NCBI RefSeq assembly: GCF_000741285.1
Contig: NZ_JGZE01000011.1
Coordinates: 113-64,112 of the forward strand
DNA from: Bifidobacterium mongoliense DSM 21395
Lineage (GTDB): Bacteria; Actinomycetota; Actinomycetes; Actinomycetales; Bifidobacteriaceae
Direction of reading: 5' to 3'
DNA length: 64,000 nt
Shown here: positions 1-64,000 of the stretch, piece after piece
Layout: every line of letters starts with the position of its first letter
How positions within the stretch are numbered: position 1 is the first letter of the stretch
Made by a program: the position numbers and the translations under genes
The notes under the pieces: model-generated
Told to the model about the DNA's origin: nothing
Seen by the model: only the letters and a program-made list of their open reading frames with translations
Database searches by the model: none

Positions 1-1
1 G

Positions 2-892
2 CTTGCGGCCTGCGGCGCCACGCCGGCCTATGTCGGAGCTCCCGACGGCCCGACCATCGCCATCGGTGTGGCCGTGGACGAACCCGGGGTCGGCTGGTGG
101 CATGACGGCCGCTTTTCCGGTTTCGACGTCACCGTCGCCCGATACGTCGCCGACGCTTTGGGGTATGCGGACAAGCAGATCGTCTTCACCCCCGTCACCC
201 CCCAGACCGCCTCGGGTCTGCTGGGCCAGGGTCGTGCCGATTTGCTGGTCTCGGCCCTGCCCGTCGGCGAATCCGGTCGTTTCGTAGACGCCCGTGATGC
301 GGGCAACGGCACAGGCAATGATGCGGGGGACGAGGCCGGGAATCGATCCGGGTCGGTATCGGCGTCGACGGCGGGCCCCGGGTCTGATGTCCCGGAGGAC
401 GTGCGGGACGGCGCCGAGGATGCAGGGTCCTATCTGGTGGCCCCGCAGCAGTTGCTCGTGCACCGCGACGATGTAAGGACGATGGCTTCGATGGGGTCCC
501 TGGCCGGTAAGGTCGTCTGCACCGTGCTGGGTAGTGGAGGTGCGGCTGCCCTGACCAAGGCCCTGCCGGGCGTGGTGGTGCGTCCCAGGCCCTCATATCC
601 GCAATGCCTCACCGCCCTCATGGTGGGCGAGGCGGACGCGGTGAGTGCCGATGGCGCCGTTCTGGCCGGTTTGGCTCGCGGTTATGGCGGCGACTACCTC
701 GGTATCGTGCGCCGGCCGTTGGCCAGCGTCGCCCATGGCGTCCGGGTCAAGGCGGGCAATGCCCGTCTGGCCCGCAAAGTCAACGAGGCACTGCGTGCCA
801 TGCGACGTGACGGCAGTTGGGCGCGCGCCGTGCGAACGCTCGAGGAGGAGACCGGGTACCGTGTCGAGGCCGGTCTCAACGGCGTGGGCTGA
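2..892 (+). CDS. ABC transporter substrate-binding lipoprotein, family 3 (5' end outside window)
   Basis: The reading frame is open from the first bases of the window and its start lies upstream. The first visible residues, LAACG, look like a lipobox, so the mature protein would be anchored to the membrane through that cysteine. The remainder resembles family 3 solute-binding proteins of polar or amino-acid ABC importers: an early GFDVTVARYVADALGY segment and a late domain ending in RRDGSWARAVRTLEEETGY. An unusual Gly/Asn/Asp-rich stretch (about nt 295-425) interrupts the fold, probably as a surface loop. No permease or ATPase follows; leuS is next. Ligand unknown. The family call is reasonably sure, the substrate class is inference. 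Confidence 0.72.
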   Translation, partial: LAACGATPAYVGAPDGPTIAIGVAVDEPGVGWWHDGRFSGFDVTVARYVADALGYADKQIVFTPVTPQTASGLLGQGRADLLVSALPVGESGRFVDARDAGNGTGNDAGDEAGNRSGSVSASTAGPGSDVPEDVRDGAEDAGSYLVAPQQLLVHRDDVRTMASMGSLAGKVVCTVLGSGGAAALTKALPGVVVRPRPSYPQCLTALMVGEADAVSADGAVLAGLARGYGGDYLGIVRRPLASVAHGVRVKAGNARLARKVNEALRAMRRDGSWARAVRTLEEETGYRVEAGLNGVG

Positions 893-951
893 ATAGGGCG
901 ACGACTGCATGACGACGGTGGTGTCCAGCGACGCCGCGATAATCCTTGACT

Positions 952-3924
952 ATGAGCAGCAACGAGACACCCATGACGCAACGCGCGTCGGAACCCGAAG
1001 GACCGCGATTCCGCTACAACGCCGCGCTCGCGCAGACCATCGAACAGCACTGGCAGAAGACCTGGGACGAGCAGGGCACGTTCTGGGCGGCGAACGTGTC
1101 GGGACATCTGACCGACGCGGATGGCCGTCATGCCGACGGCAGGCCGTCGTTCTTCGCCATGGACATGTTCCCCTATCCCTCCGGCAAGGGACTGCATGTG
1201 GGCCATCCGTTGGGATATCTGGCGACCGATGTGGTGAGCCGATACCACCGGATGAAGGGCGAGAACGTTCTGCACGCCATGGGCTACGACGCCTTCGGAC
1301 TGCCGGCCGAGCAGTACGCCGTGCAGACGGGCCAGCATCCGAGGGTGACCACCGAGGCGAACATCGCCAACATGCGGCGTCAGCTGCATCGCATGGGGTT
1401 GAGCTTCGACGACCGGCGCAGCTTCGCCACCATCGATCCCGGGTATGTGCGCTGGACGCAGTGGATCTTCTCCCGTATCTACGATTCCTGGTATGACCCT
1501 GACTTCGTGCGTTCCGACGGCGGACGCGGGTCGGCCCGGCCCATCGACACGCTCGTGGAGCAGTTCCGCTCCGGGGCCCGGTCCATCCCCGGTCATGCCG
1601 ATGAACGATGGGAAGATCTGGACGCCGCGGCGCAGGCCGACGCGCTCAATGCGTACCGTCTGGCCTACATCTCCAAGTCCCCGGTCAACTGGTGCCCGGG
1701 TCTGGGCACGGTGCTCGCCAACGAGGAGGTCACCGCCGAGGGGCGTTCGGAGCGGGGCAACTTCCCGGTCTTCCAGCGCGAGCTGCGGCAGTGGTCCATG
1801 CGCATCACCGCCTATGGGCTCCGGCTCATCGCCGACCTCGACACGATCGACTGGCCTGAGAAGGTCAAGCTCATGCAGCGCAACTGGATCGGCGAGTCCC
1901 ACGGCGCCTCCATCCACTTCGCCGTGCCCACCGCGGCCGGCGCGCGCGACCTCGAGGTCTACACCACTAGGCCTGACACCCTGTTCGGCACCACGTTCGC
2001 CGTGGTATCACCGGAGCATGGCCTGCTCTCCTCCGTACCGGACCGCTGGCCCGATGGCGTGCCCGCATCGTGGACCGGCGGGTATGCCAGCCCCATCGAG
2101 GCCGTGCGCGCCTACCGTGCGCAGGCCGAGGCCAAGACCGCGAAGGATCGGGTCGACGAGGCCGGCGAGAAGACCGGTCTGTTCACGGGCCTGTACGCCG
2201 TGAATCCGGTCACCGGTGCGCGGTTGCCCCTGTTCACGGCCGATTACGTGCTCATGGACTACGGCACCGGCGCCATCATGGCCGTGCCGGGCGGCGATCA
2301 GCGCGACTACGAGTTCGCCACGAAGTACGGATTGCCGGTCATCTACACCGTGCGTCCTGTGGATGGTGACGAGCATGGGCTCGAGGATTACATCGGCTCG
2401 GCGCCGTATGTGTCCCACGACGGCATCGTGATCAACTCGAGCGTCGACGCCACGTCCGCCACGGGTGACGCCCTCGATCTCGACGGTCTGCGCGTGGACG
2501 AAGCCATCGCCGCGATGACGCAATGGCTCGAGAAGGCCGGCGTAGGCAAGGGTAGCGTGAGCTACCGGCTGCGTGACTGGCTCTTCTCCCGACAGCGCTA
2601 CTGGGGTGAGCCGTTCCCCATCGTCTACGACGAGGATGGCGTCGCCCACCTGCTGCCCGACAACCAATTGCCGGTCGACTTGCCCGACGTGCCCGACTAC
2701 AGCCCCAAGACGTTCGATCCGGAGGACGCCGAATCCAACCCGGAGGCCCCGCTGGGCCGCAACGAGGACTGGGCGACGGTGACCCTCGACCTGGGCGACG
2801 GGCCGAAGACCTATCATCGCGAGACGAACACCATGCCCAACTGGGCCGGATCGTGCTGGTACTATCTGCGTTACCTCGACCCCGACAACACCACCAGCAT
2901 GGTGGAACGCGACGAGTTCGACTATTGGATGGGTCCGCGCCACAACACGACCGCGGGCAAGTCCGGCGGTGTCGACCTCTATGTCGGCGGGGTGGAGCAC
3001 GCGGTGCTCCATCTGCTCTACGCCCGCTTCTGGCACAAGGTGCTGTACGATCTGGGCTTCGTGGATTCTCCCGAACCCTTCCACAAACTGTTCAACCAAG
3101 GCATGATTCAGGCCTACGCCTACACCGACGACCGGGGCCAGTACGTGCCGGCGTCCGAGGTGCAGGAGGGCGATCCCGATGAGCATGGCGAGCCGACCTT
3201 CACGTGGAACGGCAAGCCCGCGCATCGCGAGTTCGGCAAGATGGGCAAGAGCCTGAAGAACATCATCACGCCCGATGACATGTACCGCGACTACGGCGCG
3301 GACACCTTCCGGCTCTACGAGATGAGCATGGGCCCGCTGGACGAGTCGCGGCCGTGGAACACGCGCAACGTCGTGGGCGGCATGCGGTTCCTGCAGCGTC
3401 TGTGGCGCAACGTGGTCGATGAGACGACGGGGGAGACCCACGTCGTCGAGCACGATCTCGACGAGCGCACCCTCAAGCTGCTCAACAACACCATCGTGGC
3501 GGTCACCGAGGAGATGGAGCATATGCGGCCGAACACGGCCATCGCCAAGCTCATCGTGCTCAACAACCACCTCACCTCGCTCACCCCCGTGCCCCGTGCC
3601 GCCATCGAGCCCCTCATCCTCATGCTGTCGCCGATCGCCCCGCATGTCTGCGAGGAGTTGTGGCACCGTCTCGGGCACGAAAGCAGCCTGGCGCGCGAAC
3701 CGTGGCCGAAGGCCGACGCCCGGTACGTGGGACAGGACAGCGTCACCGCGGTCATCCAGGTCAAGGGCAAGGTCCGGGCCAAGCTCGAGGTCAGCCCGGA
3801 TATCGATCCCGACGAGCTCAAGGCCATGGCCCTCAAGGCCGTCGCCCCACGATTGGGCGGCAAGGAGCCGCGCAAGGTCATCGTCAAGGCGCCGAAGATC
3901 GTCTCGATCGTTCCCGCCGTGTGA
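952..3924 (+). CDS. leuS: Leucyl-tRNA synthetase
   Basis: Class I aminoacyl-tRNA synthetase charging tRNA-Leu in the cytoplasm. Visible motifs are the HIGH-type HVGH at residues 82-85, the KMSKS-type KMGKS at 763-767, the editing insertion between them (TTRPDTLFG is the threonine-rich editing signature) and an anticodon-binding C-terminal region. Length of 990 residues fits actinobacterial LeuS. I chose the ATG at 952; a TTG two codons upstream is in frame. There is no clear Shine-Dalgarno, and a GATAAT at 938-943 lies so close that the mRNA could be leaderless, which is inference. The gene ends before a strong hairpin terminator and is probably monocistronic. Confidence 0.97.
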   Translation: MSSNETPMTQRASEPEGPRFRYNAALAQTIEQHWQKTWDEQGTFWAANVSGHLTDADGRHADGRPSFFAMDMFPYPSGKGLHVGHPLGYLATDVVSRYHRMKGENVLHAMGYDAFGLPAEQYAVQTGQHPRVTTEANIANMRRQLHRMGLSFDDRRSFATIDPGYVRWTQWIFSRIYDSWYDPDFVRSDGGRGSARPIDTLVEQFRSGARSIPGHADERWEDLDAAAQADALNAYRLAYISKSPVNWCPGLGTVLANEEVTAEGRSERGNFPVFQRELRQWSMRITAYGLRLIADLDTIDWPEKVKLMQRNWIGESHGASIHFAVPTAAGARDLEVYTTRPDTLFGTTFAVVSPEHGLLSSVPDRWPDGVPASWTGGYASPIEAVRAYRAQAEAKTAKDRVDEAGEKTGLFTGLYAVNPVTGARLPLFTADYVLMDYGTGAIMAVPGGDQRDYEFATKYGLPVIYTVRPVDGDEHGLEDYIGSAPYVSHDGIVINSSVDATSATGDALDLDGLRVDEAIAAMTQWLEKAGVGKGSVSYRLRDWLFSRQRYWGEPFPIVYDEDGVAHLLPDNQLPVDLPDVPDYSPKTFDPEDAESNPEAPLGRNEDWATVTLDLGDGPKTYHRETNTMPNWAGSCWYYLRYLDPDNTTSMVERDEFDYWMGPRHNTTAGKSGGVDLYVGGVEHAVLHLLYARFWHKVLYDLGFVDSPEPFHKLFNQGMIQAYAYTDDRGQYVPASEVQEGDPDEHGEPTFTWNGKPAHREFGKMGKSLKNIITPDDMYRDYGADTFRLYEMSMGPLDESRPWNTRNVVGGMRFLQRLWRNVVDETTGETHVVEHDLDERTLKLLNNTIVAVTEEMEHMRPNTAIAKLIVLNNHLTSLTPVPRAAIEPLILMLSPIAPHVCEELWHRLGHESSLAREPWPKADARYVGQDSVTAVIQVKGKVRAKLEVSPDIDPDELKAMALKAVAPRLGGKEPRKVIVKAPKIVSIVPAV

Positions 3925-3994
3925 TGCGCCGGACGCCGGGTCGGTGACACGCCGGTTGCAGGCGTCCGACCACCGTGGCCGTGCGTGATCGATG

Positions 3995-4036
3995 GACGCC
4001 CATATTCGCAGGCATACTGCGGGTATGGGCGTCTTT
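3995..4036 (+). terminator. Rho-independent terminator after leuS
   Basis: A 10-bp perfect inverted repeat (GACGCCCATA at 3995-4004 with TATGGGCGTC at 4024-4033) has a second inner pairing CGCA/TGCG and is followed by TTT. It sits 70 nt after the leuS stop. It implies that comEA must start downstream, which argues against the start codons at 3975, 3992 and 4025. Confidence 0.75.
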
Positions 4037-4090
4037 GATATGGGCAGGCGAGCGTGGGCCGCACCGCGTGCGACGGTTCCGCGCGCGGTC

Positions 4091-4934
4091 ATGGCGCGTC
4101 GCCTGGAGAGCTGCACCGACATCGAAGGAGAGGCCCTCCCATCGCAGTCGGTTGCGGCTACCGCTGCTGCTTCGCCTGCTGCTTCGCCTGCGGCTTCCGC
4201 ACAGTCCTCGTTGCCATCTCCGGGCGCGTCCCGGCCACTGCTTGCGTCCCTGCCGTCGGCACAGTCGCCGTCGCCGGAACCCGTACCGTCATCAGTGCCG
4301 GCATCGTTGCCCTCGCTCAGCGGGGTGCGTTCGGGGGGACGGTGGCGGCGGTGAGGAGTTGCTGCGCAGGCGGGGCGCGGCCGAGGCGGGGCCGCGCACC
4401 CGGTTCACCTCGTTGCATGCGGTCATCGTGATACTGCTGCTGGCATGCGCCTTATGCGCGAGCCTGACCATGCTGGTCCGGCAGTCGATGAACTACCATG
4501 CCGTGCACGGCCAGGGCGTCGGCTCGGGCCAGCGCGCGACGGAACCCCGGCGGACGGGGGAAGGCGCGGGGTCGAAGGCTTCTGCGGATTCCGCCGGCAC
4601 AGGGGCGCATGCCGGTACGGGGGCGGGTGCCGATGCTCCGGCCGGAGAAACGGCGCAACCGTCCGCAACCCCCAACCCCGATCCTTCCACGACTGCAGCC
4701 CCGGCGGCCGGATCCCCTGCGACGGCGGCTCCCGGCAATGGGGCGCTGGACCTCAACGCGGCGAGCGCGCAGGATCTCGAAGCCATCGCGCATATCGGTC
4801 CGGTCACGGCCCAACGCATACTGGACCACCGACGATCCATCGGCAGGTTCTCGAGCGTCGACCAGCTGCTCGACGTGAAGGGGATAGGCGCCAAGACCCT
4901 TGAGAAGATCCGACCGCATCTGAGGGTGTCATGA
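4091..4934 (+). CDS. comEA: ComEA-like DNA-binding competence protein (apparent frameshift)
   Basis: The C-terminal part is a ComEA helix-hairpin-helix domain: LDLNAASAQDLEAIAHIGPV, then QRILDHRRSIGRF and LLDVKGIGAKTLEKI. It is preceded by one membrane helix (HAVIVILLLACALCASL) and a Gly/Ala/Ser/Pro-rich linker. Such proteins bind incoming double-stranded DNA at the membrane. The helix and HhH are in frame 3, but upstream of about 4338 that frame becomes implausibly Arg/Cys/His-rich, while frame 2 gives a normal Ala/Ser/Pro-rich sequence. Dropping one G from the run at 4333-4338 joins the two (SGVRSG to DGGGGEELL). Start at 4091 is uncertain: no clear ribosome site. The stop overlaps the comEC ATG by 4 bp. 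Confidence 0.75.
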
Positions 4935-6820
4935 CGGGGCCGCCGGTCGAATCGCCTGCGACGTCCGCGGGTCGCCAACCTGTGTGGTCGGCGGAAGGCT
5001 CGGGGTGGCGTGACCGGCGCATGGTGCCGGTGGCCATCGTGGTATGGGTGTCGTGCCTGTCGACGCACGCCCTGTTCGAGGCGGTCATGGACCACTATGC
5101 GCGTCCGGGACCCTCGCATGACGCCGAGGTGCGTCCGCCGTGGGTGCCGATCGCCCCCGTCGTGACCAGCGCGACGGGTGTGTTGGGAGTGTTGGGTGTA
5201 CTGGGAGCGCTGGGCGTGGTGAGCTTCATGGGGGTCTCTTCGGCTCGTCGCCGGCTTCGCGGCGCGGCGAATGCGGATGGCGTCCGACACCCGAGTCGAT
5301 CGGTGCGTCACCCCCGGCCACGATCGTGGCGCCCGTTGTGGTGCGGCACGGTCATGACCGCCCTCGGTGTCCTTGGTACGGCGGCCCTCATCGGTGGACT
5401 GGCCACGTTGGGCGCCGATGTCGTTCGGTGGCATGATCCCGCCGCCGCTGCCGCCCGTCAGGGAGCAGTTACCGTGGTCGTGACGGTTCGGGTCAGAAGT
5501 CCCGCGGTGGCGTCCATGCGGCGTACGTCCGATTGCCAGGCGGAGGTGGTGGTGCGGGCGATGGATGTGCGGGGCGTGGTGCGGTCCAGCGGCGCGACGG
5601 CGCTGCTCTTCGCCACGGGATCGGATTGCGGGGTGCTTCGTCGGGGCTCCGGCATCGAGGCGCGCGGGACACTGGAGCGTGCAAGGTTCGGTCGCCAGCC
5701 CCTTTGGTTCACCGTCATCGGCGGCGGCATCGGCCTGCGCGAGGGGCCGACGTGGCTGGATTCGGCGAACAATCGGATGCATGACGCGTTCTTCGCCGTC
5801 ACGGGCCGGTTGTCGGACCAAGGGCGGGTCCTGGTGCCCGGCCTGACCATGGGACTGCTCGGCCAGGATCATGTCGGCGATGGAACCGGCGGCGACGCGT
5901 CACGCGGGGAGGCGCCTCCGGTCGACGCCACGTACGCACGGTTGCTGGAGGAGCGGTTCCGCCGCTCGGGCATCATGCATCTCATGGCGGTCTCCGGCGG
6001 TCATTTCAGTGTGCTGGGCGTGCTGGTGCGCCGCACAGGATCCACGCTGCACCTGCCACGGAACGTGGTCGCGCCGTTGCAGATCATCGCGTATCTGTTG
6101 CTGGCAGGGGCCATGTACCCCTCGGATTCGTTGCTCAGGGCCGTGGTCATGGGGGCCCTGGTCTCATGGGCGTGGCTGATGGGGCGGCCCGCTCAGGCCG
6201 TCAGCGCATTGTCCTGGACCGTCGTGGCCGTGCTGATCCTTGATCCGGGGATGTCGAGAAGCCTGGGGTTCGCCCTGTCCTGCTCGGCGGTGCTGGGCAT
6301 CGCCCTGTACGCGCGTCCCATGGCACGGATGCTGGGTGCCCGCATGCCGGGGGCGCTCGCCGAGGTCCTCTCGATGACGGTGTGCGCGCAGGCGTTCACC
6401 CTGCCCATCCAGCTGCTCATGGAGCCTGAGATCCCGCTCCTGTCGGTTCCGGCGAACCTGCTGGTCGCGCCGTTCGTCGACATCGCCACGCTCGCAGGAC
6501 TGCTCGGCATGGTCCTTGCGCCGTGCGCCCCTGCGCTCGCCTACCCGCCGATCTGGGTGTCGAGCGTCATGACCGCCGTCATGGAACGGTGCGCCGTATG
6601 GCTCTCGGACGGTTCCATGGCCACGATGCCCTGGGCGGAGGGCGTCCGGGGCGCCCTGGCCATGGCCGTCATAGAGATCGCGGTGGTCATCGTCCTGGTG
6701 CTGTGGCGAAGGCGTCTTCGTCGCAGGGATGCGGCGGGTCACGGACGATGGGCGCCGCACGGCTGGCAGGCCCTGAGGCGTTGGCTGGGGGAGACCCGGT
6801 CCATGCTCGACGGGACGTGA
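4931..6820 (+). CDS. comEC: ComEC/Rec2-type DNA channel protein, membrane core only
   Basis: Polytopic membrane protein of 629 residues, predicted to carry single-stranded DNA across the membrane during transformation. Two N-terminal helices are followed by a soluble DUF4131/OB-like region (about residues 180-270) and then the Competence domain, marked by HLMAVSGGHFSVLGVL near 350 and a run of hydrophobic helices to about 610. It ends in a basic tail. The C-terminal metallo-beta-lactamase domain of long ComEC proteins is absent, so any nuclease function would have to be separate. It is translationally coupled to comEA by an ATGA overlap and is followed by holA, the usual actinobacterial comEA-comEC-holA order. 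Confidence 0.92.
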   Translation: MTGPPVESPATSAGRQPVWSAEGSGWRDRRMVPVAIVVWVSCLSTHALFEAVMDHYARPGPSHDAEVRPPWVPIAPVVTSATGVLGVLGVLGALGVVSFMGVSSARRRLRGAANADGVRHPSRSVRHPRPRSWRPLWCGTVMTALGVLGTAALIGGLATLGADVVRWHDPAAAAARQGAVTVVVTVRVRSPAVASMRRTSDCQAEVVVRAMDVRGVVRSSGATALLFATGSDCGVLRRGSGIEARGTLERARFGRQPLWFTVIGGGIGLREGPTWLDSANNRMHDAFFAVTGRLSDQGRVLVPGLTMGLLGQDHVGDGTGGDASRGEAPPVDATYARLLEERFRRSGIMHLMAVSGGHFSVLGVLVRRTGSTLHLPRNVVAPLQIIAYLLLAGAMYPSDSLLRAVVMGALVSWAWLMGRPAQAVSALSWTVVAVLILDPGMSRSLGFALSCSAVLGIALYARPMARMLGARMPGALAEVLSMTVCAQAFTLPIQLLMEPEIPLLSVPANLLVAPFVDIATLAGLLGMVLAPCAPALAYPPIWVSSVMTAVMERCAVWLSDGSMATMPWAEGVRGALAMAVIEIAVVIVLVLWRRRLRRRDAAGHGRWAPHGWQALRRWLGETRSMLDGT

Positions 6821-6854
6821 GTGGTTGTCCACCGATGCAGCGACATTGAATGGT

Positions 6855-7830
6855 ATGACAACCGCTGCTGGGGCCCATGCGCCGATGACGATCGTGATGG
6901 GGGGGAGACCCGTATCTCAACGGGCAGGCGACCCGTGACCTTCGCGCTGCAGCGCTTCGCGCGCATCCCGATGCCGAGGTCATCGAGCTGGATGCCACGG
7001 ATACCGACCGCTACGGGTTCGAGGAGGCCGTCGGCCCGTCCCTGCTCAGCGACCATGCCGTCGTCGTGCTCGACGCCCTGCAGAACGCCGATGAGGCGTT
7101 GGGTGACGCCCTCGTGCGGTTCTGCAAGGAATCCGCCCACGGCGACGGGTACGCCACCGTCGTGGCGCGGCATGAGGGCGGCGTCAAAGGCAAACGCCTG
7201 CTTGGTCTCCTGGTGGCCGCCGGGGCACGCAAGGAGCAGGTCCCGGATCTCAAACGCGATGATGCGAAGATCAACTTCGTCATGCAGCAATTCGAGCGCC
7301 AACAGCGCTCCGTCTCCCCTCAGGCCGCACAGGAGCTGGTGGCGGTGTTGGGCGGCAGGACCGGCGAATTGGCGGCGATGTGCGGGCAACTGTGCTTCGA
7401 CTTCGACGAGAACCCCATCGACATCGATCGTGTGGACCAGTATCTCACCGCCAACCCGCAGGTCACCGGCTTCGCGGTCGCCGACAAGGCTTTGGCGGGT
7501 CGCTCCGCGGAAGCCATCGTCGCCATGCGTTCGGCCATCGAACAGGGCGTCGACCCCATCGCCATGATCGGCGCACTGGCCATGAAGCTCCGGGCCATCG
7601 CCAAAGCCTCCGCCGTCCGGGCCGGCACCATCAGCCGCGCCGAGGCGAAGACCAACCCCTGGGTGCTCAACAACGCCATGAGACAGCTGGGCGGGTGGGA
7701 TTCCCCCGGACTGGGGCGATGCATCGACATGCTCGCCTGGGCGGACGAGCAGTGCAAGACGAACGGCGGCGATCCCGACTACGCGTTGGAGCGCTGCATC
7801 GAGCTCATCGGCGGCAAGGGCCGGTGGTGA
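6855..7830 (+). CDS. holA: DNA polymerase III delta subunit (apparent frameshift near start)
   Basis: Clamp-loader delta subunit, which opens the beta sliding clamp. The long open frame (7066-7830) matches HolA but lacks the conserved N-terminus. That N-terminus is present in two frames: ATG at 6855 gives MTTAAGAHAPMTIVMGG, and after the G run at 6899-6905 the next frame gives GDPYLNGQATRDLRAAALRA followed by HPDAEVIELDATD. GDPYL is the characteristic HolA start. Removing one of the seven Gs restores one protein of about 324 residues. Since holA is essential, a sequence error or a tolerated slippage is likelier than a dead gene. It follows comEC after 34 nt and precedes tsaE. Confidence 0.85.
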
Positions 7831-7848
7831 ATGAGCATGGAGGATGCG

Positions 7849-8571
7849 ATGTCGGATAGGACGATGGATACCACGGCTGATACGGAGACGGGACGAAGCG
7901 TGCGGGAAGCCGACAAGGAGGTCTCCCGCACTGCGGTATCTCCCGAGACGGATGCTCCGCGCGTCGGGCGATCGGACGACGCGCACGCTTGCCGTGAGGT
8001 GACCATGCACGTGCCCACGGCCGACGCCATGCGATCCTTGGGAGAACGCATCGCGGGCGTGGTGCGTGGCGGTGATGTGATCCTCCTGTCCGGTCCGCTG
8101 GGGGCGGGCAAGACGACGTTCGCCCAAGGGTTCGGCGCCGGGCTGGGCATCGACGCGCCCATCGTCTCACCGACGTTCACCATAGCCAGGGAACTCGACG
8201 GCAGGTTCCACGACGGGACGCCCGCGCACCTGGTGCATGTGGACGCCTATCGCCTGGGCGGCCAGGGATACGAGCCGGGGCAGGACAGCGTAGGCCGCCT
8301 CCTCGATGAACTCGAAGCCCTGGGACTCGACGAGGAACTCGAGGATCCCCACGACGACACCGTCGTCCTCATGGAATGGGGCGAGCAGATGGTCGCGGCG
8401 CTCGCGGCCGACCGCCTGCAGATCCACATCGCGAGACCCCTGGCGCCATCCGACGGCCTGAGCGAGGTCACGGAGTCCTCGGGAGATGCGCTGAGCGACG
8501 CGGGGGAGCGTCTCGTCACGCTCGTGCCCGTGGGGCCATCCTGGAGCGAGCGCCCCATGGCCGGCCTGTAA
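7849..8571 (+). CDS. tsaE: tRNA t6A biosynthesis ATPase TsaE
   Basis: P-loop ATPase that works with TsaB and TsaD to make threonylcarbamoyl-adenosine at position 37 of ANN-decoding tRNAs. Walker A is GPLGAGKTT at residues 82-90, followed by SPTFTIAREL and the VHVDAYRL and MEWGEQM motifs of the family. The roughly 50 N-terminal residues and about 40 C-terminal residues are extensions beyond the usual 150-residue core and are low in conservation. I prefer the ATG at 7849 because GGAGG lies 7 nt before it; the ATG at 7831 is also possible. It leads the cluster tsaE-tsaB-rimI-tsaD. Confidence 0.92.
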   Translation: MSDRTMDTTADTETGRSVREADKEVSRTAVSPETDAPRVGRSDDAHACREVTMHVPTADAMRSLGERIAGVVRGGDVILLSGPLGAGKTTFAQGFGAGLGIDAPIVSPTFTIARELDGRFHDGTPAHLVHVDAYRLGGQGYEPGQDSVGRLLDELEALGLDEELEDPHDDTVVLMEWGEQMVAALAADRLQIHIARPLAPSDGLSEVTESSGDALSDAGERLVTLVPVGPSWSERPMAGL

Positions 8572-8637
8572 ACCGGGCCGCCGATCCCGTTCGCCGGGAG
8601 GTTGTACAGTGGCGTGGTTGCCGATAGAGGAGAACGA

Positions 8638-9606
8638 ATGACGAATACCCTGGTGATCGATACCTCATACGGCTCCACCGTCGGTGTCGTCGGGCATGAC
8701 CCGATCGTGGAGACGAATTCGAGGACCCACGTCGAACGGCTTCAGGTCGACATCGCGAAGGTCGTGGCTGACGCCGGTCTCGCCCCAGGCGACCTCGATC
8801 GCATCGTCGTGGGTGTGGGTCCCGGGCCGTACACCGGTCTGCGCGCGGGTATCGTGGCGGCCAAGGCCATATCCCTCGCCACCGGCGCGGCGTTGGTCGG
8901 CACCGACATCCTCACGCCGCAGGCGCGTATGGCCGATGCCGTCCGCGGTCTTGCCGGCGCCCTCGCTGCCGAAGACGGGGCGTCCACGAGTGCACATCCG
9001 GCCCCCGAGCCGGATACCGCCGCGTTCCGCGCCCTTACTTCCTCGGGCGACGGGGAATCGACCGTGCACCTCACCCTGGCGGTCAACGACGCCCGGCGAC
9101 GCCAGCTGTATTTCGCGCTGTTCATGAACGATGACCTGCGTGCGGCGATCGCGTCGCACGCCGAACGTGGTGGCGAGGTCGGCGAGTTCTCCTCGGATGG
9201 ACCGCTCATCGGCATGGACATCGATTACCCCGACCATCTCGTGGGCCGCGTGCAGGCCGCGATCGCCACGTTGCCCGAGGGCCTGCGCACCCGTGTCGTC
9301 GTCGACATCATCGGGCATGGCGCCGAACGGTATGCGTCGCTCTGGCGTGATCTGGGACGGCCCGGTGCCGTCGTCGACTCCTCGGTGCTTGATATGGGCG
9401 CATGGGGGCTGGCGTTGTTCGCGGACTCCGCCGGCGAGACCGGAACGTCGCACGCGGTCGAACCGTTGTACCTGCGTCGCCCGGACGTCTCCGTGCCCAA
9501 TCCGCTCAAACATGTCCTGAAGGATGGTCCGCGCCGCGGGGATGATCGGCGGCCCGCGGATCAGGGGAGCCGCGGCGGGCGTCGCGGGAACGGATCGGCA
9601 TCGTGA
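8638..9606 (+). CDS. tsaB: tRNA t6A biosynthesis protein TsaB
   Basis: ASKHA-fold partner of TsaD in t6A synthesis. Family marks are LVIDTSYGSTVGVV at the start, VGVGPGPYTGLRAG around residues 58-71 and LAVNDARRRQLYFALF in the middle. The 322 residues exceed the typical 220-230 because of an acidic insertion (about 115-140) and a basic, Arg/Gly-rich tail (GRRGNGSAS). The ATG at 8638 has AGAGGAGAA just upstream and is preferred over upstream in-frame codons. The stop overlaps the rimI GTG by 4 bp, which indicates translational coupling. Confidence 0.92.
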   Translation: MTNTLVIDTSYGSTVGVVGHDPIVETNSRTHVERLQVDIAKVVADAGLAPGDLDRIVVGVGPGPYTGLRAGIVAAKAISLATGAALVGTDILTPQARMADAVRGLAGALAAEDGASTSAHPAPEPDTAAFRALTSSGDGESTVHLTLAVNDARRRQLYFALFMNDDLRAAIASHAERGGEVGEFSSDGPLIGMDIDYPDHLVGRVQAAIATLPEGLRTRVVVDIIGHGAERYASLWRDLGRPGAVVDSSVLDMGAWGLALFADSAGETGTSHAVEPLYLRRPDVSVPNPLKHVLKDGPRRGDDRRPADQGSRGGRRGNGSAS

Positions 9607-10178
9607 TCGTCGACCTCAACGACCGTGACCGCGACGAGGTGGTGTCCCGGCTGGCCGCGCTCGAGCGGGGGCTCTTCGGTGCCGGCGCATGGAGCGAGGC
9701 CATGGTCCGGGAGGAGCTTGAGGCGCCCGACCGTACGTACGTGCTCGACGTCCCCGATGGGTCCGATGCTCACGTGGGTTCTCAGGGCTGCGACATATCA
9801 CAAGGTCCGGGCGGACCGACCGGTGACATCCGCGGATACGCCGGATTCTGGTACGGCGGCGACGACGCGGAGATCATGACCATCGGTGTGGCGCCGGAAC
9901 ACCAGCGCCGGGGCATCGCGGCGGCGTTGCTCCGCTCCCTCATCGAGCGCGCGACGGACCGTGGGGCGCGGCGCATGCTGCTCGAGGTCAGGGTCGACAA
10001 CGATCCGGCCCTGGCGCTCTACCGGCGATTCGGTTTCGCCCGGATGGGGCTGCGGCGCCGATACTACCAACCCGAGAACGTCGACGCCTACACGATGAGC
10101 CTCGACCTGCACCGTGCGATGACCACGATGACCACGATGACAAATGACGAAGTGACGAAGGAGAACGACGATGAGTGA
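9603..10178 (+). CDS. rimI: Ribosomal-protein-alanine N-acetyltransferase RimI
   Basis: GNAT acetyltransferase expected to acetylate the N-terminus of ribosomal protein S18. The acetyl-CoA motif A reads IGVAPEHQRRGIAAALL and is followed by LEVRVDNDPALALYRRFGF, both typical of RimI. A polar insertion (about residues 52-75) lengthens the N-terminal half. The 3' end holds a short tandem repeat of ATGACCACG that encodes MTTMTTMT, beyond the folded domain. The GTG start overlaps the tsaB stop and the 3' end overlaps tsaD by 8 bp, so the t6A genes and rimI form one tight operon, as in many bacteria. Confidence 0.9.
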   Translation: MIVDLNDRDRDEVVSRLAALERGLFGAGAWSEAMVREELEAPDRTYVLDVPDGSDAHVGSQGCDISQGPGGPTGDIRGYAGFWYGGDDAEIMTIGVAPEHQRRGIAAALLRSLIERATDRGARRMLLEVRVDNDPALALYRRFGFARMGLRRRYYQPENVDAYTMSLDLHRAMTTMTTMTNDEVTKENDDE

Positions 10179-11214
10179 ACCGGTGGTGCTGGGCATCGAA
10201 TCGACCTGTGACGAGACGGCGGCCGCCGTGGTGCGCGGCCGCGAGCTCGTCTCGAACGTCGTGGCCTCGTCCATGGATCAGCATGCCCGATACGGCGGTG
10301 TGATCCCCGAGATCGCTTCGCGCGCCCACGCGGAGGCTTTCGCCCCCGTTGTGTCCAAGGCCTTGGCCGACGCCTCCATGACCCTGGGCGACATCGATGC
10401 GATCGCCGTGTCCGCGGGCCCCGGTCTGGCCGGCTGCCTGGCCGTCGGCGTCTCCGGGGCCAAGGCGCTCGCCTGGGCCGCGGGTAAACCGTTGTACGGC
10501 ATCAACCATGTGATCGGCCATATCGCCGTCACCCAATTGCAGTTCGGCGCGTTCCCCGAGGACACCCTGGCGCTCATCGTCTCCGGCGGCCACACCTCGC
10601 TGCTGCATGTGCGCGACGTGACGCGCGACATCGACGTGGTCGGCACGACCCTCGACGACGCCGCGGGGGAGTGCTTCGACAAGGTGGCGCGCCTGCTGGG
10701 CTTCCCCTATCCGGGCGGTCCGCACATCGACAGGCATGGCCAACTCGGCGATCCCCATGCCATCCGAGTCCCCCAGGGGCTGACCCAGGGCAGGGCCGGC
10801 AAGCAGCATCCGTACGATTTCAGCTTCTCCGGCGTCAAAACCGCGGTGGCCCGATGGATCGAGGAGCAACGCGCCGCCGGACGCGACATCCCCGTCGACG
10901 ACATCTGCGCCTCGCTGGCCGATTCCGTGGCCACCGTGCTGGCGAGGAAGGCCATCGCCGGATGCGAGCAGTACGGTTCCCGCACCCTGATCGTCGGCGG
11001 TGGCTTCTCCGCCAATTCCCAGCTGCGTGCGAAACTGCTCGAGGTGGGTGAGGCGCACGGCGTGATCGTGCGCATACCGAAGATCGCGTTGTGCACCGAT
11101 AACGGCGCCATGGTCGCCATGCTGGGCGTCAACCTGGTCGAGGCCGGCATCACGCCCTCGGACCCCGCTTTCCCCATCAATTCCTCGATGCCGCTCGACG
11201 TCGTGAGCGTGTGA
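10171..11214 (+). CDS. tsaD: tRNA N6-adenosine threonylcarbamoyltransferase TsaD
   Basis: Catalytic subunit of t6A synthesis (Kae1/OSGEP family), 347 residues. It begins with VLGIESTCDETAAAVV, has the metal-binding HVIGH after GINH near residue 110, the SGGHTSL nucleotide motif near 135, and ends with the family's CTDNGAMVAMLG. AAGGAGAACGACG before the ATG is a good ribosome site. It is the last gene of the tsaE-tsaB-rimI-tsaD group. It precedes tRNA-Asn(GTT), itself an ANN-decoding t6A substrate, but that tRNA has its own promoter. Confidence 0.96.
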   Translation: MSEPVVLGIESTCDETAAAVVRGRELVSNVVASSMDQHARYGGVIPEIASRAHAEAFAPVVSKALADASMTLGDIDAIAVSAGPGLAGCLAVGVSGAKALAWAAGKPLYGINHVIGHIAVTQLQFGAFPEDTLALIVSGGHTSLLHVRDVTRDIDVVGTTLDDAAGECFDKVARLLGFPYPGGPHIDRHGQLGDPHAIRVPQGLTQGRAGKQHPYDFSFSGVKTAVARWIEEQRAAGRDIPVDDICASLADSVATVLARKAIAGCEQYGSRTLIVGGGFSANSQLRAKLLEVGEAHGVIVRIPKIALCTDNGAMVAMLGVNLVEAGITPSDPAFPINSSMPLDVVSV

Positions 11215-11273
11215 CTGTGGTCGGCGGGGCGTGCGGCCGGACCCCCGCAACGACACGCCATCCGGTCGGCTAG

Positions 11274-11301
11274 TTGCATCCTTGTGGTTTGCGTGTACTA
11301 T
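11274..11301 (+). promoter_or_regulatory. Predicted vegetative promoter of tRNA-Asn
   Basis: TTGCAT at 11274-11279 and TACTAT at 11296-11301 are separated by 16 nt and resemble -35 and -10 boxes. Transcription would start about 35 nt before the tRNA. Confidence 0.5.
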
Positions 11302-11341
11302 ATTCATCTTGTGCACGGCTTGCGTCGTGTGCATGAGACAT

Positions 11342-11414
11342 TCCCGCATAGCTCAGTTGGCAGAGCGTTCGACTGTTAATCGAAATGTCGCTGGTTCAAG
11401 CCCAGCTGCGGGAG
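11342..11414 (+). tRNA. tRNA-Asn (anticodon GTT)
   Basis: A 73-nt cloverleaf: acceptor arms TCCCGCA (11342-11348) and TGCGGGA (11407-11413) with discriminator G, D-arm around GCTCAGTTGGCAGAGC, anticodon stem TTCGA/TCGAA with loop CTGTTAA giving anticodon GTT at 11375-11377, and T-arm with GGTTCAAGCC. CCA is not encoded. Confidence 0.96.
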
Positions 11415-11421
11415 CTTGATG

Positions 11422-11446
11422 ACCGCCGGTTAGCCGGCGGTTTTTT
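11422..11446 (+). terminator. Rho-independent terminator of tRNA-Asn
   Basis: ACCGCCGG and CCGGCGGT form an 8-bp stem with a 4-nt loop, followed immediately by a run of Ts (11441-11446). It begins 8 nt after the tRNA. Confidence 0.92.
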
Positions 11447-11532
11447 CGTATCCGGACGGATATGCGGATGGTCATCGGCGCCGGCTCGGTGCGGCGTTCA
11501 CCGGGGTCGTCTGTGCCGTTGGGTCGCCTGTG

Positions 11533-12381
11533 TCATCGGCGCCGCCGGTATCGCGCGATGAGCCCCTGCGGCGCGAAGCAGTAGGCGAGCGCGAAGAACA
11601 GCGCCTGGGCCAGCACGATCGTGCCACCGGTGGAGGTGTCGAGCGCATAGCTCACGAAGACGCCGAGCACGGTTGCCGCCATGGTGATCAGCGGTGAGAT
11701 CCAGAGCATATGCCATATCCAGCTGGTGAAGAGCCGGGCGCTGACCCCGGGAATGATGAGCATGGAGACCACCAGGGTGATGCCCACCGCCTGCAGTGCC
11801 GCGACGACGGTGATGGCGAGCAGCGTGAGGAGCAGGGCTCCGATGACCTGCGGTGAGATTCCGACGCTCCTGGCGTGCATGGGGTCGAAGGCGAAGACCG
11901 TCAGGTCGCGCCGCTTGAGATAGGCGATGACGACGGTCACGGCGCTCAGGATGGCCACCTGGATGAGGTCCTGGTCGGTGACGCCCAGGAGGTTGCCGAA
12001 CAGGATGTGGTTGAGGTCGGTCTGGCTGGGTGTGACGGATATGAGGACCACGCCCAGCGCGAGCATCGGCGTGAAGACCGTGCCGATGATCGCATCCTCC
12101 TTGAGGAGGGTGGATTTGCTGCGCAGCAGGCTGATGAGCCAGACGGTGATGAGCGCGAAGACGAGGGCGCCCACGGCGAACGGCAGGCCCAGGATGTAGG
12201 AGAGCACGACGCCCGGCAGCACGGCATGGGAGAGCGCGTCGCCGATGAGCGACCAGCCGATGAGCACCAGCCAGCAGCTGAGCAGCCCGCAGGTCACGGC
12301 GGTGATGAGTCCGGTGACCATCGCCCGGCGCATGAAGTCGTAATCCATGGCGGTGGTGAGCAGGGTGAGGATGTCGTTCAT
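11533..12381 (-). CDS. Metal ABC transporter permease (manganese/zinc type)
   Basis: Integral membrane subunit of the ABC-3 family, 282 residues with about eight hydrophobic helices. Family features are the early FMRRAMVTGLITAVTCGLLSCWLVL, then GDALSHAVLPGVVLSYILG, the coupling region that contacts the ATPase. The ATG at 12381 overlaps the ATPase stop by 4 bp (ATGA). It is the last gene of a three-gene minus-strand operon and ends convergently with tRNA-Asn and its terminator. The metal is inferred from the binding protein of the same operon to be manganese or iron rather than zinc. Confidence 0.93.
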   Translation of the reverse strand: MNDILTLLTTAMDYDFMRRAMVTGLITAVTCGLLSCWLVLIGWSLIGDALSHAVLPGVVLSYILGLPFAVGALVFALITVWLISLLRSKSTLLKEDAIIGTVFTPMLALGVVLISVTPSQTDLNHILFGNLLGVTDQDLIQVAILSAVTVVIAYLKRRDLTVFAFDPMHARSVGISPQVIGALLLTLLAITVVAALQAVGITLVVSMLIIPGVSARLFTSWIWHMLWISPLITMAATVLGVFVSYALDTSTGGTIVLAQALFFALAYCFAPQGLIARYRRRR

Positions 12382-13181
12382 CGCGTCAGCTCCTGGGGTG
12401 CGGCGTCGTCGGTGTCCTCGAGACCGAAAGCGCGCGACAGGCTGTACGGTTCGAGCACCTCGTCGATGGGGCCATGGGCGATGACCGTGTGGTTGATGAG
12501 GATCGCCTCGTCGCATAGATTGGGCAGGGCATGCAGGTCGTGGCTGGCCACGAGCACGGTCGCGCCGCGCGACGCCAGGTCCCTGAGCACGCCCACGATC
12601 GTGTATTCGGAACGCTTGTCCACGCCGGCGAAGGGCTCGTCGAGCAGAAGGATGCGGGCCTGCTGGGCGAGCCCGCGCGCCAGGAAGACGCGTTTGCGCT
12701 GCCCTCCCGACAGGCTGCCGATCTGACGGTGCGCGAAGTCGTCAAGATCCACCCGTGCTATGGCGGCACGCACCGCCTCGCGGTCCTGACGTCGTGGGGT
12801 GCGCAGCCAGTTCTGCACCCCGTATCGACCCATCATGACGACGTCCTCGACCAGCAGCGGGAAGGACCAGTCGATGTCCTCCTGTTGGGGCACGTAGCTG
12901 ATCATGCCGCTCCTGCGTGCCTGCCTGCCCGTCATGCCGGAGAACCGGATGGTGCCGGAGTCGGGCGTGATCACGCCCATGAGGGCCTTGAACAGCGTCG
13001 ACTTGCCGGCTCCGTTCATGCCCACCAGGCCGCACAGGTGCCCGGGCTCCACGTTCAGGCACACGTCGTGCAAGGCGCTGACGCCCTCGTAGGAGGCGTT
13101 CAGATCCTGCACGGTGATGCCGGTCGGGTCGTGGCCCGTCTCGGCCGCATGGTTCCTTCGCATCGTCCACATGCGCGTCAC
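12378..13181 (-). CDS. Metal ABC transporter ATP-binding protein
   Basis: Cytoplasmic ATPase of the metal importer, 267 residues. Walker A is GMNGAGKST, the signature is SLSGGQRKR, Walker B is ILLLDEPFAGVD and the switch His is in VASHDLH. YVPQQEDIDWSFPL is the Q-loop form typical of Mn/Zn importers. The GTG start at 13181 overlaps the binding-protein stop by 4 bp; the first 15 residues may be dispensable because another ATG follows. Gene order binding protein, ATPase, permease with overlaps at both junctions indicates one transcript. Confidence 0.94.
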   Translation of the reverse strand: MTRMWTMRRNHAAETGHDPTGITVQDLNASYEGVSALHDVCLNVEPGHLCGLVGMNGAGKSTLFKALMGVITPDSGTIRFSGMTGRQARRSGMISYVPQQEDIDWSFPLLVEDVVMMGRYGVQNWLRTPRRQDREAVRAAIARVDLDDFAHRQIGSLSGGQRKRVFLARGLAQQARILLLDEPFAGVDKRSEYTIVGVLRDLASRGATVLVASHDLHALPNLCDEAILINHTVIAHGPIDEVLEPYSLSRAFGLEDTDDAAPQELTR

Positions 13182-14164
13182 CGTCCCCGTGTCAGGCCGT
13201 CGATGATCGCCGTGGCGTCGTGTCGCAGCAGGTCGAGGTACGTGGGCACCGGTCCGTGCTTCGCGGAGAGCGAATCGACGTAGAGCAGATGGTCCTCGTC
13301 CTGGCGGAAGGCGGCGCCGGTCTCCTGGGCGACCTGGCGCATGGCCTTGCCGTTCACCGTCGATTCGCAGAACACCGTGGGCACGCGTTGGCGCCTCACC
13401 GTGTCGACGACCTTGGCGATCTGCTGCGGCGTCCCCTCGCTTTCGGCGTTGACCGGCCAGATGTACGCCTCGTGCAACCCCTCGTCACGGGCCAGATAGG
13501 AGAAGGCGCCCTCGCAGCTGACCAGCGTGCGTTGCGCTTCGGGCAACGTGCCCAGGCTGTCATTGAGCGAGTCTGACACCGCCTGGATCCGGCGTTGGTA
13601 TGCGGCGCCGTTGCGGGTGTAGTCGTCGGCGTGCGCCGGGTCGAGGGCGCGGAAGGCCGTGACGATCGCATCGACGTACAGCCGTCCGTTCTTCGGCGAC
13701 ATCCAGGCGTGGGGGTTGGGCTTGCCGGCGTACTCACCTTCGCTGATGCTGATGGGCGTGACGTCGGCGCTCAGGGTGACGCGGGGCGCCTTGGCGTTGG
13801 CGACGAACCGTTCGAACCACCGTTCCAGCCCCAGACCATTGTCCAGAATCAGATCGGCCTTCGAGGCCCGGACGATATCACTGGCCGTCGGCTCGTAATC
13901 GTGGATCTCCGCGCCGGGTTTGGCGATGGAGACGACGTTGAGGTGGTTTCCGGCGACGTTCCTGGCCATGTCCGCCGTGATGGTGAAGGTCGTGAGGACC
14001 GTCGGCTTGCCGTTGTCGGCCGTTGCGGCGTGCGGCGACGTTCCGCAACCGGCCGTCACCAGGAGGGCGGCCGCGACCAGGGCGCACCACAGGATTCGCA
14101 GAGGCACGAGCATCGGCGGCAACCATGCGCTGCGCCGCGACGTGGGGGTGTGGTCGGTCGTCAT
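13178..14164 (-). CDS. Metal ABC transporter substrate-binding lipoprotein, manganese-type
   Basis: Cluster A-I metal-binding lipoprotein of 328 residues. The signal peptide ends in VTAGC with the lipidated Cys at 40. The fold markers are IHDYEPTASD (first His ligand), NPHAWMSPKN (second His), SCEGAFSYLARDEGL (Glu as third ligand) and YVDSLS (Asp as fourth). The His-His-Glu-Asp set and the TVNGKAMRQVA segment resemble PsaA/MntC/SitA proteins that carry Mn or Fe, and there is no His-rich loop as in ZnuA. AAAGGACG precedes the ATG at 14164. First gene of the importer operon. Metal choice is inference. Confidence 0.92.
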   Translation of the reverse strand: MTTDHTPTSRRSAWLPPMLVPLRILWCALVAAALLVTAGCGTSPHAATADNGKPTVLTTFTITADMARNVAGNHLNVVSIAKPGAEIHDYEPTASDIVRASKADLILDNGLGLERWFERFVANAKAPRVTLSADVTPISISEGEYAGKPNPHAWMSPKNGRLYVDAIVTAFRALDPAHADDYTRNGAAYQRRIQAVSDSLNDSLGTLPEAQRTLVSCEGAFSYLARDEGLHEAYIWPVNAESEGTPQQIAKVVDTVRRQRVPTVFCESTVNGKAMRQVAQETGAAFRQDEDHLLYVDSLSAKHGPVPTYLDLLRHDATAIIDGLTRGR

Positions 14165-14321
14165 GAACGTCCTTTCGGTCCTATTCGGATGATGCCGTGA
14201 TCCGCGCCTCGGACGCCGACCCAAGGCGATATGGCGACCACGCCATCCGCCCTGCCCACCGCCCCATGCCAACGCTGTCGCCGGGGCCGTGGAAACGCTT
14301 CGGATCGGCGGTCGTCCCGTC

Positions 14322-14349
14322 ATCATACCGAAAAGTTCGAGGCGTCGAA
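14322..14349 (-). promoter_or_regulatory. Candidate promoter and operator of the metal-importer operon
   Basis: On the minus strand a TATGAT -10 element (14327-14322) lies in the 291-bp gap between the importer and the divergent HAD gene. Just upstream of it is an inverted repeat TTCGA-N4-TCGAA (14336-14349), where a repressor could bind. A -35 box is poorly defined. The match to a known DtxR/MntR site was not established. Nothing else is clear in 14165-14455. Confidence 0.35.
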
Positions 14350-14455
14350 GTTTCCTGATTCCAGCGTAATGCATGGATGTCCGCCGCGCCAGCATGGACT
14401 ACGCGCGGAGGCATATCACGTGTGCCGAAGACGCCGATACGATATCCTGTTGAGT

Positions 14456-15289
14456 ATGGAATCACAAGGACATATGGACTATATTCAGGCATGGCTGACC
14501 GATATGGACGGCGTGCTCGTTCATGAGAACGAGGCGTTGCCGGGGGCGGTCGAATTCATCGAGGCATTGAAGCGCGCCGATATGCCGTTCCTCGTCCTGA
14601 CGAACAACCCCATCTATTCCCGTCGCGATCTGAGCTGGCGTCTGCACGCGAGCGGCATTGAGATACCTGAGGACCACATCTGGACCAGCGCCTTGGCGAC
14701 CGCCGATTTCGTGAGCCGACAGATTCCGCACGGCAAGGCGTTCGTGATCGGCGAGGCCGGGCTGACGACCGCCCTGCATGAGGTCGGGTACGTGCTCACC
14801 GACCGCGATCCTGACTACGTCATCATCGGCGAGACCCGGAATTATTCATTCGAGCAGCTCACCACGGCCCTGCGTCTCATCCAACGCGGCGCACGCTTCA
14901 TCTGCACGAACCCCGACTACACCGGACCGTCCTCGCATGGCGACCTGCTCGCCGCCGGAGCCGTGGCGGAGATGATCCGGAAGGCCTCCGGATTCGAACC
15001 GTACTTCATCGGCAAACCGAACGCCATGTTCTTCCGCACGGCGTTGAACAAGCTGGGCACCCACAGCGAGACGACGGCGATGGTCGGCGACCGCATGGAC
15101 ACGGATGTGCGTGCCGGGCTCGAGGCCGGCGTCGAGACCTTCCTCGTGCTCACGGGCATCTCCAGCAGGGAATCCGTGGACACCTTCCCCTACCGCCCCT
15201 CGCATATCGTCAACGGCATCAAGGACCTCATCCATCTCGTACCCCAGGCCCATGGGAAACAGGGCAAGAGTGCGGGCGGCAAGGCGTAG
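14456..15289 (+). CDS. HAD-superfamily phosphatase, NagD-like (subclass IIA)
   Basis: Predicted cytoplasmic phosphatase of sugar phosphates or nucleotides. Motif I is TDMDGVLVHE with the nucleophile and acid Asp pair, motif II is LTNNPIY, then FIGKPN and motif III/IV MVGDRMDTDVRAGLEAG; the cap between them fits type IIA. The tail is Gly/Lys-rich. Start is either the ATG at 14456 or the one at 14474, the latter with AAGGA only 3 nt before it. It stands alone, divergent from the metal importer. Substrate not predictable. Confidence 0.85.
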   Translation: MESQGHMDYIQAWLTDMDGVLVHENEALPGAVEFIEALKRADMPFLVLTNNPIYSRRDLSWRLHASGIEIPEDHIWTSALATADFVSRQIPHGKAFVIGEAGLTTALHEVGYVLTDRDPDYVIIGETRNYSFEQLTTALRLIQRGARFICTNPDYTGPSSHGDLLAAGAVAEMIRKASGFEPYFIGKPNAMFFRTALNKLGTHSETTAMVGDRMDTDVRAGLEAGVETFLVLTGISSRESVDTFPYRPSHIVNGIKDLIHLVPQAHGKQGKSAGGKA

Positions 15290-15386
15290 GGCACTCGCAT
15301 CGGCACGCGCGCACCGATGACGATCAGGCCGATGACGATTACGCCGAGCGGTGGTTCCGAACACACCATGAGGTAAGGGGGGCGCC

Positions 15387-15866
15387 ATGAACCGGAGGAT
15401 ACGGCATGATGCGCGGGGGATGCGTGGACCGTTGGCCGGGCATGGCGTCGCGGTGCTCTGCCTCGCGATCATGATCGCCGCCTACGTCCTGCTCGGCGCG
15501 CTGTGGATGTGGCGTGTTTCGCGGGACCCTCACGACAAGGCATTGGTGGGATATCTGTATGTGGTGTGGCCCGTGCTGTCCCTGGTGCTCAGCATCGTCG
15601 TCGGCGCCGTGCGGGGCGAGAACTGGATGTTCCCAATAGCCAACATGCTGCTGGCCATCATGGTCATTTGGTTCGTGGTGAACGGGGGATACGCGGTGGC
15701 GTCGGCCGGTGAGTTCCTCGCCCGGTTGACTCGGGGGGACTGGGATTGGGGCTGGTATCTCATGCCCGGCTACGCGCTTGCCTCCTTCGGTGGCTTCGGC
15801 CTCGGACGACTGATACGTCGGGCGCGGGCGCGCCGGGTCCCGACGTCCCACACCCGACGGCCCTGA
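15387..15866 (+). CDS. Unidentified four-helix membrane protein
   Basis: I do not recognise this 159-residue protein. It has four hydrophobic segments: about residues 20-42 (VAVLCLAIMIAAYVLLGALW), 50-72 (YLYVVWPVLSLVLSIVVGAV), 80-105 (MFPIANMLLAIMVIWFVVNG) and 125-145 (YLMPGYALASFGGFGLG). The N-terminus and C-terminus are Arg-rich. The ATG at 15387 has AAGGGGGGCGCC upstream as a ribosome site. It lies between a HAD phosphatase and a convergent amino-acid permease. Codon use looks like its neighbours, so it is probably a real gene. Confidence 0.7.
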   Translation: MNRRIRHDARGMRGPLAGHGVAVLCLAIMIAAYVLLGALWMWRVSRDPHDKALVGYLYVVWPVLSLVLSIVVGAVRGENWMFPIANMLLAIMVIWFVVNGGYAVASAGEFLARLTRGDWDWGWYLMPGYALASFGGFGLGRLIRRARARRVPTSHTRRP

Positions 15867-15885
15867 AAGAGGATTGTTCGGACGC

Positions 15886-17373
15886 CTAGTGCGATGCCGA
15901 TTGCGAACCATCGATCTCATGGTGATCGCGGTGCGTGTCGTCGGCACGGTTCTTGTCGGCGAGCCGCAGTTTGGAATGCGAGGCGGCGTAGGAGAAGTAC
16001 ACGACCATGCCCAAGGCGAACCAGACGACGAAGCGCACCCAGGTCTCCCAGTTCAGGCCGGCGATGAGCACGAGGCAGAAGACGATGCTCACCAGCGGGG
16101 TGAACGGCACGCCAGGCGCACGGAAGCCGCGGTGGGCCTCCGGATGTTTCCACCGCATCCAGATGATGCCTGCGGAGACGATGATGAACGCGGAGAGCGT
16201 GCCGATGTTGACCAGTTCGAACAGGACGTTGATGTTGACCAGTCCGCCGGCGATCGCGGTGAGCAGACCGAAGAACCAGGTGCCTTGGAACGGGGTGCGG
16301 TAGCGTGGATGCACCGTGCCGAAGAAACGCGGGATCATGCCGTCGCGGCTCATGGCGTAGCAGATGCGTGACTGGCCGTACAGCTGCACGAGCATGACGG
16401 TCGTCATGCCGAGCAACGCCCCGATGTTGACGATGAAGGCGAGCCAGCCCATGCCGGTCTTGAGGATCACGCCGGCGACCGGCGCGTTGATGAACTTCGC
16501 GAACTCGGGGTAGCGCACCACACCGGTCATGATCAGCGTCATGATGATGTACAGCACGGTGGAGATGCCCAACGAGATGAGGATGCCGCGCGGCAGCGTC
16601 TTGTTGGGGTTGATGGTCTCCTCGGCACTCGAGGACACGGCGTCGAAGCCGATGAAGGAGAAGAAGACGATGGACGCTGCGGGAATGATGCCCATCGGCG
16701 TCGTGCTGCCGGACCTGAACGAATACCAGCCATAGGGGGAGAAGGGCTTCCAGTTGTCCGGCTGCACGAAACGCACCACGCAGACGATGAACAGGATGAT
16801 GACGGCGAGTTTGATGAGCACCATGACGTCGTTGGTGCGTTTGGTCTGGTTGATGCCGATCGACAGGACCCAGGTGATGGCCAGGACGATGAGGAAGCCA
16901 GGCAGGTTGAAGTAGGTCGTCACCCCCGGCGTCGTGCCGTAGGCCGCGGTGAGCTGCACGGGGATGTGCAGGCCCAGGCCGTCGAGCAGATTAACGAAAT
17001 ACCCCGACCATCCGGCGGATACCGTCGCCGCCTGCAAGGCGTATTCCAGGACCAGATCCCATCCGATCATGAAGGCCACGATCTCACCGAAGGCGATGTA
17101 GGCGTAGGTGTAGGCCGAACCCGACACCGGCACCATGGAGGCGAACTCGGCGTAACACAGGCCCGCGAACCCGCAGCATACGGCCGCCAACAGGAAGGAC
17201 ACCGACAAGGCCGGTCCCGCCGTGAGCGCGCCCTTGCCGGTGAGCACGAAGATGCCCGTGCCGATGATCGCGCCGATGCCCAGCAACGTCAGGTCGAAGG
17301 TGCGCATCGTACGGCGCAGCGGCGTGGCCTCGGCGATCACCTCGTCCACTTGTTTCCTCTCGAAAAATCGCAC
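15886..17373 (-). CDS. APC-family amino acid permease
   Basis: Twelve-helix secondary transporter of about 495 residues in the amino acid-polyamine-organocation superfamily, closest in pattern to cationic amino acid permeases (CAT/YfnA type). The start of helix 1 is the signature TLLGIGAIIGTGIFVLTGKG; later hallmarks include FFSFIGFDAVSSSAEE and YAMSRDGMIPRFF. I prefer the GTG at 17373, with AGGGG 6 nt upstream, over longer starts. It is monocistronic and convergent with the small membrane protein gene. The exact substrate cannot be read from the sequence. Confidence 0.9.
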   Translation of the reverse strand: MRFFERKQVDEVIAEATPLRRTMRTFDLTLLGIGAIIGTGIFVLTGKGALTAGPALSVSFLLAAVCCGFAGLCYAEFASMVPVSGSAYTYAYIAFGEIVAFMIGWDLVLEYALQAATVSAGWSGYFVNLLDGLGLHIPVQLTAAYGTTPGVTTYFNLPGFLIVLAITWVLSIGINQTKRTNDVMVLIKLAVIILFIVCVVRFVQPDNWKPFSPYGWYSFRSGSTTPMGIIPAASIVFFSFIGFDAVSSSAEETINPNKTLPRGILISLGISTVLYIIMTLIMTGVVRYPEFAKFINAPVAGVILKTGMGWLAFIVNIGALLGMTTVMLVQLYGQSRICYAMSRDGMIPRFFGTVHPRYRTPFQGTWFFGLLTAIAGGLVNINVLFELVNIGTLSAFIIVSAGIIWMRWKHPEAHRGFRAPGVPFTPLVSIVFCLVLIAGLNWETWVRFVVWFALGMVVYFSYAASHSKLRLADKNRADDTHRDHHEIDGSQSASH

Positions 17374-17640
17374 GACAACCCCTATCTGTCTAGTGTGCAC
17401 GATCCGATGTCCCACGCATGCCACCGAGGCTCGAACGCGACGGCGTCATGGGTGCGGACACACACATGGTAACGATACGGGGACGATCGGTCGCCCGGGC
17501 TTCCGAATCGTGGTGCCCACGCCGTTCTCGGCGGTGGGGCGCGGGCTTCGTCAGGTCGTCGTGACCCGCCCGGGGAACGACGCGACGTAACGATCCGGCT
17601 TGCCATCGCGGCGCAATCCGATGGTTGTAGGATGTGCGGT

Positions 17641-18594
17641 GTGACGGAAACGCAACGATGGAACATCGAACTCGGTGGTGTTCGGCAGCGCATCACGCTT
17701 GAGGATGCGGGCGACGGGGTCCCCGTCATGGTCATGTTCCATGGCGGACCGTGGTCGCCGTTCATCTACGGCATGGCCTACGCCGGGTATTATCCCGAGC
17801 TCGCCCGCCATGCGAGCCTGCTGTGGTGGGATCAATACGGATGCGGCAGGAACTACGAGCGCGACATTCCCAGCGACCTGCGCATCGGGGATTTCGCCGA
17901 CATGGCGGTGGATCTGGTCAGGGCCATCCATCGCAGATACCCGCACCGGCCCATCGTGCTCAACGGCTTCTCCTTCGGCACCTACCTCACCATGGAGGTG
18001 GCGCGGCGCCTGCCCCGAATGGTCGACGCCGTCATCAACGTCGCCCCCATCATGAACATGCGCGACACATTGACGAACTTCGATCACGTCCTGAGCGACC
18101 GCGTTTCCGCGGCGGAAACACGGCGGTTGAGCCGCCTGCGCGGCCAGGATCGCTACGACCCGTATCTCAGTCGGCTCGAGACCCTGATCTCCCGGCACAC
18201 CCGTGCCTTCTCCTCGCGCCCGGCGGTGTGCAACGGCATGGTGCTGCGCTGGCTGGCACGCTGGGTGACCTCCGCGGATTATCGGTTGCGCGACCTGTGG
18301 GGCGCCGCCATGGGTTCGCTGCCTTACGGCCGTGGTGAGCGATACGCCGCATTGTGGGATTCCATGGGGGATATCGATCTGTGGCCGGCCGCATCCGGCG
18401 CCACGATGCCCGTCCTGTATCTGCAGGGGGAGTACGACCGGTATGTGCTGCCCTCCGAACTGCGTGACCTGGCCGAACGACGAGACAACGTGCGCTACGC
18501 GCGGATAGCGGGTGTCGGGCACATCCCCGACGCACGGGCGTGGAGGGACATCGAATCGCGCATGATCCGCGTCCTCGATCGCTGCCGATCGTAG
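17641..18594 (+). CDS. Proline iminopeptidase-like alpha/beta hydrolase
   Basis: Alpha/beta hydrolase of 317 residues resembling serine peptidase family S33. The oxyanion motif HGGP is at 34-37, WDQYGCGR (family DQRGCGRS) at 63-70, the nucleophile elbow GFSFG with Ser 111, and the likely acid and base are in GEYDRYV and GVGHIPD. No signal peptide, so cytoplasmic. The GTG at 17641 has AGGA 8 nt upstream; the ATG at 17632 is an alternative. Role is probably cleavage of N-terminal Pro peptides, but other hydrolase activities cannot be excluded. Confidence 0.82.
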   Translation: MTETQRWNIELGGVRQRITLEDAGDGVPVMVMFHGGPWSPFIYGMAYAGYYPELARHASLLWWDQYGCGRNYERDIPSDLRIGDFADMAVDLVRAIHRRYPHRPIVLNGFSFGTYLTMEVARRLPRMVDAVINVAPIMNMRDTLTNFDHVLSDRVSAAETRRLSRLRGQDRYDPYLSRLETLISRHTRAFSSRPAVCNGMVLRWLARWVTSADYRLRDLWGAAMGSLPYGRGERYAALWDSMGDIDLWPAASGATMPVLYLQGEYDRYVLPSELRDLAERRDNVRYARIAGVGHIPDARAWRDIESRMIRVLDRCRS

Positions 18595-18619
18595 GATCGT
18601 GGGCAAGCGGTCGTGTTGC

Positions 18620-18640
18620 CCGGGTGTCGCGGGCACCCGG
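18620..18640 (+). terminator. Possible terminator hairpin after the hydrolase gene
   Basis: CCGGGTG (18620-18626) pairs with CACCCGG (18634-18640) across a 7-nt loop, 25 nt after the stop. There is no T run, so this is a weak call. Confidence 0.3.
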
Positions 18641-18740
18641 CCTTCGACCACACGACCCAGGTCGGCGGGCGCTCGCCGACGTCATCGACGATGATGGTGC
18701 CCGTACCCGGGTATCCGATGACGATCGAAGGAGGCGCGCC

Positions 18741-19517
18741 ATGGCCGGATCCGCACGACGCCGACGATGGTGGCTGCTGCTCGAACGGCATCGCCGAAGA
18801 TTGCGCGAGGTCGGTGTCAGGGTGTTCGGCGCCGCCATGGTCGTCGGACCGATGTTCCTGATGGCGATGGCCGCACCGTCCGGGGGATCTGCACTGGCGC
18901 GGAGCGTCGAATATGCGCTGTCATCCGCCCCATCATCCGGATGCGCCGTTCGCGCGGGCAATGATCCGGGGGCGCGGTACGGGGGAGTGCGCATTCCCGC
19001 TGCAGATCGTGTCCCCGTGGTGTCCGCGGATCATCCGTCCCTGACGGCGGCACGGCACCGCGCCCTTCGTGTGGCCGCGGGGAGGGATGGGGCGTCGTCG
19101 GCATCATGCTCCGCGAGATTCGTCTGGCCACTGGCCGACCCCCGGGTGATCAGTGGGTTCGATCCGCCCGAACGGCCATGGTTGGCGGGCCACCGTGGTG
19201 TGGATCTCGCCGCCGAGTCGGGTGACGAGCTCGTTGCACCCGCCGACGGCGTCGTGTCGTTCACGGGCAAGGTGGGAGGCAAGGATGTCGTCAGTATTCG
19301 TCATGGATTCCTGACCTCCACGTTCGAGCCCGCCGTGAGTGGGCTCGATCATGGGGCGGTCCTGCGCCAGGGCGAGCGCTTCGCCCTCGTCGATGGCGTT
19401 TCCGACCACTGCGGTGAGACCTGCGTGCACTGGGGGGTGAAACGGGCCGACGGTGGGTACGTCGATCCCGCCGCCCAGACGCGTCATCGCCGCCTGTTCC
19501 TCAAACGCGCACCATGA
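18741..19517 (+). CDS. Secreted M23 (LytM) family protein
   Basis: Predicted cell-wall peptidase or amidase activator, 258 residues. A basic N-terminus and hydrophobic helix (about residues 26-45) look like an uncleaved or cleavable signal. The LytM domain holds GHRGVDLAAESGDELVAPAD (His and Asp zinc ligands) and ends with CGETCVHWGVKR. The usual HxH is CVH here, as in many actinobacterial relatives, so zinc binding may be altered and the protein may be non-catalytic. GAAGGAGG before the ATG at 18741 fixes the start. It precedes fadD without an obvious functional tie. Confidence 0.85.
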   Translation: MAGSARRRRWWLLLERHRRRLREVGVRVFGAAMVVGPMFLMAMAAPSGGSALARSVEYALSSAPSSGCAVRAGNDPGARYGGVRIPAADRVPVVSADHPSLTAARHRALRVAAGRDGASSASCSARFVWPLADPRVISGFDPPERPWLAGHRGVDLAAESGDELVAPADGVVSFTGKVGGKDVVSIRHGFLTSTFEPAVSGLDHGAVLRQGERFALVDGVSDHCGETCVHWGVKRADGGYVDPAAQTRHRRLFLKRAP

Positions 19518-19604
19518 CCGCGAGGTATCCGCGCATCCCCTGTTTTCCGCCACCTGCAGGTAGCATGGGTGTGACGTATGGTGCCTGAGTGCAGGGAGAG
19601 AGTC

Positions 19605-21434
19605 ATGAAGCAGGAATTCACACAGCCGTTGACCACACCGATCGACAGTGACCGGAACGTGTTCTCCATCCTCGAGGAGCGCGTCCAGCGTGCCCCCGAC
19701 GATCCACTGATCCAGTACCAGGGTGAGGGCGGGCACTGGCGCACCTTCAGCGCTCGCCAGTTCGAGGATCTCGTCATCGGCCTGGCCAAGGGCCTCATCG
19801 CCCGGGGCGTCATGCCCGGCGATGCGGTGGCCATCATCGCCCACACCTCATGGCAGTGGACGGCGCTGGACCTTGCCATCATGTCGATCGGAGCTCTGAC
19901 GGTGCCGGTCTACGAGACGAACTCACCGGCCCAGGTGAAGATGATCTTCAACGATTCCCGCGTCGCCATGGCGTTCGCCGAGGATGACGCGCAGCGCGAC
20001 AAGGTCGAGATGGTCCGTCAGGACTGCGCACAACTCTCCGATGTCTATGTGATGCAGCAGGGTGCGATCGACACGATCACCGCGTTCGGCAGCCAGGTGG
20101 GCGACGAGGAGTTCTACGAGCGTGAACGGGCCGTCAAGGGCGACGACCTCGCCACCATCGTGTACACCTCCGGTTCCACGGGCACCCCCAAGGGCATCGA
20201 GCTCAGTCACGGCAATTTCGTGTTCATCACTTATTCGGGCGTGCAGTCCATGCCCGATATCGCACTCAAGCCGAACCGCCGGTTGCTGCTGTTCCTGCCG
20301 CTCGCCCACGTCTTCGCCCGGTACATGCAGTTCTTCAGCTTCGCCGGCAACGTCACCCTGGGCCTATCGTCGAGCTTCAAGACCATCCTCGCCGATTTCG
20401 CCGCATTCAAACCCACGTTCATCCTCGGCGTGCCGCGCGTCTTCGAGAAGATATACAACGCCGCATCGCAGAAGGCGGGCACCGGGCTGAAAGGCCGGGT
20501 GTTCTCCCAGGCGGTCCAGGTGGCACGGGCGTGGTCGATGGCCCAGCAATCCGGACATGGCATCCCCGTGATCCTGGCCGTGAGGCATGCCTTCTACCGT
20601 CGTTTCGTCTATTCGACCATCATGGGCATCTTCGGCGGATCGGTGGAATACGCGGTCTCGGGAGGCGCGCCGCTCGATGCGTCCATCGCCCACTTCTTCA
20701 ACGGTGTGGGTCTGCCGCTGCTCGAGGGGTACGGCATGACCGAGATGTGTGCGCCGTGTTGCGTCAATCCGACCGAGGGGTATCGGATCGGCACCATCGG
20801 CATACCGCTGCAAGGCGTCTCCGTCGGAGTCGACGACACGGGTGAGCTGTGCATCAAAAGCCGTGCGATCTGCATGGGATACCACAATCATCCCGAGATC
20901 ACCGCGCAGCAGATCCATGAGGGCTGGTTGCACACCGGGGATCTCGGCTCCGTCGACGAGGACGGCTTCGTCACCCTTACCGGCCGCAAGAAGGACCTCA
21001 TCATCACCGCAGGCGGCAAGAACGTCTCTCCGGCCGAGGTCGAGTCCTCCGTGATGACCTCGCCGGTGGTCGGTCAGTGCGTGTTGGTCGGCGATCGCAA
21101 GCCGTTCATCGCCGCGATCATCTCGCTTGATCTGGCGGAGACCAACGCCTGGTTGCGTTCCGAAGGGGCCGCGCAGGTCCCCGATCTGGAACAGGCGGCA
21201 AGGAATCCGATTGTCCGGGCTGAGGTCGAACGCGCCGTGAACAAGGCCAACGAACTGGTCTCACGCGCCGAATCCGTCCGCAAATTCGAAATCGTGCCCG
21301 AGGAGTTCACCGAGGCCAATGGCATGCTCACCCCGAGCCGCAAGGCCAAGCGGCAGGTCATCACGGAGCATTACCGTAATCTCATCGATTCGGTGATCTA
21401 TGCCCCGCGCAAGCCGCGCACCATGCGTCGATGA
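19605..21434 (+). CDS. fadD: Long-chain acyl-CoA synthetase (AMP-forming), first copy
   Basis: Adenylate-forming enzyme that activates fatty acids to acyl-CoA, 609 residues. The P-loop motif is IVYTSGSTGTPKGIE, the middle motif is GGAPLDASIAHFFNGVG and YGMTEM, and the C-terminal hinge and catalytic Lys region read GDLGSVDEDGFVTLTGRKKD. GGGAGAGAG before the ATG at 19605 sets the start. It shares strong similarity with the second copy at 26959-29079. In a genus without known beta-oxidation the product more likely feeds lipid synthesis or recycles exogenous fatty acids, which is inference. Confidence 0.92.
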   Translation: MKQEFTQPLTTPIDSDRNVFSILEERVQRAPDDPLIQYQGEGGHWRTFSARQFEDLVIGLAKGLIARGVMPGDAVAIIAHTSWQWTALDLAIMSIGALTVPVYETNSPAQVKMIFNDSRVAMAFAEDDAQRDKVEMVRQDCAQLSDVYVMQQGAIDTITAFGSQVGDEEFYERERAVKGDDLATIVYTSGSTGTPKGIELSHGNFVFITYSGVQSMPDIALKPNRRLLLFLPLAHVFARYMQFFSFAGNVTLGLSSSFKTILADFAAFKPTFILGVPRVFEKIYNAASQKAGTGLKGRVFSQAVQVARAWSMAQQSGHGIPVILAVRHAFYRRFVYSTIMGIFGGSVEYAVSGGAPLDASIAHFFNGVGLPLLEGYGMTEMCAPCCVNPTEGYRIGTIGIPLQGVSVGVDDTGELCIKSRAICMGYHNHPEITAQQIHEGWLHTGDLGSVDEDGFVTLTGRKKDLIITAGGKNVSPAEVESSVMTSPVVGQCVLVGDRKPFIAAIISLDLAETNAWLRSEGAAQVPDLEQAARNPIVRAEVERAVNKANELVSRAESVRKFEIVPEEFTEANGMLTPSRKAKRQVITEHYRNLIDSVIYAPRKPRTMRR

Positions 21435-21493
21435 TGCGCTGATCCGACGTCGGAGCCTCGGGGGCCGCGTGGGTGCCGACGTCGAGGGTCGCC

Positions 21494-23142
21494 CTACAGG
21501 CCGGCATCGGCCATGGAGATGTAACCGGTGTCTATCAGTTCCCGTTTGAGATTGGCGGCACTGACGGCCACCGGCGTTTGCGTGATGGTCCTGGTCCGCA
21601 CGCCGTCTATCGACATCGTGGACGACGGTGCGAACGACGCCGCGCTGTTGCCCGCGTTCATCCACGTACAGGCGCCTGCGATGTCATTGGCCAGTGCCGT
21701 GCGCGGTTCCGTGCCCGTCATCCACTGTTTCCCGTTGACGATCTGCGGCAGACTGTCCGTGTACGCCCCGTATCCGGTCACGATCGGCCACCGCGAGTTG
21801 ACCTTTTCCTCGGAGGCGTCGTTCCCTGAGCCCGCATCGGTGGACTGTCGGGGCGGCTTGGGGACCGAGGAGCGGTTGAGGTCCCTCTTGCCGACCAGGT
21901 TGTTGACGATCCCGGACACGGAGATCGAGGGGTTCACGTCGGCCGAGCTTCCCGTGTATTTCAGTGCTTCAAGCTCCTTGACGACCCCCGAGGCCACGAA
22001 ATCGTTCATGGCGATGATGCCGTCGACCCGAGTGTGCGTTCCCGACCTGGAGGACATCGACAGTCGGTGGTCAACCTCGTCGGTGATCGCGTCGGATTCC
22101 TGAGCGGAGAACGTGAAGCGACGCCAGTCCCCTTGTGAGGTGGAGCGTTCGAGTTTGCCCGAAGGGCTCGTCACCCGGCCCGACTTCACATAGGGGGCCA
22201 GCACGCTCCACAGGCCGGAGAACGATTCCTGCGCGAATCTGTCGGAGCTTCCCTCGGCATCGTCGTCGTCGGACGCGTAAGGCAGCAGGATTTCGATCTC
22301 TTTGGGGTTGCGGGAGGTGACCTTGTCCAGGTCGAGCTTCGTCACCATCTGCCGGGCCTGCATGGCGCCGATCTGGCGTGCGGTCGACATCTGGACGAAG
22401 ATGTCGGGCGTGAAGCCCTGGATCGGATTGGCGAGCACCATGATGTGCATCCCCGATTCGCGTGCCAGGTTGAGCGCGGAGACCAGCCTGCGCCCGGCCT
22501 GGGCCTGGCTGAGTCGGGCCTGCCGCGACTGTTGCGTCGTGTCGGTGTCGGCGCTGTTGTCCGAAGGGGATGCGTCGTCAGTGTCGGCGGTGGACCAGGT
22601 CAGCGGGTGGCTCGTGTAGTCGCCGTATTGCCGGGTCGTCGCCTGCACGGGTACCACGGGGGCGACGACCAGAGTCGTCGGCTGTGCCGTTGAGCTCTGC
22701 GATGACGTCGATGACCGCCCGGATCCGGACGGGGAATCCGGAGCATGGGTTGGGGAGGAGGTGTCTGCTGATGGGGATTGGTGTGTGCCCGCGTCACCCG
22801 ACACGGCACCGACCACGAAGTCCTGGATGTCGTGGCTCTGGGTGTCCAGACTCGAGGAGGTCGTCGTGCTGATGGCGTTGCTGCGCATGCCCTCGTGCTC
22901 GAGTGCGGTGGTGATGGCCGGCACCATTTTGGCCCATTTCGACAGCGGGGTGTGCTGCGATATGGTCAGTCCGTCGGAGGGCACGAAGATCGCGACGGTA
23001 CCGGAGCCGGCACCGTCATGGGCGTTGCCGGATGCCGAAGGGGAGGGGGCGTTCCCGGAGCACGCCGATGCGCCGGTCGACAACGTGATGGCGAGCAACG
23101 CCCCATGATGCCTTGGGCCAGGTGTGTGCGTAGAACTGCCAT
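21494..23142 (-). CDS. Periplasmic-binding-protein-like lipoprotein (apparent frameshift in signal peptide)
   Basis: Binding protein of the type I (LacI/RbsB) fold, about 550 residues. Recognisable parts are VAIFVPSDGLTISQHTPLSK at the first strand, MIMVLANPIQGFTPD, and VDGIIAMNDFVASGVVKELE near the ligand-binding hinge. Ser/Thr/Asp-rich insertions enlarge it. A start at 23142 with AAGGACG upstream encodes MAVLRTHLAQGIMG, while the body, beginning ALLAITLSTGASACSG with its lipobox, is in another frame. Adding one G to the run at 23101-23104 joins them into a good lipoprotein signal. No permease or ATPase is nearby. Ligand unknown. Confidence 0.75.
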
Positions 23143-23201
23143 GACATTCGTCCTTAGGATCGGTATCGATGTTGCTGCATAACGATTGTAGTGGACGCCC
23201 C

Positions 23202-24602
23202 TCATGAGGCCACGCTCCGCCCCGATGCGGAGCGGCGAAGCGGATGTCGCGACCCTGCCATTGCCGTCCCACGCCACTGAATGGGGTGGGACGGATCAAG
23301 TCCGGATGAATCACATCGGGACAAATCGGGCCGGTGCGCAACCCGTGGATGCCGACCGGCCCGATGGATGGTGCGTTCAGCCTGATCGTGCAGCGCTCGT
23401 GCCAGATGGTCGGCGAGCGCGTCCATGAAGCCCTCCGTGTCGAGCCACGGCGTCTTCGGTCCCACCAGTGCGGCGAGATCCTTGGTCATGCTGCCGCCTT
23501 CCACCGTGGTGATGATCGTGCGCTCCAGGGTGTCGGCGAACCCGGCGACCTGGGGTGTGCCATCGAGTTTCGCGCGGTGCTTGAGCCCGCCCGTCCAGGC
23601 GAAGATGGAGGCGATGGGGTTGGTCGAAGTGGTCTCGCCGGCCTGCCAGCGCCGGTAATGCCTGGTGACGGTGCCGTGTGCGGCTTCGGCCTCGACGGTC
23701 TGCCCGTCGGGGGTCATGAGCACGGAGGTCATGAGGCCGAGGGATCCGAAGCCCTGCGCGACGCTGTCGGACTGCACGTCGCCGTCATAGTTCTTGCAGG
23801 CCCACAGGTAGCCGCCATGCCATTTGAGTGAGCTGGCCACCATGTCGTCGATGAGGCGGTGCTGATAGGTCAGGCCCTCCTGCTCGTAGCGCGCGCGGTA
23901 TTCGGTCTCGAAGACCTCGGCGAAGATGTCCTTGAATTCGCCGTCGTAGGCCTTGAGAATCGTGTTCTTGGTCGAGAGATACACCGGGTAGTGCCGCATC
24001 AGACCGTAGTTGAAGCAAGCGCGGGCGAATCCACGGATGGATTCGGCCAGGTTGTACTGCACCTGCGCCACGCCCTCGCCCGGGTAGTCGAATACCGTGC
24101 GTTCGACGGGCGCCGAGCCGTCATCGGGGGTGAAGGTCACGGTGAGCCGGCCCGGGCGGTCGACCGTGAAGTCGGTCGCCTTGTACTGGTCGCCGTAGGC
24201 GTGGCGGGCGATGATGATCGGTTTGGTCCATCCCGGCACCAGACGGGGAACGTTGGAGATGACGATGGGCTCGCGGAAGATCGTGCCGCCCAGAATGTTG
24301 CGGATCGTGCCGTTGGGCGATTTCCACATCCTTTTGAGTCCGAACTCCTTCACCCGGGCCTCGTCGGGCGTGATGGTGGCGCATTTGACGCCGACGTGCT
24401 CGCGTTTGATCGCATTGGCGGCGTCGATGGTGACCTGGTCGTCCGTGGCGTCGCGGTGTTCGATGCCCAGATCGTAGTAGTCGAGGTCGATGTCGAGATA
24501 CGGTGTGATCAGCCGATCCTTGATGTCCTTCCAGATGACTCGGGTCATTTCGTCGCCGTCCAATTCGACGACCTTGCCTTCGACCTTGATCTTGGACATC
24601 AT
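23202..24602 (-). CDS. icd: NADP-dependent isocitrate dehydrogenase
   Basis: Oxidative decarboxylation of isocitrate to 2-oxoglutarate, supplying glutamate carbon in the partial citrate cycle. It is of the eukaryotic-like homodimeric class: [14 protein letters not shown] near the start, [13 protein letters not shown], and the substrate/metal site [31 protein letters not shown] precedes the ATG at 24602. The frame gives 466 residues, about 60 more than the roughly 405 usual for the class; after [14 protein letters not shown] the tail is Arg/His-rich and runs through a terminator-like hairpin. A frame error at the extreme 3' end, or a true extension, are both possible. Confidence 0.93.
23321..23365 (-). 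terminator. Terminator-like hairpin at the 3' end of icd
   Basis: On the minus strand ATCGGGCCGGT (23365-23355) pairs perfectly with ACCGGCCCGAT (23335-23325) over 19 nt and is followed by TTGT. It lies within the extended icd frame, about where the terminator of a normal-length gene would sit. Confidence 0.5.
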
Positions 24603-24922
24603 CGGGTGCTCCTTCGTGATCGTGTCGCCTGGGGTCGGGATGCGACCCGCACGCATACGGGTGGGTGTGTGCGATGCGCCGCCGTGGCGTCGCGTCGCCG
24701 GCGTCGGGACCGTGGTCCGATGATCGCCGGATGTCTTCCAGTATCGCACTGCAATGTGAACCCCATCGTCGTATCGTCGGCCCGTGGACGCGTCATCGTC
24801 ACACAGCGGCGTCGTGGTGTCGCACACGCCGGGTCGTAGGTGGTGAGGGCCATGGCCATGAGGAGGTTGCGGGGGGTGGGACGCCGTGTTGTTCGTCACA
24901 ACCGGGCATTACCGTAAGAGGC
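24603..24922. other. Divergent intergenic region between icd and guaB3
   Basis: This 320-bp stretch should hold both promoters. I see no convincing -35/-10 pair, riboswitch or coding potential beyond short GC-rich frames. Confidence 0.4.
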
Positions 24923-26047
24923 ATGTCTCAGGAAATAGAAATCGGTCTGGGGAAAAAGGGTCGGCTTGCGTATTCGCTCGACGACGTCTCCATCGTTCCC
25001 TCCCGTCGTACGCGCGATCCGGAAGACGTCTCCACGGCATGGCAGGTGGACGCCTATGAATTCGACATCCCTGTGGTTTCGGCCCCCATGGACTCGGTGA
25101 CGAGCCCGACCACGGCCATTGCCATGGGCAAGTTGGGTGCCCTTGGCGTGCTCGATCTCGAGGGCCTGTGGACCCGGTACGACGATCCGCAGCCGCAGCT
25201 CGATGAGATCGCGGGATTGCCCGCCGAAGATGCCACCGTGAGGATCCAGGAGATCTATCGCCAGCCCATCCGGGCGGAACTCATCACCAAGCGGTTGCAT
25301 GAGATACGCGACGCCGGTGTCACCGTCGCCGCGGCGTTGTCGCCCCAGCGCATCCAGGAGTTTTATGAGACGGTAGTGAAGGCCGGCGTGGATCTTTTCG
25401 TCATCCGCGGCACCGCCGTGTCCGCGGAGCATGTGTCCAACGGGCATGAGCCGCTCAACCTCAAACAGTTCATCTACGATCTCGACGTCCCGGTGATCGT
25501 CGGTGGCGCGGCCAACTACACGGCCGCGCTGCACCTCATGCGTACGGGTGCGGCGGGCGTGCTCGTCGGTTTCGGTGGCGGGGCCGTGTCGGCCACGCGC
25601 GACACCATCGGCGTCGAAGCCCCCATGGCCACCGCCATCGCCGATGTGGCCGAAGCCCGACGTGACTACATGGACGAATCGGGCGGCCGTTACGTTCAAC
25701 TGATCGCCGACGGCGGCATGGGCACGTCCGGCAGTTTCGTCAAGGCACTGGCATTGGGCGCCGACGCGGTCATGCTCGGCGCGCCGCTCGCCAGGGCGTC
25801 CGAGGCGCCGGGTCAGGGGAAGCACTGGGGAGCCGAGGCTCGCCACCTCACTCTGCCGCGCGGTCACCGCAGCGACGTGGGCACCGTGGGCACCCTTGAG
25901 CAGATCCTCTTCGGACCCAGCCATCAGGCCGATGGGACGACGAACTTCGTCGGTGCCCTGCGTCGGGCCATGGCCTCCACCGGATACGTGGACGTCAAGA
26001 GTTTCCAGCGTTGCCAGGTGGCGGTCACGCCCACCCATCTGCTGTGA
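24923..26047 (+). CDS. guaB3: GuaB3-family IMP dehydrogenase-related protein
   Basis: TIM-barrel protein of the IMPDH/GMP reductase superfamily, 374 residues, the length of the actinobacterial GuaB3 subfamily. Signatures are LAYSLDDVSIVPSRRTRDP at the start, VVSAPMDSVTS, VLVGFGGGAVSATRD where true IMPDH has its catalytic Cys loop, and LIADGGMGTSGSFVKAL. The catalytic loop lacks the usual GSICTT sequence, so dehydrogenase activity is doubtful; the subfamily's role in purine metabolism is only partly known. The ATG at 24923 is supported by alignment of the N-terminal motif rather than by a strong ribosome site. Confidence 0.9.
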   Translation: MSQEIEIGLGKKGRLAYSLDDVSIVPSRRTRDPEDVSTAWQVDAYEFDIPVVSAPMDSVTSPTTAIAMGKLGALGVLDLEGLWTRYDDPQPQLDEIAGLPAEDATVRIQEIYRQPIRAELITKRLHEIRDAGVTVAAALSPQRIQEFYETVVKAGVDLFVIRGTAVSAEHVSNGHEPLNLKQFIYDLDVPVIVGGAANYTAALHLMRTGAAGVLVGFGGGAVSATRDTIGVEAPMATAIADVAEARRDYMDESGGRYVQLIADGGMGTSGSFVKALALGADAVMLGAPLARASEAPGQGKHWGAEARHLTLPRGHRSDVGTVGTLEQILFGPSHQADGTTNFVGALRRAMASTGYVDVKSFQRCQVAVTPTHLL

Positions 26048-26099
26048 TGTGAAGCCGTGGGATGTGGCCGTGAGGCCATGATCACGAGGCAATGACCAC

Positions 26100-26142
26100 G
26101 AGGCCGCGCCGGGATGCATCCCGGCGCGGCCTCGGTCGTGTT
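26100..26142 (+). terminator. Terminator hairpin after guaB3
   Basis: A 34-bp perfect palindrome (26100-26133), centred on GGGATGCATCCC, forms a long GC-rich stem 52 nt after the stop, then GGTCGTGTTGT. The T tract is interrupted. Confidence 0.7.
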
Positions 26143-26318
26143 GTCCACATATCCACCGGCTGCGGCCGACGGTTTGACTCATCGCCCCGGTCATGGTGTT
26201 CTTGGTAGTGCGTCACCGCAGGCCCATCGCCTGCGGCCGTGTTCACGCCATGGCGATGCATCGACGACGATGCCGCGCCGCCGTTATGGAGACGTTATGG
26301 AGAGTCGAGGAGGACCCT

Positions 26319-26894
26319 ATGTCCTTACCCGCCGCCCGGCCGATGGCAGCACCGCCGCCCCGGCCCGAACCGAACGGGCATGATGGCCCGATCCGCCCCG
26401 ACGGCGAGACGCACGAGCGTCTCCGCCCTCGCGCCTGGCGGCAGCCGAAATCCGTCGACGGCATACTCAGGGCCGAGCTGTCCTCCGCGCCGATCACCTA
26501 TCACATCTGTTCCTGGGAGGACGGGGACAGCGGCACGCAGACCGACCATCGCACGCTTGCGATGTCGGTGTGCAGGCTGGCCTGCGTCGCGCTCGACGCC
26601 ACGCGGGGACGCCCGCTGCCTTCTCCCGTACGCCGTCACCTGGCCGAGCATTGCATCCGCAGACTCCATATCCTCTCGGTCCTGATGGAGCACCACATGC
26701 AGGCCCATCCCGAGCAGCGCGCGTCCATCTGTCGTCCTCCGGCGATTCCGAAGATGATGTACGGCACCTTGGTGACGAGTGCGAAGATCGACGCCGCCGT
26801 GCACCTGCAGGTGGGGCAACGCGACCACTGGGTCGGCGTCGTGCTGGAACGCACCGGAAGCCGTTGGGTGTGCAACCATCTGGACGTGGGGTAG
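26319..26894 (+). CDS. Rv3235-like conserved actinobacterial protein
   Basis: Small protein of 191 residues without signal or membrane helix. The C-terminal 110 residues (LAMSVCRLACVALDATRGRP to HWVGVVLERTGSRWVCNHLDVG) resemble the Rv3235/DUF6459 family of actinobacteria, whose function is unknown and which is often found near secA. The first 60 residues are Pro/Arg-rich and probably disordered. GAGGAGG before the ATG at 26319 is a strong ribosome site. It lies alone between guaB3 and the second fadD. The family call rests on remembered pattern and is moderate. Confidence 0.6.
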   Translation: MSLPAARPMAAPPPRPEPNGHDGPIRPDGETHERLRPRAWRQPKSVDGILRAELSSAPITYHICSWEDGDSGTQTDHRTLAMSVCRLACVALDATRGRPLPSPVRRHLAEHCIRRLHILSVLMEHHMQAHPEQRASICRPPAIPKMMYGTLVTSAKIDAAVHLQVGQRDHWVGVVLERTGSRWVCNHLDVG

Positions 26895-26958
26895 TTCACA
26901 TCGTTCACGGCATCGTTCCCCAGGCCGCCATCGTGAGGCATGGTTTATAGTGGAGGCT

Positions 26959-29079
26959 ATGTTGCGTGAATATGCCGTCGATGCCGTCCGTACCACCACC
27001 GAGAAGGATACGATCTATTCGTTGCTGTCGGGCCGCGCCGCCCGCGACGGCGGCGATCTGATCGCCCAATGGCTCGACGAGCGCCGTGTGTGGCATGACG
27101 TCACCGCGGATGAGATGCTCGGCCGGGTCAGGGCCGTGGCCAAAGGGCTTATGGGTCTGGGGGTCAAGCCGGGCAGCATGGTCGTGATCTATTCGGCGAC
27201 GTGCTACGAGTGGGGCGTCGTCGATTTCGCGTGCGCCGCGATCGGTGCCGTCTCCGTGCCGATCTACGAGACGGATTCCGCACGGCAGGCCGCGGGCATC
27301 GTCGCCGACGTCGAACCGATGGTGGCCTTCGCCGGAGACGACGCGCATGCGCAGATCTTCGAAGGCATCCGGCAGCACAATACGGCACTCAAATACGTGT
27401 TCAATTTCCGCTCGGGCGCGCTCGACGCCGTCACCGATTTCGGTTCGTCGGTCGGCGATGACGAACTGGACAGGGCGATATCCCGGGTCAGCGCGGACGA
27501 CATGGCCACGATTGTGTACACGTCCGGGTCCACGGGCAAGCCCAAAGGCGCGATGCTGTCTCACCGCAACTTCACCCACATCGTCTTCGCGGGGTACGAC
27601 GTGTTGAACGAGATGCTGTACCAGCCCTCCCGCCTCATGCTCTTCCTGCCCTTGGCCCATTGCTTCGCCAGATACATCCAATACGTCGCCATCGGATCGC
27701 ACGGCGTCGTCGGCTATGTGCCCAACGCCGGCCATCTGCTCGCCGACATGAGGAGCTTCAGGCCGACCTATCTGCTCGGCGTGCCGCGGGTCTTCGAAAA
27801 GGTGTACAACGCCGCATCGCAGAAGGCCGGCGTGGGCATGAAGGGCCGTGTCTTCGCCAACGGGTTCAACCATTTCGTGCAGTGGTCCAAGGACGAGGGG
27901 GCGGGCAAGGCCCATTCGGTCCTCGATCGCATCCGTCACACGTTCTACATGAACGCCATCGGCTCCTCCATCCGTTCGGCCCTGGGCCCCAACATGCGGT
28001 ACCTAGCCTGCGGCGGTGCTCCGATCGACGCCGATCTGGCCCATTTCTTCAATGGGTTCGATGACATCACCTTCATCCAGGGCTATGGCATGACGGAGAC
28101 CGCCGCCCCCTGTGTGGTGAACTTCGCGAAGTCCAATCGCGTGGGGTCGGTGGGCAAGCCCGGTCCGGGCATCGCCATCAGGCTCGCCGACGACGACGAG
28201 GTGCTGATCAAGGGTGCGAACGTGTTCCTGGGCTACTACAAGCAGCCCGATCTGACCGCCGAGGTGCTCGACGCCGACGGCTGGCTGAGCAGTGGCGACC
28301 TGGGCCGCATCGACGACGACGGTTTCCTGTACATCACCGGCCGCAAGAAGGACATCATCATCACCGCCGGAGGCAAGAACATCAGCCCCGCACCGATGGA
28401 GAACGCGATCGGCAACTGCCCGATCGTGTCCCACGCCGTCGTCCTCGGCGACGGCCGGCCCTTCGTGTCGGCCCTGGTCGCACTGGACCCGGACATGGCC
28501 TATTCCTGGCTCATCCAGCAGGGGATGGACGGGGATATGCCCATGGCGCGCATCGCGAAGAACGAGGCGGTCAGGGCGTTCGTCCAGCAATACGTCGATC
28601 AGGCGAACTCCAGGGTGTCGCGTGCCGAATCGGTGCGCAAGTTCATCATCGTGGACAAGGATTTCAACCTGGAGGACGGCACGCTGACGCCGAGCATGAA
28701 GCCGGTGCGGCCCAAGATCCTCGAACGCTACGAAGAACTGATCGATCAGGTGCTGTACGCGCCCCGAGGCCAGGCGAGGCAGCCCTCCGCCACGGTGAAG
28801 ATCCTGGACAGGACCAGCGAAACGGTCAAACAGGCCTCGGAGAACGTGCGCCAGGCTTCGGAAACGATGAGCCCCAAGGTCCGTCAGGCCCTGGACCAGG
28901 CCAAGGAGTACATCAACAAGCGGGCCCAGGACGGCCGTAATGGCGAGGTGGACGAGCCGGCGAAAGCGGACGCGGATCACGCCGGGGATGCCCCCTCACA
29001 GTCCTCCGTGCCGGAGACTCGCGGGGCGCGTGACGACGGGACCTGCACGACCAGACGTACCCCGGCCGACGGCGACTGA
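26959..29079 (+). CDS. fadD: Long-chain acyl-CoA synthetase (AMP-forming), second copy with extended tail
   Basis: AMP-dependent fatty-acid activating enzyme of 706 residues. Motifs are IVYTSGSTGKPKGAM, the Y/FGMTET-type GYGMTETAAP, and SGDLGRIDDDGFLYITGRKKD; NAASQKAGVGMKGRVFANGF is shared with the copy at 19605. Unlike the first copy it carries a tail of about 95 residues with repeated SETVKQASENVRQASE heptad-like helices and an acidic, disordered end. That tail could mediate partner or membrane contact. GGAGG stands 4 nt before the ATG at 26959. It is followed 71 nt later by def. Confidence 0.92.
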   Translation: MLREYAVDAVRTTTEKDTIYSLLSGRAARDGGDLIAQWLDERRVWHDVTADEMLGRVRAVAKGLMGLGVKPGSMVVIYSATCYEWGVVDFACAAIGAVSVPIYETDSARQAAGIVADVEPMVAFAGDDAHAQIFEGIRQHNTALKYVFNFRSGALDAVTDFGSSVGDDELDRAISRVSADDMATIVYTSGSTGKPKGAMLSHRNFTHIVFAGYDVLNEMLYQPSRLMLFLPLAHCFARYIQYVAIGSHGVVGYVPNAGHLLADMRSFRPTYLLGVPRVFEKVYNAASQKAGVGMKGRVFANGFNHFVQWSKDEGAGKAHSVLDRIRHTFYMNAIGSSIRSALGPNMRYLACGGAPIDADLAHFFNGFDDITFIQGYGMTETAAPCVVNFAKSNRVGSVGKPGPGIAIRLADDDEVLIKGANVFLGYYKQPDLTAEVLDADGWLSSGDLGRIDDDGFLYITGRKKDIIITAGGKNISPAPMENAIGNCPIVSHAVVLGDGRPFVSALVALDPDMAYSWLIQQGMDGDMPMARIAKNEAVRAFVQQYVDQANSRVSRAESVRKFIIVDKDFNLEDGTLTPSMKPVRPKILERYEELIDQVLYAPRGQARQPSATVKILDRTSETVKQASENVRQASETMSPKVRQALDQAKEYINKRAQDGRNGEVDEPAKADADHAGDAPSQSSVPETRGARDDGTCTTRRTPADGD

Positions 29080-29150
29080 TTCGCCGTAACCGCATGTTCA
29101 ACCATGACGCGGCCCGGGACGGGCTCGTCGCTACTTGAGGAGATATCGCT

Positions 29151-29633
29151 GTGCCCATACGTGAAATACGCGTGATTCCCGACCCCGTGCTGCGCACGGT
29201 CTGCGACCAGATCTCGACGATCACCCCGGCGGTGCGTCATCTGGTCCAGGACCTGGTCGACACCGTCGACGATCCCGGCCGCGCCGGATTGTCGGCCAAT
29301 CAGATCGGCATCAGCCTCAGGGCCTTCTCCTACAACATCGAGGGCAAGGTCGGCTATGTGCTCAACCCCGTGCTCGAGGAGACATCCGGCGAGCAGGACG
29401 GCGAGGAGGGTTGCCTGTCCGTGCCCGGGCTGTGGTATCCCACGAGGCGGGCCGATTACGCGCGTGTGCGCGGCATCGATCTCGACGGCCACACCGTCGT
29501 GCTGGAGGGCCGTGGCATCATGGGGCGGATGCTGCAGCATGAATGCGACCATCTCGACGGCCACGTCTACCTCGACCGGCTGGAGAAGGATGTTCGCCGC
29601 AAAGCGATGCGCGAGCTGCGCGGCGCACGGTGA
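29151..29633 (+). CDS. def: Peptide deformylase
   Basis: Metalloenzyme that removes the formyl group from nascent proteins. All three motifs are present: [16 protein letters not shown] with the Cys ligand, and QHECDHLDG with the two His ligands and catalytic Glu. Length of 160 residues is on the short side of the normal range. The GTG start at 29151 follows TTGAGGAGATATC, a good ribosome site. It stands just upstream of rpsB but about 240 nt separates them. Confidence 0.95.
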
Positions 29634-29704
29634 CGCCGGAACACGCGTGAAGGCGGCGCCCAACATAGCGGGGTTGTGGTAGTCTTTCGCTTTGTATGCC
29701 GCCG

Positions 29705-29737
29705 GGATTCGCACGCGGTCGTGCGGTGTGTGAATCC
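29705..29737 (+). promoter_or_regulatory. Stem-loop in the rpsB 5' leader
   Basis: GGATTCGCAC (29705-29714) can pair over 10 positions, with one G-U, with GTGTGAATCC (29728-29737). It lies in the 238-nt gap before rpsB, downstream of an extended -10-like TGGTAGTCT (29676-29684). It could be a site for autoregulation by S2, by analogy with rpsB leaders in other bacteria; this is inference. Confidence 0.4.
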
Positions 29738-29871
29738 AACCAAGCAGTATCCCTTATCAGGCATACGATATCGCGTCATGCCCGCGACGGTCTGTGTCGG
29801 TCGGCTCCCCTGGGAGTTGCACGCAGATGCGCATGGCCAGGCAAGAACCGACATGAAAGGTAGTTATCACT

Positions 29872-30708
29872 ATGGCTCAGATCACTATGAGCGACATGCT
29901 GAAGTCCGGTCTTCACTTCGGACACCAGACCCGTCGTTGGAACCCGAAGATGAAGCAGTACATCCTCACCCAGCGCAACGGCATCCACATCATCAACCTC
30001 TTCAAGACGCTCGACCTCATCGACGTCGCCTATGACTTCATCAAGACCACGGTCGCCCACAACGGTACCGTGTTGTTCGTCGGCACGAAGAAGCAGGCGC
30101 AGGAGGCCATCGAGACCCAGGCCGGTCGCGTGAACATGCCCTACGTCAGCGAGCGTTGGCTCGGCGGCATGCTGACCAACTTCCAGACGGTGTCCAAGCG
30201 CGTCTCCCGCCTCAAGGAACTCGAGGAGATGGACTTCTCCGACGTGCACGGCTCCGGTCTGACGAAGAAGGAACTGCTCCTGCTCCAGCGCGAGAAGGAG
30301 AAGCTCAACAAGCAGCTCGGCGGCATCCGCAACATGGCCCGCACCCCCTCGGCGATGTTCATCGTCGACATCAACAAGGAGGCCCTGGCCGTCGAGGAAG
30401 CCCACAAGCTGAGCATCCCGGTCGTCGCCGTGGTCGACACGAACACCGATCCCGAGCTCGTGGACTACCCGATTCCGGCCAATGACGATGCCATCCGTGG
30501 CGTCGAGCTGCTGACCAGCCTCATGGCCGACGCCGTCGCCGAGGGGCTGCTCGCCCGCTCGGGCAAGGCCGAGAAGTCGGACGAGAAGTCCGACGATCAG
30601 CCGATGGCCGCGTGGGAGAAGGAGCTGCTGTCCAAGGACGCTCCCGAAGACGCCGCACCGAGGGCCGACGCCGCAGCCGACAAGGCAGACGCGCCGAAGG
30701 CCGAGTAA
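29872..30708 (+). CDS. rpsB: 30S ribosomal protein S2
   Basis: Structural protein of the small ribosomal subunit, 278 residues. It starts with the invariant [20 protein letters not shown] and has NNGIHIINL-like and [12 protein letters not shown]-type segments (here [12 protein letters not shown]) and [25 protein letters not shown]. The last 35 residues form a Lys/Asp/Ala-rich tail common in bifidobacterial S2. GAAAGG is the ribosome site. It heads the rpsB-tsf pair with a 78-nt spacer. Confidence 0.98.
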
Positions 30709-30786
30709 CCACATATTCAGATGGCGTCGTTGCGGGGGCATGGACCCCGTGACGGCGCCACATCGCAATCAGAGGAGACATAACCA

Positions 30787-31635
30787 ATGGCAGCAATCAC
30801 TGCAGCATTGATCAAGCAGGTGCGCGAGGATACGGGCGCTGGCATGATGGACGTCAAGAAGGCGCTCGTCGAGGCCGAGGGCGACGTCGCCCGCGCCAAG
30901 GAGATCATCCGCGCCAAGGGCATCCAGGCCGCCGGCAAGCGCGAGGGTCGCAGCGCCACGGAGGGCACCATCGCCTCCACCGTGGTCGACGGCGCCCAGG
31001 GTCAGACCGGATACGCCATCGAGGTGAACTCGGAGACCGACTTCGTCGCCAAGACCCCGAAGTTCGTCGAGTTCGCCGACAGCGTGCTCGCCCTGGCCGT
31101 CAAGGCCGGCGCGCACACCGTCGAGGAGCTGCTCGCGGCTCCGGCCGAGGAAGGTACCGTCAACGAGATGGTCGAGGAGGCTTCGGCGCTCTTCGGTGAG
31201 CACGTGAAGCTCGGTCGTTTCGCCCGGGTCGAAGGCCCCAAGGTCGAGATCTACGCCCACAAGCGCTCCGCGGAGATGCCCCCGAGCATCGTCGCCATGG
31301 TCGCTACCGATGAAGCCGGTTCGGCCGTCGCCCATGAGGCGGCGTTGCAGATCTCCGCGCTCGGGGCCAAGTGGCTCAAGCGCGAGGACGTCCCGGCCGA
31401 CATCGTCGACTCCGAGCGCCGCGTCGCGACCGAGAAGTCGCAGGCCGAGGGCAAGCCCGAGAAGATCATCCCCAAGATCGTCGAAGGCCGCCTCAACGCC
31501 TTCTTCAAGGAGAACGTGCTGCTCGAGCAGGAGTATGTCAAGGATCCCTCGCGTTCCGTGGGCGATCTGTTCACCAAGGTCGGCGGCAAGGCCCTTTCCT
31601 TCGCCCGTCTCGAAGTGGGCAAGTCCGACGAGTGA
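30787..31635 (+). CDS. tsf: Translation elongation factor Ts
   Basis: Nucleotide exchange factor for EF-Tu, 282 residues. The N-terminal UBA-like domain reads LIKQVREDTGAGMMDVKKAL and the core contains EVNSETDFVAKTPKF, the EF-Tu contact. The C-terminal part ends LEVGKSDE. GAGGAGACATAACC before the ATG is a strong ribosome site. It shares a transcript with rpsB and ends at a strong terminator. Confidence 0.98.
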   Translation: MAAITAALIKQVREDTGAGMMDVKKALVEAEGDVARAKEIIRAKGIQAAGKREGRSATEGTIASTVVDGAQGQTGYAIEVNSETDFVAKTPKFVEFADSVLALAVKAGAHTVEELLAAPAEEGTVNEMVEEASALFGEHVKLGRFARVEGPKVEIYAHKRSAEMPPSIVAMVATDEAGSAVAHEAALQISALGAKWLKREDVPADIVDSERRVATEKSQAEGKPEKIIPKIVEGRLNAFFKENVLLEQEYVKDPSRSVGDLFTKVGGKALSFARLEVGKSDE

Positions 31636-31694
31636 CGTCTGAGTGAGTCCGTCCGGAACGCCGCGGAATCACGCCTGCCGTTCCTGACGTCGTA

Positions 31695-31737
31695 GTGGGC
31701 GCCGGCATCATCATCGATGCCGGCGCCCACTGTCGTT
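31695..31737 (+). terminator. Rho-independent terminator of rpsB-tsf
   Basis: A perfect 15-bp stem, GTGGGCGCCGGCATC with GATGCCGGCGCCCAC, has a 6-nt loop and is followed by TGTCGTTGTT. It lies 60 nt after tsf and separates it from pyrH. Confidence 0.85.
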
Positions 31738-31793
31738 GTTGGCGGATACAGTGAACTGCGATGAATCCGCAGATCAGTGAGGAAAGGCTGTCC

Positions 31794-32543
31794 ATGAACG
31801 CTGAAGAGGCAAAGTCGAACCCGCGGCGGGTACTGCTCAAACTGTCGGGCGAGGCGTTCGGGGGAGGGGCGGTCGGCATCGACACCCACGTCGTGCGTCG
31901 CATCGCCCAGGAGATCGTTCCCGCGGTGCGCCAGGGCGTGCAGGTCGCCATCGTCGTGGGCGGCGGCAACTTCTTCCGCGGGGCGGAACTGCAGCAGGCC
32001 GGCATCGAACGCAACCGCGGCGATTACATGGGGATGCTCGGCACCGTCATGAACTGCCTCGCCCTGCAGGACTTCCTCGAGCAGGAGCATCAGGCCACAC
32101 GCGTGCAGACCGCCATCACCATGGGACAGGTCGCCGAGCCCTACATCCCCTTGAAGGCCATCAGGCATCTCGAGAAAGGCAGGGTCGTCATCTTCGGCGC
32201 CGGCGCAGGAATGCCGTATTTCTCGACCGACACCGTCTCCATCCAGCGGGCGCTCGAAATCCATTGCGACGAGGTGCTCATGGGTAAGAACGGCGTCGAC
32301 GGCGTCTATACGGCCGATCCGCGCAAGGACCCCGACGCACGTCGTTTCGACAGCCTGAGTTATCACCGTGCGTTGGTCGACAATCTCGCGGTGATGGATG
32401 CTGCGGCGCTGTCGATGGCGCGGGACAACACCAAGCCGATCCGCGTCTTCGGCCTTGAGGACGACGGCAACGTCACCCGTGCGCTCGTCGGTGAACGCAT
32501 CGGCACCATCGTCTCCTCCCGGGAGTCGTCCATCGCGGCTTGA
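31794..32543 (+). CDS. pyrH: Uridylate kinase
   Basis: Phosphorylates UMP to UDP for pyrimidine nucleotides, 249 residues. The amino acid kinase fold shows [11 protein letters not shown] at the start, [25 protein letters not shown] and [16 protein letters not shown]. The ATG at 31794 has GAGGAAAGG 7 nt upstream; an in-frame ATG at 31761 is less likely. It is followed by frr and cdsA in the conserved order pyrH-frr-cdsA. Confidence 0.97.
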
Positions 32544-32605
32544 TCGCCGCCGATCCACCAACATATCCGTATTCCATCCACAGAAACGAAGCTAAGGAGC
32601 TCGAC

Positions 32606-33160
32606 ATGGCATCACGCATTGACGAGGCGAAGGCCCAAATGGGCAAATCGGTCGAATCGACCAAGGAGAACTTCTCCGGTATCCGCACCGGACGCGCCAA
32701 CCCGGCGTTGCTCAACGGTCTGATGGTCGACTACTACGGCGCCCCGACGCCGATCAAAGCCGTCGCATCGATCGGCGTGCCCGAACCGCGCACGTTGTCC
32801 ATCACCCCCTTCGACCCCTCACAGGCCAACGCCGTCGAGAAGGCCATCCGTGATTCCGATCTGGGCGTCAGCCCACGCCGCGACGGCAATATCATCCGCG
32901 TCACGATGCCCGAGCTGACGGAGGATCGTCGCAAGGAGTACGTCAAGCTTGCGAAGACCAAGGCCGAGGACGGCAAGGTCGCGGTGCGTAATATCCGGCG
33001 CAAGGCCAAGGAAGGCATCGACAAGTCCGTCAAGGACGGCGATATGGGCGAGGACGAGGGCGATCGGCTGCTTAAGGACCTCGACAAGGTCACCAAGCAG
33101 GTCACTGAGGAACTCGACGCCCTGCTGGAGACCAAGCGCAAGGAGATCATGGAGGTCTGA
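32606..33160 (+). CDS. frr: Ribosome recycling factor
   Basis: Splits post-termination ribosomes together with EF-G. The 184 residues match the family length, with SVESTKENFSGIRTGRANPALL, VPEPRTLSITPFD and the highly conserved RNIRRKAKEGIDK. TAAGGAG stands 6 nt before the ATG at 32606. It is 62 nt after pyrH and 29 nt before cdsA. Confidence 0.98.
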   Translation: MASRIDEAKAQMGKSVESTKENFSGIRTGRANPALLNGLMVDYYGAPTPIKAVASIGVPEPRTLSITPFDPSQANAVEKAIRDSDLGVSPRRDGNIIRVTMPELTEDRRKEYVKLAKTKAEDGKVAVRNIRRKAKEGIDKSVKDGDMGEDEGDRLLKDLDKVTKQVTEELDALLETKRKEIMEV

Positions 33161-33189
33161 ACGGTCGATGACCGTCGGGCGACGAACGG

Positions 33190-34170
33190 ATGATGATGCA
33201 TACACATGGGCAGGGCGCGCATGACGCCGATGAGGCGTTACAGGATATCAACGCGAAGACCGGGCGCAACATGCCCCAGGCGGTGGGTACGGCGGTCCTG
33301 CTCATCGCGGTGATCGTGTTGTGTCTGCTGGTTCGGCTCGACGCCTTCGTGGCGTTGATCGTCATCTTCATGTCGTTGGGGCTTTGGGAGCTTCGCGTCG
33401 ATTTCGCCGTCATCGGGTTGCGCATTCCGCTGCTCGCGCTCTGGGTGTGTTCCGCCTTCACGTTGTTCGCGACGTTCTACGCGTCCGTTCCCCTGCTTGC
33501 CGCCGCGATGTGCGTCATGGCCACCGTGGTGCTCACCGCGCTCAGCGCGAGCCTCGATATGGGGATGGGGGACAGAATCGCCGCGGCGACGGCCCGCAAG
33601 GACCGCCATCCCGGGGCCCGTCCCCAGGTCCCGGTCGGTGACGGCTCCAAGCGGTTCCATCAGTATCTGGGCAATGTGTCCGTATCGGTGCTCACCGTGC
33701 TGTACATCCCGCTGCTCGCCTCGTTCCTGGTGCTTCCCCTGACGTTCAACGGCCATCCGGTGGCCCACGCCGTGATGCTGATCTTCCTGCCGGCCATCAG
33801 CGACACGGGCGGTCTGTTCGCCGGCGCTTGGTTGGGCAAGCACAAGCTTTCCCCCAGGATCTCGCCGAAGAAGTCCGTCGAGGGTCTGCTCGGCTCGGTG
33901 CTCGCGTCGATCATCGGCGCCTACGTCATCTTCGCCCTGACGTACGGGGATATGTGGTCGACCCGCGGGTGGGTGCCCGTGCTCATGGGCGTGATCGTCG
34001 GCGTGGTCGGCACCCTCGGTGACCTGAGCGCGTCCATGCTCAAGCGGGCCATCGGCATCAAAGACATGGGGCATCTGCTCAAAGGCCATGGTGGCGTGCT
34101 CGACCGCGTCGATTCCATTCTCATGTGCGCCCCGTTCCTCACCCTGTTGCTGTGGGCCACGGGACTATGA
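33190..34170 (+). CDS. cdsA: Phosphatidate cytidylyltransferase
   Basis: Makes CDP-diacylglycerol, the precursor of acidic phospholipids; the pgsA-type gene at 44798 uses that product. The 326-residue protein has about eight helices and the CDS signature SDTGGLFAGAWLGKHKLSPRISPKKSVEG near residues 200-225. A hydrophilic loop (about 125-160) joins the helices. Start is the first of several ATGs at 33190, without a strong ribosome site. It follows frr by 29 nt. Confidence 0.94.
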   Translation: MMMHTHGQGAHDADEALQDINAKTGRNMPQAVGTAVLLIAVIVLCLLVRLDAFVALIVIFMSLGLWELRVDFAVIGLRIPLLALWVCSAFTLFATFYASVPLLAAAMCVMATVVLTALSASLDMGMGDRIAAATARKDRHPGARPQVPVGDGSKRFHQYLGNVSVSVLTVLYIPLLASFLVLPLTFNGHPVAHAVMLIFLPAISDTGGLFAGAWLGKHKLSPRISPKKSVEGLLGSVLASIIGAYVIFALTYGDMWSTRGWVPVLMGVIVGVVGTLGDLSASMLKRAIGIKDMGHLLKGHGGVLDRVDSILMCAPFLTLLLWATGL

Positions 34171-34221
34171 TCGCGACCCTATAATCAGTACGGCACCAAC
34201 CACAGCATGACGAGGCGGAGC

Positions 34222-35436
34222 ATGACGGAACCATTGAACGACATCACCAACACCGGTGTTTACGGTACGGGTACGACCGATGAGGACGCCCCGGAAACCG
34301 GGATCACCGCGGGTGGCACCAGCGGGGGGTTTCGCGATGTGCTCGCGGTCGATCACGCTCGCCGGGGCAAGCCGCCGCTGCATCTGACCGACATGACCGA
34401 CGAGGAGCGTCGCGCACGCATGAAGGCGTTGGGTATGCAGCCCTTCCGTGCCGCACAGCTTGCGAACCATTACTTCGCGCATTTCGATGTCGATGCCATG
34501 GGATTCAGCGATTTTCCCGCGTCACAGCGTGCACAGGCCGCCGAGGCGTTCTTCCCGACGCTCATCACCGCCGTCGACCGACAGGAGGCCGATGAAGGCA
34601 CGACCATCAAGACGCTGTGGAGTCTGTTCGACGGCGCGCAGATCGAGTCCGTGCTCATGCGCTACCCCCAACGCATCACCCTGTGCATCTCGAGCCAGGT
34701 CGGATGCGGCATGGGATGTCCGTTCTGCGCCACGGGCAATCTCGGGCTGACGCGGAACATGTCCACCGGGGAGATCATGGAGCAGGTGAGGGTCGCCGCT
34801 GCGGCGGCTCGCGATGGCGACATAGCCGGAGGCCCCGGGCGCCTGAGCAATGTCGTGTTCATGGGCATGGGCGAGCCTATGGGCAATTACCGGGCCGTGC
34901 TGCACGCCGTACGGCAGATCTGCGCCGAGCCCCCGCAGGGATTCGGCATATCCGCCCGGAACATCACCATCTCGACCGTGGGGGTCGTCCCCGGCATCAG
35001 GAAGCTCGCGAAGGAGCATCTACCGGTGCGGCTCGCCGTATCGTTGCACGCCCCGACCGATGCGTTGCGCGATGAACTCGTGCCGATGAACCGCCGGTTC
35101 AACACCACGCAGGTGCTCGACGCCGCCCATGATTACTATCTCGCCTCCAAACGGCGCGTGAGCATCGAATACGCCCTCATGCGTGGCATCAACGACCAGG
35201 CCGAACACGCCCGTGAGCTCGCACGTCGACTCAACCACTACGGCGATGACTGGGTGCACGTCAATCCCATACCGCTCAACCCGATCGAGGGATCGAAGTG
35301 GACCGCTTCGAAACCCGAGGACGAACGTGCCTTCCTCGACATCCTGCACCGGGCCGGGATCGCCGCGACCCTGCGCGACACCCGCGGCTCCGATATCGAC
35401 GGTGCCTGCGGCCAACTCGCCGCGAAGCACCGCTGA
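34222..35436 (+). CDS. rlmN: 23S rRNA (A2503-C2) / tRNA (A37) methyltransferase RlmN
   Basis: Radical SAM methyltransferase acting on 23S rRNA A2503 and tRNA A37. The CxxxCxxC cluster motif is CGMGCPFC, followed by ATGNLGLTRNMS, and the second domain shows VVFMGMGEPMGNY, ARNITISTVG and LAVSLHAPTD. The catalytic C-terminal Cys lies in DTRGSDIDGACGQL. The first 45 residues are a poorly conserved extension. GAGGCGGAG before the ATG at 34222 is preferred over the ATG at 34207. It is 51 nt after cdsA. Confidence 0.96.
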   Translation: MTEPLNDITNTGVYGTGTTDEDAPETGITAGGTSGGFRDVLAVDHARRGKPPLHLTDMTDEERRARMKALGMQPFRAAQLANHYFAHFDVDAMGFSDFPASQRAQAAEAFFPTLITAVDRQEADEGTTIKTLWSLFDGAQIESVLMRYPQRITLCISSQVGCGMGCPFCATGNLGLTRNMSTGEIMEQVRVAAAAARDGDIAGGPGRLSNVVFMGMGEPMGNYRAVLHAVRQICAEPPQGFGISARNITISTVGVVPGIRKLAKEHLPVRLAVSLHAPTDALRDELVPMNRRFNTTQVLDAAHDYYLASKRRVSIEYALMRGINDQAEHARELARRLNHYGDDWVHVNPIPLNPIEGSKWTASKPEDERAFLDILHRAGIAATLRDTRGSDIDGACGQLAAKHR

Positions 35437-35561
35437 GGGTCCCCGTTGCCCGGCCTCGTGCGGGACATCGGCCGAAACGTAAGACGCCGCCCGGCCTTTG
35501 GCCGCTCCGACCGCTAGCCTAGAGTCCAGAATGCAACCAACCAACGCATAGGGGGCTCACC

Positions 35562-36332
35562 ATGAGCTTGGCCGTCCGAGTGATTCCATGTCTTGACGTC
35601 GATGCCGGACGCGTGGTCAAAGGCGTTCATTTCGAGCATCTGCGCGATGCCGGGGACCCCGTGGAGCTGGCGGCGGAATATTATCGGCAGGGTGCCGACG
35701 AACTGACGTTCCTCGATGTGACCGCATCGAGTTCGGGTCGGGCCACGATGCTCGACGTCGTCACGCGCACCGCCGAGCAGATCTTCATCCCCCTGACCGT
35801 CGGCGGCGGCGTGCGGAGCTGGGAGGACGTCGATTCGCTGCTGCGATGCGGGGCGGACAAGGTCAGCATCAACACCGCCGCGATCGCCGATCCCGCACTC
35901 ATCTCCCGGATCGCCGACCGATTCGGCAACCAGGTGCTGGTCCTGTCGGTGGATGCCAGGCGGGAGCGCGGCGAACGCCACACCGTGTCCGGTTTCGAGG
36001 TGACCACCATGGGTGGTCGACACGCCACGGGCATCGACGCCCTGTGGTGGGCCAAGCGCGCCCAGGACCTGGGTGCCGGTGAGATCCTGCTCAATTCCAT
36101 GGACGCCGACGGCACCGAGCAGGGCTTCGACCTCGAGATGATCGCGGCCATGCGACGGCGGGTCGACATCCCCATCATCGCCAGTGGTGGTGCGGGGCGT
36201 GTCGAGGACTTCCCGCCGGCCATCAAGGCCGGTGCCAACGCGGTGCTCGCCGCCTCGGTGTTCCATTTCGGCAAAGTGAGCATCGCCGAGGTCAAAGGGG
36301 CGTTGCAGGATGCCGGATACGAGGTCCGTTGA
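35562..36332 (+). CDS. hisF: Imidazole glycerol phosphate synthase, cyclase subunit
   Basis: HisF barrel that with HisH makes imidazole glycerol phosphate and AICAR; AICAR re-enters purine synthesis through PurH, also in this window. The start [46 protein letters not shown] and IIASGGAG carry the catalytic Asp pair and phosphate sites. 256 residues is normal. AGGGGGCTCACC precedes the ATG. HisH and HisA are not in the window. It is the first gene of a his-trp stretch. Confidence 0.97.
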
Positions 36333-36507
36333 GCATACCCGGGCCGGCGTGCCGGGCCTCCGGAGGCCTTCGGGGTTCCCGGCCGGTACCTGACTCGTGG
36401 CGAGTGCCGGGAATCCAGGGCATCCGCTGGTGTGGTCATGAACGCGGCGGATATGCGGATATCGAGCGTGTGGGATACCGAACAACGGAACATATGAGGT
36501 GAGTTTC

Positions 36508-36972
36508 ATGCAGGATCAGGACACTACCATCGAGGGGCCCGCGGCCGCCGATATGGGGCGGAGCGACACGGCATCGCGCGCCGAAGGCTCAGGCGTGGGC
36601 GGGGGAGAGGGGCCCGTCCTCGACGCCGGGATCGCCGAACGGCTCAAGCACGACGACATGGGTCTGGTGGCGGCGGTCATCCAACAATACGACGATCATC
36701 GGGTGCTGATGGTCGGTTATATGAACGATGAGGCATTGCGACGCACGCTGTCCACCGGTCGGGTCACCTTCTGGTCACGTTCGCGGCAGGAATACTGGCG
36801 CAAGGGCGACACCTCGGGTCATGTCCAGTACGTCAAGGCCGTCAGCCTCGACTGCGACGGCGACGCCCTGCTGGTGGAGGTCGACCAGGTCGGAGCGGCC
36901 TGCCACACCGGCGCCCGCTCCTGCTTCGATGCCGGCGGTCCCCTGCCTGTGGTGGTGGGGAGGAGGCCATGA
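36508..36972 (+). CDS. hisI: Phosphoribosyl-AMP cyclohydrolase
   Basis: Third step of histidine synthesis. The zinc and substrate motifs are [31 protein letters not shown] and [11 protein letters not shown] Gly/Ala-rich lead of about 40 residues precedes the domain. GAGGTGAG lies before the ATG at 36508; a GTG nine bases earlier is in frame. The stop overlaps the trpE ATG by 4 bp, so his and trp genes are co-transcribed here. HisE is a separate gene at 43621. Confidence 0.95.
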
Positions 36973-38609
36973 TGCGGCCGGAGGATCAACGTCAGCCCAT
37001 CGAGGGGATGATGCCGGGTTCGCCCCGGCAGGAGCGCACTTCGACGTCCTGCAGCGTCGAACACCTGCATTGGGGCGAGGTCTGGCCCGATCGTGAGCGG
37101 TTCCTGGCACTGGCGGACGCCGGGTACCGCATGATTCCGGTCGTGCAACGTCTGCTCGCCGATACGTTGACACCCGTCGAACTGTATCGTCGTCTCGCCG
37201 GAGGGCGCAGCGGCACCTTCATCCTCGAATCCGCCCAATACGGCGGCGGATGGAGCCGGTACAGCTTCATCGGAGCCCGGTCCCTGGCCCAGTTGCGATC
37301 TCGCAACGGCCAGGCGGACTGGCTCGGCGAGGTCCCCGTCGGGGTGCCCCGCGAGGGCGACGTCATCGACGTCCTTCGGTCGACCCTCTCGATCATTCGT
37401 GCACCGGAAGTGGCGGGACTGCCCAATCTCACCGGAGGCATGGTCGGCTCGGTCGGATGGGACGCCCTGCGGCACTGGGAGCCGACCCTGCGCGCCCAGG
37501 CGCCCGACGAGACCGGCCAGCCCGAACTCGCCCTGGCCCTGGCCACCGATCTGGCGGTCATGGACCACATGACCGGATCGCTGTGGCTCATCGCCAACGC
37601 CGTGAACGTCGACGACCGCCCGACCAACGCCGAGGCCGCCTACGACCACGCGGTGGCGCGCCTGCGGACGATGCGCCGCGCGGCCGTCGAGGACGGGGAT
37701 GGCGGCGTCGGCGATGAAGTGCTGTCGCTCGATCCCCTCGCCCCGCAGCCCGAGCTGCGCTATCGCACGGAACGCGGCGAGTACGAGCGGTCGGTGGAAC
37801 GTGCGAAACGGCACATCATCGACGGCGACGTCTTCCAGGTCGTGATCTCCCAGCGTCTCGAACTTGACTCGCCTGCGGACCCCTTCGACGTCTATCGTGT
37901 GCTGCGCACCCTCAACCCCAGTCCCTACATGTATTTCTTCGCGCTGACCGATGCGAGTGGCGCGGACTTCCAAGTGATCGGCTCGAGTCCCGAGACGCTC
38001 ATCAAAGTCGACCACGGGCATGCCCTCACGTTCCCCATCGCCGGGTCCAGACCCCGCGGGGCCACGCTGGAGGAGGACGAACGCCTGGCGCGGGAACTCG
38101 CGGCGGACCCCAAGGAACGCAGCGAGCACATCATGCTCGTGGATCTCTCCCGCAACGATCTGAGCCGCGTGTGCGTGCCCGACAGCGTGAACGTGGTCAC
38201 CCTCATGGAGATCAAGCGGTTCAGCCACATCATGCACCTGTGTTCGAGCGTGTCGGGGCGGGTCGATCCCGGTCTCACCTCCTTCGACGTCTTCACGTCG
38301 GCGTTTCCCGCCGGCACGTTGTCGGGAGCGCCGCGTCCGAGGGCCATCGAGATCATCGACGAGCTCGAGCCCGCCGACCGGGGCATCTACGGCGGTACTG
38401 TGGGATATTTCGATTTCTCGGGCAACCTCGACATGGCCATCGCGATCCGCACGGCATACCTGCACGACCATCGGGCCGTGGTCCAGGCGGGTGCGGGCAT
38501 CGTGCTCGATTCGAAGCCTGAACGAGAATGGATGGAGACCCGCAACAAGGCCGCGTCCAGCGTGGAGGCCATTCGTATGGCCGCGCGATTGCGGCATACC
38601 ACGGTCTGA
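36969..38609 (+). CDS. trpE: Anthranilate synthase component I
   Basis: Converts chorismate to anthranilate with a glutamine amidotransferase partner not present in the window. The chorismate-binding domain shows [39 protein letters not shown] and [12 protein letters not shown]. The N-terminal FILESAQ matches the LLES tryptophan feedback site, so the enzyme is probably inhibited by Trp. Length 546. The AGGAGGCC ribosome site lies inside the end of hisI, and the ATG overlaps its stop. Confidence 0.96.
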
Positions 38610-38634
38610 TGCCGGTCGGATCGCAAGACGTCGG

Positions 38635-38662
38635 ACGGTGCGCCGGCCGACGCACCGTATAG
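38635..38662 (+). promoter_or_regulatory. Palindrome overlapping a -10-like element before trpCB
   Basis: ACGGTGCG (38635-38642) and CGCACCGT (38651-38658) are perfect inverted 8-mers around an 8-nt loop. The last bases run into TATAGT (38657-38662), a possible -10 box. It lies in the only sizeable gap of the trp genes and could be an operator or an attenuator-like stem; there is no T run. Confidence 0.4.
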
Positions 38663-38693
38663 TGTGTCGTGTTTCATCACAGGAGGAGGCAGC

Positions 38694-40793
38694 ATGTCCG
38701 TACTCGATGAGTTGGTCGCGGGAGCGCGTGAGGATCTGCGGGAGCGCGAGGAGCGCGTACCGTTTGACGAGGTCAGGAAGCGCGCCCAGTCGGCGCCGGA
38801 ACCCCTCGACGCGACGCGATGGCTCAGGAGCGCGGACGGCGTCGCCGTCATCGCCGAAATCAAGCGGGCCTCGCCGTCCAAAGGCGATCTGCGGGACATT
38901 GCGGACCCCGCGGCGTTGGCCCGGCAATACGAGCGCGGTGGCGCCTCCGTCGTCTCCGTGCTCACCGAAGGCCGGCGGTTCAAGGGGTCGTTGGATGATC
39001 TGGACGCCGTGCGCGAGGCGGTGCGCATACCGGTGCTGCGCAAGGACTTCATCGTCTCCGACTATCAGATATGGGAGGCGCGCGCCCATGGGGCCGATTT
39101 CGTGCTCCTCATCGTCGCGGCGCTCGATGACGACACGTTGCGCCACCTGCTCGAAGTGACCCATGAGCTGTCGATGACGGCGCTGGTCGAAACCCATGAC
39201 CGCGGGGAGATCAAGCGGGCGTTGGCCGCCGGTGCGAGGGTGCTGGGCATCAACGCGCGGAACCTGAAGGATCTGCACGTGGACGTGGGCACGTACGACG
39301 ACCTCGCCGTCGATCTGCCCGGGGACGTCATCCGCGTCGCCGAATCGGGCGTCTTCGGCAGTGTCGAAGTCGAGGCTTACGCCCGGGCCGGAGCGGACGC
39401 GATACTGGTCGGTGAGGGCGTGGCCACCGCCCGTGATCCCGAACAGGCGGTCGCACGACTCGTGGCGACCGGTGCCCGTGTGGCGGCCTCGACGCGAATG
39501 CCGCTGAGCACGCACGAAGGCCCGTATTTCGGCGAGTTCGGCGGACGCTATGTGCCCGAAGCCCTCGTCGGCGCCCTCGACGAACTCGAGCGCGTGTACA
39601 CCGAAGCGAAGGCCGATCCCGAATTCCAGCAGGAATTCGCCCGGCTCAACCGGCAGTATGTCGGCCGCCCCTCCGCGCTCACCGAGGCCCCGCGGTTCGC
39701 CGCGCGGCTCAACGAACGCGTCGGGCTCAACGCGAGGGTCTTCCTCAAGCGCGAGGATCTCAACCACACCGGCGCCCATAAGATCAACAACGCCTTGGGT
39801 CAGGCCCTACTCGTCAAACGGATGGGCAAGACCAGGGTCATCGCCGAGACCGGAGCCGGTCAGCACGGGGTCGCCACGGCCACCGTGTGCGCGATGTTCA
39901 ATCTCAAATGCCGTATCTACATGGGCCAGATCGACGCCCGCCGCCAGGCGCTCAACGTCGCCCGCATGCGCCTGCTCGGCGCCGAGGTGGTCGAGGTGAC
40001 CCAGGGGACCAGGATCCTCAAGGACGCCATCAACGAGGCCCTGCGCGACTGGGTGACCAATGTGGAGTCGACGCACTATCTGCTCGGCACGGTCGCCGGT
40101 CCGCATCCCTTCCCGACCATGGTCCGCGATTTCCAGAAGATCATCGGCGAGGAGGCGAAGCGCCAGCTGCGCGAGGAGTACGGCGTCGATCATCCCGACG
40201 CCATCTGCGCCTGCGTGGGCGGCGGTTCGAACGCCATCGGCGCCATGAACGTCTTCCTCGACGACGACCGCGTCAACCTCTATGGCTTCGAGGCGGGCGG
40301 TCATGGTCTGGATTCCGGCGAACACGCCATCCGGCTGACGCCCGGCACGGGGCAGCTCGGGCTCTTCCAAGGCGCCCGCTCGTATCTGCTGGAGAACGAC
40401 GAGGGCCAGACGCTCGACACCTATTCCATCTCCGCCGGCCTCGACTACGCCTCGGTGGGCCCCGAGCACGCCTGGCTCAAGGACCTGGGGCGCGTGCAGT
40501 ACTCGTACGCCACGGATGGCGAGGCCATGTCGGCCTTCAAGGATCTGTGCGAGACCGAGGGCATCATCCCCGCCATCGAGAGCGCGCACGCCGTCGCCGG
40601 CGCCTACAAGGCCGCGGCCGACCTCAAAGCCAAGGGCTATCGCGACCCGGTCATCATGGTCAACATCTCCGGCCGAGGGGACAAGGACGTGGCCACCGCG
40701 GGCAAGTGGTTCGGCTATCTGACCGACGAGCAGAGCCGTTCGCTCGAAGCCAACGGCGCCCACGGCACATCACAGGACGAGGAGCAGGCATGA
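38694..40793 (+). CDS. trpCB: TrpC-TrpB fusion: indole-3-glycerol-phosphate synthase / tryptophan synthase beta
   Basis: One 699-residue protein with two full enzymes. Residues 1 to about 262 are indoleglycerol phosphate synthase ([10 protein letters not shown] at 55-64, [18 protein letters not shown]). From Met 269 the sequence is Trp[15 protein letters not shown], the PLP lysine in HTGAHKINN (Lys 363), [20 protein letters not shown] and the C-terminal NISGRGDKD. The two joined in frame with only a short linker (VAASTR). The fusion might couple the indole precursor step with the synthase. AGGAGGAGG before the ATG at 38694. The stop overlaps the trpA ATG. trpD and trpF are absent nearby. Confidence 0.97.
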
Positions 40794-41707
40794 GTGCGAA
40801 CACGGTTATGGACAGCATGGCGGCACGCGGCGGCGATACGGCGGGCCCGTCGATACCCGAGCAGCCGCTCGGCCTGAGCGCAAGGCCCAGCCCGACGGGC
40901 TCGCGGCTCGCGACCCTCGCGGGGCGCGATGAGCCGGCATTCATCGGATACCTGCCCTATGGCTTCCCCGATCCCGACACGTCGCCACGTGCCTTCGAGA
41001 CCCTGGTGCGTCACGGCGTGGATATCGTCGAGATAGGTCTGCCGTATTCCGATCCCGTCATGGACGGCCCCGTCATCCAGACGGCTTCGCGCCAAGCCAT
41101 CGCCGCCGGTGAGCGGATCGAAGGGGTGTTCCGGGCCGTGCAGGCCGTCGCCCAGGCCGGAGGGGTGCCTCTGGTCATGAGTTATTGGAACCTGATCTTC
41201 CATTACGGCGTCGAGCGGTTCGCCGCGCGCTTCGCCGATGCGGGCGGGGCCGGACTCATCACCCCCGACCTGATTCCGGACGAGGCCGGAGAGTGGATCG
41301 AGGCGTCGGATCGTCATGGGCTCGACCGCATCTTCCTCGTCGCCCCCGATTCGACCGACGAACGTATCCGTGTGGCCGCGGCCAACAGTCGCGGTTTCGT
41401 CTATGCCGCCTCTCGCATGGGCGTGACCGGGGAGCGTGCCACCCTGTCCTCGTCCCCGAGGGAACTGGTCCGGCGCACCCGAGCCGTGGGCGCCGATCAC
41501 GTCTGCGTCGGCATCGGGGTGTCCACCCCCGCGCAGGGCCGTGAAGTCGGTTCCTACGCCGACGGGGTGATCGTCGGTTCGGCGTTGGTGCACACGCTGC
41601 TCGACGGCCACGACAGTAACGCCGCATCCGCACGGCCCAACTCCCTTGATGCCCTGGCCGCCACGACGGAAGGTCTGGCCGAGGCGATTCACGGGGCGCG
41701 TCGCTAG
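40790..41707 (+). CDS. trpA: Tryptophan synthase alpha chain
   Basis: Cleaves indole-3-glycerol phosphate to indole, which is channelled to TrpB. Signatures are [11 protein letters not shown] (catalytic Glu is in the following [18 protein letters not shown]), [27 protein letters not shown] and [10 protein letters not shown]. The 40-residue lead before the domain is Ala/Gly/Ser-rich and unusual for TrpA. The ATG overlaps the TrpCB stop by 4 bp with GAGGAGCAGG before it. Confidence 0.96.
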
Positions 41708-41767
41708 ATCGCCCTCACCGGTGCCGGGGCGCGTGTGACGGTCGTCGATGGTCGCGATGTCGCCCGT

Positions 41768-41805
41768 GCCCGACCGCAACGAGTCAGCGCCCGGTGCGGT
41801 CGGGC
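41768..41805 (+). terminator. Hairpin after trpA
   Basis: GCCCGACCGCA (41768-41778) pairs perfectly with TGCGGTCGGGC (41795-41805) across 16 nt, 60 nt after trpA. There is no T run, so it may be a terminator of the his-trp operon only with other factors. Confidence 0.45.
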
Positions 41806-41837
41806 GGGGGCTCCCCGAACCAGCGACCGGTCAGACC

Positions 41838-41865
41838 GTGACATATCGCCGTAATCGAGTACCAT
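41838..41865 (+). promoter_or_regulatory. Predicted promoter of lgt
   Basis: GTGACA (41838-41843) and TACCAT (41860-41865) are 16 nt apart, giving an mRNA leader of only a few bases before the ATG at 41875. Confidence 0.42.
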
Positions 41866-41874
41866 CGGGGAATC

Positions 41875-42807
41875 ATGAACCTCAGTTACATCCCGTCCCC
41901 GACGGTCTCCCAGGTCACCTTGGGCCCGGTCGTCATCCATTTCTACGCGTTGTGCATCCTCGTCGGCATCGTGCTGGCGGTGTGGATCGGGTCGACCCGG
42001 TGGAAGCGTTGGGGCGGCACCTTCGACCAGTTCCTCGACATCACCCTGTGGGCGGTGCCGGCGGGCATCGTCGGGGCGCGGCTGTATCACGTCATCACCA
42101 CGCCCGAGCGGTTCTTCGGGCCCAACGGCGACTGGGTGGAGATGTTCCGCATCTGGCACGGCGGGCTGGGGATCTGGGGCAGCATCGCGCTCGGCGCCCT
42201 GGCCGCCTGGGCGTGGTGCCGTCACTGCGGATACCCCACCGCGCTGCTCATGGATGCGTTGGCGCCCGGCCTGCTCGTGGCCCAGGCGGTGGGCCGTCTG
42301 GGCAACTGGTTCAATCAGGAGCTGTACGGCGCCCCAACCACGTTGCCGTGGGGACTCAAGCTCAACACGGCCGGCACCGCCATCGGTCAGGGTGAGCAGT
42401 GCTACGACGGCGACACCTGCCCCGTCGGCACGTTGTTCCAGCCCACGTTCCTCTACGAGATGATATGGAACCTCATCGGCGCGGCGTTGATCGTCTGGAT
42501 CTCGCGCATGGCCGCGACGAGGCTCAAGGCCGGCTCGTCCTTCGTGCTCTACGTGCTGTGGTACACGGCAGGACGCACCTGGATCGAGATGCTGCGCATC
42601 GATTTCGCCCATGAATTCTTCGGCGTCCGCATCAACGTATGGGTGTCGATTGCGGTATTCGTCGCCGCAGCCATCGTCTTCATCGTGCTGCAGCGCCGTG
42701 GTGCGGCGACGGCGCTGCTCTCCGAGAAGCTGCGGACTCTCACCGAGGCCGAGGGGCAGCGTGAGGGTGCCGACACAGACGTCGCCGGCTCTCATCCGCA
42801 GGCATGA
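41875..42807 (+). CDS. lgt: Prolipoprotein diacylglyceryl transferase
   Basis: Membrane enzyme that lipidates the Cys of lipoproteins; the three lipoproteins in this window are its substrates. The 310-residue protein has about seven helices and motifs IWHGGLGIWG and the Lgt signature GRLGNWFNQELYG, followed by FLYEMIWNL and GRTWIEMLRID. The tail after residue 290 is acidic. Start at 41875 after CGGGGAATC. It probably has its own promoter and is followed by rpe 36 nt later. Confidence 0.96.
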   Translation: MNLSYIPSPTVSQVTLGPVVIHFYALCILVGIVLAVWIGSTRWKRWGGTFDQFLDITLWAVPAGIVGARLYHVITTPERFFGPNGDWVEMFRIWHGGLGIWGSIALGALAAWAWCRHCGYPTALLMDALAPGLLVAQAVGRLGNWFNQELYGAPTTLPWGLKLNTAGTAIGQGEQCYDGDTCPVGTLFQPTFLYEMIWNLIGAALIVWISRMAATRLKAGSSFVLYVLWYTAGRTWIEMLRIDFAHEFFGVRINVWVSIAVFVAAAIVFIVLQRRGAATALLSEKLRTLTEAEGQREGADTDVAGSHPQA

Positions 42808-42843
42808 TGGCCTTCGTCGTTCGCACTTCATAGAATGACAAGC

Positions 42844-43509
42844 ATGAGCATACGAATCGCACCGAGCATCCTATCCGCCGACTTCTGCAATCTGGAACGT
42901 GACCTCACACGGATCTCCCATGCCGACCTCGTGCATGTCGATGTGATGGACCATCACTTCGTGCCGAATCTGACGCTTGGCGAGCCGATCGTCCGCCGTA
43001 TCTGCGAGGTGTCCGCCATGCCCGTGGATGTCCACCTCATGATCGAGGACCCCGACCGCTGGGCTCCCGGCTACGCCGAGCTCGGTGCCAAATCGGTCAG
43101 CTTCCACATGGGCGCCACTCACGCCCCGGTTCGCCTGGCTCGCCAGCTGCGGGGCATGGGCTGCCAGGCTTGCTTCGCGGTGCGCCCGGCCGAGCCCGTC
43201 GAACCGATCTTCGACATCCTCGACGAGTTCGACATGGTGCTCATCATGACCGTGGAACCCGGCTTCGGCGGGCAGAAGTTCCTCGCCAACCAGATGGACA
43301 AGGTCAGGCGCCTGCGCGACGAAATCACGCGGCGTGGACTCGATACCCATATCCAGGTCGATGGCGGCGTGAACCCCTCGACGGCGCGCACCGTCGCCGA
43401 GGCAGGCGCCGACGTGCTGGTGGCCGGTTCGGCGGTGTTCGGCGCCGATTCGCCGAACACCGCGATCGACGAGATCCGGGACCATGCCCAGGAGGCGTAC
43501 CGGGCCTGA
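42844..43509 (+). CDS. rpe: Ribulose-phosphate 3-epimerase
   Basis: Interconverts ribulose 5-phosphate and xylulose 5-phosphate, which feeds the fructose-6-phosphate phosphoketolase pathway of bifidobacteria. Motifs are IAPSILSADF, VHVDVMDHHFVPNLTLG, VDVHLMIEDP, IMTVEPGFGGQKF and QVDGGVNPST. 221 residues. The start could be the ATG at 42835 or 42844; the family begins near the later one. It is followed by hisE after 111 nt. Confidence 0.97.
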   Translation: MSIRIAPSILSADFCNLERDLTRISHADLVHVDVMDHHFVPNLTLGEPIVRRICEVSAMPVDVHLMIEDPDRWAPGYAELGAKSVSFHMGATHAPVRLARQLRGMGCQACFAVRPAEPVEPIFDILDEFDMVLIMTVEPGFGGQKFLANQMDKVRRLRDEITRRGLDTHIQVDGGVNPSTARTVAEAGADVLVAGSAVFGADSPNTAIDEIRDHAQEAYRA

Positions 43510-43620
43510 TCGGTCCGCCGCAGTCCGAAGACGGTCGCATTACCCACCGGGCGCCGAACACGCATCAGCGTGGCGCCCGCATCACAAATCCCGCCAACCC
43601 AGCAGATGAAGGCAGAGCAG

Positions 43621-43884
43621 ATGAAGACATTCGAATCGTTGTTCGAGGAACTCAGCGACAAGGCCCAGAGCAAGGCACCGGGCTCGCTGACCGTCGACGA
43701 ACTGGCGAAGGGCACCCACGCCATCGGCAAGAAGATCGTCGAGGAGGCGGGGGAGACCTGGATCGCCTCCGAATACGAAGGCGCGGAGCGCACCGCCGAG
43801 GAGATGAGCCAGCTCATCTACCACATTCAGGTCATGATGATTGACCGAGGCATCACGCTGGAGGACATCTACAAGAACCTGTAG
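43621..43884 (+). CDS. hisE: Phosphoribosyl-ATP pyrophosphohydrolase
   Basis: Second step of histidine synthesis, 87 residues, helical MazG-like fold: [13 protein letters not shown], the metal-binding [10 protein letters not shown] and [18 protein letters not shown] before ATG at 43621 supports this start over the longer one at 43570. It is separate from HisI and forms a pair with hisG, 51 nt downstream. Confidence 0.96.
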
Positions 43885-43935
43885 GCCGCATTCCCACGAG
43901 AGGACACCGAAGCCATTCGGTGGCGAGGAGATCAC

Positions 43936-44787
43936 ATGTTACGAATCGCAATACCAAATAAGGGCATGCTGTCAGAGCCGGCGTGGAATATGCTCGGCGA
44001 AGCCGGATACCGTCTGCGCCATAATCCGCGGCAGTTGGTCGTCCAGGATCCGGACAACGACGTCGAGCTGTTCTATCTGCGGCCGCTCGACATCGCCGTC
44101 TACGTGGGCAGCGGCACGATCGACGTCGGGATCACCGGCAGGGACCTGCTGCTCAATTCCGAGACGGAGGCTCGCGAGGAGCTCGCGCTGGGCTTCGGGG
44201 CCTCGACCTTCCGGTTCGCCGCCCCCCAGGGTTCGCCGATCGACAATCTCGAGGACGTCGACGGTAAGCGTGTCGCGACCACCTATGACAAGCTGGTGGG
44301 CGATTATCTTGCCGGGCACGGTATCAAGGCCGGCATCATCCATCTGGATGGGGCCGTCGAATCCTCGGTGCAGCTCGGTGTCGCCGACCTCATCGCGGAT
44401 GTGGTCTCCACCGGCACGACCCTGCGCAATGCCGGGCTGCGGGTGTTCGGGGACCCCATCCTGCATTCCCAGGCCGTGCTCATCGCATCGCCGAGGGTGC
44501 AGCAGGACGACGAGCGGCTCACCGTGCTCTCACGTCGTCTCGAGGGCGTGTTGACGGCGCAGCATTACGTCCTCATGGACTACGACATCCCCGTCGGCGA
44601 TGTCGCCCGCGCGATCGCCGTGACGCCGGGCTTCGAAAGCCCGACGATCTCGCCGCTGCACGACAAGCAGTGGGTCGCCATCAGGGTCATGGTGCCCCGC
44701 GAGAAAGTCAACCGGCTCATGGACGAGTTGTATGAGGTCGGTGCGCGGGGCATCATCGTCACCGCGTTGCAGGCCTCGAGGATTTGA
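43936..44787 (+). CDS. hisG: ATP phosphoribosyltransferase, long form
   Basis: First and committed step of histidine synthesis. The 283 residues are of the long, feedback-inhibited form: start [15 protein letters not shown], the PRPP-binding [14 protein letters not shown] near residue 155 and the C-terminal regulatory domain (from about 205). CGAGGAGATCAC before the ATG is a strong ribosome site. It lies in hisE-hisG, followed 10 nt later by pgsA. Confidence 0.97.
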
Positions 44788-44797
44788 GCCGGCGGGT

Positions 44798-45394
44798 ATG
44801 AACGAACATGGCCGGGAGCGGTTCAGCCCCGAACCCAGGAACGTCTACCTGACCGTTCCGAACCTCATCAGCGTCCTGCGGATCATCTCCATTCCCGTGA
44901 TCGCCGCGCTCGTCGTGCATCACCGCATGGCGCTGGCCCTGGTCGTGTTGACCTTGTCCGCGTTGTCCGACGGGGTGGACGGGTTCATCGCCAGGTCGTT
45001 CAACCAGGTCACGCGGATGGGCCAGATCCTCGACCCGGTCGCCGACCGGCTGCTGATCCTGTGCAGCGTGCTCGCCCTGGGCATGGCCGGCATCATCCCG
45101 TTGTGGATGATCGTCATCGTGGGACTGCGCGATTTCGTCATGGGGATTCAGATCCTCGTGCTCGCCCAGCACGACTATGGTCCGCTCCCGGTCAACTTCG
45201 TGGGCAAGACCGGCACCGCAATGCTCATGGTGTCCATCATCGTGCTCATCATCGCCGATCTGATCGGCGGGCCGGCGTTCTTGATGCTCCATACGATTGG
45301 TCTTGCCATTGGCATCTGGGGCGTGGCCGTGTACTGGCTGGCGGGACTGATCTACTTGCGCCAGGGCCAGGATCTGATCCGAACCGACCGGTGA
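44798..45394 (+). CDS. pgsA: CDP-alcohol phosphatidyltransferase (PgsA-like)
   Basis: Membrane enzyme of 198 residues that transfers a phosphatidyl group from CDP-diacylglycerol. The full motif DGxxDGxxARx8Gx3Dx3D reads SDGVDGFIARSFNQVTRM then GQILDPVADR. Six helices are expected. Position next to DUF881-DUF1290-DUF881-garA-ftsR equals that of M. tuberculosis pgsA2, so glycerol phosphate or inositol phosphate acceptor remains open. Start ATG at 44798 after GGCGGGT. Confidence 0.9.
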   Translation: MNEHGRERFSPEPRNVYLTVPNLISVLRIISIPVIAALVVHHRMALALVVLTLSALSDGVDGFIARSFNQVTRMGQILDPVADRLLILCSVLALGMAGIIPLWMIVIVGLRDFVMGIQILVLAQHDYGPLPVNFVGKTGTAMLMVSIIVLIIADLIGGPAFLMLHTIGLAIGIWGVAVYWLAGLIYLRQGQDLIRTDR

Positions 45395-45399
45395 ACGCC

Positions 45400-46422
45400 A
45401 TGACGACCGGTAGGGAAGGCGGGCGCGGGCGCGATGGTGCATCGTCGCACCGCCATCCCATGCCCGCCTCCATCCCGCCGGCGGACCCCGAGGGGCCCGC
45501 GGATCGCCGGCGCGCCGTCTTCTCCAGGCAGGCTGCGGGGCTGGAGGGTCGCCATGCCTTGGAACACGTGCCGGATGGTGGCCGCGGACGCCGCCGCGCC
45601 GTCATGCGCGACGATGCGCTGCGACTGATCGATGATCTGACGAACCGTTCCGTGGACCCCATGTTCTCCGATGCCCGATTGGCTCCACGGAGCCGGGGCC
45701 GTGTGGAGATCTGGTTCTCGCGCGTCATCGTCTTCGCGATATGCCTGGCGGTCGGATTCGCCGGCTCGCTCATCGTGCGCCAACTGCATTCCGATCCCCG
45801 CAAGGAGGTGCGCGACACGCTCATCAGCCAGCTCAACGCCGAGAACTCGCGCGTCGACTCGCTGGTCAAGGACACGAGGGCGATACGCGAGCAGGTCGAC
45901 GTGCAGTCGAATAAACTCGGTTCCTCCCAGGATGACGGGACCATGGACCGGGACACCATCGGCACGGGACTGGGCACGGTCACCGGACCGGGCATCACGC
46001 TCACGCTGGCGAACCCCATCGCCGCAGGCGACGGCGGCTCCGACGGGTCGACCCCCCGTGAGGGGCAATCCAACCGCATCCGTGTGGTCACCGATCTGGA
46101 TCTGCAGCAGTTCGTCTCGCTGCTCTGGCATGCCGGCGCCGAATCCATCGCGATCAACGGCTACCGCATCGGCGTGCAGACCTCCGTACGCACGGCGGGT
46201 CAGACGATTCTCATCGGCGTGAACCAGATCCAGAGTCCGTACAAGATCCAGGCCATCGGTGACGGCGACGCCCTGGCGAACGCCATGAGCGCGAAGGCCC
46301 TGCCCGCGCTGTATGCTTCCTACCAGGCGTCGGGCATGTATCCGCAGGTCAGCAAAGCGGATTCCATGACCCTGCAGCCGGCGGATTCCGGCGATGTGAG
46401 CTTTGCGAAAAGGAGCGAATAG
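45400..46422 (+). CDS. DUF881 family protein, first copy
   Basis: Predicted membrane-anchored protein of 340 residues with a long cytoplasmic Arg-rich lead (1-105), one helix (SRVIVFAICLAVGFAGSLIV) and an extracytoplasmic DUF881 domain beginning with a coiled coil (EVRDTLISQLNAENSRVDSL) and continuing through GPGITLTLAN and LQQFVSLLWHAGAESIAING. Function of the family is unknown; its genes sit with pgsA, DUF1290 and garA across actinobacteria. GTG at 45391, overlapping the pgsA stop, is an alternative start. Confidence 0.88.
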   Translation: MTTGREGGRGRDGASSHRHPMPASIPPADPEGPADRRRAVFSRQAAGLEGRHALEHVPDGGRGRRRAVMRDDALRLIDDLTNRSVDPMFSDARLAPRSRGRVEIWFSRVIVFAICLAVGFAGSLIVRQLHSDPRKEVRDTLISQLNAENSRVDSLVKDTRAIREQVDVQSNKLGSSQDDGTMDRDTIGTGLGTVTGPGITLTLANPIAAGDGGSDGSTPREGQSNRIRVVTDLDLQQFVSLLWHAGAESIAINGYRIGVQTSVRTAGQTILIGVNQIQSPYKIQAIGDGDALANAMSAKALPALYASYQASGMYPQVSKADSMTLQPADSGDVSFAKRSE

Positions 46423-46755
46423 ATGGCTGCTGTACTCGGTCTCATCATCGGTGTCGTCGTCGGTATCTTCATCCGACCCGACATCCCCATCGTCCTGCAG
46501 CCGTACCTGCCCATCATGGTCGTGGCCGCCCTCGACGCGTTGCTGGGCGCCGCGCGGTCGTTCTTCGAGCGCAGCTTCTCCGACCGGGTCTTCGTCATAT
46601 CCTTCATCTCCAACGTGCTCACCGCCACCCTGCTCGTGCTGCTGGGCAACCAGCTGGGCGTGGGATCACAGCTGCAGACCGCCGTCATCGTGGTCCTGGG
46701 CATCCGCATCTTCTCCAACGTCTCATCCATACGCCGCTTCATCTTCCAGAGCTGA
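46423..46755 (+). CDS. Small DUF1290 membrane protein (Sbp-like)
   Basis: A 110-residue protein with three hydrophobic helices: AVLGLIIGVVVGIF, YLPIMVVAALDALLGA and FVISFISNVLTATLLVLLG. The conserved FFERSFSDRVFVISF loop is between helices 2 and 3. It belongs to the DUF1290/Sbp family of unknown function. AAAAGGAGCGAATAG directly precedes the ATG and includes the stop of the DUF881 gene, so the three genes are tightly linked. Confidence 0.93.
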   Translation: MAAVLGLIIGVVVGIFIRPDIPIVLQPYLPIMVVAALDALLGAARSFFERSFSDRVFVISFISNVLTATLLVLLGNQLGVGSQLQTAVIVVLGIRIFSNVSSIRRFIFQS

Positions 46756-46761
46756 CCCATC

Positions 46762-47586
46762 ATGATATTCAATCAGGAGCCGCATGACCTGCTGAGCACG
46801 ATGCATAAGCAGCATGCTCACGACAAGGAGAACGACCGCATGGAGACCGGGTCGTTCCCGGTCGTGCGCCGGCGTCGCCGTGACGGCGGCGGTTCGGACG
46901 GGTCGGCGAGAACGCGGTTCGTCACCGGCCTGCTCATCACGCTGCTGTGCGCCATGCTGGGCTTCGGCTACGCCATCCAGCTCAACAATCCCACATCGTC
47001 GTACGAGGCGATGAGCGAGGACGAGCTGACGCGGCTCATCTCCGAGACCAGCACGCAGGTGCAGAATCTTGAACAGCGCAAAAGCGAGTTGACCAGTCAG
47101 CTCAACGCCCTCAAGGCCGCAGCCGACAAACAGCAGGAGGCCGCCAGGATCGCCAAGGAGAACGAGGAGACCAGCGGACTGCTCTCGGGCCGCCTGCCGG
47201 CACGTGGGCAGGGCGTGGTGATCAGCATCTCCCAGGGGCAGAAGACCCCGGTCGATGCGGCGACGCTGTTCCAGCTCATCGAGGAATTGCGCAACGCGGG
47301 AGTCGAGGTCATGGCACTCAACAGCGTCAGGGTGGTCACCTCCACCTACGTCGTGGACATCAAAGGCGGTCTGCAGGCCGATGGCGTGGCCCTCAAGCCG
47401 CCCTATACGGTCAAGGCCATCGGCGATCCGCAGAACCTCCAGAATGCGGTCAACATCGCGGGCGGCGTGGGGTCCCGGCTCAAGGTCAAATTCGGCTCGA
47501 ATGTACGCGTCAGCACGCCCGACACGGTGATTATCAACGAGATACGCGCCCCGCGGACCTATACCTACGCAAAGACGGTAGAATGA
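46762..47586 (+). CDS. DUF881 family protein, second copy
   Basis: 274 residues with a cytoplasmic lead of about 50, one helix (FVTGLLITLLCAMLGFGYAI), a coiled coil (about 85-125, QNLEQRKSELTSQLNALKAA) and the DUF881 domain (GQGVVISISQ, IEELRNAGVEVMALN, NAVNIAGGVGSRL). It is a paralogue of the protein at 45400, and the pair flanks the DUF1290 gene. The ATG at 46762 lies 6 nt after DUF1290. Its stop overlaps the garA ATG by 4 bp. Function unknown. Confidence 0.9.
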   Translation: MIFNQEPHDLLSTMHKQHAHDKENDRMETGSFPVVRRRRRDGGGSDGSARTRFVTGLLITLLCAMLGFGYAIQLNNPTSSYEAMSEDELTRLISETSTQVQNLEQRKSELTSQLNALKAAADKQQEAARIAKENEETSGLLSGRLPARGQGVVISISQGQKTPVDAATLFQLIEELRNAGVEVMALNSVRVVTSTYVVDIKGGLQADGVALKPPYTVKAIGDPQNLQNAVNIAGGVGSRLKVKFGSNVRVSTPDTVIINEIRAPRTYTYAKTVE

Positions 47587-48029
47587 CGAGTATGACAGAT
47601 CCGATTCCAAGCGCAGGCGAAACGACCATCATCGGCATGCCCGCAATCACCATCCCGGTCACCAGCACGGGGGACCGTCCCCTCACGCAGGAGGACCTTG
47701 ACACCATCAGCAGGCTCTCGCCCCACACGGCACTGCTCATCTCGACGCGAGGAGCGGTGTCCGGCTCGCGCTATCTGCTCGACGAGGACGAGATCACCGT
47801 GGGCCGCGACCCCGGCGCCGACATCCTGTTGGACGACTCCACCGTCTCTCGGGCCCATGCGGTGTTCCGTCGCGACAACGGCACGTTCTCCGTGGTTGAT
47901 TCGGGCAGTCTCAACGGCACCTATGTGAACCGCCAGCGGGTCGACGAGCAGCAACTCAAGAACGGCGACGAGATCATGATCGGCAAGTTCAGGCTGGTCT
48001 TCTTCATGCCGTCGGTGCCGCGCGACTGA
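47583..48029 (+). CDS. garA: FHA-domain regulator, GarA/OdhI-like
   Basis: Small cytoplasmic regulator of 148 residues. The FHA domain (residues 50-140) shows VGRDPGADILLDDSTVSRAH and SLNGTYVN (GR at 74-75, SRAH at 89-92). The lead holds ETTII at 13-17, the position of the phosphorylated ETT motif of GarA and OdhI, targets of Ser/Thr kinases PknB/PknG. In relatives the protein controls 2-oxoglutarate-using enzymes. Its genomic place, after DUF881 and before ftsR, matches mycobacteria. The ATG overlaps the previous stop. Confidence 0.9.
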   Translation: MTSMTDPIPSAGETTIIGMPAITIPVTSTGDRPLTQEDLDTISRLSPHTALLISTRGAVSGSRYLLDEDEITVGRDPGADILLDDSTVSRAHAVFRRDNGTFSVVDSGSLNGTYVNRQRVDEQQLKNGDEIMIGKFRLVFFMPSVPRD

Positions 48030-48112
48030 TACAGGCGATGGGCCGTCGAATGATGACGGTGCGGCGGGAATGGCGCGATGATCGTCTCACGATAACGGGG
48101 GAGGGGTTGACG

Positions 48113-48757
48113 ATGGCACACGATGACGGCCGGTCCACGCCCCCTACGCTCCCGTTCGACGAGCATGATGATGCGTTCACCGGCGATGCGGTGCAGGGGG
48201 AGCTGTTCGCCACCGGCCCCGATGAGCATGTCTCGCGAGGATACCGGGGGACGATCGCCTCGAAGGTCGCCGGCATCACCTACCGACAGCTCGATTACTG
48301 GGCCCGCAAGCAGATCGTCGAGCCCTCGATCACGCCGTCGCACGGTTCGGGTTCCCGACGGCTGTATTCGTTCAAGGACGTGGTCGTGCTCGCCGTGTCG
48401 AAGCGGTTGCTCGACGCCGGTGTCAATCTGCAGAACGTCACGACCGCCATCGGGTTCCTCATGCAATATGACACCGAGGAACTGGAGCGGGTGATCATCA
48501 TGTCCGACGGCAACGAGGTCCATCAGTGCATCGACCCGCAGCAGATCGTCGATTATGTGAAGAGCGGCCGTGCCATGTTCTCGGTGTCGGTCGATGCGCT
48601 GTGGCGTCGGGTGCATGACGATCTGGAACATGAGGATTACGTCGATCTGACCGCCACGGGTTCGGCCACGGTTCCGGGGCGTCCCATCGACGAACTGACC
48701 GAGGCGAGGTTGCGGCTCAAACTGGACGCGCAGCGCGCCTCGCGTCGGCATGCCTGA
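48113..48757 (+). CDS. ftsR: MerR-like cell division regulator FtsR
   Basis: DNA-binding protein of 214 residues. The MerR-type helix-turn-helix reads GYRGTIASKVAGITYRQLDYWARK, followed by a wing SGSRRLYSFKDVVVLAV. The family regulates ftsZ and other division genes in corynebacteria, and its orthologue is Rv1828 in M. tuberculosis, next to garA. The later half is a probable dimerisation domain. GGGGGAGGGG before the ATG at 48113 gives this start preference over the one at 48038. Confidence 0.87.
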   Translation: MAHDDGRSTPPTLPFDEHDDAFTGDAVQGELFATGPDEHVSRGYRGTIASKVAGITYRQLDYWARKQIVEPSITPSHGSGSRRLYSFKDVVVLAVSKRLLDAGVNLQNVTTAIGFLMQYDTEELERVIIMSDGNEVHQCIDPQQIVDYVKSGRAMFSVSVDALWRRVHDDLEHEDYVDLTATGSATVPGRPIDELTEARLRLKLDAQRASRRHA

Positions 48758-48854
48758 GCCGTTCACGAACGAGATGGACATGAACGCCGGTACCGACACG
48801 GGTATGTGCGTGGTCCTGACGTGCACAGACGTGCACAGAGCAGAGGAGTGGTAA

Positions 48855-49319
48855 TTGAGCATCGATATTCTTCCGGCGGGCGCCTGGGCCGTTGCCGTAC
48901 TGTTGTCGGCGGCGGTCATCGTCATATGCCTGGTGCGCAGCCGTACCTCGGGTCGACGCACTGCGGTGTACGCGGTGTCGTGGCCGGTCATCGTCCTGCA
49001 CCTCATCTCGTTGGTGTCCGCCATGGCGCCGTATCTCATCGTCGCCAAGCTGCACCGTACGATCGGCGCGCCGTTCCTGGAATTCTATATGCGCATGGGC
49101 TGGTGGTCGGCCGCCGTGGTCATCGTCCTGGCGGTGACGCAGCTCGTCGTGATGTATCGGCAGGCGCAGCTGGCCATGCGGGCCCAGCTTGATGCCGTGG
49201 GACGACATACGGCCGCTGACGACCATGTCGACGACGGCGGCGACGGCGACGCTGGTGACGATACCGATGACAGTGACACACATCATGCTGGTGACGCACG
49301 CGATGCACGCGACCAGTGA
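48855..49319 (+). CDS. Unidentified membrane protein with acidic tail
   Basis: I do not recognise this 154-residue protein. It has three likely helices (WAVAVLLSAAVIVICLV, VYAVSWPVIVLHLISLVSAM and WWSAAVVIVLAVTQLVVMY) and a tail of about 40 residues extremely rich in Asp, His, Gly and Ala. The start is TTG at 48855, with GAGGAGTGG upstream. It follows ftsR by 97 nt and ends the plus-strand group. The metal-binding look of the tail is a surmise. Confidence 0.65.
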   Translation: MSIDILPAGAWAVAVLLSAAVIVICLVRSRTSGRRTAVYAVSWPVIVLHLISLVSAMAPYLIVAKLHRTIGAPFLEFYMRMGWWSAAVVIVLAVTQLVVMYRQAQLAMRAQLDAVGRHTAADDHVDDGGDGDAGDDTDDSDTHHAGDARDARDQ

Positions 49320-49405
49320 TGGGGGCGAGGTGAGGGCATATCGAGATGACCAATCTGACATAACGTACATTATCGGCTAATTACTGGATGGGTATATGCC
49401 CATGC

Positions 49406-49440
49406 CATACCGATCCGTATTCGATGTCATACCGATCCGT
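49406..49440. repeat. Two 13-bp direct repeats, 22 bp apart
   Basis: CATACCGATCCGT occurs at 49406-49418 and 49428-49440. The period of 22 bp equals two helical turns. It lies between two convergent genes, so a role as an operator would be unusual. Function unknown. Confidence 0.55.
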
Positions 49441-49478
49441 TGAACCGGCTCGCCTTCAGGCCGGTCGCCGTGATGTGA

Positions 49479-50201
49479 TCAGCGGGAGAAATACGCTGCG
49501 ACGGCGTTGCCGAGTTCGTCGACATGGTCGATGATACGAACCGCACCATGTGATTCGAGTTCGCCGGTCTCGGCGTACCCCCAACGGCATCCCAGGCAAT
49601 CGAATCCGCAGGTCTTCGCGCCGTCGACGTCCGTCCAGCGATCACCGACCATCAACGCCTGATCGCCACGTGAGGCGTCGAACGCGATCGACCGACACGC
49701 ATACCTGATGACCTGGTCCTTGTCGATGCGGGAACCGTCTTTGCTGGCCCCGTAAACGCCGTCCACCATGGCGTCGATGCCGAAGTGCTCGCACACCGGC
49801 ATGGCCTGGTATTCAGGCTTCGCCGTGGCCACGGCCAGCAGGTACCCCGCATCCTTCAGCGACGCGAGCTGCTCGGGTATGCCCGCATAGAGTCCGTTGC
49901 AGAACTGCCCCGGTACCTTGTCGCCGGGATGTTGAGGATCGTCGAAGGCCGGAATCGTCGAATAATAGGCGCGATACGCGTCGACGGCCTTGGGCAGGAG
50001 ATCATCGGGTATGTGGTTGCGTCGGAACGACTGGATGATCGCCGGACCGATGAACCGGCGCAGCTCCGCGTCATCCGGTACCGGTATGCCGATCGTCTCG
50101 TAGGCCTTGACAACGCTGCCCAGGATACCCGGATCGGACTTCGTCAACGTGCCGTCCAAGTCCAGCAGCACGACGTTGCGCGGTGATGTGGTGGTGGTCA
50201 T
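49479..50201 (-). CDS. HAD-superfamily phosphatase, Gph-like
   Basis: Predicted phosphatase of 240 residues resembling phosphoglycolate phosphatase or pyrophosphatase PpaX. Motif I is LLDLDGTLTKSD, motif II lies in AVATAKPEY and motif III/IV is MVGDRWTDVDGAK; the alpha-helical cap (about residues 25-90) indicates subclass IA. Start ATG at 50201 after the rbpA stop with weak ribosome site. Follows rbpA on the same strand after 6 nt. Substrate not predictable. Confidence 0.85.
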   Translation of the reverse strand: MTTTTSPRNVVLLDLDGTLTKSDPGILGSVVKAYETIGIPVPDDAELRRFIGPAIIQSFRRNHIPDDLLPKAVDAYRAYYSTIPAFDDPQHPGDKVPGQFCNGLYAGIPEQLASLKDAGYLLAVATAKPEYQAMPVCEHFGIDAMVDGVYGASKDGSRIDKDQVIRYACRSIAFDASRGDQALMVGDRWTDVDGAKTCGFDCLGCRWGYAETGELESHGAVRIIDHVDELGNAVAAYFSR

Positions 50202-50207
50202 GATCGA

Positions 50208-50555
50208 TTATTCGTAATCCGGAATCCACCCATGATGGTGCATGTCCAGCCGCTTGACCAACAGCTCCTTGAGCTCGGACTCGCTACGGCGTTCCAGCAG
50301 CATGTCCCAGTGCGTGCGGGTCGGTTTGGTGATCTCATCGGCCTCGCGGTCATTCTCACCCTCGCGGTGCGCGGTCAAGCCGCAACGGCACTCCCACTCG
50401 TCCGGAACCTCCGCGTCCTGCGCGAAGGGCAGAATCGTACGGTGACCTTTGGGGCATACATACGCCACATCCGTACGTGCTGCGAAATCGACATTGTCGT
50501 CCGACTCCAACGATTTCGCACCGATGCTCATACCACGCAAACTGCGTTCAGCCAT
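50208..50555 (-). CDS. rbpA: RNA polymerase-binding protein RbpA
   Basis: Actinobacterial transcription factor that binds RNA polymerase and the housekeeping sigma factor and stabilises open complexes. The 115 residues start ERSLRGMSIGAKSLE; the core has potential zinc ligands Cys 34, His 38, Cys 56 and Cys 58 (the usual C-x-x-C is C-x-C here); the sigma-interaction domain THWDMLLERRS and ELKELLVKRL ends it. AAGGAGGC precedes the ATG. A SigR/SigH-like promoter lies upstream, and a HAD gene follows 6 nt later. Confidence 0.96.
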   Translation of the reverse strand: MAERSLRGMSIGAKSLESDDNVDFAARTDVAYVCPKGHRTILPFAQDAEVPDEWECRCGLTAHREGENDREADEITKPTRTHWDMLLERRSESELKELLVKRLDMHHHGWIPDYE

Positions 50556-50616
50556 TGATCATTGCCTCCTTGGGCGATGTGCTCCCCATCATGCATTATT
50601 CCTTACCACGCTACAG

Positions 50617-50643
50617 AACAGTTCGGACGAGGCCGGTATTCCC
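50617..50643 (-). promoter_or_regulatory. SigR/SigH-type promoter of rbpA
   Basis: On the minus strand GGGAAT (50643-50638), exactly 18 nt of spacer and GTT (50619-50617) fit the consensus GGGAAT-N18-GTT known for the oxidative-stress sigma factors SigR of Streptomyces and SigH of mycobacteria, which control rbpA there. The start of transcription would lie some 50 nt before the rbpA ATG. Confidence 0.6.
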
Positions 50644-50671
50644 GGGTCCCGCTCCGAGCCGAAACCCCACG

Positions 50672-53440
50672 TCAATCCTCCACGCCTGAATACGAGACGA
50701 CGCCGCGGAAGACGAGTCGGCGTGCGGCCATGGCGGTGTCGGCGAGTGTGGGCGAAGCCTGCGGGCAGTAGGGCGCCGCGACGGCGATCTGCTGGAGCAG
50801 GTCGGCGAGACGTTTCGCGCACCGTACGAAGTCACCGCCGGTCAGTTCGCTGTCGCGCAGCACATCGGTGAGGTCCGCTCCCCCGGCCCACGCGTGAATG
50901 ATCGACACCAGACCGAAGTCCAGCGTGCCCGTGACCTCCAGATCGGCGTCGTGGCAACGATCCGCGACCCTCCCCGCGATGTCGCGCAGTCCTTCGCAGG
51001 CCAATGCCACCCGGCCGGTCGGGCCGCCCGGATAGCCGTCGGGTTCCCCACCCGAACCGCGGCGCGCCTCGTAGACCAGCGAGGACAGGGTCGAAGCCAG
51101 TTCGCGTGGGTTGAGATGGTCGAGCACGGTGGTGGTGACCGCTTGGGCGAGTACCAGATCATGCTCGCCGAACAGTCGTCTGAGCAACTCCCCCCGCGGT
51201 GTCAGTGTCATATCCGACCGAGTCATATCCCCGGGTGCCGTGTCCGGCTTGGTGCAGGCATGGTCGGGTGCGTCGTGCCGTTCGAGATACCCCCAGGACG
51301 ACAGGATCTCGCAGATACGGTCGAACTGGCGCGCCACGGAACCGGTGCGGGTCCGGTAGCGCTCCTCGAGGCGTTCGAGTTCCGACTCCTCGCGGTTCCA
51401 ACGGTGGCCCCAGGTCATATGGGTGGCGAGGTCGGGGCAATCGTGGCACGGATGATCGCGATCTTCGGCACGTAGCGTGTTGATGCGCCGATCCAGGTCA
51501 CGCAGCGCCTCGGTGCGTGCGGAGGTGGAGGAGAACCGCTGCCGCTTGAGCTGCTGGCGCTCCCCGTGCTCCAGATCGTGGAGTCGGCGCCGGATGAGCA
51601 GCAGCTCCCTGAAATCGCCGTATTCGCAATGGAACGCCCGTTCGTACCCGGCCACCGCATCGCGCAGGGTGGTGATGCGGGACTCGAGCTGCCAGGAGGA
51701 TTCGTTCGCCTCCCACTGGGCGAAGGATTGGTCGAGGGTGGCGCGCGCCGTCGCGTAATCGCTGTTGGCCAGCAGATTCGCGGCCATGTTGAACGTCGCC
51801 TTGAAACTCGAATGCAGGGGGTAGACGCGCTTGCTCGACAGCGAGACGAGCGCCGCCGGCGCGAAGTCTCGGTGGTCGACCACCACGGCATGACCCAGGG
51901 TGTCGATGCCCCGTCTGCCGGCTCGGCCGGTCAACTGGGTGAACTCCCCCGGGGTCAGCATGACATGCTCGCTGCCGTTGAATTTCTCAAGCTTTTCGAC
52001 GACCACCGTCCGCGCCGGCATGTTGATGCCCAGGGCGAGGGTCTCCGTGGCGAAGACCATTTTGACCAGGCCTAATTCGAACAGATGTTCGACGATGCTG
52101 CGGAACAGGGTGACCAGACCGGCGTGATGCGGAGCGAAACCCTCCTCGAGCGCGTACCGGAATCGGGAGAATCGCAGCGCTTTGAGATCGTCGTGGGACA
52201 TCTGGCCCTCGACCATCGCATCCACAATGCGTCGGATGCGCAACGCCTCGTCATGCGTGGTGAGTTCGAGCCCTGCGTCCAGGCACTGTTCCACGGCCTT
52301 GTCGCAGCCGTTGCGCGAGAAGATGAAGTAGATGCCCGGGAGCATGCCCATGTAGTTGAGTTCGTCGACGACGGCCCACCGCCGCGGCGTGTGACGCTGC
52401 GCCACCGGCGCATGCTCATGTTCCCGGCCATGCGGATGCCGGCCGTGACGCGAGCGTTCAGGACGCACGGCCCTGGCCCGACGCGTCACCTGCGGGTCCA
52501 GCTGTTCTAGCCGCCCGGCCAGCGCGGGATTGACCGCGTCCTTGACCCCGTCGCGGTTTTCGTGGCGGTACAGGTCGATGAGTTCCGGTTCGGTGTGGTC
52601 GTCCGCCTGCAGCAGCACATGCTGTTGCAAGGGCACCGGTCGGTGCTCGGAGATGACCAGATGGGTGCTCCCCCGCACCGAGGCGATCCAGGAGGAGAAG
52701 TCCTCGACGTTCGAGACGGTCGCCGACAGGCCTATGACGCGTACCTGCTTGGGCAGCTGGACGATGACCTCCTCCCAGACCGGCCCGCGGAAACGGTCGG
52801 CGAGATAGTGGACCTCGTCGAGTACGACGTAGCGCAGCGCCTGGAGCGTGGTGGAACGCTCGTAGATCATGTTGCGTAACACCTCGGTGGTCATCACGAC
52901 GATATCCGCCTCGGCGTTGATGGAGATGTCCCCGGTGAGCAGACCCACCCGGTCGGCGCCGTAGCGGTCCACGAGATCGTGGTATTTCTGGTTGCTCAGC
53001 GCCTTGATGGGCGTGGTGTAGAACGCCTTGACATTGCGCTCCTGAGCCAGGAAGATGGCGAAATCGGCCACGACGGTCTTACCTGCCCCGGTCGGGGCCG
53101 CCACGAGGACGTTGTCCCCGGATTCCAACGCTTCGTTCGCTTCACGTTGGAAGTCATCGAGCTCGAAGGGGGCCTGGGCCTCGAAGCGGCCACAGGCGGA
53201 ATCGTCGTGCCGCAGTCGGTCGCGGAAGTCCTGATAGCGCTGCGATGGGCTGCGTTCCGAGGTCGACGATGGCTCGGAAGCATGAGCATGGCGCGATACC
53301 CGACGCCGCTGGCGTTCGGCATGGTCATGCACGCCGCCATCGGATGATGATGGTGTGACGGGGGTATCCCCCGTCACCGCGGTGCGGTCGTCGATATGCG
53401 ATGCCGCCCGGTTGTGCTGATGATGACGATGATGAGTCAT
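50672..53440 (-). CDS. helY: Ski2/Mtr4-like DEAD-box RNA helicase HelY
   Basis: Large RNA helicase (922 residues) of the HelY family. Motifs: Walker A APTGAGKT near 116-123, VVLDEVHYL (DEVH), SATVSN (motif III), and in the second RecA domain AETLALGINMPARTV-like segment FATETLALGINMPAR and QLTGRAGRRG. The C-terminal third is the helical DSHCT-like part. The N-terminal 70 residues are His/Ser-rich, and a loop (about 325-365) is Arg/His-rich; neither has a known function. In mycobacteria helY lies near pafBC and tatAC, the same general setting as here. Confidence 0.94.
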   Translation of the reverse strand: MTHHRHHQHNRAASHIDDRTAVTGDTPVTPSSSDGGVHDHAERQRRRVSRHAHASEPSSTSERSPSQRYQDFRDRLRHDDSACGRFEAQAPFELDDFQREANEALESGDNVLVAAPTGAGKTVVADFAIFLAQERNVKAFYTTPIKALSNQKYHDLVDRYGADRVGLLTGDISINAEADIVVMTTEVLRNMIYERSTTLQALRYVVLDEVHYLADRFRGPVWEEVIVQLPKQVRVIGLSATVSNVEDFSSWIASVRGSTHLVISEHRPVPLQQHVLLQADDHTEPELIDLYRHENRDGVKDAVNPALAGRLEQLDPQVTRRARAVRPERSRHGRHPHGREHEHAPVAQRHTPRRWAVVDELNYMGMLPGIYFIFSRNGCDKAVEQCLDAGLELTTHDEALRIRRIVDAMVEGQMSHDDLKALRFSRFRYALEEGFAPHHAGLVTLFRSIVEHLFELGLVKMVFATETLALGINMPARTVVVEKLEKFNGSEHVMLTPGEFTQLTGRAGRRGIDTLGHAVVVDHRDFAPAALVSLSSKRVYPLHSSFKATFNMAANLLANSDYATARATLDQSFAQWEANESSWQLESRITTLRDAVAGYERAFHCEYGDFRELLLIRRRLHDLEHGERQQLKRQRFSSTSARTEALRDLDRRINTLRAEDRDHPCHDCPDLATHMTWGHRWNREESELERLEERYRTRTGSVARQFDRICEILSSWGYLERHDAPDHACTKPDTAPGDMTRSDMTLTPRGELLRRLFGEHDLVLAQAVTTTVLDHLNPRELASTLSSLVYEARRGSGGEPDGYPGGPTGRVALACEGLRDIAGRVADRCHDADLEVTGTLDFGLVSIIHAWAGGADLTDVLRDSELTGGDFVRCAKRLADLLQQIAVAAPYCPQASPTLADTAMAARRLVFRGVVSYSGVED

Positions 53441-53449
53441 GATCCTCGA

Positions 53450-53770
53450 CTATTGGTGATTGATGGTGAGCCACCGCTCCCACTGTGCCATGTGGCGGCG
53501 GTGCTTGGTCTCGCGGCGTGCGAGCACCTCGGCCTGGGCGTCGGTGTATCGGTCGCTCGCGACGGTGAGCGGTTCCGTGAATACCGGGCGCGGCAAGGGG
53601 GCCCGCTCCTCCTGCGTGGATGCCGGTGCCAACCGGCGTTCGATGGTGGCGCCCAGACTCGATACCGTCCGCATCAGGGCGAGCCCCCGCCACACGACGA
53701 ACACCGCGCCGACGATGAGCATGACCAGCATGAAGACCACCAGCAGCAGCCAGATCCACCAGCTCATCAT
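53450..53770 (-). CDS. Unidentified single-helix membrane protein
   Basis: A 106-residue protein with an N-terminal helix (MSWWIWLLLVVFMLVMLIVG and following VFVVWRG) and a basic, charged remainder (LARRETKHRRHMAQWERW). It is not TatA: there is no FG hinge and no amphipathic helix after the helix. GGAGGAGTGATC before the ATG at 53770 is a strong site and it overlaps the end of the previous gene. Between helY and the PafBC-type gene, in the place that tatA and tatC hold in mycobacteria. Function unknown. Confidence 0.72.
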   Translation of the reverse strand: MMSWWIWLLLVVFMLVMLIVGAVFVVWRGLALMRTVSSLGATIERRLAPASTQEERAPLPRPVFTEPLTVASDRYTDAQAEVLARRETKHRRHMAQWERWLTINHQ

Positions 53771-53772
53771 GA

Positions 53773-55713
53773 TCACTCCTCCGCGGTTCGCTCGCCGTCG
53801 GCCTGCTCCACGGCAAGTTCACGTTCGGCCCGTGCCACGATCATGGTGCGCAGGGTTTCGGGGGCTACCGAGGTGATGCGCCTGGCGTGGGAGATGCAGA
53901 AGGCGACGAACCAGGAGTCGGAGGAAACCGTCAGGTGGACCTTCTCCCCCTCGCCGCACGGTTCCACGGTGGCGTCGGGCAGCTTCTTGATGAATTGCAG
54001 GTGCGGCCGATCGGTGATGAACACCGCCGCGGTGCCGTTGTCGAAGCCCCATGCGCGCAGTTCGGCGACCGGGGCGTCCGGGATGTCGAGTTTGGCCGCG
54101 GACTCCATGATGTCGGCGTGCTCGATCCTGGACAGGCGCAGCACCTGCCAAGCGAGATGGCGTCCGGTCCCGCGCGTGGAGCGCACGGCGGTCTTGATGA
54201 GATCCGCCTTGTCGTCCGGGATGGCGGCCGCGACGTCGGTCCACACGGCCGCGTAGTACACACCCTCGTCCACGAAGATCTTGGCGGGTGCCACGATCTT
54301 GCGGTGCGTGCGTCCGGCGCCGTCGGTGTATTCCATATCAAGCAGGGATTCGGTGTCGATGGCCCGCTTGACGATCGTGAAGCTGCGCGGTTCCATCTCG
54401 AACCCGGTCAGGCTCAGCCATGGGGTGCGGCCGGGTTCGACATGTTGGCGAAGACGCATGTAGAGCGACTGCGCCTGGGTGCGCTGGGCGTCGGGCAGGA
54501 TCGGCGAATGGGCCAGATAGCTCAACGAGGCGGTGAGCATGCTCAGGTACTGCTGGGAGATGCCCGCCAGGCGTTCGAGTCCCAGGGAGTTGGTGGCGGA
54601 GACGATGCCCTCGGTGTCCAGCAGGGACCAGTCGATGTCGAAGAACTGGCTGCCGGCCATCTCGCCGTCGTCGGAAACCGTGGTCAGCGTGTTGATGTCC
54701 TTGCGCAGCACGGTGATGTACTTCTTGAGTTCCTCGGGCGTGACGGGCGCACCGATGAAGCGTTCGGCCAGGTCGTCCAGCGAGTATTCCTCGCCCAGAT
54801 GGGCGGAGAGGAAGAGCATGAGCCTCAGCCGACGGTCGACTTCGCTGCCCGTCTGGAAGGCGGAGGACTTCTTCTGCTGGTCCTTGTCGTCGTCCTGCGT
54901 GGAGCCGTTCGCCCCTCGGCTGATCTCAGCGGGCACGACGGTGGCCCCGGCCTCGCCCCGTGAGGTGTCGGCCAGGGTGAACCGGGTTGCGGCCAACAGC
55001 CTGCGGCGCAACGCGGCCGCGGCCTCCGGTGGGTTGAGCACCGTGGCACCGGGGTGCTCGAGGACGAACATCGCCAGATCGTCGGAATCCGTATAGGCGA
55101 CGTTGAGATGTTCGCCGTCCACCTCGACCGTCGCGGCGAAACGTCTCGAATCGATGACTTTGACGAGCGCGTCGGGAATGGGTTGCGTCCCAAGCCCGGG
55201 CGCGATCGAATCCAGACCGAGTCCCGGAATCGGGGTCTGCGGCACACGCGGCGCAGTACGTGACACGTGTCGCTGGCTTTGCGGCTGTTCCTGACGCCGG
55301 GCAGCGGACGAGGAGATGGACATGGATCGTGCCAGATAGTTCGCCGCCGCCAGCACCGGCAGGTCTTCCTGGTTGAACCTGAGCCTCACCCGGGGTTCGT
55401 CACCGAGCTGCAGACGGTACGAGGCGAAATCCTGTCCCTCGGACTTCGAGGAGTATTCGGGCTGGCGCGATTCGATGGCGATGCCCATGGCGGCGAGCTT
55501 CGCGCGGTCCCGCTGGAACTGCTTCGCGAATGCCGCCTTCGCCGCCTGATCGGCCAACTCGCCGTAGGAGTCGGCGTAGGCCTTGACGCGCTGCGCTATC
55601 TGGCGTGAGGTCAGCCATTGTGGGAATGCGGATGACAATACGGCCAACACGTCAAGTTCGTGCTTGCCCCACTTGTCGGAAAACCGCCGTCTCCCATTAC
55701 TTCCCTCTGCCAT
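53773..55713 (-). CDS. WYL-domain regulator, PafB-PafC fusion type
   Basis: A single protein of 646 residues with two WYL regulator modules. The N-terminal module begins with a helix-turn-helix (WGKHELDVLAVLSSAFPQW, TSRQIAQRVKAY) and one WYL-like domain (about 160-255). The second begins RRLRLMLFLSAHLGEEYSLDDL near 290, its second WYL domain is near 460-560 (LDMEYTDGAGRTHRKIVAP). Mycobacterial PafB and PafC, separate proteins, activate the LexA-independent DNA-damage response; this would be the fused form. CGTGAGGACC precedes the ATG. Confidence 0.85.
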   Translation of the reverse strand: MAEGSNGRRRFSDKWGKHELDVLAVLSSAFPQWLTSRQIAQRVKAYADSYGELADQAAKAAFAKQFQRDRAKLAAMGIAIESRQPEYSSKSEGQDFASYRLQLGDEPRVRLRFNQEDLPVLAAANYLARSMSISSSAARRQEQPQSQRHVSRTAPRVPQTPIPGLGLDSIAPGLGTQPIPDALVKVIDSRRFAATVEVDGEHLNVAYTDSDDLAMFVLEHPGATVLNPPEAAAALRRRLLAATRFTLADTSRGEAGATVVPAEISRGANGSTQDDDKDQQKKSSAFQTGSEVDRRLRLMLFLSAHLGEEYSLDDLAERFIGAPVTPEELKKYITVLRKDINTLTTVSDDGEMAGSQFFDIDWSLLDTEGIVSATNSLGLERLAGISQQYLSMLTASLSYLAHSPILPDAQRTQAQSLYMRLRQHVEPGRTPWLSLTGFEMEPRSFTIVKRAIDTESLLDMEYTDGAGRTHRKIVAPAKIFVDEGVYYAAVWTDVAAAIPDDKADLIKTAVRSTRGTGRHLAWQVLRLSRIEHADIMESAAKLDIPDAPVAELRAWGFDNGTAAVFITDRPHLQFIKKLPDATVEPCGEGEKVHLTVSSDSWFVAFCISHARRITSVAPETLRTMIVARAERELAVEQADGERTAEE

Positions 55714-55744
55714 TGGTCCTCACGTATCGTTATCGTTTCGTTAT

Positions 55745-55768
55745 AGTGCGCGCCAAGTGATGCGCACT
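55745..55768. promoter_or_regulatory. Inverted repeat in front of the PafBC-type gene
   Basis: AGTGCGC (55745-55751) and GCGCACT (55762-55768) are perfect inverted 7-mers, 10 nt apart. They lie 31 nt before the start of the regulator gene. A site for self-regulation is possible but untested. Confidence 0.35.
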
Positions 55769-55844
55769 TCTCTCTATACTAGGTGCTTTTCGCAGGCGAT
55801 GACACCAATTTATCAAATTCGACGTTTTTCCGTGCTTGGCTGAA

Positions 55845-55877
55845 CCCCGCGCGTTGACGGGGGTGTCCGGCGCGGGG
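55845..55877 (-). terminator. Hairpin after the UTP-glucose-1-phosphate uridylyltransferase gene
   Basis: On the minus strand CCCCGCGC (55877-55870) begins right after the stop codon and pairs with GCGCGGGG (55852-55845), then TT. The T tract is short. Confidence 0.5.
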
Positions 55878-57311
55878 CTACTCGAACCAGTCGTCGGGCT
55901 CGACGCCCTGCGGGCCCACGAACTCGCCGTTGGGTACATAGCTGGGACGGTCCTGATCCTCGAGGACGGCGTCGCCGTAGAAGGCCACGTTCTGACCAAA
56001 GGTCCAATCGCCATGGATCGTCACGGAATTCGCGGCCGCCAGCGAGGGTATGGAGTACGGGAAGCGCTCGTTGAAATCGTTGATGCGCTTGTAATACCGG
56101 GAATCGAGGGAGACGGACGGGAAGAGGTAGTTGCCGTCTTCCATCTCGTAGGAGTCCGTGAGATGGAAGCGGTCCGAGCGCATGATGAGCAGATCGTCGG
56201 TCGTCTTGACCGGGAGGAAACGCATGCGGTCCACCTGCACGCAGATCGCGCCGTCGAACAAGCCGATCGCGGCGCCCATCGCGGTTTCCAGTTGCACGAC
56301 CTTGTCGCTGGTGTCATCTGTGGGATCGACGGTCTTGTAGTTGCGGATCACGGGCAGGGGCAGCACGCCCTGGTACTGCTCGAGCTTCTCCTTGAGGGCG
56401 TCGATGCGGATCCAGATGCTGTTCGTGTTGAAGTAGGGGTGCTTGACGATGTCCTGAGCCGCAGCCTTATCCTCGTCGGCCACCTGCGTCATCTCGCGCA
56501 GCACCAAACGGCCGGTATGCGTGTCTCGCACGATGTGACCGCCCTTGCGGTCGGCCTCGGTGCGCACCGCCACTTCGACCATGAACGGGGCTCCCGTGTT
56601 CTCGAAGTGCTGGGCGAGCGTGCGCGACGGGCGGGCCCCCAGGTTGTCGGAGTTCGAGATGAACAGGTATTTGAAGCCCTTGCTCTGGAGCGTGTCAAGC
56701 AGCCCTGATTCCCAGATGCTTGCATAGACGTCGCCGTGCCCGGGCGGGCACCACTCGAGATCGGGGTGTTTGGGGCAGGTCGCCGGCTCCCCCGTCTCGG
56801 CGTCGATCTTCGGTTCCTGATGCTGCAGGATCTCCATCGGGATGTCGCGTTGCACGAACGCCGGATTGCGATGCAACACCCGCATCGTGTCATCGGAGGT
56901 GCGGAACGAATTCATGAAGGTCAGTGGCAGCGCGACGTCGAGTCGCTGACGCGCCGTGAGCACCTGTCCGATGATGATGTCGATGAACCGCATCTGGCGT
57001 GCCTTGTGGCGGCGCACCGGGATGAGCGATTTCGCCGATTCCAATCCCATGGAGGTGCCCAGTCCGCCGTTGAGCTTGAGGAAGGCCGTTTTCGCGAAGG
57101 CGTTGATCGCCTTGGTGTGGTCGATCGTGGCGTAGACATCGTGGAAGCTGGGCACATCGGTCAGCGGTTCGACGTCGTGTTCGCGTATCCATGCGCCTTG
57201 GGCGTCATTGCGCCACTCGTGGTACACATTCTTGAACTGGTTGATCGACAATTCGCTCATGCCGCGTTCGCGCATTTTGTCCGCAGAACGCTGGAAGGCC
57301 TCATCTGCCAT
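55878..57311 (-). CDS. UTP-glucose-1-phosphate uridylyltransferase (eukaryotic type)
   Basis: Makes UDP-glucose for cell-wall sugars and galactose metabolism via the Leloir-like pathway of bifidobacteria. The 477 residues belong to the eukaryotic-like UDPGP family rather than the bacterial GalU: KLNGGLGTSMGLESAKSLIP is the nucleotide-binding signature, followed by FMNSFRTSDDT, LEWCPPGHGDVY and ISNSDNLGA. The C-terminal beta-helix part holds VTIHGDWTFG. Start ATG at 57311 with AGAAGGGACTGAATC upstream. Monocistronic, ending in a hairpin. Confidence 0.92.
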   Translation of the reverse strand: MADEAFQRSADKMRERGMSELSINQFKNVYHEWRNDAQGAWIREHDVEPLTDVPSFHDVYATIDHTKAINAFAKTAFLKLNGGLGTSMGLESAKSLIPVRRHKARQMRFIDIIIGQVLTARQRLDVALPLTFMNSFRTSDDTMRVLHRNPAFVQRDIPMEILQHQEPKIDAETGEPATCPKHPDLEWCPPGHGDVYASIWESGLLDTLQSKGFKYLFISNSDNLGARPSRTLAQHFENTGAPFMVEVAVRTEADRKGGHIVRDTHTGRLVLREMTQVADEDKAAAQDIVKHPYFNTNSIWIRIDALKEKLEQYQGVLPLPVIRNYKTVDPTDDTSDKVVQLETAMGAAIGLFDGAICVQVDRMRFLPVKTTDDLLIMRSDRFHLTDSYEMEDGNYLFPSVSLDSRYYKRINDFNERFPYSIPSLAAANSVTIHGDWTFGQNVAFYGDAVLEDQDRPSYVPNGEFVGPQGVEPDDWFE

Positions 57312-57386
57312 GATTCAGTCCCTTCTGGATAGGTCAATGGCCACCATTGTATCTCCTGCCCGCTTCGTGGTGGGCGATCGCAATAT

Positions 57387-57425
57387 GAAAAGGCCGGAAC
57401 CGCTGGACTACCAACGATTCCGGCC
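57387..57425 (-). terminator. Rho-independent terminator of tRNA-Pro
   Basis: On the minus strand GGCCGGAA (57425-57418) pairs with TTCCGGCC (57399-57392) and is followed by TTTTC. It starts 8 nt after the tRNA. Confidence 0.88.
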
Positions 57426-57432
57426 ACTCTCG

Positions 57433-57506
<74 letters not shown>

Positions 57507-57603
57507 AACAGTGCTGTACGCACCGAGAAGACAACTTAGCACACCCGCCCGCCATCACGCAAACGACGCGCCGGTTGCGGGTGCGCTCTTCGGGGTATGA
57601 CTA

Positions 57604-59730
57604 TCAGCGCTTGTTCTTCTCCCTGATGTGCACGGAGATCTGCATGGGCGTGCCGGCGAAGCCGAACTCCTCACGCAGTGAGCGCTCGATGAATCGACGG
57701 TACCCGTGCTCGAGGAACCCGGTGGCGAAGATCACGAAGCGCGGAGGGCGGGTGGAGGCCTGTGTGGCGAACAGGATGCGGGGTTGCTTTCCACCGCGCA
57801 GGGGGTGGGGATGCGCCGACTGCAGGGTGCCCAGGAAGGAGTTGAGCTTCCCTGTCGGGATGCGCTGGTCCCAGGAGTCGAGCGCCTCCCGCATCGCCTC
57901 GGCGAGCCGGTTGGTATGCCATCCGGTGAGTGCGGAGAGATTGACGCGACGCGCCCAGGTGACTCGTTCGAATTCCGTCTGCCAGAGGCGTTCGAGCCGC
58001 TGGCGGTCGAATTCATCCATGAGGTCCCATTTGTTGAACACCAGGACGATCGCGCGGCCGGCGTCCACCGCCTGGCTCATGACCTTGAGATCCTGATCCG
58101 AAATCGGCTGGGAAGCGTCGAACAGGATGAGCGCGAGTTCGGAGCGTTCGATGGCGGCCTCGGTGCGCAGCGAGGAGTAGTACTCCGCGCCCGAAAGCTT
58201 GTGCACGCGGCGCTTGATGCCGGCCGTGTCGATGAACAGCCACTGTTCGCCGTCCACGGCGATGACCTCATCGACGGGGTCGCGCGTCGTGCCCGCCAGA
58301 TCGTTGACGACTGACCGTTCCTCGTGGGCCAACTCGTTGAGCAGCGAGGATTTGCCCACGTTGGGCCGGCCGACGAGCGCCACGCGACGCAGGCCGTCGG
58401 GCGTGAGGAACCCGGAGGTCCGCTCGGCCTTCTTCAGGGTCTCCAAGGCCACATCGAGCAGGTCGCCGACACCGTGCCCGTGCATGGCGGAGACGGGGTG
58501 GGGTTCCCCCAGGCCGAGCTTCCAGAATTCCGCGGCCATGTATTCGCCGGAGTAGTCGTCGATCTTATTGACCGTGACAATGACCGGTTTGCCCGCCTCA
58601 CGCAGCATGCGCACGATGTGCTCGTCGGTGGCGGTGACGCCCACCTGGCCGTCGACCACCAGGATCACGACGTCGCTGAGACGCACGGCCACCTGGGCCT
58701 GGTCGGCGATGGCGGATTCGATCCCTTCGACGTCGGCTTCCCAGCCGCCGGTGTCCACGAGCTTGAAGTCGTTGCCCGCCCATTCGGCGTCGTAGCTCAC
58801 CCGGTCCCGGGTCACCCCGGGCGTGTCCTCCACCACGGCGACGCGGCGGCCCAGGATACGGTTCACGAGCGTGGATTTGCCCACGTTGGGCCGCCCCACG
58901 ACGGCCAGGACGCCCACGGCCTTCGGCCCCGTCCCGGATTGTCCGCCCATACGCGTCGGCGAGGCGACCAGTTGGCGATCCTCGTCATCGAGGTCGTAGC
59001 CCTCGAGATTGGCGGCGTAGGTGTGGTAGTCCTGCTCCTCGATGGCGTCCCGCACGAGCGAGATCAGGCTGTCGAGCGTCTGCTCGAAGGTCAGATCCGA
59101 ATTGTCCAGCGTGGTGACGCCGTCACCGGCCTTGAGGAAGCTGGTGACCTGCGAATCGGCCTTGTCGCGCGCGGCGACGTTGTCGGCCCCGGTGCCTTTC
59201 ACGGCCTGGCCGGTACGCCGGGCCTGACGCACCTCCTCGCGGGCGGTGAGCAGTACGCGCACCTCGGCCTCGGGCGCCACGACGGTCGTGATGTCACGGC
59301 CCTCCGCGACGATCCCCGCGCCGTGCGAATACGATTCCTCGGTACGTTCCCGTTCGATGTACGCGCGCTGCGCGGCGATGAGCACGTGGCGCACCGGGAT
59401 GATGCCTGAAACGGCCGACACCCGGGAGGAGACCTCCGACGAACGGATCGCCTCGCTGATGTCGGTGCCGTCGGCCATCACCTTGGGGTCGCCGGGGTCG
59501 ACGCTGATCTCGAAGTGCCCTCCGGTGAAGAAATCACCGACCGTCTCGGTGACGGCCTGCTCGTCGAGATCCCCCGCGTCGAGATCGATGCCCTGGTGCA
59601 GGCACCACCACGCGCAGGCGCGATACATGGCGCCGGTGTCGAGGTAGGCGAAGTCGAAGTATGAGGCCAAGGCCCGGGACGTGCTGGATTTGCCGACCCC
59701 GGCGGGGCCGTCGATGGCGACTCGTATCAC
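57604..59730 (-). CDS. der: Cytidylate kinase-GTPase Der fusion
   Basis: One protein of 708 residues with two enzymes. Residues 1 to about 230 are cytidylate kinase ([41 protein letters not shown]). The remainder is Der/EngA, a ribosome-assembly GTPase with two G domains: [12 protein letters not shown] (first G1) with DTPG and NKID, and [12 protein letters not shown] (second G1) with DTAGI and NKWD, then the C-terminal KH-like domain. The fusion is known in Bifidobacterium. Its start overlaps the rluB stop by 4 bp. Confidence 0.96.
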
Positions 59731-60500
59731 AGTCCCACCTCCTTGGACAGTGAGCGAACCTCGGTCACGGACAGCACGCGGTAGGAACCGGGCTTGAGGT
59801 CACCGAGCTTGATCGGACCGATCTGCGTGCGCACCAGCCGTTTGACCGGGAAGCCGATGGCGCCGAAGATGCGGCGCACGATACGGTTCTTTCCCGAATG
59901 CAGCACGACCTTGACGATCGTGGTGTCGCGATTGCCGTCGATGATCGCGCAGTGATCGAGTTTGATCAGCCCGTCATCGAGACGCACGCCTTGGGAGACC
60001 AGACGACGGCACACATTGCCACCGATGCGGCCCTCGAGGGTCGCGATGTAGGTCTTCTCCACCTCGTAGCGCGGGTGCATCACGTGCTGGCTGAGCTCGC
60101 CGTCGTTGGTCATGAGGATGAGTCCCTCGGAGTCGTAATCCAGGCGACCCATATGGAAGATGCGCTCGTAGCGGTCCCCCACGATGTCGCGCAACGTGAA
60201 ACGGCCCTTGGGGTCGTCCATGGTGCTCAGGACCCGCTTGGGCTTGTTGAGCGCCAGGGTGATATGCCGGGTGTCGAGACGGATGCGCGACCCGTCGACC
60301 CTGATCTGCTGCTGACCCGGGTCGACACGGGTCCCCAATTCGGTCGTCAGCTCGCCGTCGACCTCGACGCGACCCTCCTGGATGATCTCCTCGCATTTGC
60401 GACGGGAACCGAAGCCGGCCTGCGCCAGCAGCTTCTGTAGTCTGATTCCCTCGTTATTGCGGGCATGCGTCTTTTCGGCGCGTTCATATGCGTTCGGCAT
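59727..60500 (-). CDS. rluB: 23S/16S rRNA pseudouridine synthase (RluB/RsuA family)
   Basis: An S4-domain pseudouridine synthase of 257 residues. The S4 part is [21 protein letters not shown], the catalytic motif [17 protein letters not shown] carries the Asp, and the end has [32 protein letters not shown] precedes the ATG at 60500. It is overlapped by the start of cmk-der, the usual rluB-cmk-der order. The scpA and scpB genes that often stand upstream are not seen before it. Confidence 0.93.
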
Positions 60501-60791
60501 CGTTCTCCCAACGTGGCCTGGGCTCGCACGTTTCCCCAGGGAGACGTGCGGCTGTGAATAACAACAAATGGATGGCCGGCACGCCGCGGTCGAACCGGGT
60601 CGATGGGCCACTCACCAGCATATCGCATCCCCTGGGCGGGAACGATGTCGTCGAGCCGGTGCGCGCCGCCGACCCGGGAACACCCTGGTGCACTCCCCCG
60701 TCGTGCTCACCGGATGGCCGGAGCGGGGCCTGCTAGTATGTGGGTTTGCCCGGTGGAGGACTATCCGCCGGTATTCAGACGAAGGATGATG
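60501..60791. other. Divergent intergenic region, rluB and MIP channel
   Basis: No gene is convincing in these 291 bp. A TAGTAT at 60734-60739 could be a -10 box of the channel gene, without a clear -35. The rluB promoter is not apparent. Confidence 0.35.
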
Positions 60792-61865
60792 ATGACGCAA
60801 ATCGATGCACAACGTCTCGCGACAGGGCAAGACGATGATACGAATCCGACGGTGACGCCGGTGCCCCCCACCCGTCGGTCGGGTGGCCGGGGGATGTGGA
60901 TGGCTGCCGGAGGGGAACTGCTCGGCAGCTTCCTCGTCTGCTTCGCCATCTACACGGCCTATGTGTTCGGTACGCCGCTGTACGGCACCAATCTGGCGTT
61001 CATCGCCATCGCCACCGGTGTGGCCTACGGTGTGGTGACGCTGGTGTTCAGCGCGTTCAGCAAGGTGCAGCTCAATCCCGCGGTCACGCTGGCCGCGGTG
61101 CTTGGTTCACGCACCCGCCCGCTCGACGGTCTGCTGTACGTCGTCGCCCAGCTCATCGGAGCGCTCGCCGCAGGCGCGCTGTTCCGAGGCCTGCTGCCGC
61201 TGTCGCAGACCTTGACCAGCAAGCTGTGGCTCGCCTTTGCCGTCAACGGTTTTGACAAGGGCTCCGTGTCGGCCACGGCACTCAATGGTGCGGGCGCCCA
61301 TTTCGGCATCATGATCGCCATCGTCGTCGAGCTCGTCGCCTCGCTGATCATCGTGGCCATGTTCATGCGCGGCACCGACGATGAGGACGGTTCCACGCAA
61401 CGATACGCCGCCGGCATGGGTCTGGCCTACGGTCTGGGTGCGGCCATCACCTTCCCGGTGAGCGGCGCCGCCCTCAACCCCGCGCGGGCCACGGGCATCG
61501 CGGTCTTCGCGCAGGGCCAGGGTCTCGGCGCCGAACCGCTGGGCCAGCTGTGGGTCTTCTGGGTCGCTCCGGTGTTGGCGGCCGCCATCGTCTCGTTGGT
61601 CGTCGTCGGACGCGAGATCGTCTCCGGTGGACGGATCGAGACCGAGTCCCACGATGACGGCGAAGACGTCAAAGTGTATGACTCCGAGGATCCCCAGGCC
61701 TATGCGGGCATGGTCGCCGGTGTGGATGACCAGTATGACGCTCAGGGGTATGGGGCGCAGCGGAACGGCGCGGAGATGAGCTCAGGAGAGCAGATGGATG
61801 CTGAAGTAGAGCAGCAGCAGTCCCAGACCGAGTCCGATGCCGACGAAGGCGTCGAAACGCACTGA
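60792..61865 (+). CDS. MIP-family channel protein (aquaporin/glycerol facilitator)
   Basis: Six-helix membrane channel of 357 residues. The two NPA boxes are QLNPAV (95-97) and LNPARA (229-231). A residue-rich lead of about 35 and a long acidic, Gln/Glu-rich tail (from about 285) extend the channel at both ends. Water or small solute transport is likely; the NPA-flanking residues (P-A-R-A-T-G) do not settle water versus glycerol. GAAGG upstream supports the ATG at 60792; two ATGs precede it. Its 3' end overlaps the convergent DUF3017 gene by 84 bp. Confidence 0.86.
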   Translation: MTQIDAQRLATGQDDDTNPTVTPVPPTRRSGGRGMWMAAGGELLGSFLVCFAIYTAYVFGTPLYGTNLAFIAIATGVAYGVVTLVFSAFSKVQLNPAVTLAAVLGSRTRPLDGLLYVVAQLIGALAAGALFRGLLPLSQTLTSKLWLAFAVNGFDKGSVSATALNGAGAHFGIMIAIVVELVASLIIVAMFMRGTDDEDGSTQRYAAGMGLAYGLGAAITFPVSGAALNPARATGIAVFAQGQGLGAEPLGQLWVFWVAPVLAAAIVSLVVVGREIVSGGRIETESHDDGEDVKVYDSEDPQAYAGMVAGVDDQYDAQGYGAQRNGAEMSSGEQMDAEVEQQQSQTESDADEGVETH

Positions 61866-62069
61866 ACGCACCTTCCATGGACTGCGCTCACGCAAGAGTA
61901 AGCGCAGCAATCCGGTAACGATGGCCGTCGCGGCGAGTATCGCCGTGGCGGCCATCTCGTATCCCAGCGCCGCCACGACAACCGTGATGACGGCCAGCGC
62001 CGCCACGATCCATTCAAAGGCAGGACGGCCCTCATGCGTCTCGGAGACGAACGGATGCTTGATGCTCAT
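61782..62069 (-). CDS. DUF3017 small membrane protein
   Basis: A 95-residue protein with three helices (FEWIVAALAVITVVVAALG, MAATAILAATAIVTGLLRLL and FDAFVGIGLGLGLLLLYFSI). DUF3017 genes in actinobacteria are found near purH or folD, and it follows purH here too, which supports the call. AGGAGGT 5 nt before the ATG at 62069 is strong. The 3' end overlaps the convergent MIP gene. Function unknown. Confidence 0.85.
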   Translation of the reverse strand: MSIKHPFVSETHEGRPAFEWIVAALAVITVVVAALGYEMAATAILAATAIVTGLLRLLLRERSPWKVRSVRFDAFVGIGLGLGLLLLYFSIHLLS

Positions 62070-62271
62070 GAGACCTCCTGCCGTCAAGGATGACGGCCAA
62101 TCGATATCGGGCAACCATGATGATCGAACGGTGTCGTTCATGGTTGACGGTGACCGTCGTGTGGCGATCGACCACTTGGCCCGGTGCCCCGCGGGACTTG
62201 TCCATCCGTTCTTCCGCTCGTTGTTTTGTCGGTGTATCGAGCGGGAGACGGTACGGGAGGGCACTGGTCAC

Positions 62272-63933
62272 TCAGTGGAAGAAGTGCCTGGTTCCGGTGG
62301 TGTACATGGTCACACCGGTCTCTCGGGCCGCGGCGAACACCGCCTCGTCACGGATCGAGCCTCCCGGCTGCACGATGGCCGTCACACCGGCATCGATGAG
62401 CACCTGGGCGCCGTCGGGGAACGGGAAGAAGGCGTCGGATGCCGCCACCGATCCCTGTGAGCGGTTGGCGCCGTCGGCGAGGGTGTTGGCCCGGTCCACC
62501 GCGAGATGACAGGAGTCGACCCGATTGACCTGGCCCATGCCGATGCCGACGGTGGCCTGGTCGTGCGCGAGGAGAATGGCGTTGGACTTCACGCAGCGCA
62601 CGGCCCGCCATGCGAAGGTCAAATCGCGCATCGTCGCCTCGTCTGCGGCCTCGCCGGACACCAGGGTCCAGTTGGCGTGGTCGTCACCCGGAGCGTCGAT
62701 GCGGTCGGTGCTCTGTACGAGGATGCCGCCATTGATGTCCCGGAATTGGATGGCCGTGTGGGGTGGCTGGTCGACCGTCAGGATGCGCAGGTTCTTCTTC
62801 TTGGTCTGCAGGAGATGCAGGGCCTCGGGTTCGTAGTCCGGGGCGACGATGACCTCGGTGAAGATCGGTCGGACCTGCTCGGCCATCGCCAGGGTGACCG
62901 TGGTATTCGCCGCAATGACCCCGCCGTAGGCGCTCATCGGGTCGCAGGCGTGCGCCTTGCGGTGGGCCTCGGCCACATCGCTGCCCAATCCCAGACCGCA
63001 GGGGTTGTTGTGTTTGACCACGGCGACGGCGATATGGGGGGCGAAATCCCATACGGCGCGCCATGCGGCGTCCGCATCCACATAGTTGTTGTAGCTCATG
63101 GGCTTGCCGCCGAGCTGCCGGGCGTGGGCGAAGCCATGCTGATCGAGCGGATCGACGTAGAGTGCCGCCTGCTGATGCGGGTTCTCTCCGTATCGCAACA
63201 GGTGCGCCCGGTCCCAGGTGCGGGTGAACGCAGCCGGGAAGAGGTCGTTGTCGGGTTGCCCACCCGCCGGAGCGTGGCCTTCGTCCGAAGCCGTGCCCAC
63301 GGTTGCGGGGATTTCACCGAGCGTGGCCGGTTTCGGCCAGTGCGTGGCCGTCCATTCCCTGATGGTCGCGTCGTAGGCCGCCGTGTGCGCGAACGCCTTC
63401 GCGGCGAGCCAGCGCCGTTCCTCGAGGCTGAAACCGGAGCCGTCGGCGACGCGGGCGGCGATGAGCGCATAGTCGTCCGGGTCGGTGATGACGGCGACGC
63501 TTGCACTGTTCTTCGCGGCGCCTCGGACCATGGAGGGGCCGCCGATGTCGATCTTCTCGATGACGGACGCGTCATCCGCTCCCGATCGCACCGTGTCGGC
63601 GAATGGGTAGAGGTTCACGATGACGGCGTCGAAGGGCTGCACGTCGAGCCTGCGCAGCTGTTCCGCGTGGTCGTCGTTGGTCATGTCCGCGAGAATGCCC
63701 GCATGGATATGGGGGTCGAGCGTTTTGACGCGGCCATCGAGGCATTCGGGGAATCCCGTCACGTCGCTCACGTCGGTGACCGTCACGCCCAGAGAGCGCA
63801 GGGTCTTGGCCGTGGAACCGGTCGAGACGACCGCCGTTCCGGCATTGATGAAGGCCTTCGCGAGGTCTTCGAGTCCGTCCTTATGGAAGACGGAGACCAG
63901 AACCCTTCGTATCGGTCGATGTGTTGTCGTCAT
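62272..63933 (-). CDS. purH: Bifunctional AICAR formyltransferase / IMP cyclohydrolase
   Basis: Last two steps of purine synthesis, 553 residues. The IMP cyclohydrolase domain is N-terminal ([56 protein letters not shown]) and the AICAR transformylase domain follows ([54 protein letters not shown]). AAGGAGGTCCACG precedes the ATG at 63933. It uses AICAR, a by-product of the HisF step encoded in this window. A DUF3017 gene follows on the same strand. Confidence 0.97.
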
Positions 63934-64000
63934 CGTGGACCTCCTTGGTATGTGGTATGGACATGATGACACGTGGCGTGGATGCGGCATCCCCCGTCTC

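Follow-up and report, generated by a model that had tools for sequence, protein, structure and literature searches.

The nearest described counterparts of the system considered here are the SigR and SigH sigma factors of other actinobacteria. In Streptomyces coelicolor, SigR, an ECF factor of the same family as the bifidobacterial one, acts directly on rbpA, as verified in vitro, and the sigA equivalent hrdB is listed as SigR-controlled (PMC9205884); SigR is needed for the maintenance of HrdB (PMC5742136). Further targets in S. coelicolor are trxB and the gene of SigR itself, whereas no such site was seen at trxB or sigH in bifidobacteria. The partner of SigR, RsrA, is a ZAS protein, which the bifidobacterial neighbor of sigH is not. 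ZAS proteins are defined by the motif HxxxCxxC, and Cys11 is required for redox sensing (PMC4960319).

Corynebacterium glutamicum SigH resembles the bifidobacterial factor in its control of heat-shock genes, HspR and ClgR, with dnaK and clgR among the reported targets, but it also induces trxB, trxC, msrA and the mycothiol genes (PMC3489674), and its partner RshA differs in having a ZAS domain. Mycobacterium tuberculosis SigH recognizes GGAAYR-N17-GTT and has dnaK and clpB in its regulon, as is predicted for bifidobacteria, but neither rbpA nor Rv2050 is mentioned in the main text of that report (PMC4803200). The sequence-only reading of the locus described below had placed rbpA under SigR/SigH in both Streptomyces and mycobacteria. 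The first attribution stands for SigR (PMC9205884); for the mycobacterial gene the controlling factor is given as SigE, not SigH (PMC6344877).

Among the bifidobacteria, RpoE (BL1357) and BL1358 of Bifidobacterium longum NCC 2705 are an ECF sigma/anti-sigma pair associated with heat and bile responses, BL1358 being termed a putative anti-sigma factor (PMC10059941). From family and gene order, rather than sequence comparison, we take this pair to be the same system as sigH and the cysteine-protein gene discussed here. The genes controlled by bifidobacterial RpoE were said to need investigation, and its regulon was called unknown in 2022 (PMC9004370).

The rbpA promoter and the ECF factor of B. 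mongoliense

The window, a 64-kb stretch of Bifidobacterium mongoliense DNA, carries the only PF13397 match in the 2.17-Mb genome, an rbpA gene whose nearest named relatives are those of Bifidobacterium species (Table 1). A helicase-like frame (50672-53440, minus strand) precedes it, leaving a gap of 116 nt. Within this gap, as the sequence-only reading had pointed out, the minus strand reads GGGAAT-N18-GTT (50643-50617, GGGAATACCGGCCTCGTCCGAACTGTT), with 61 nt between the GTT and the ATG at 50555. Read as GGAATA-N17-GTT (50642-50617), the site is an exact fit to the consensus GGAAYR-N17-GTT obtained experimentally for M. tuberculosis SigH (PMC4803200). The exact GGGAAT-N18-GTT occurs once in the window, and at least one copy was found in 30 of 100 dinucleotide shuffles (mean 0.32), so the letters of the motif alone are weak evidence. 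It is position and conservation that raise the rbpA motif above chance.

Table 1. Coordinates of rbpA, its predicted promoter elements and sigH in B. mongoliense
Feature	Position	Strand	Basis
rbpA, RNA polymerase-binding protein, 115 aa	50208..50555	-	PF13397, E 9.2e-40, 135.9 bits against a cut-off of 25
AAGGAGG, rbpA ribosome binding site	50565..50571	-	direct sequence reading
GTC-N5-TGTT-NN-GTA-NNN-T, second block overlapping the predicted SigH -10	50608..50628	-	0 matches in 100 window shuffles
GTT, predicted -10 element of SigH-type promoter, 18 nt after GGGAAT	50617..50619	-	fits M. tuberculosis SigH GGAAYR-N17-GTT (PMC4803200)
GGGAAT, predicted -35 element of SigH-type promoter	50638..50643	-	GGAATA invariant in 21 aligned relatives (GGAAT by row choice)
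sigH, ECF sigma factor gene	G000:C10:168221-168805, outside the window		only ECF factor in genome

Two proteins of the genome match sigma-70 region 2, namely SigA and one ECF factor, so that the SigH-type factor called for by the sequence-only reading is indeed at hand. The best family for the ECF factor is TIGR02947 (SigH_actino), which leads 97 families by about 92 bits (186 against 94 for the next); the 186 bits lie below the curated cut-off of 251.55. The protein is thus best described, as far as profile scores can tell, as a diverged SigH/SigR relative and no formal member of TIGR02947. Among solved structures, M. tuberculosis SigH is the closest (143 bits), with SigE at about 80. No SigH-type site was seen in any of 39 regions upstream of sigH, giving no sign of autoregulation. 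Since the sigH promoters of C. glutamicum are also SigA-type (PMC3489674), autoregulation is not a strict criterion. The sigH match in G. swidsinskii contains an internal TAA.

Conservation of the rbpA site and co-occurrence with SigH

Twenty-seven rbpA upstream regions from Bifidobacteriaceae were readable (the window, L002-L026 and L038; L027 was excluded because of a contig end). GGAATA-N17-GTT was present in 21 of them and not found in L009, L011, L012, L013, L024 and L038. When the 21 were aligned on the motif, GGAATA, GTC, TGTT, TA and two more single positions were identical in every row; the rows had been picked by GGAAT-N18-GTT, and those letters are identical by selection while the others are not. 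The spacer is mostly variable.

On the scale of the family, an anchored pattern was counted, consisting of GGAAT-N18-GTT placed 33-63 nt before an rbpA-like start (ATGGCNGA) and scored by pattern, not per gene. It occurs in 140 of 189 Bifidobacteriaceae genomes, against 3 of 189 for a reversed control pattern. A SigH-like ECF protein was matched in 170 of the 189; in four of these (genus g4) the matches are weak, with E about 1e-17, and may represent another ECF factor. The anchored pattern was found in 140 of the 170 SigH-positive genomes and in none of the 19 that lack SigH (Fisher p 3e-13, uncorrected for shared ancestry). Together with the 21 of 27 upstream regions, these numbers support the SigR/SigH-type promoter proposed by the sequence-only reading.

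In Galliscardovia (L021) the rbpA site is present at a distance just beyond the anchored pattern. Thirty SigH-positive genomes lack the pattern; of 11 that were inspected, four have no site, one has no visible rbpA and in G035 the match lies far upstream, while the other five carry a site with a spacer of 17 or at a different distance. Conversely, rbpA was located in 16 of the 19 SigH-less genomes, 15 of which have no GGAAT-N17/18-GTT upstream of it; in the SigH-less G209, GGAAT-N18-GTT lies about 164 nt from the rbpA start codon. Three Gardnerella-type genomes with SigH (L009, L012, L013) have the site at sigA and clpB but none at rbpA. Decay of Gardnerella SigH was considered and rejected, the site being intact at both genes in all three.

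Outside the family, GGAA[TC]-N17-19-GTT precedes rbpA in 49 of 53 actinobacterial loci (24 of 53 with T), and the controls gave few matches: 5 on the antisense strand, none with spacers of 25-27 and one with spacers of 8-10. A SigH/SigR-type rbpA promoter therefore appears to be widespread in actinobacteria.

Other predicted targets and the gene behind sigH

The sequence-only reading had suggested that the motif could be used to find the rest of the regulon, and it led to four further genes. GGAATA-N16-18-GTT has 22 matches in the B. mongoliense genome against 12 for a reversed control, a modest excess, and five of the 22 precede rbpA, sigA, clpB, clgR and dnaK. The comparison of upstream regions drew on at most 19 genomes, of which 18 have SigH (the genome itself and 18 of 25 named genomes; 11 for dnaK and groEL). 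Among those bearing SigH, the strict GGAAT-N17/18-GTT was found at rbpA in 14/18, sigA in 17/18, clpB in 18/18 and dnaK in 10/10; clgR has it in 11/15, or 14/15 once a spacer of 19 is accepted. Shuffling predicts 0.15 to 0.60 strict matches per gene set. The antisense control gave none in the clpB, sigA and clgR sets and two for trxB, and groEL, a further control, has no site in 11 genomes. In Pseudoscardovia radai (G023), which has no SigH match, none of the five genes has the site. It was also not found at sigA of Bifidobacterium reuteri, even in a further 1.2 kb, and clgR itself was not found at E 1e-20 in the Gardnerella-type genomes L114, L115 and L116.

Two other patterns were tried and set aside. 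The broad GGRAW-N19/20-GTT is too loose, with at least 309 matches in the genome. GGGAAY-N17/18-GTT gave 46 matches against 26 in the control; among the matches listed, the new ones lie mostly within open frames and there was no clear new stress gene.

In B. breve, HspR regulates dnaK, clpB and clgR (PMC6244367), and control of these three genes would consequently be shared between SigH and HspR. Upstream of dnaK in B. mongoliense (L153, G000:C4:13042) and in several of the loci L314-L323, the SigH-type site directly adjoins an inverted repeat. This repeat resembles the HspR operator HAIR.

The genes of thiol metabolism present a different picture. In the upstream regions read at trxB, ahpC-trxR, trxA and msrA, strict sites are absent from trxB (0/19 genomes) and from the promoter region of 13 ahpC-trxR operons; the lone match in these operons is some 460 nt away from ahpC on the upstream side, within another open frame. 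There is one match each for trxA (1/10) and msrA (1/8), both in B. asteroides. The trxA gene of B. mongoliense itself has a match with spacer 16.

Of 55 sigH loci, 39 were examined for a downstream gene. A short frame lies behind sigH in 34, mostly with start/stop overlap, and a 35th (L099) was recognized by eye; no such gene was found at three Gardnerella-type loci (L114, L115, L116) and on one cut contig. The encoded proteins have a conserved end, FDPxxCCDxxExAxIxxLRxYLRPxxAPECLxxRLxxTLDxCC. In 18 aligned sequences the residues F, C, E, I, L, R, P, A, P, L and D are invariant, so that one cysteine is shared by all 18. The position of the gene suggests an anti-sigma role. The zinc motif HxxxCxxC of RsrA and RshA is present in none of the 34 sigH neighbors, searches of Pfam and NCBIfam did not find the ZAS family, and a profile search of the PDB gave only a weak, unrelated match. 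With one cysteine invariant, redox sensing through some other arrangement is conceivable for this predicted protein. At one locus (L133, G141:C3:716-1285), SigH and the small cysteine protein are joined in a single frame of 339 aa, which is either a natural fusion or an assembly error.

Weighing the readings

That the rbpA motif is a mere chance match is an idea with next to no standing. It could appeal to the frequency of the motif in shuffled windows, and is refuted in practice by conservation, since orthologous positions are kept and the site is lost together with SigH. A second alternative concerns the block that overlaps the predicted SigH -10 (Table 1). Its TAGCGT (50608-50613, minus strand) fits the sigma-A -10 pattern TANNNT, and across rbpA loci the block reads GTC-N5-TGTT-NN-RTA-NNN-T. 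A looser form, GTC-N7-TT-N3-TANNNT, is kept upstream of rbpA in 8 of the 16 SigH-less genomes that have the gene (5/5 in the same genus, 3/4 in g11, 0/7 in the others). This persistence suggests that the SigH promoter at rbpA overlaps a putative housekeeping promoter. It could also be taken to mean that a sigma-A promoter drives rbpA and that the GGAAT box is part of another regulator's site. We consider this quite improbable, because the GGAATA box co-occurs with SigH and is invariant in the 21 aligned motif-bearing relatives (with only its final A independent of row choice), and because no sigma-A -35 is visible, alignment positions 6-11 being variable. The assignment of the rbpA promoter to SigH is well supported by these comparisons of sequence, and SigH and housekeeping promoters may coexist at this gene.

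The remaining alternative is a classical thiol-stress system of the SigR/RsrA type that happens to include rbpA, which is close to the meaning that the sequence-only reading had given to the motif. The orthology of the sigma factor, the conserved cysteines of the neighboring protein and the strict matches before trxA and msrA in B. asteroides are in its favor. The thioredoxin genes, where further copies of the motif had been anticipated, have no conserved site, and with trxB and the ahpC-trxR promoter region bare and HxxxCxxC missing from every sigH neighbor, neither the thiol-stress interpretation nor the RsrA-like anti-sigma factor sought alongside it found support. In B. longum exposed to oxygen, trxB1 is up at 30 min, and induction of clpB is listed for the 60-min point only (PMC6244367); that clpB is induced by oxygen speaks for a thiol response, and the difference in timing speaks against it and fits separate control, though it is no proof. 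On balance we regard a thiol-stress regulon as unlikely. A regulon for proteostasis or heat is more likely than one for disulfide stress, judging by the lack of a conserved site at thioredoxin, AhpC and MsrA genes.

The preferred reading is that the rbpA site is a promoter read by a SigH/SigR-type ECF holoenzyme, and that SigH drives at least five operons, those of rbpA, sigA, clpB, clgR and dnaK; we hold this to be probable. Stress would free SigH, probably from the small cysteine-rich protein encoded directly behind sigH, and free SigH would then bind and transcribe the five operons. RbpA and SigA would rebuild the housekeeping holoenzyme, while ClpB, DnaK and the ClgR-controlled Clp proteases would handle damaged protein. 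Most likely, the SigH regulon has been reduced to the maintenance of RNA polymerase and protein quality control. A more far-reaching proposal is advanced only tentatively. In Bifidobacteriaceae, SigR/SigH may have been converted from a disulfide regulon to one for holoenzyme repair and proteostasis; the thioredoxin branch would have been dropped, and a lineage-specific cysteine protein (FDPxxCCD...LRPxxAPECL...LDHCC) that senses something else would have taken the place of RsrA, or would be RsrA itself altered past recognition. The SigH box at rbpA would then have been laid over an older, SigH-independent promoter core.

These results provide a short, testable list of targets, rbpA, sigA, clpB, clgR and dnaK, for the one widely conserved ECF factor of the bifidobacteria, and they single out a putative anti-sigma factor that lacks the known zinc-based redox switch. 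A study by Kim et al. from 2012 reportedly described SigR orthologues in actinomycetes and predicted regulons in 42 species, through which part of the bifidobacterial target list may already be in print. The upkeep of the housekeeping RNA polymerase appears to stay with SigH even without a thioredoxin branch, and its persistence there suggests that this function is an old core of the SigH regulon. If the regulon was indeed converted, the sigma factor would rebuild its own competitor, SigA with RbpA, along with ClpB, DnaK and ClgR.
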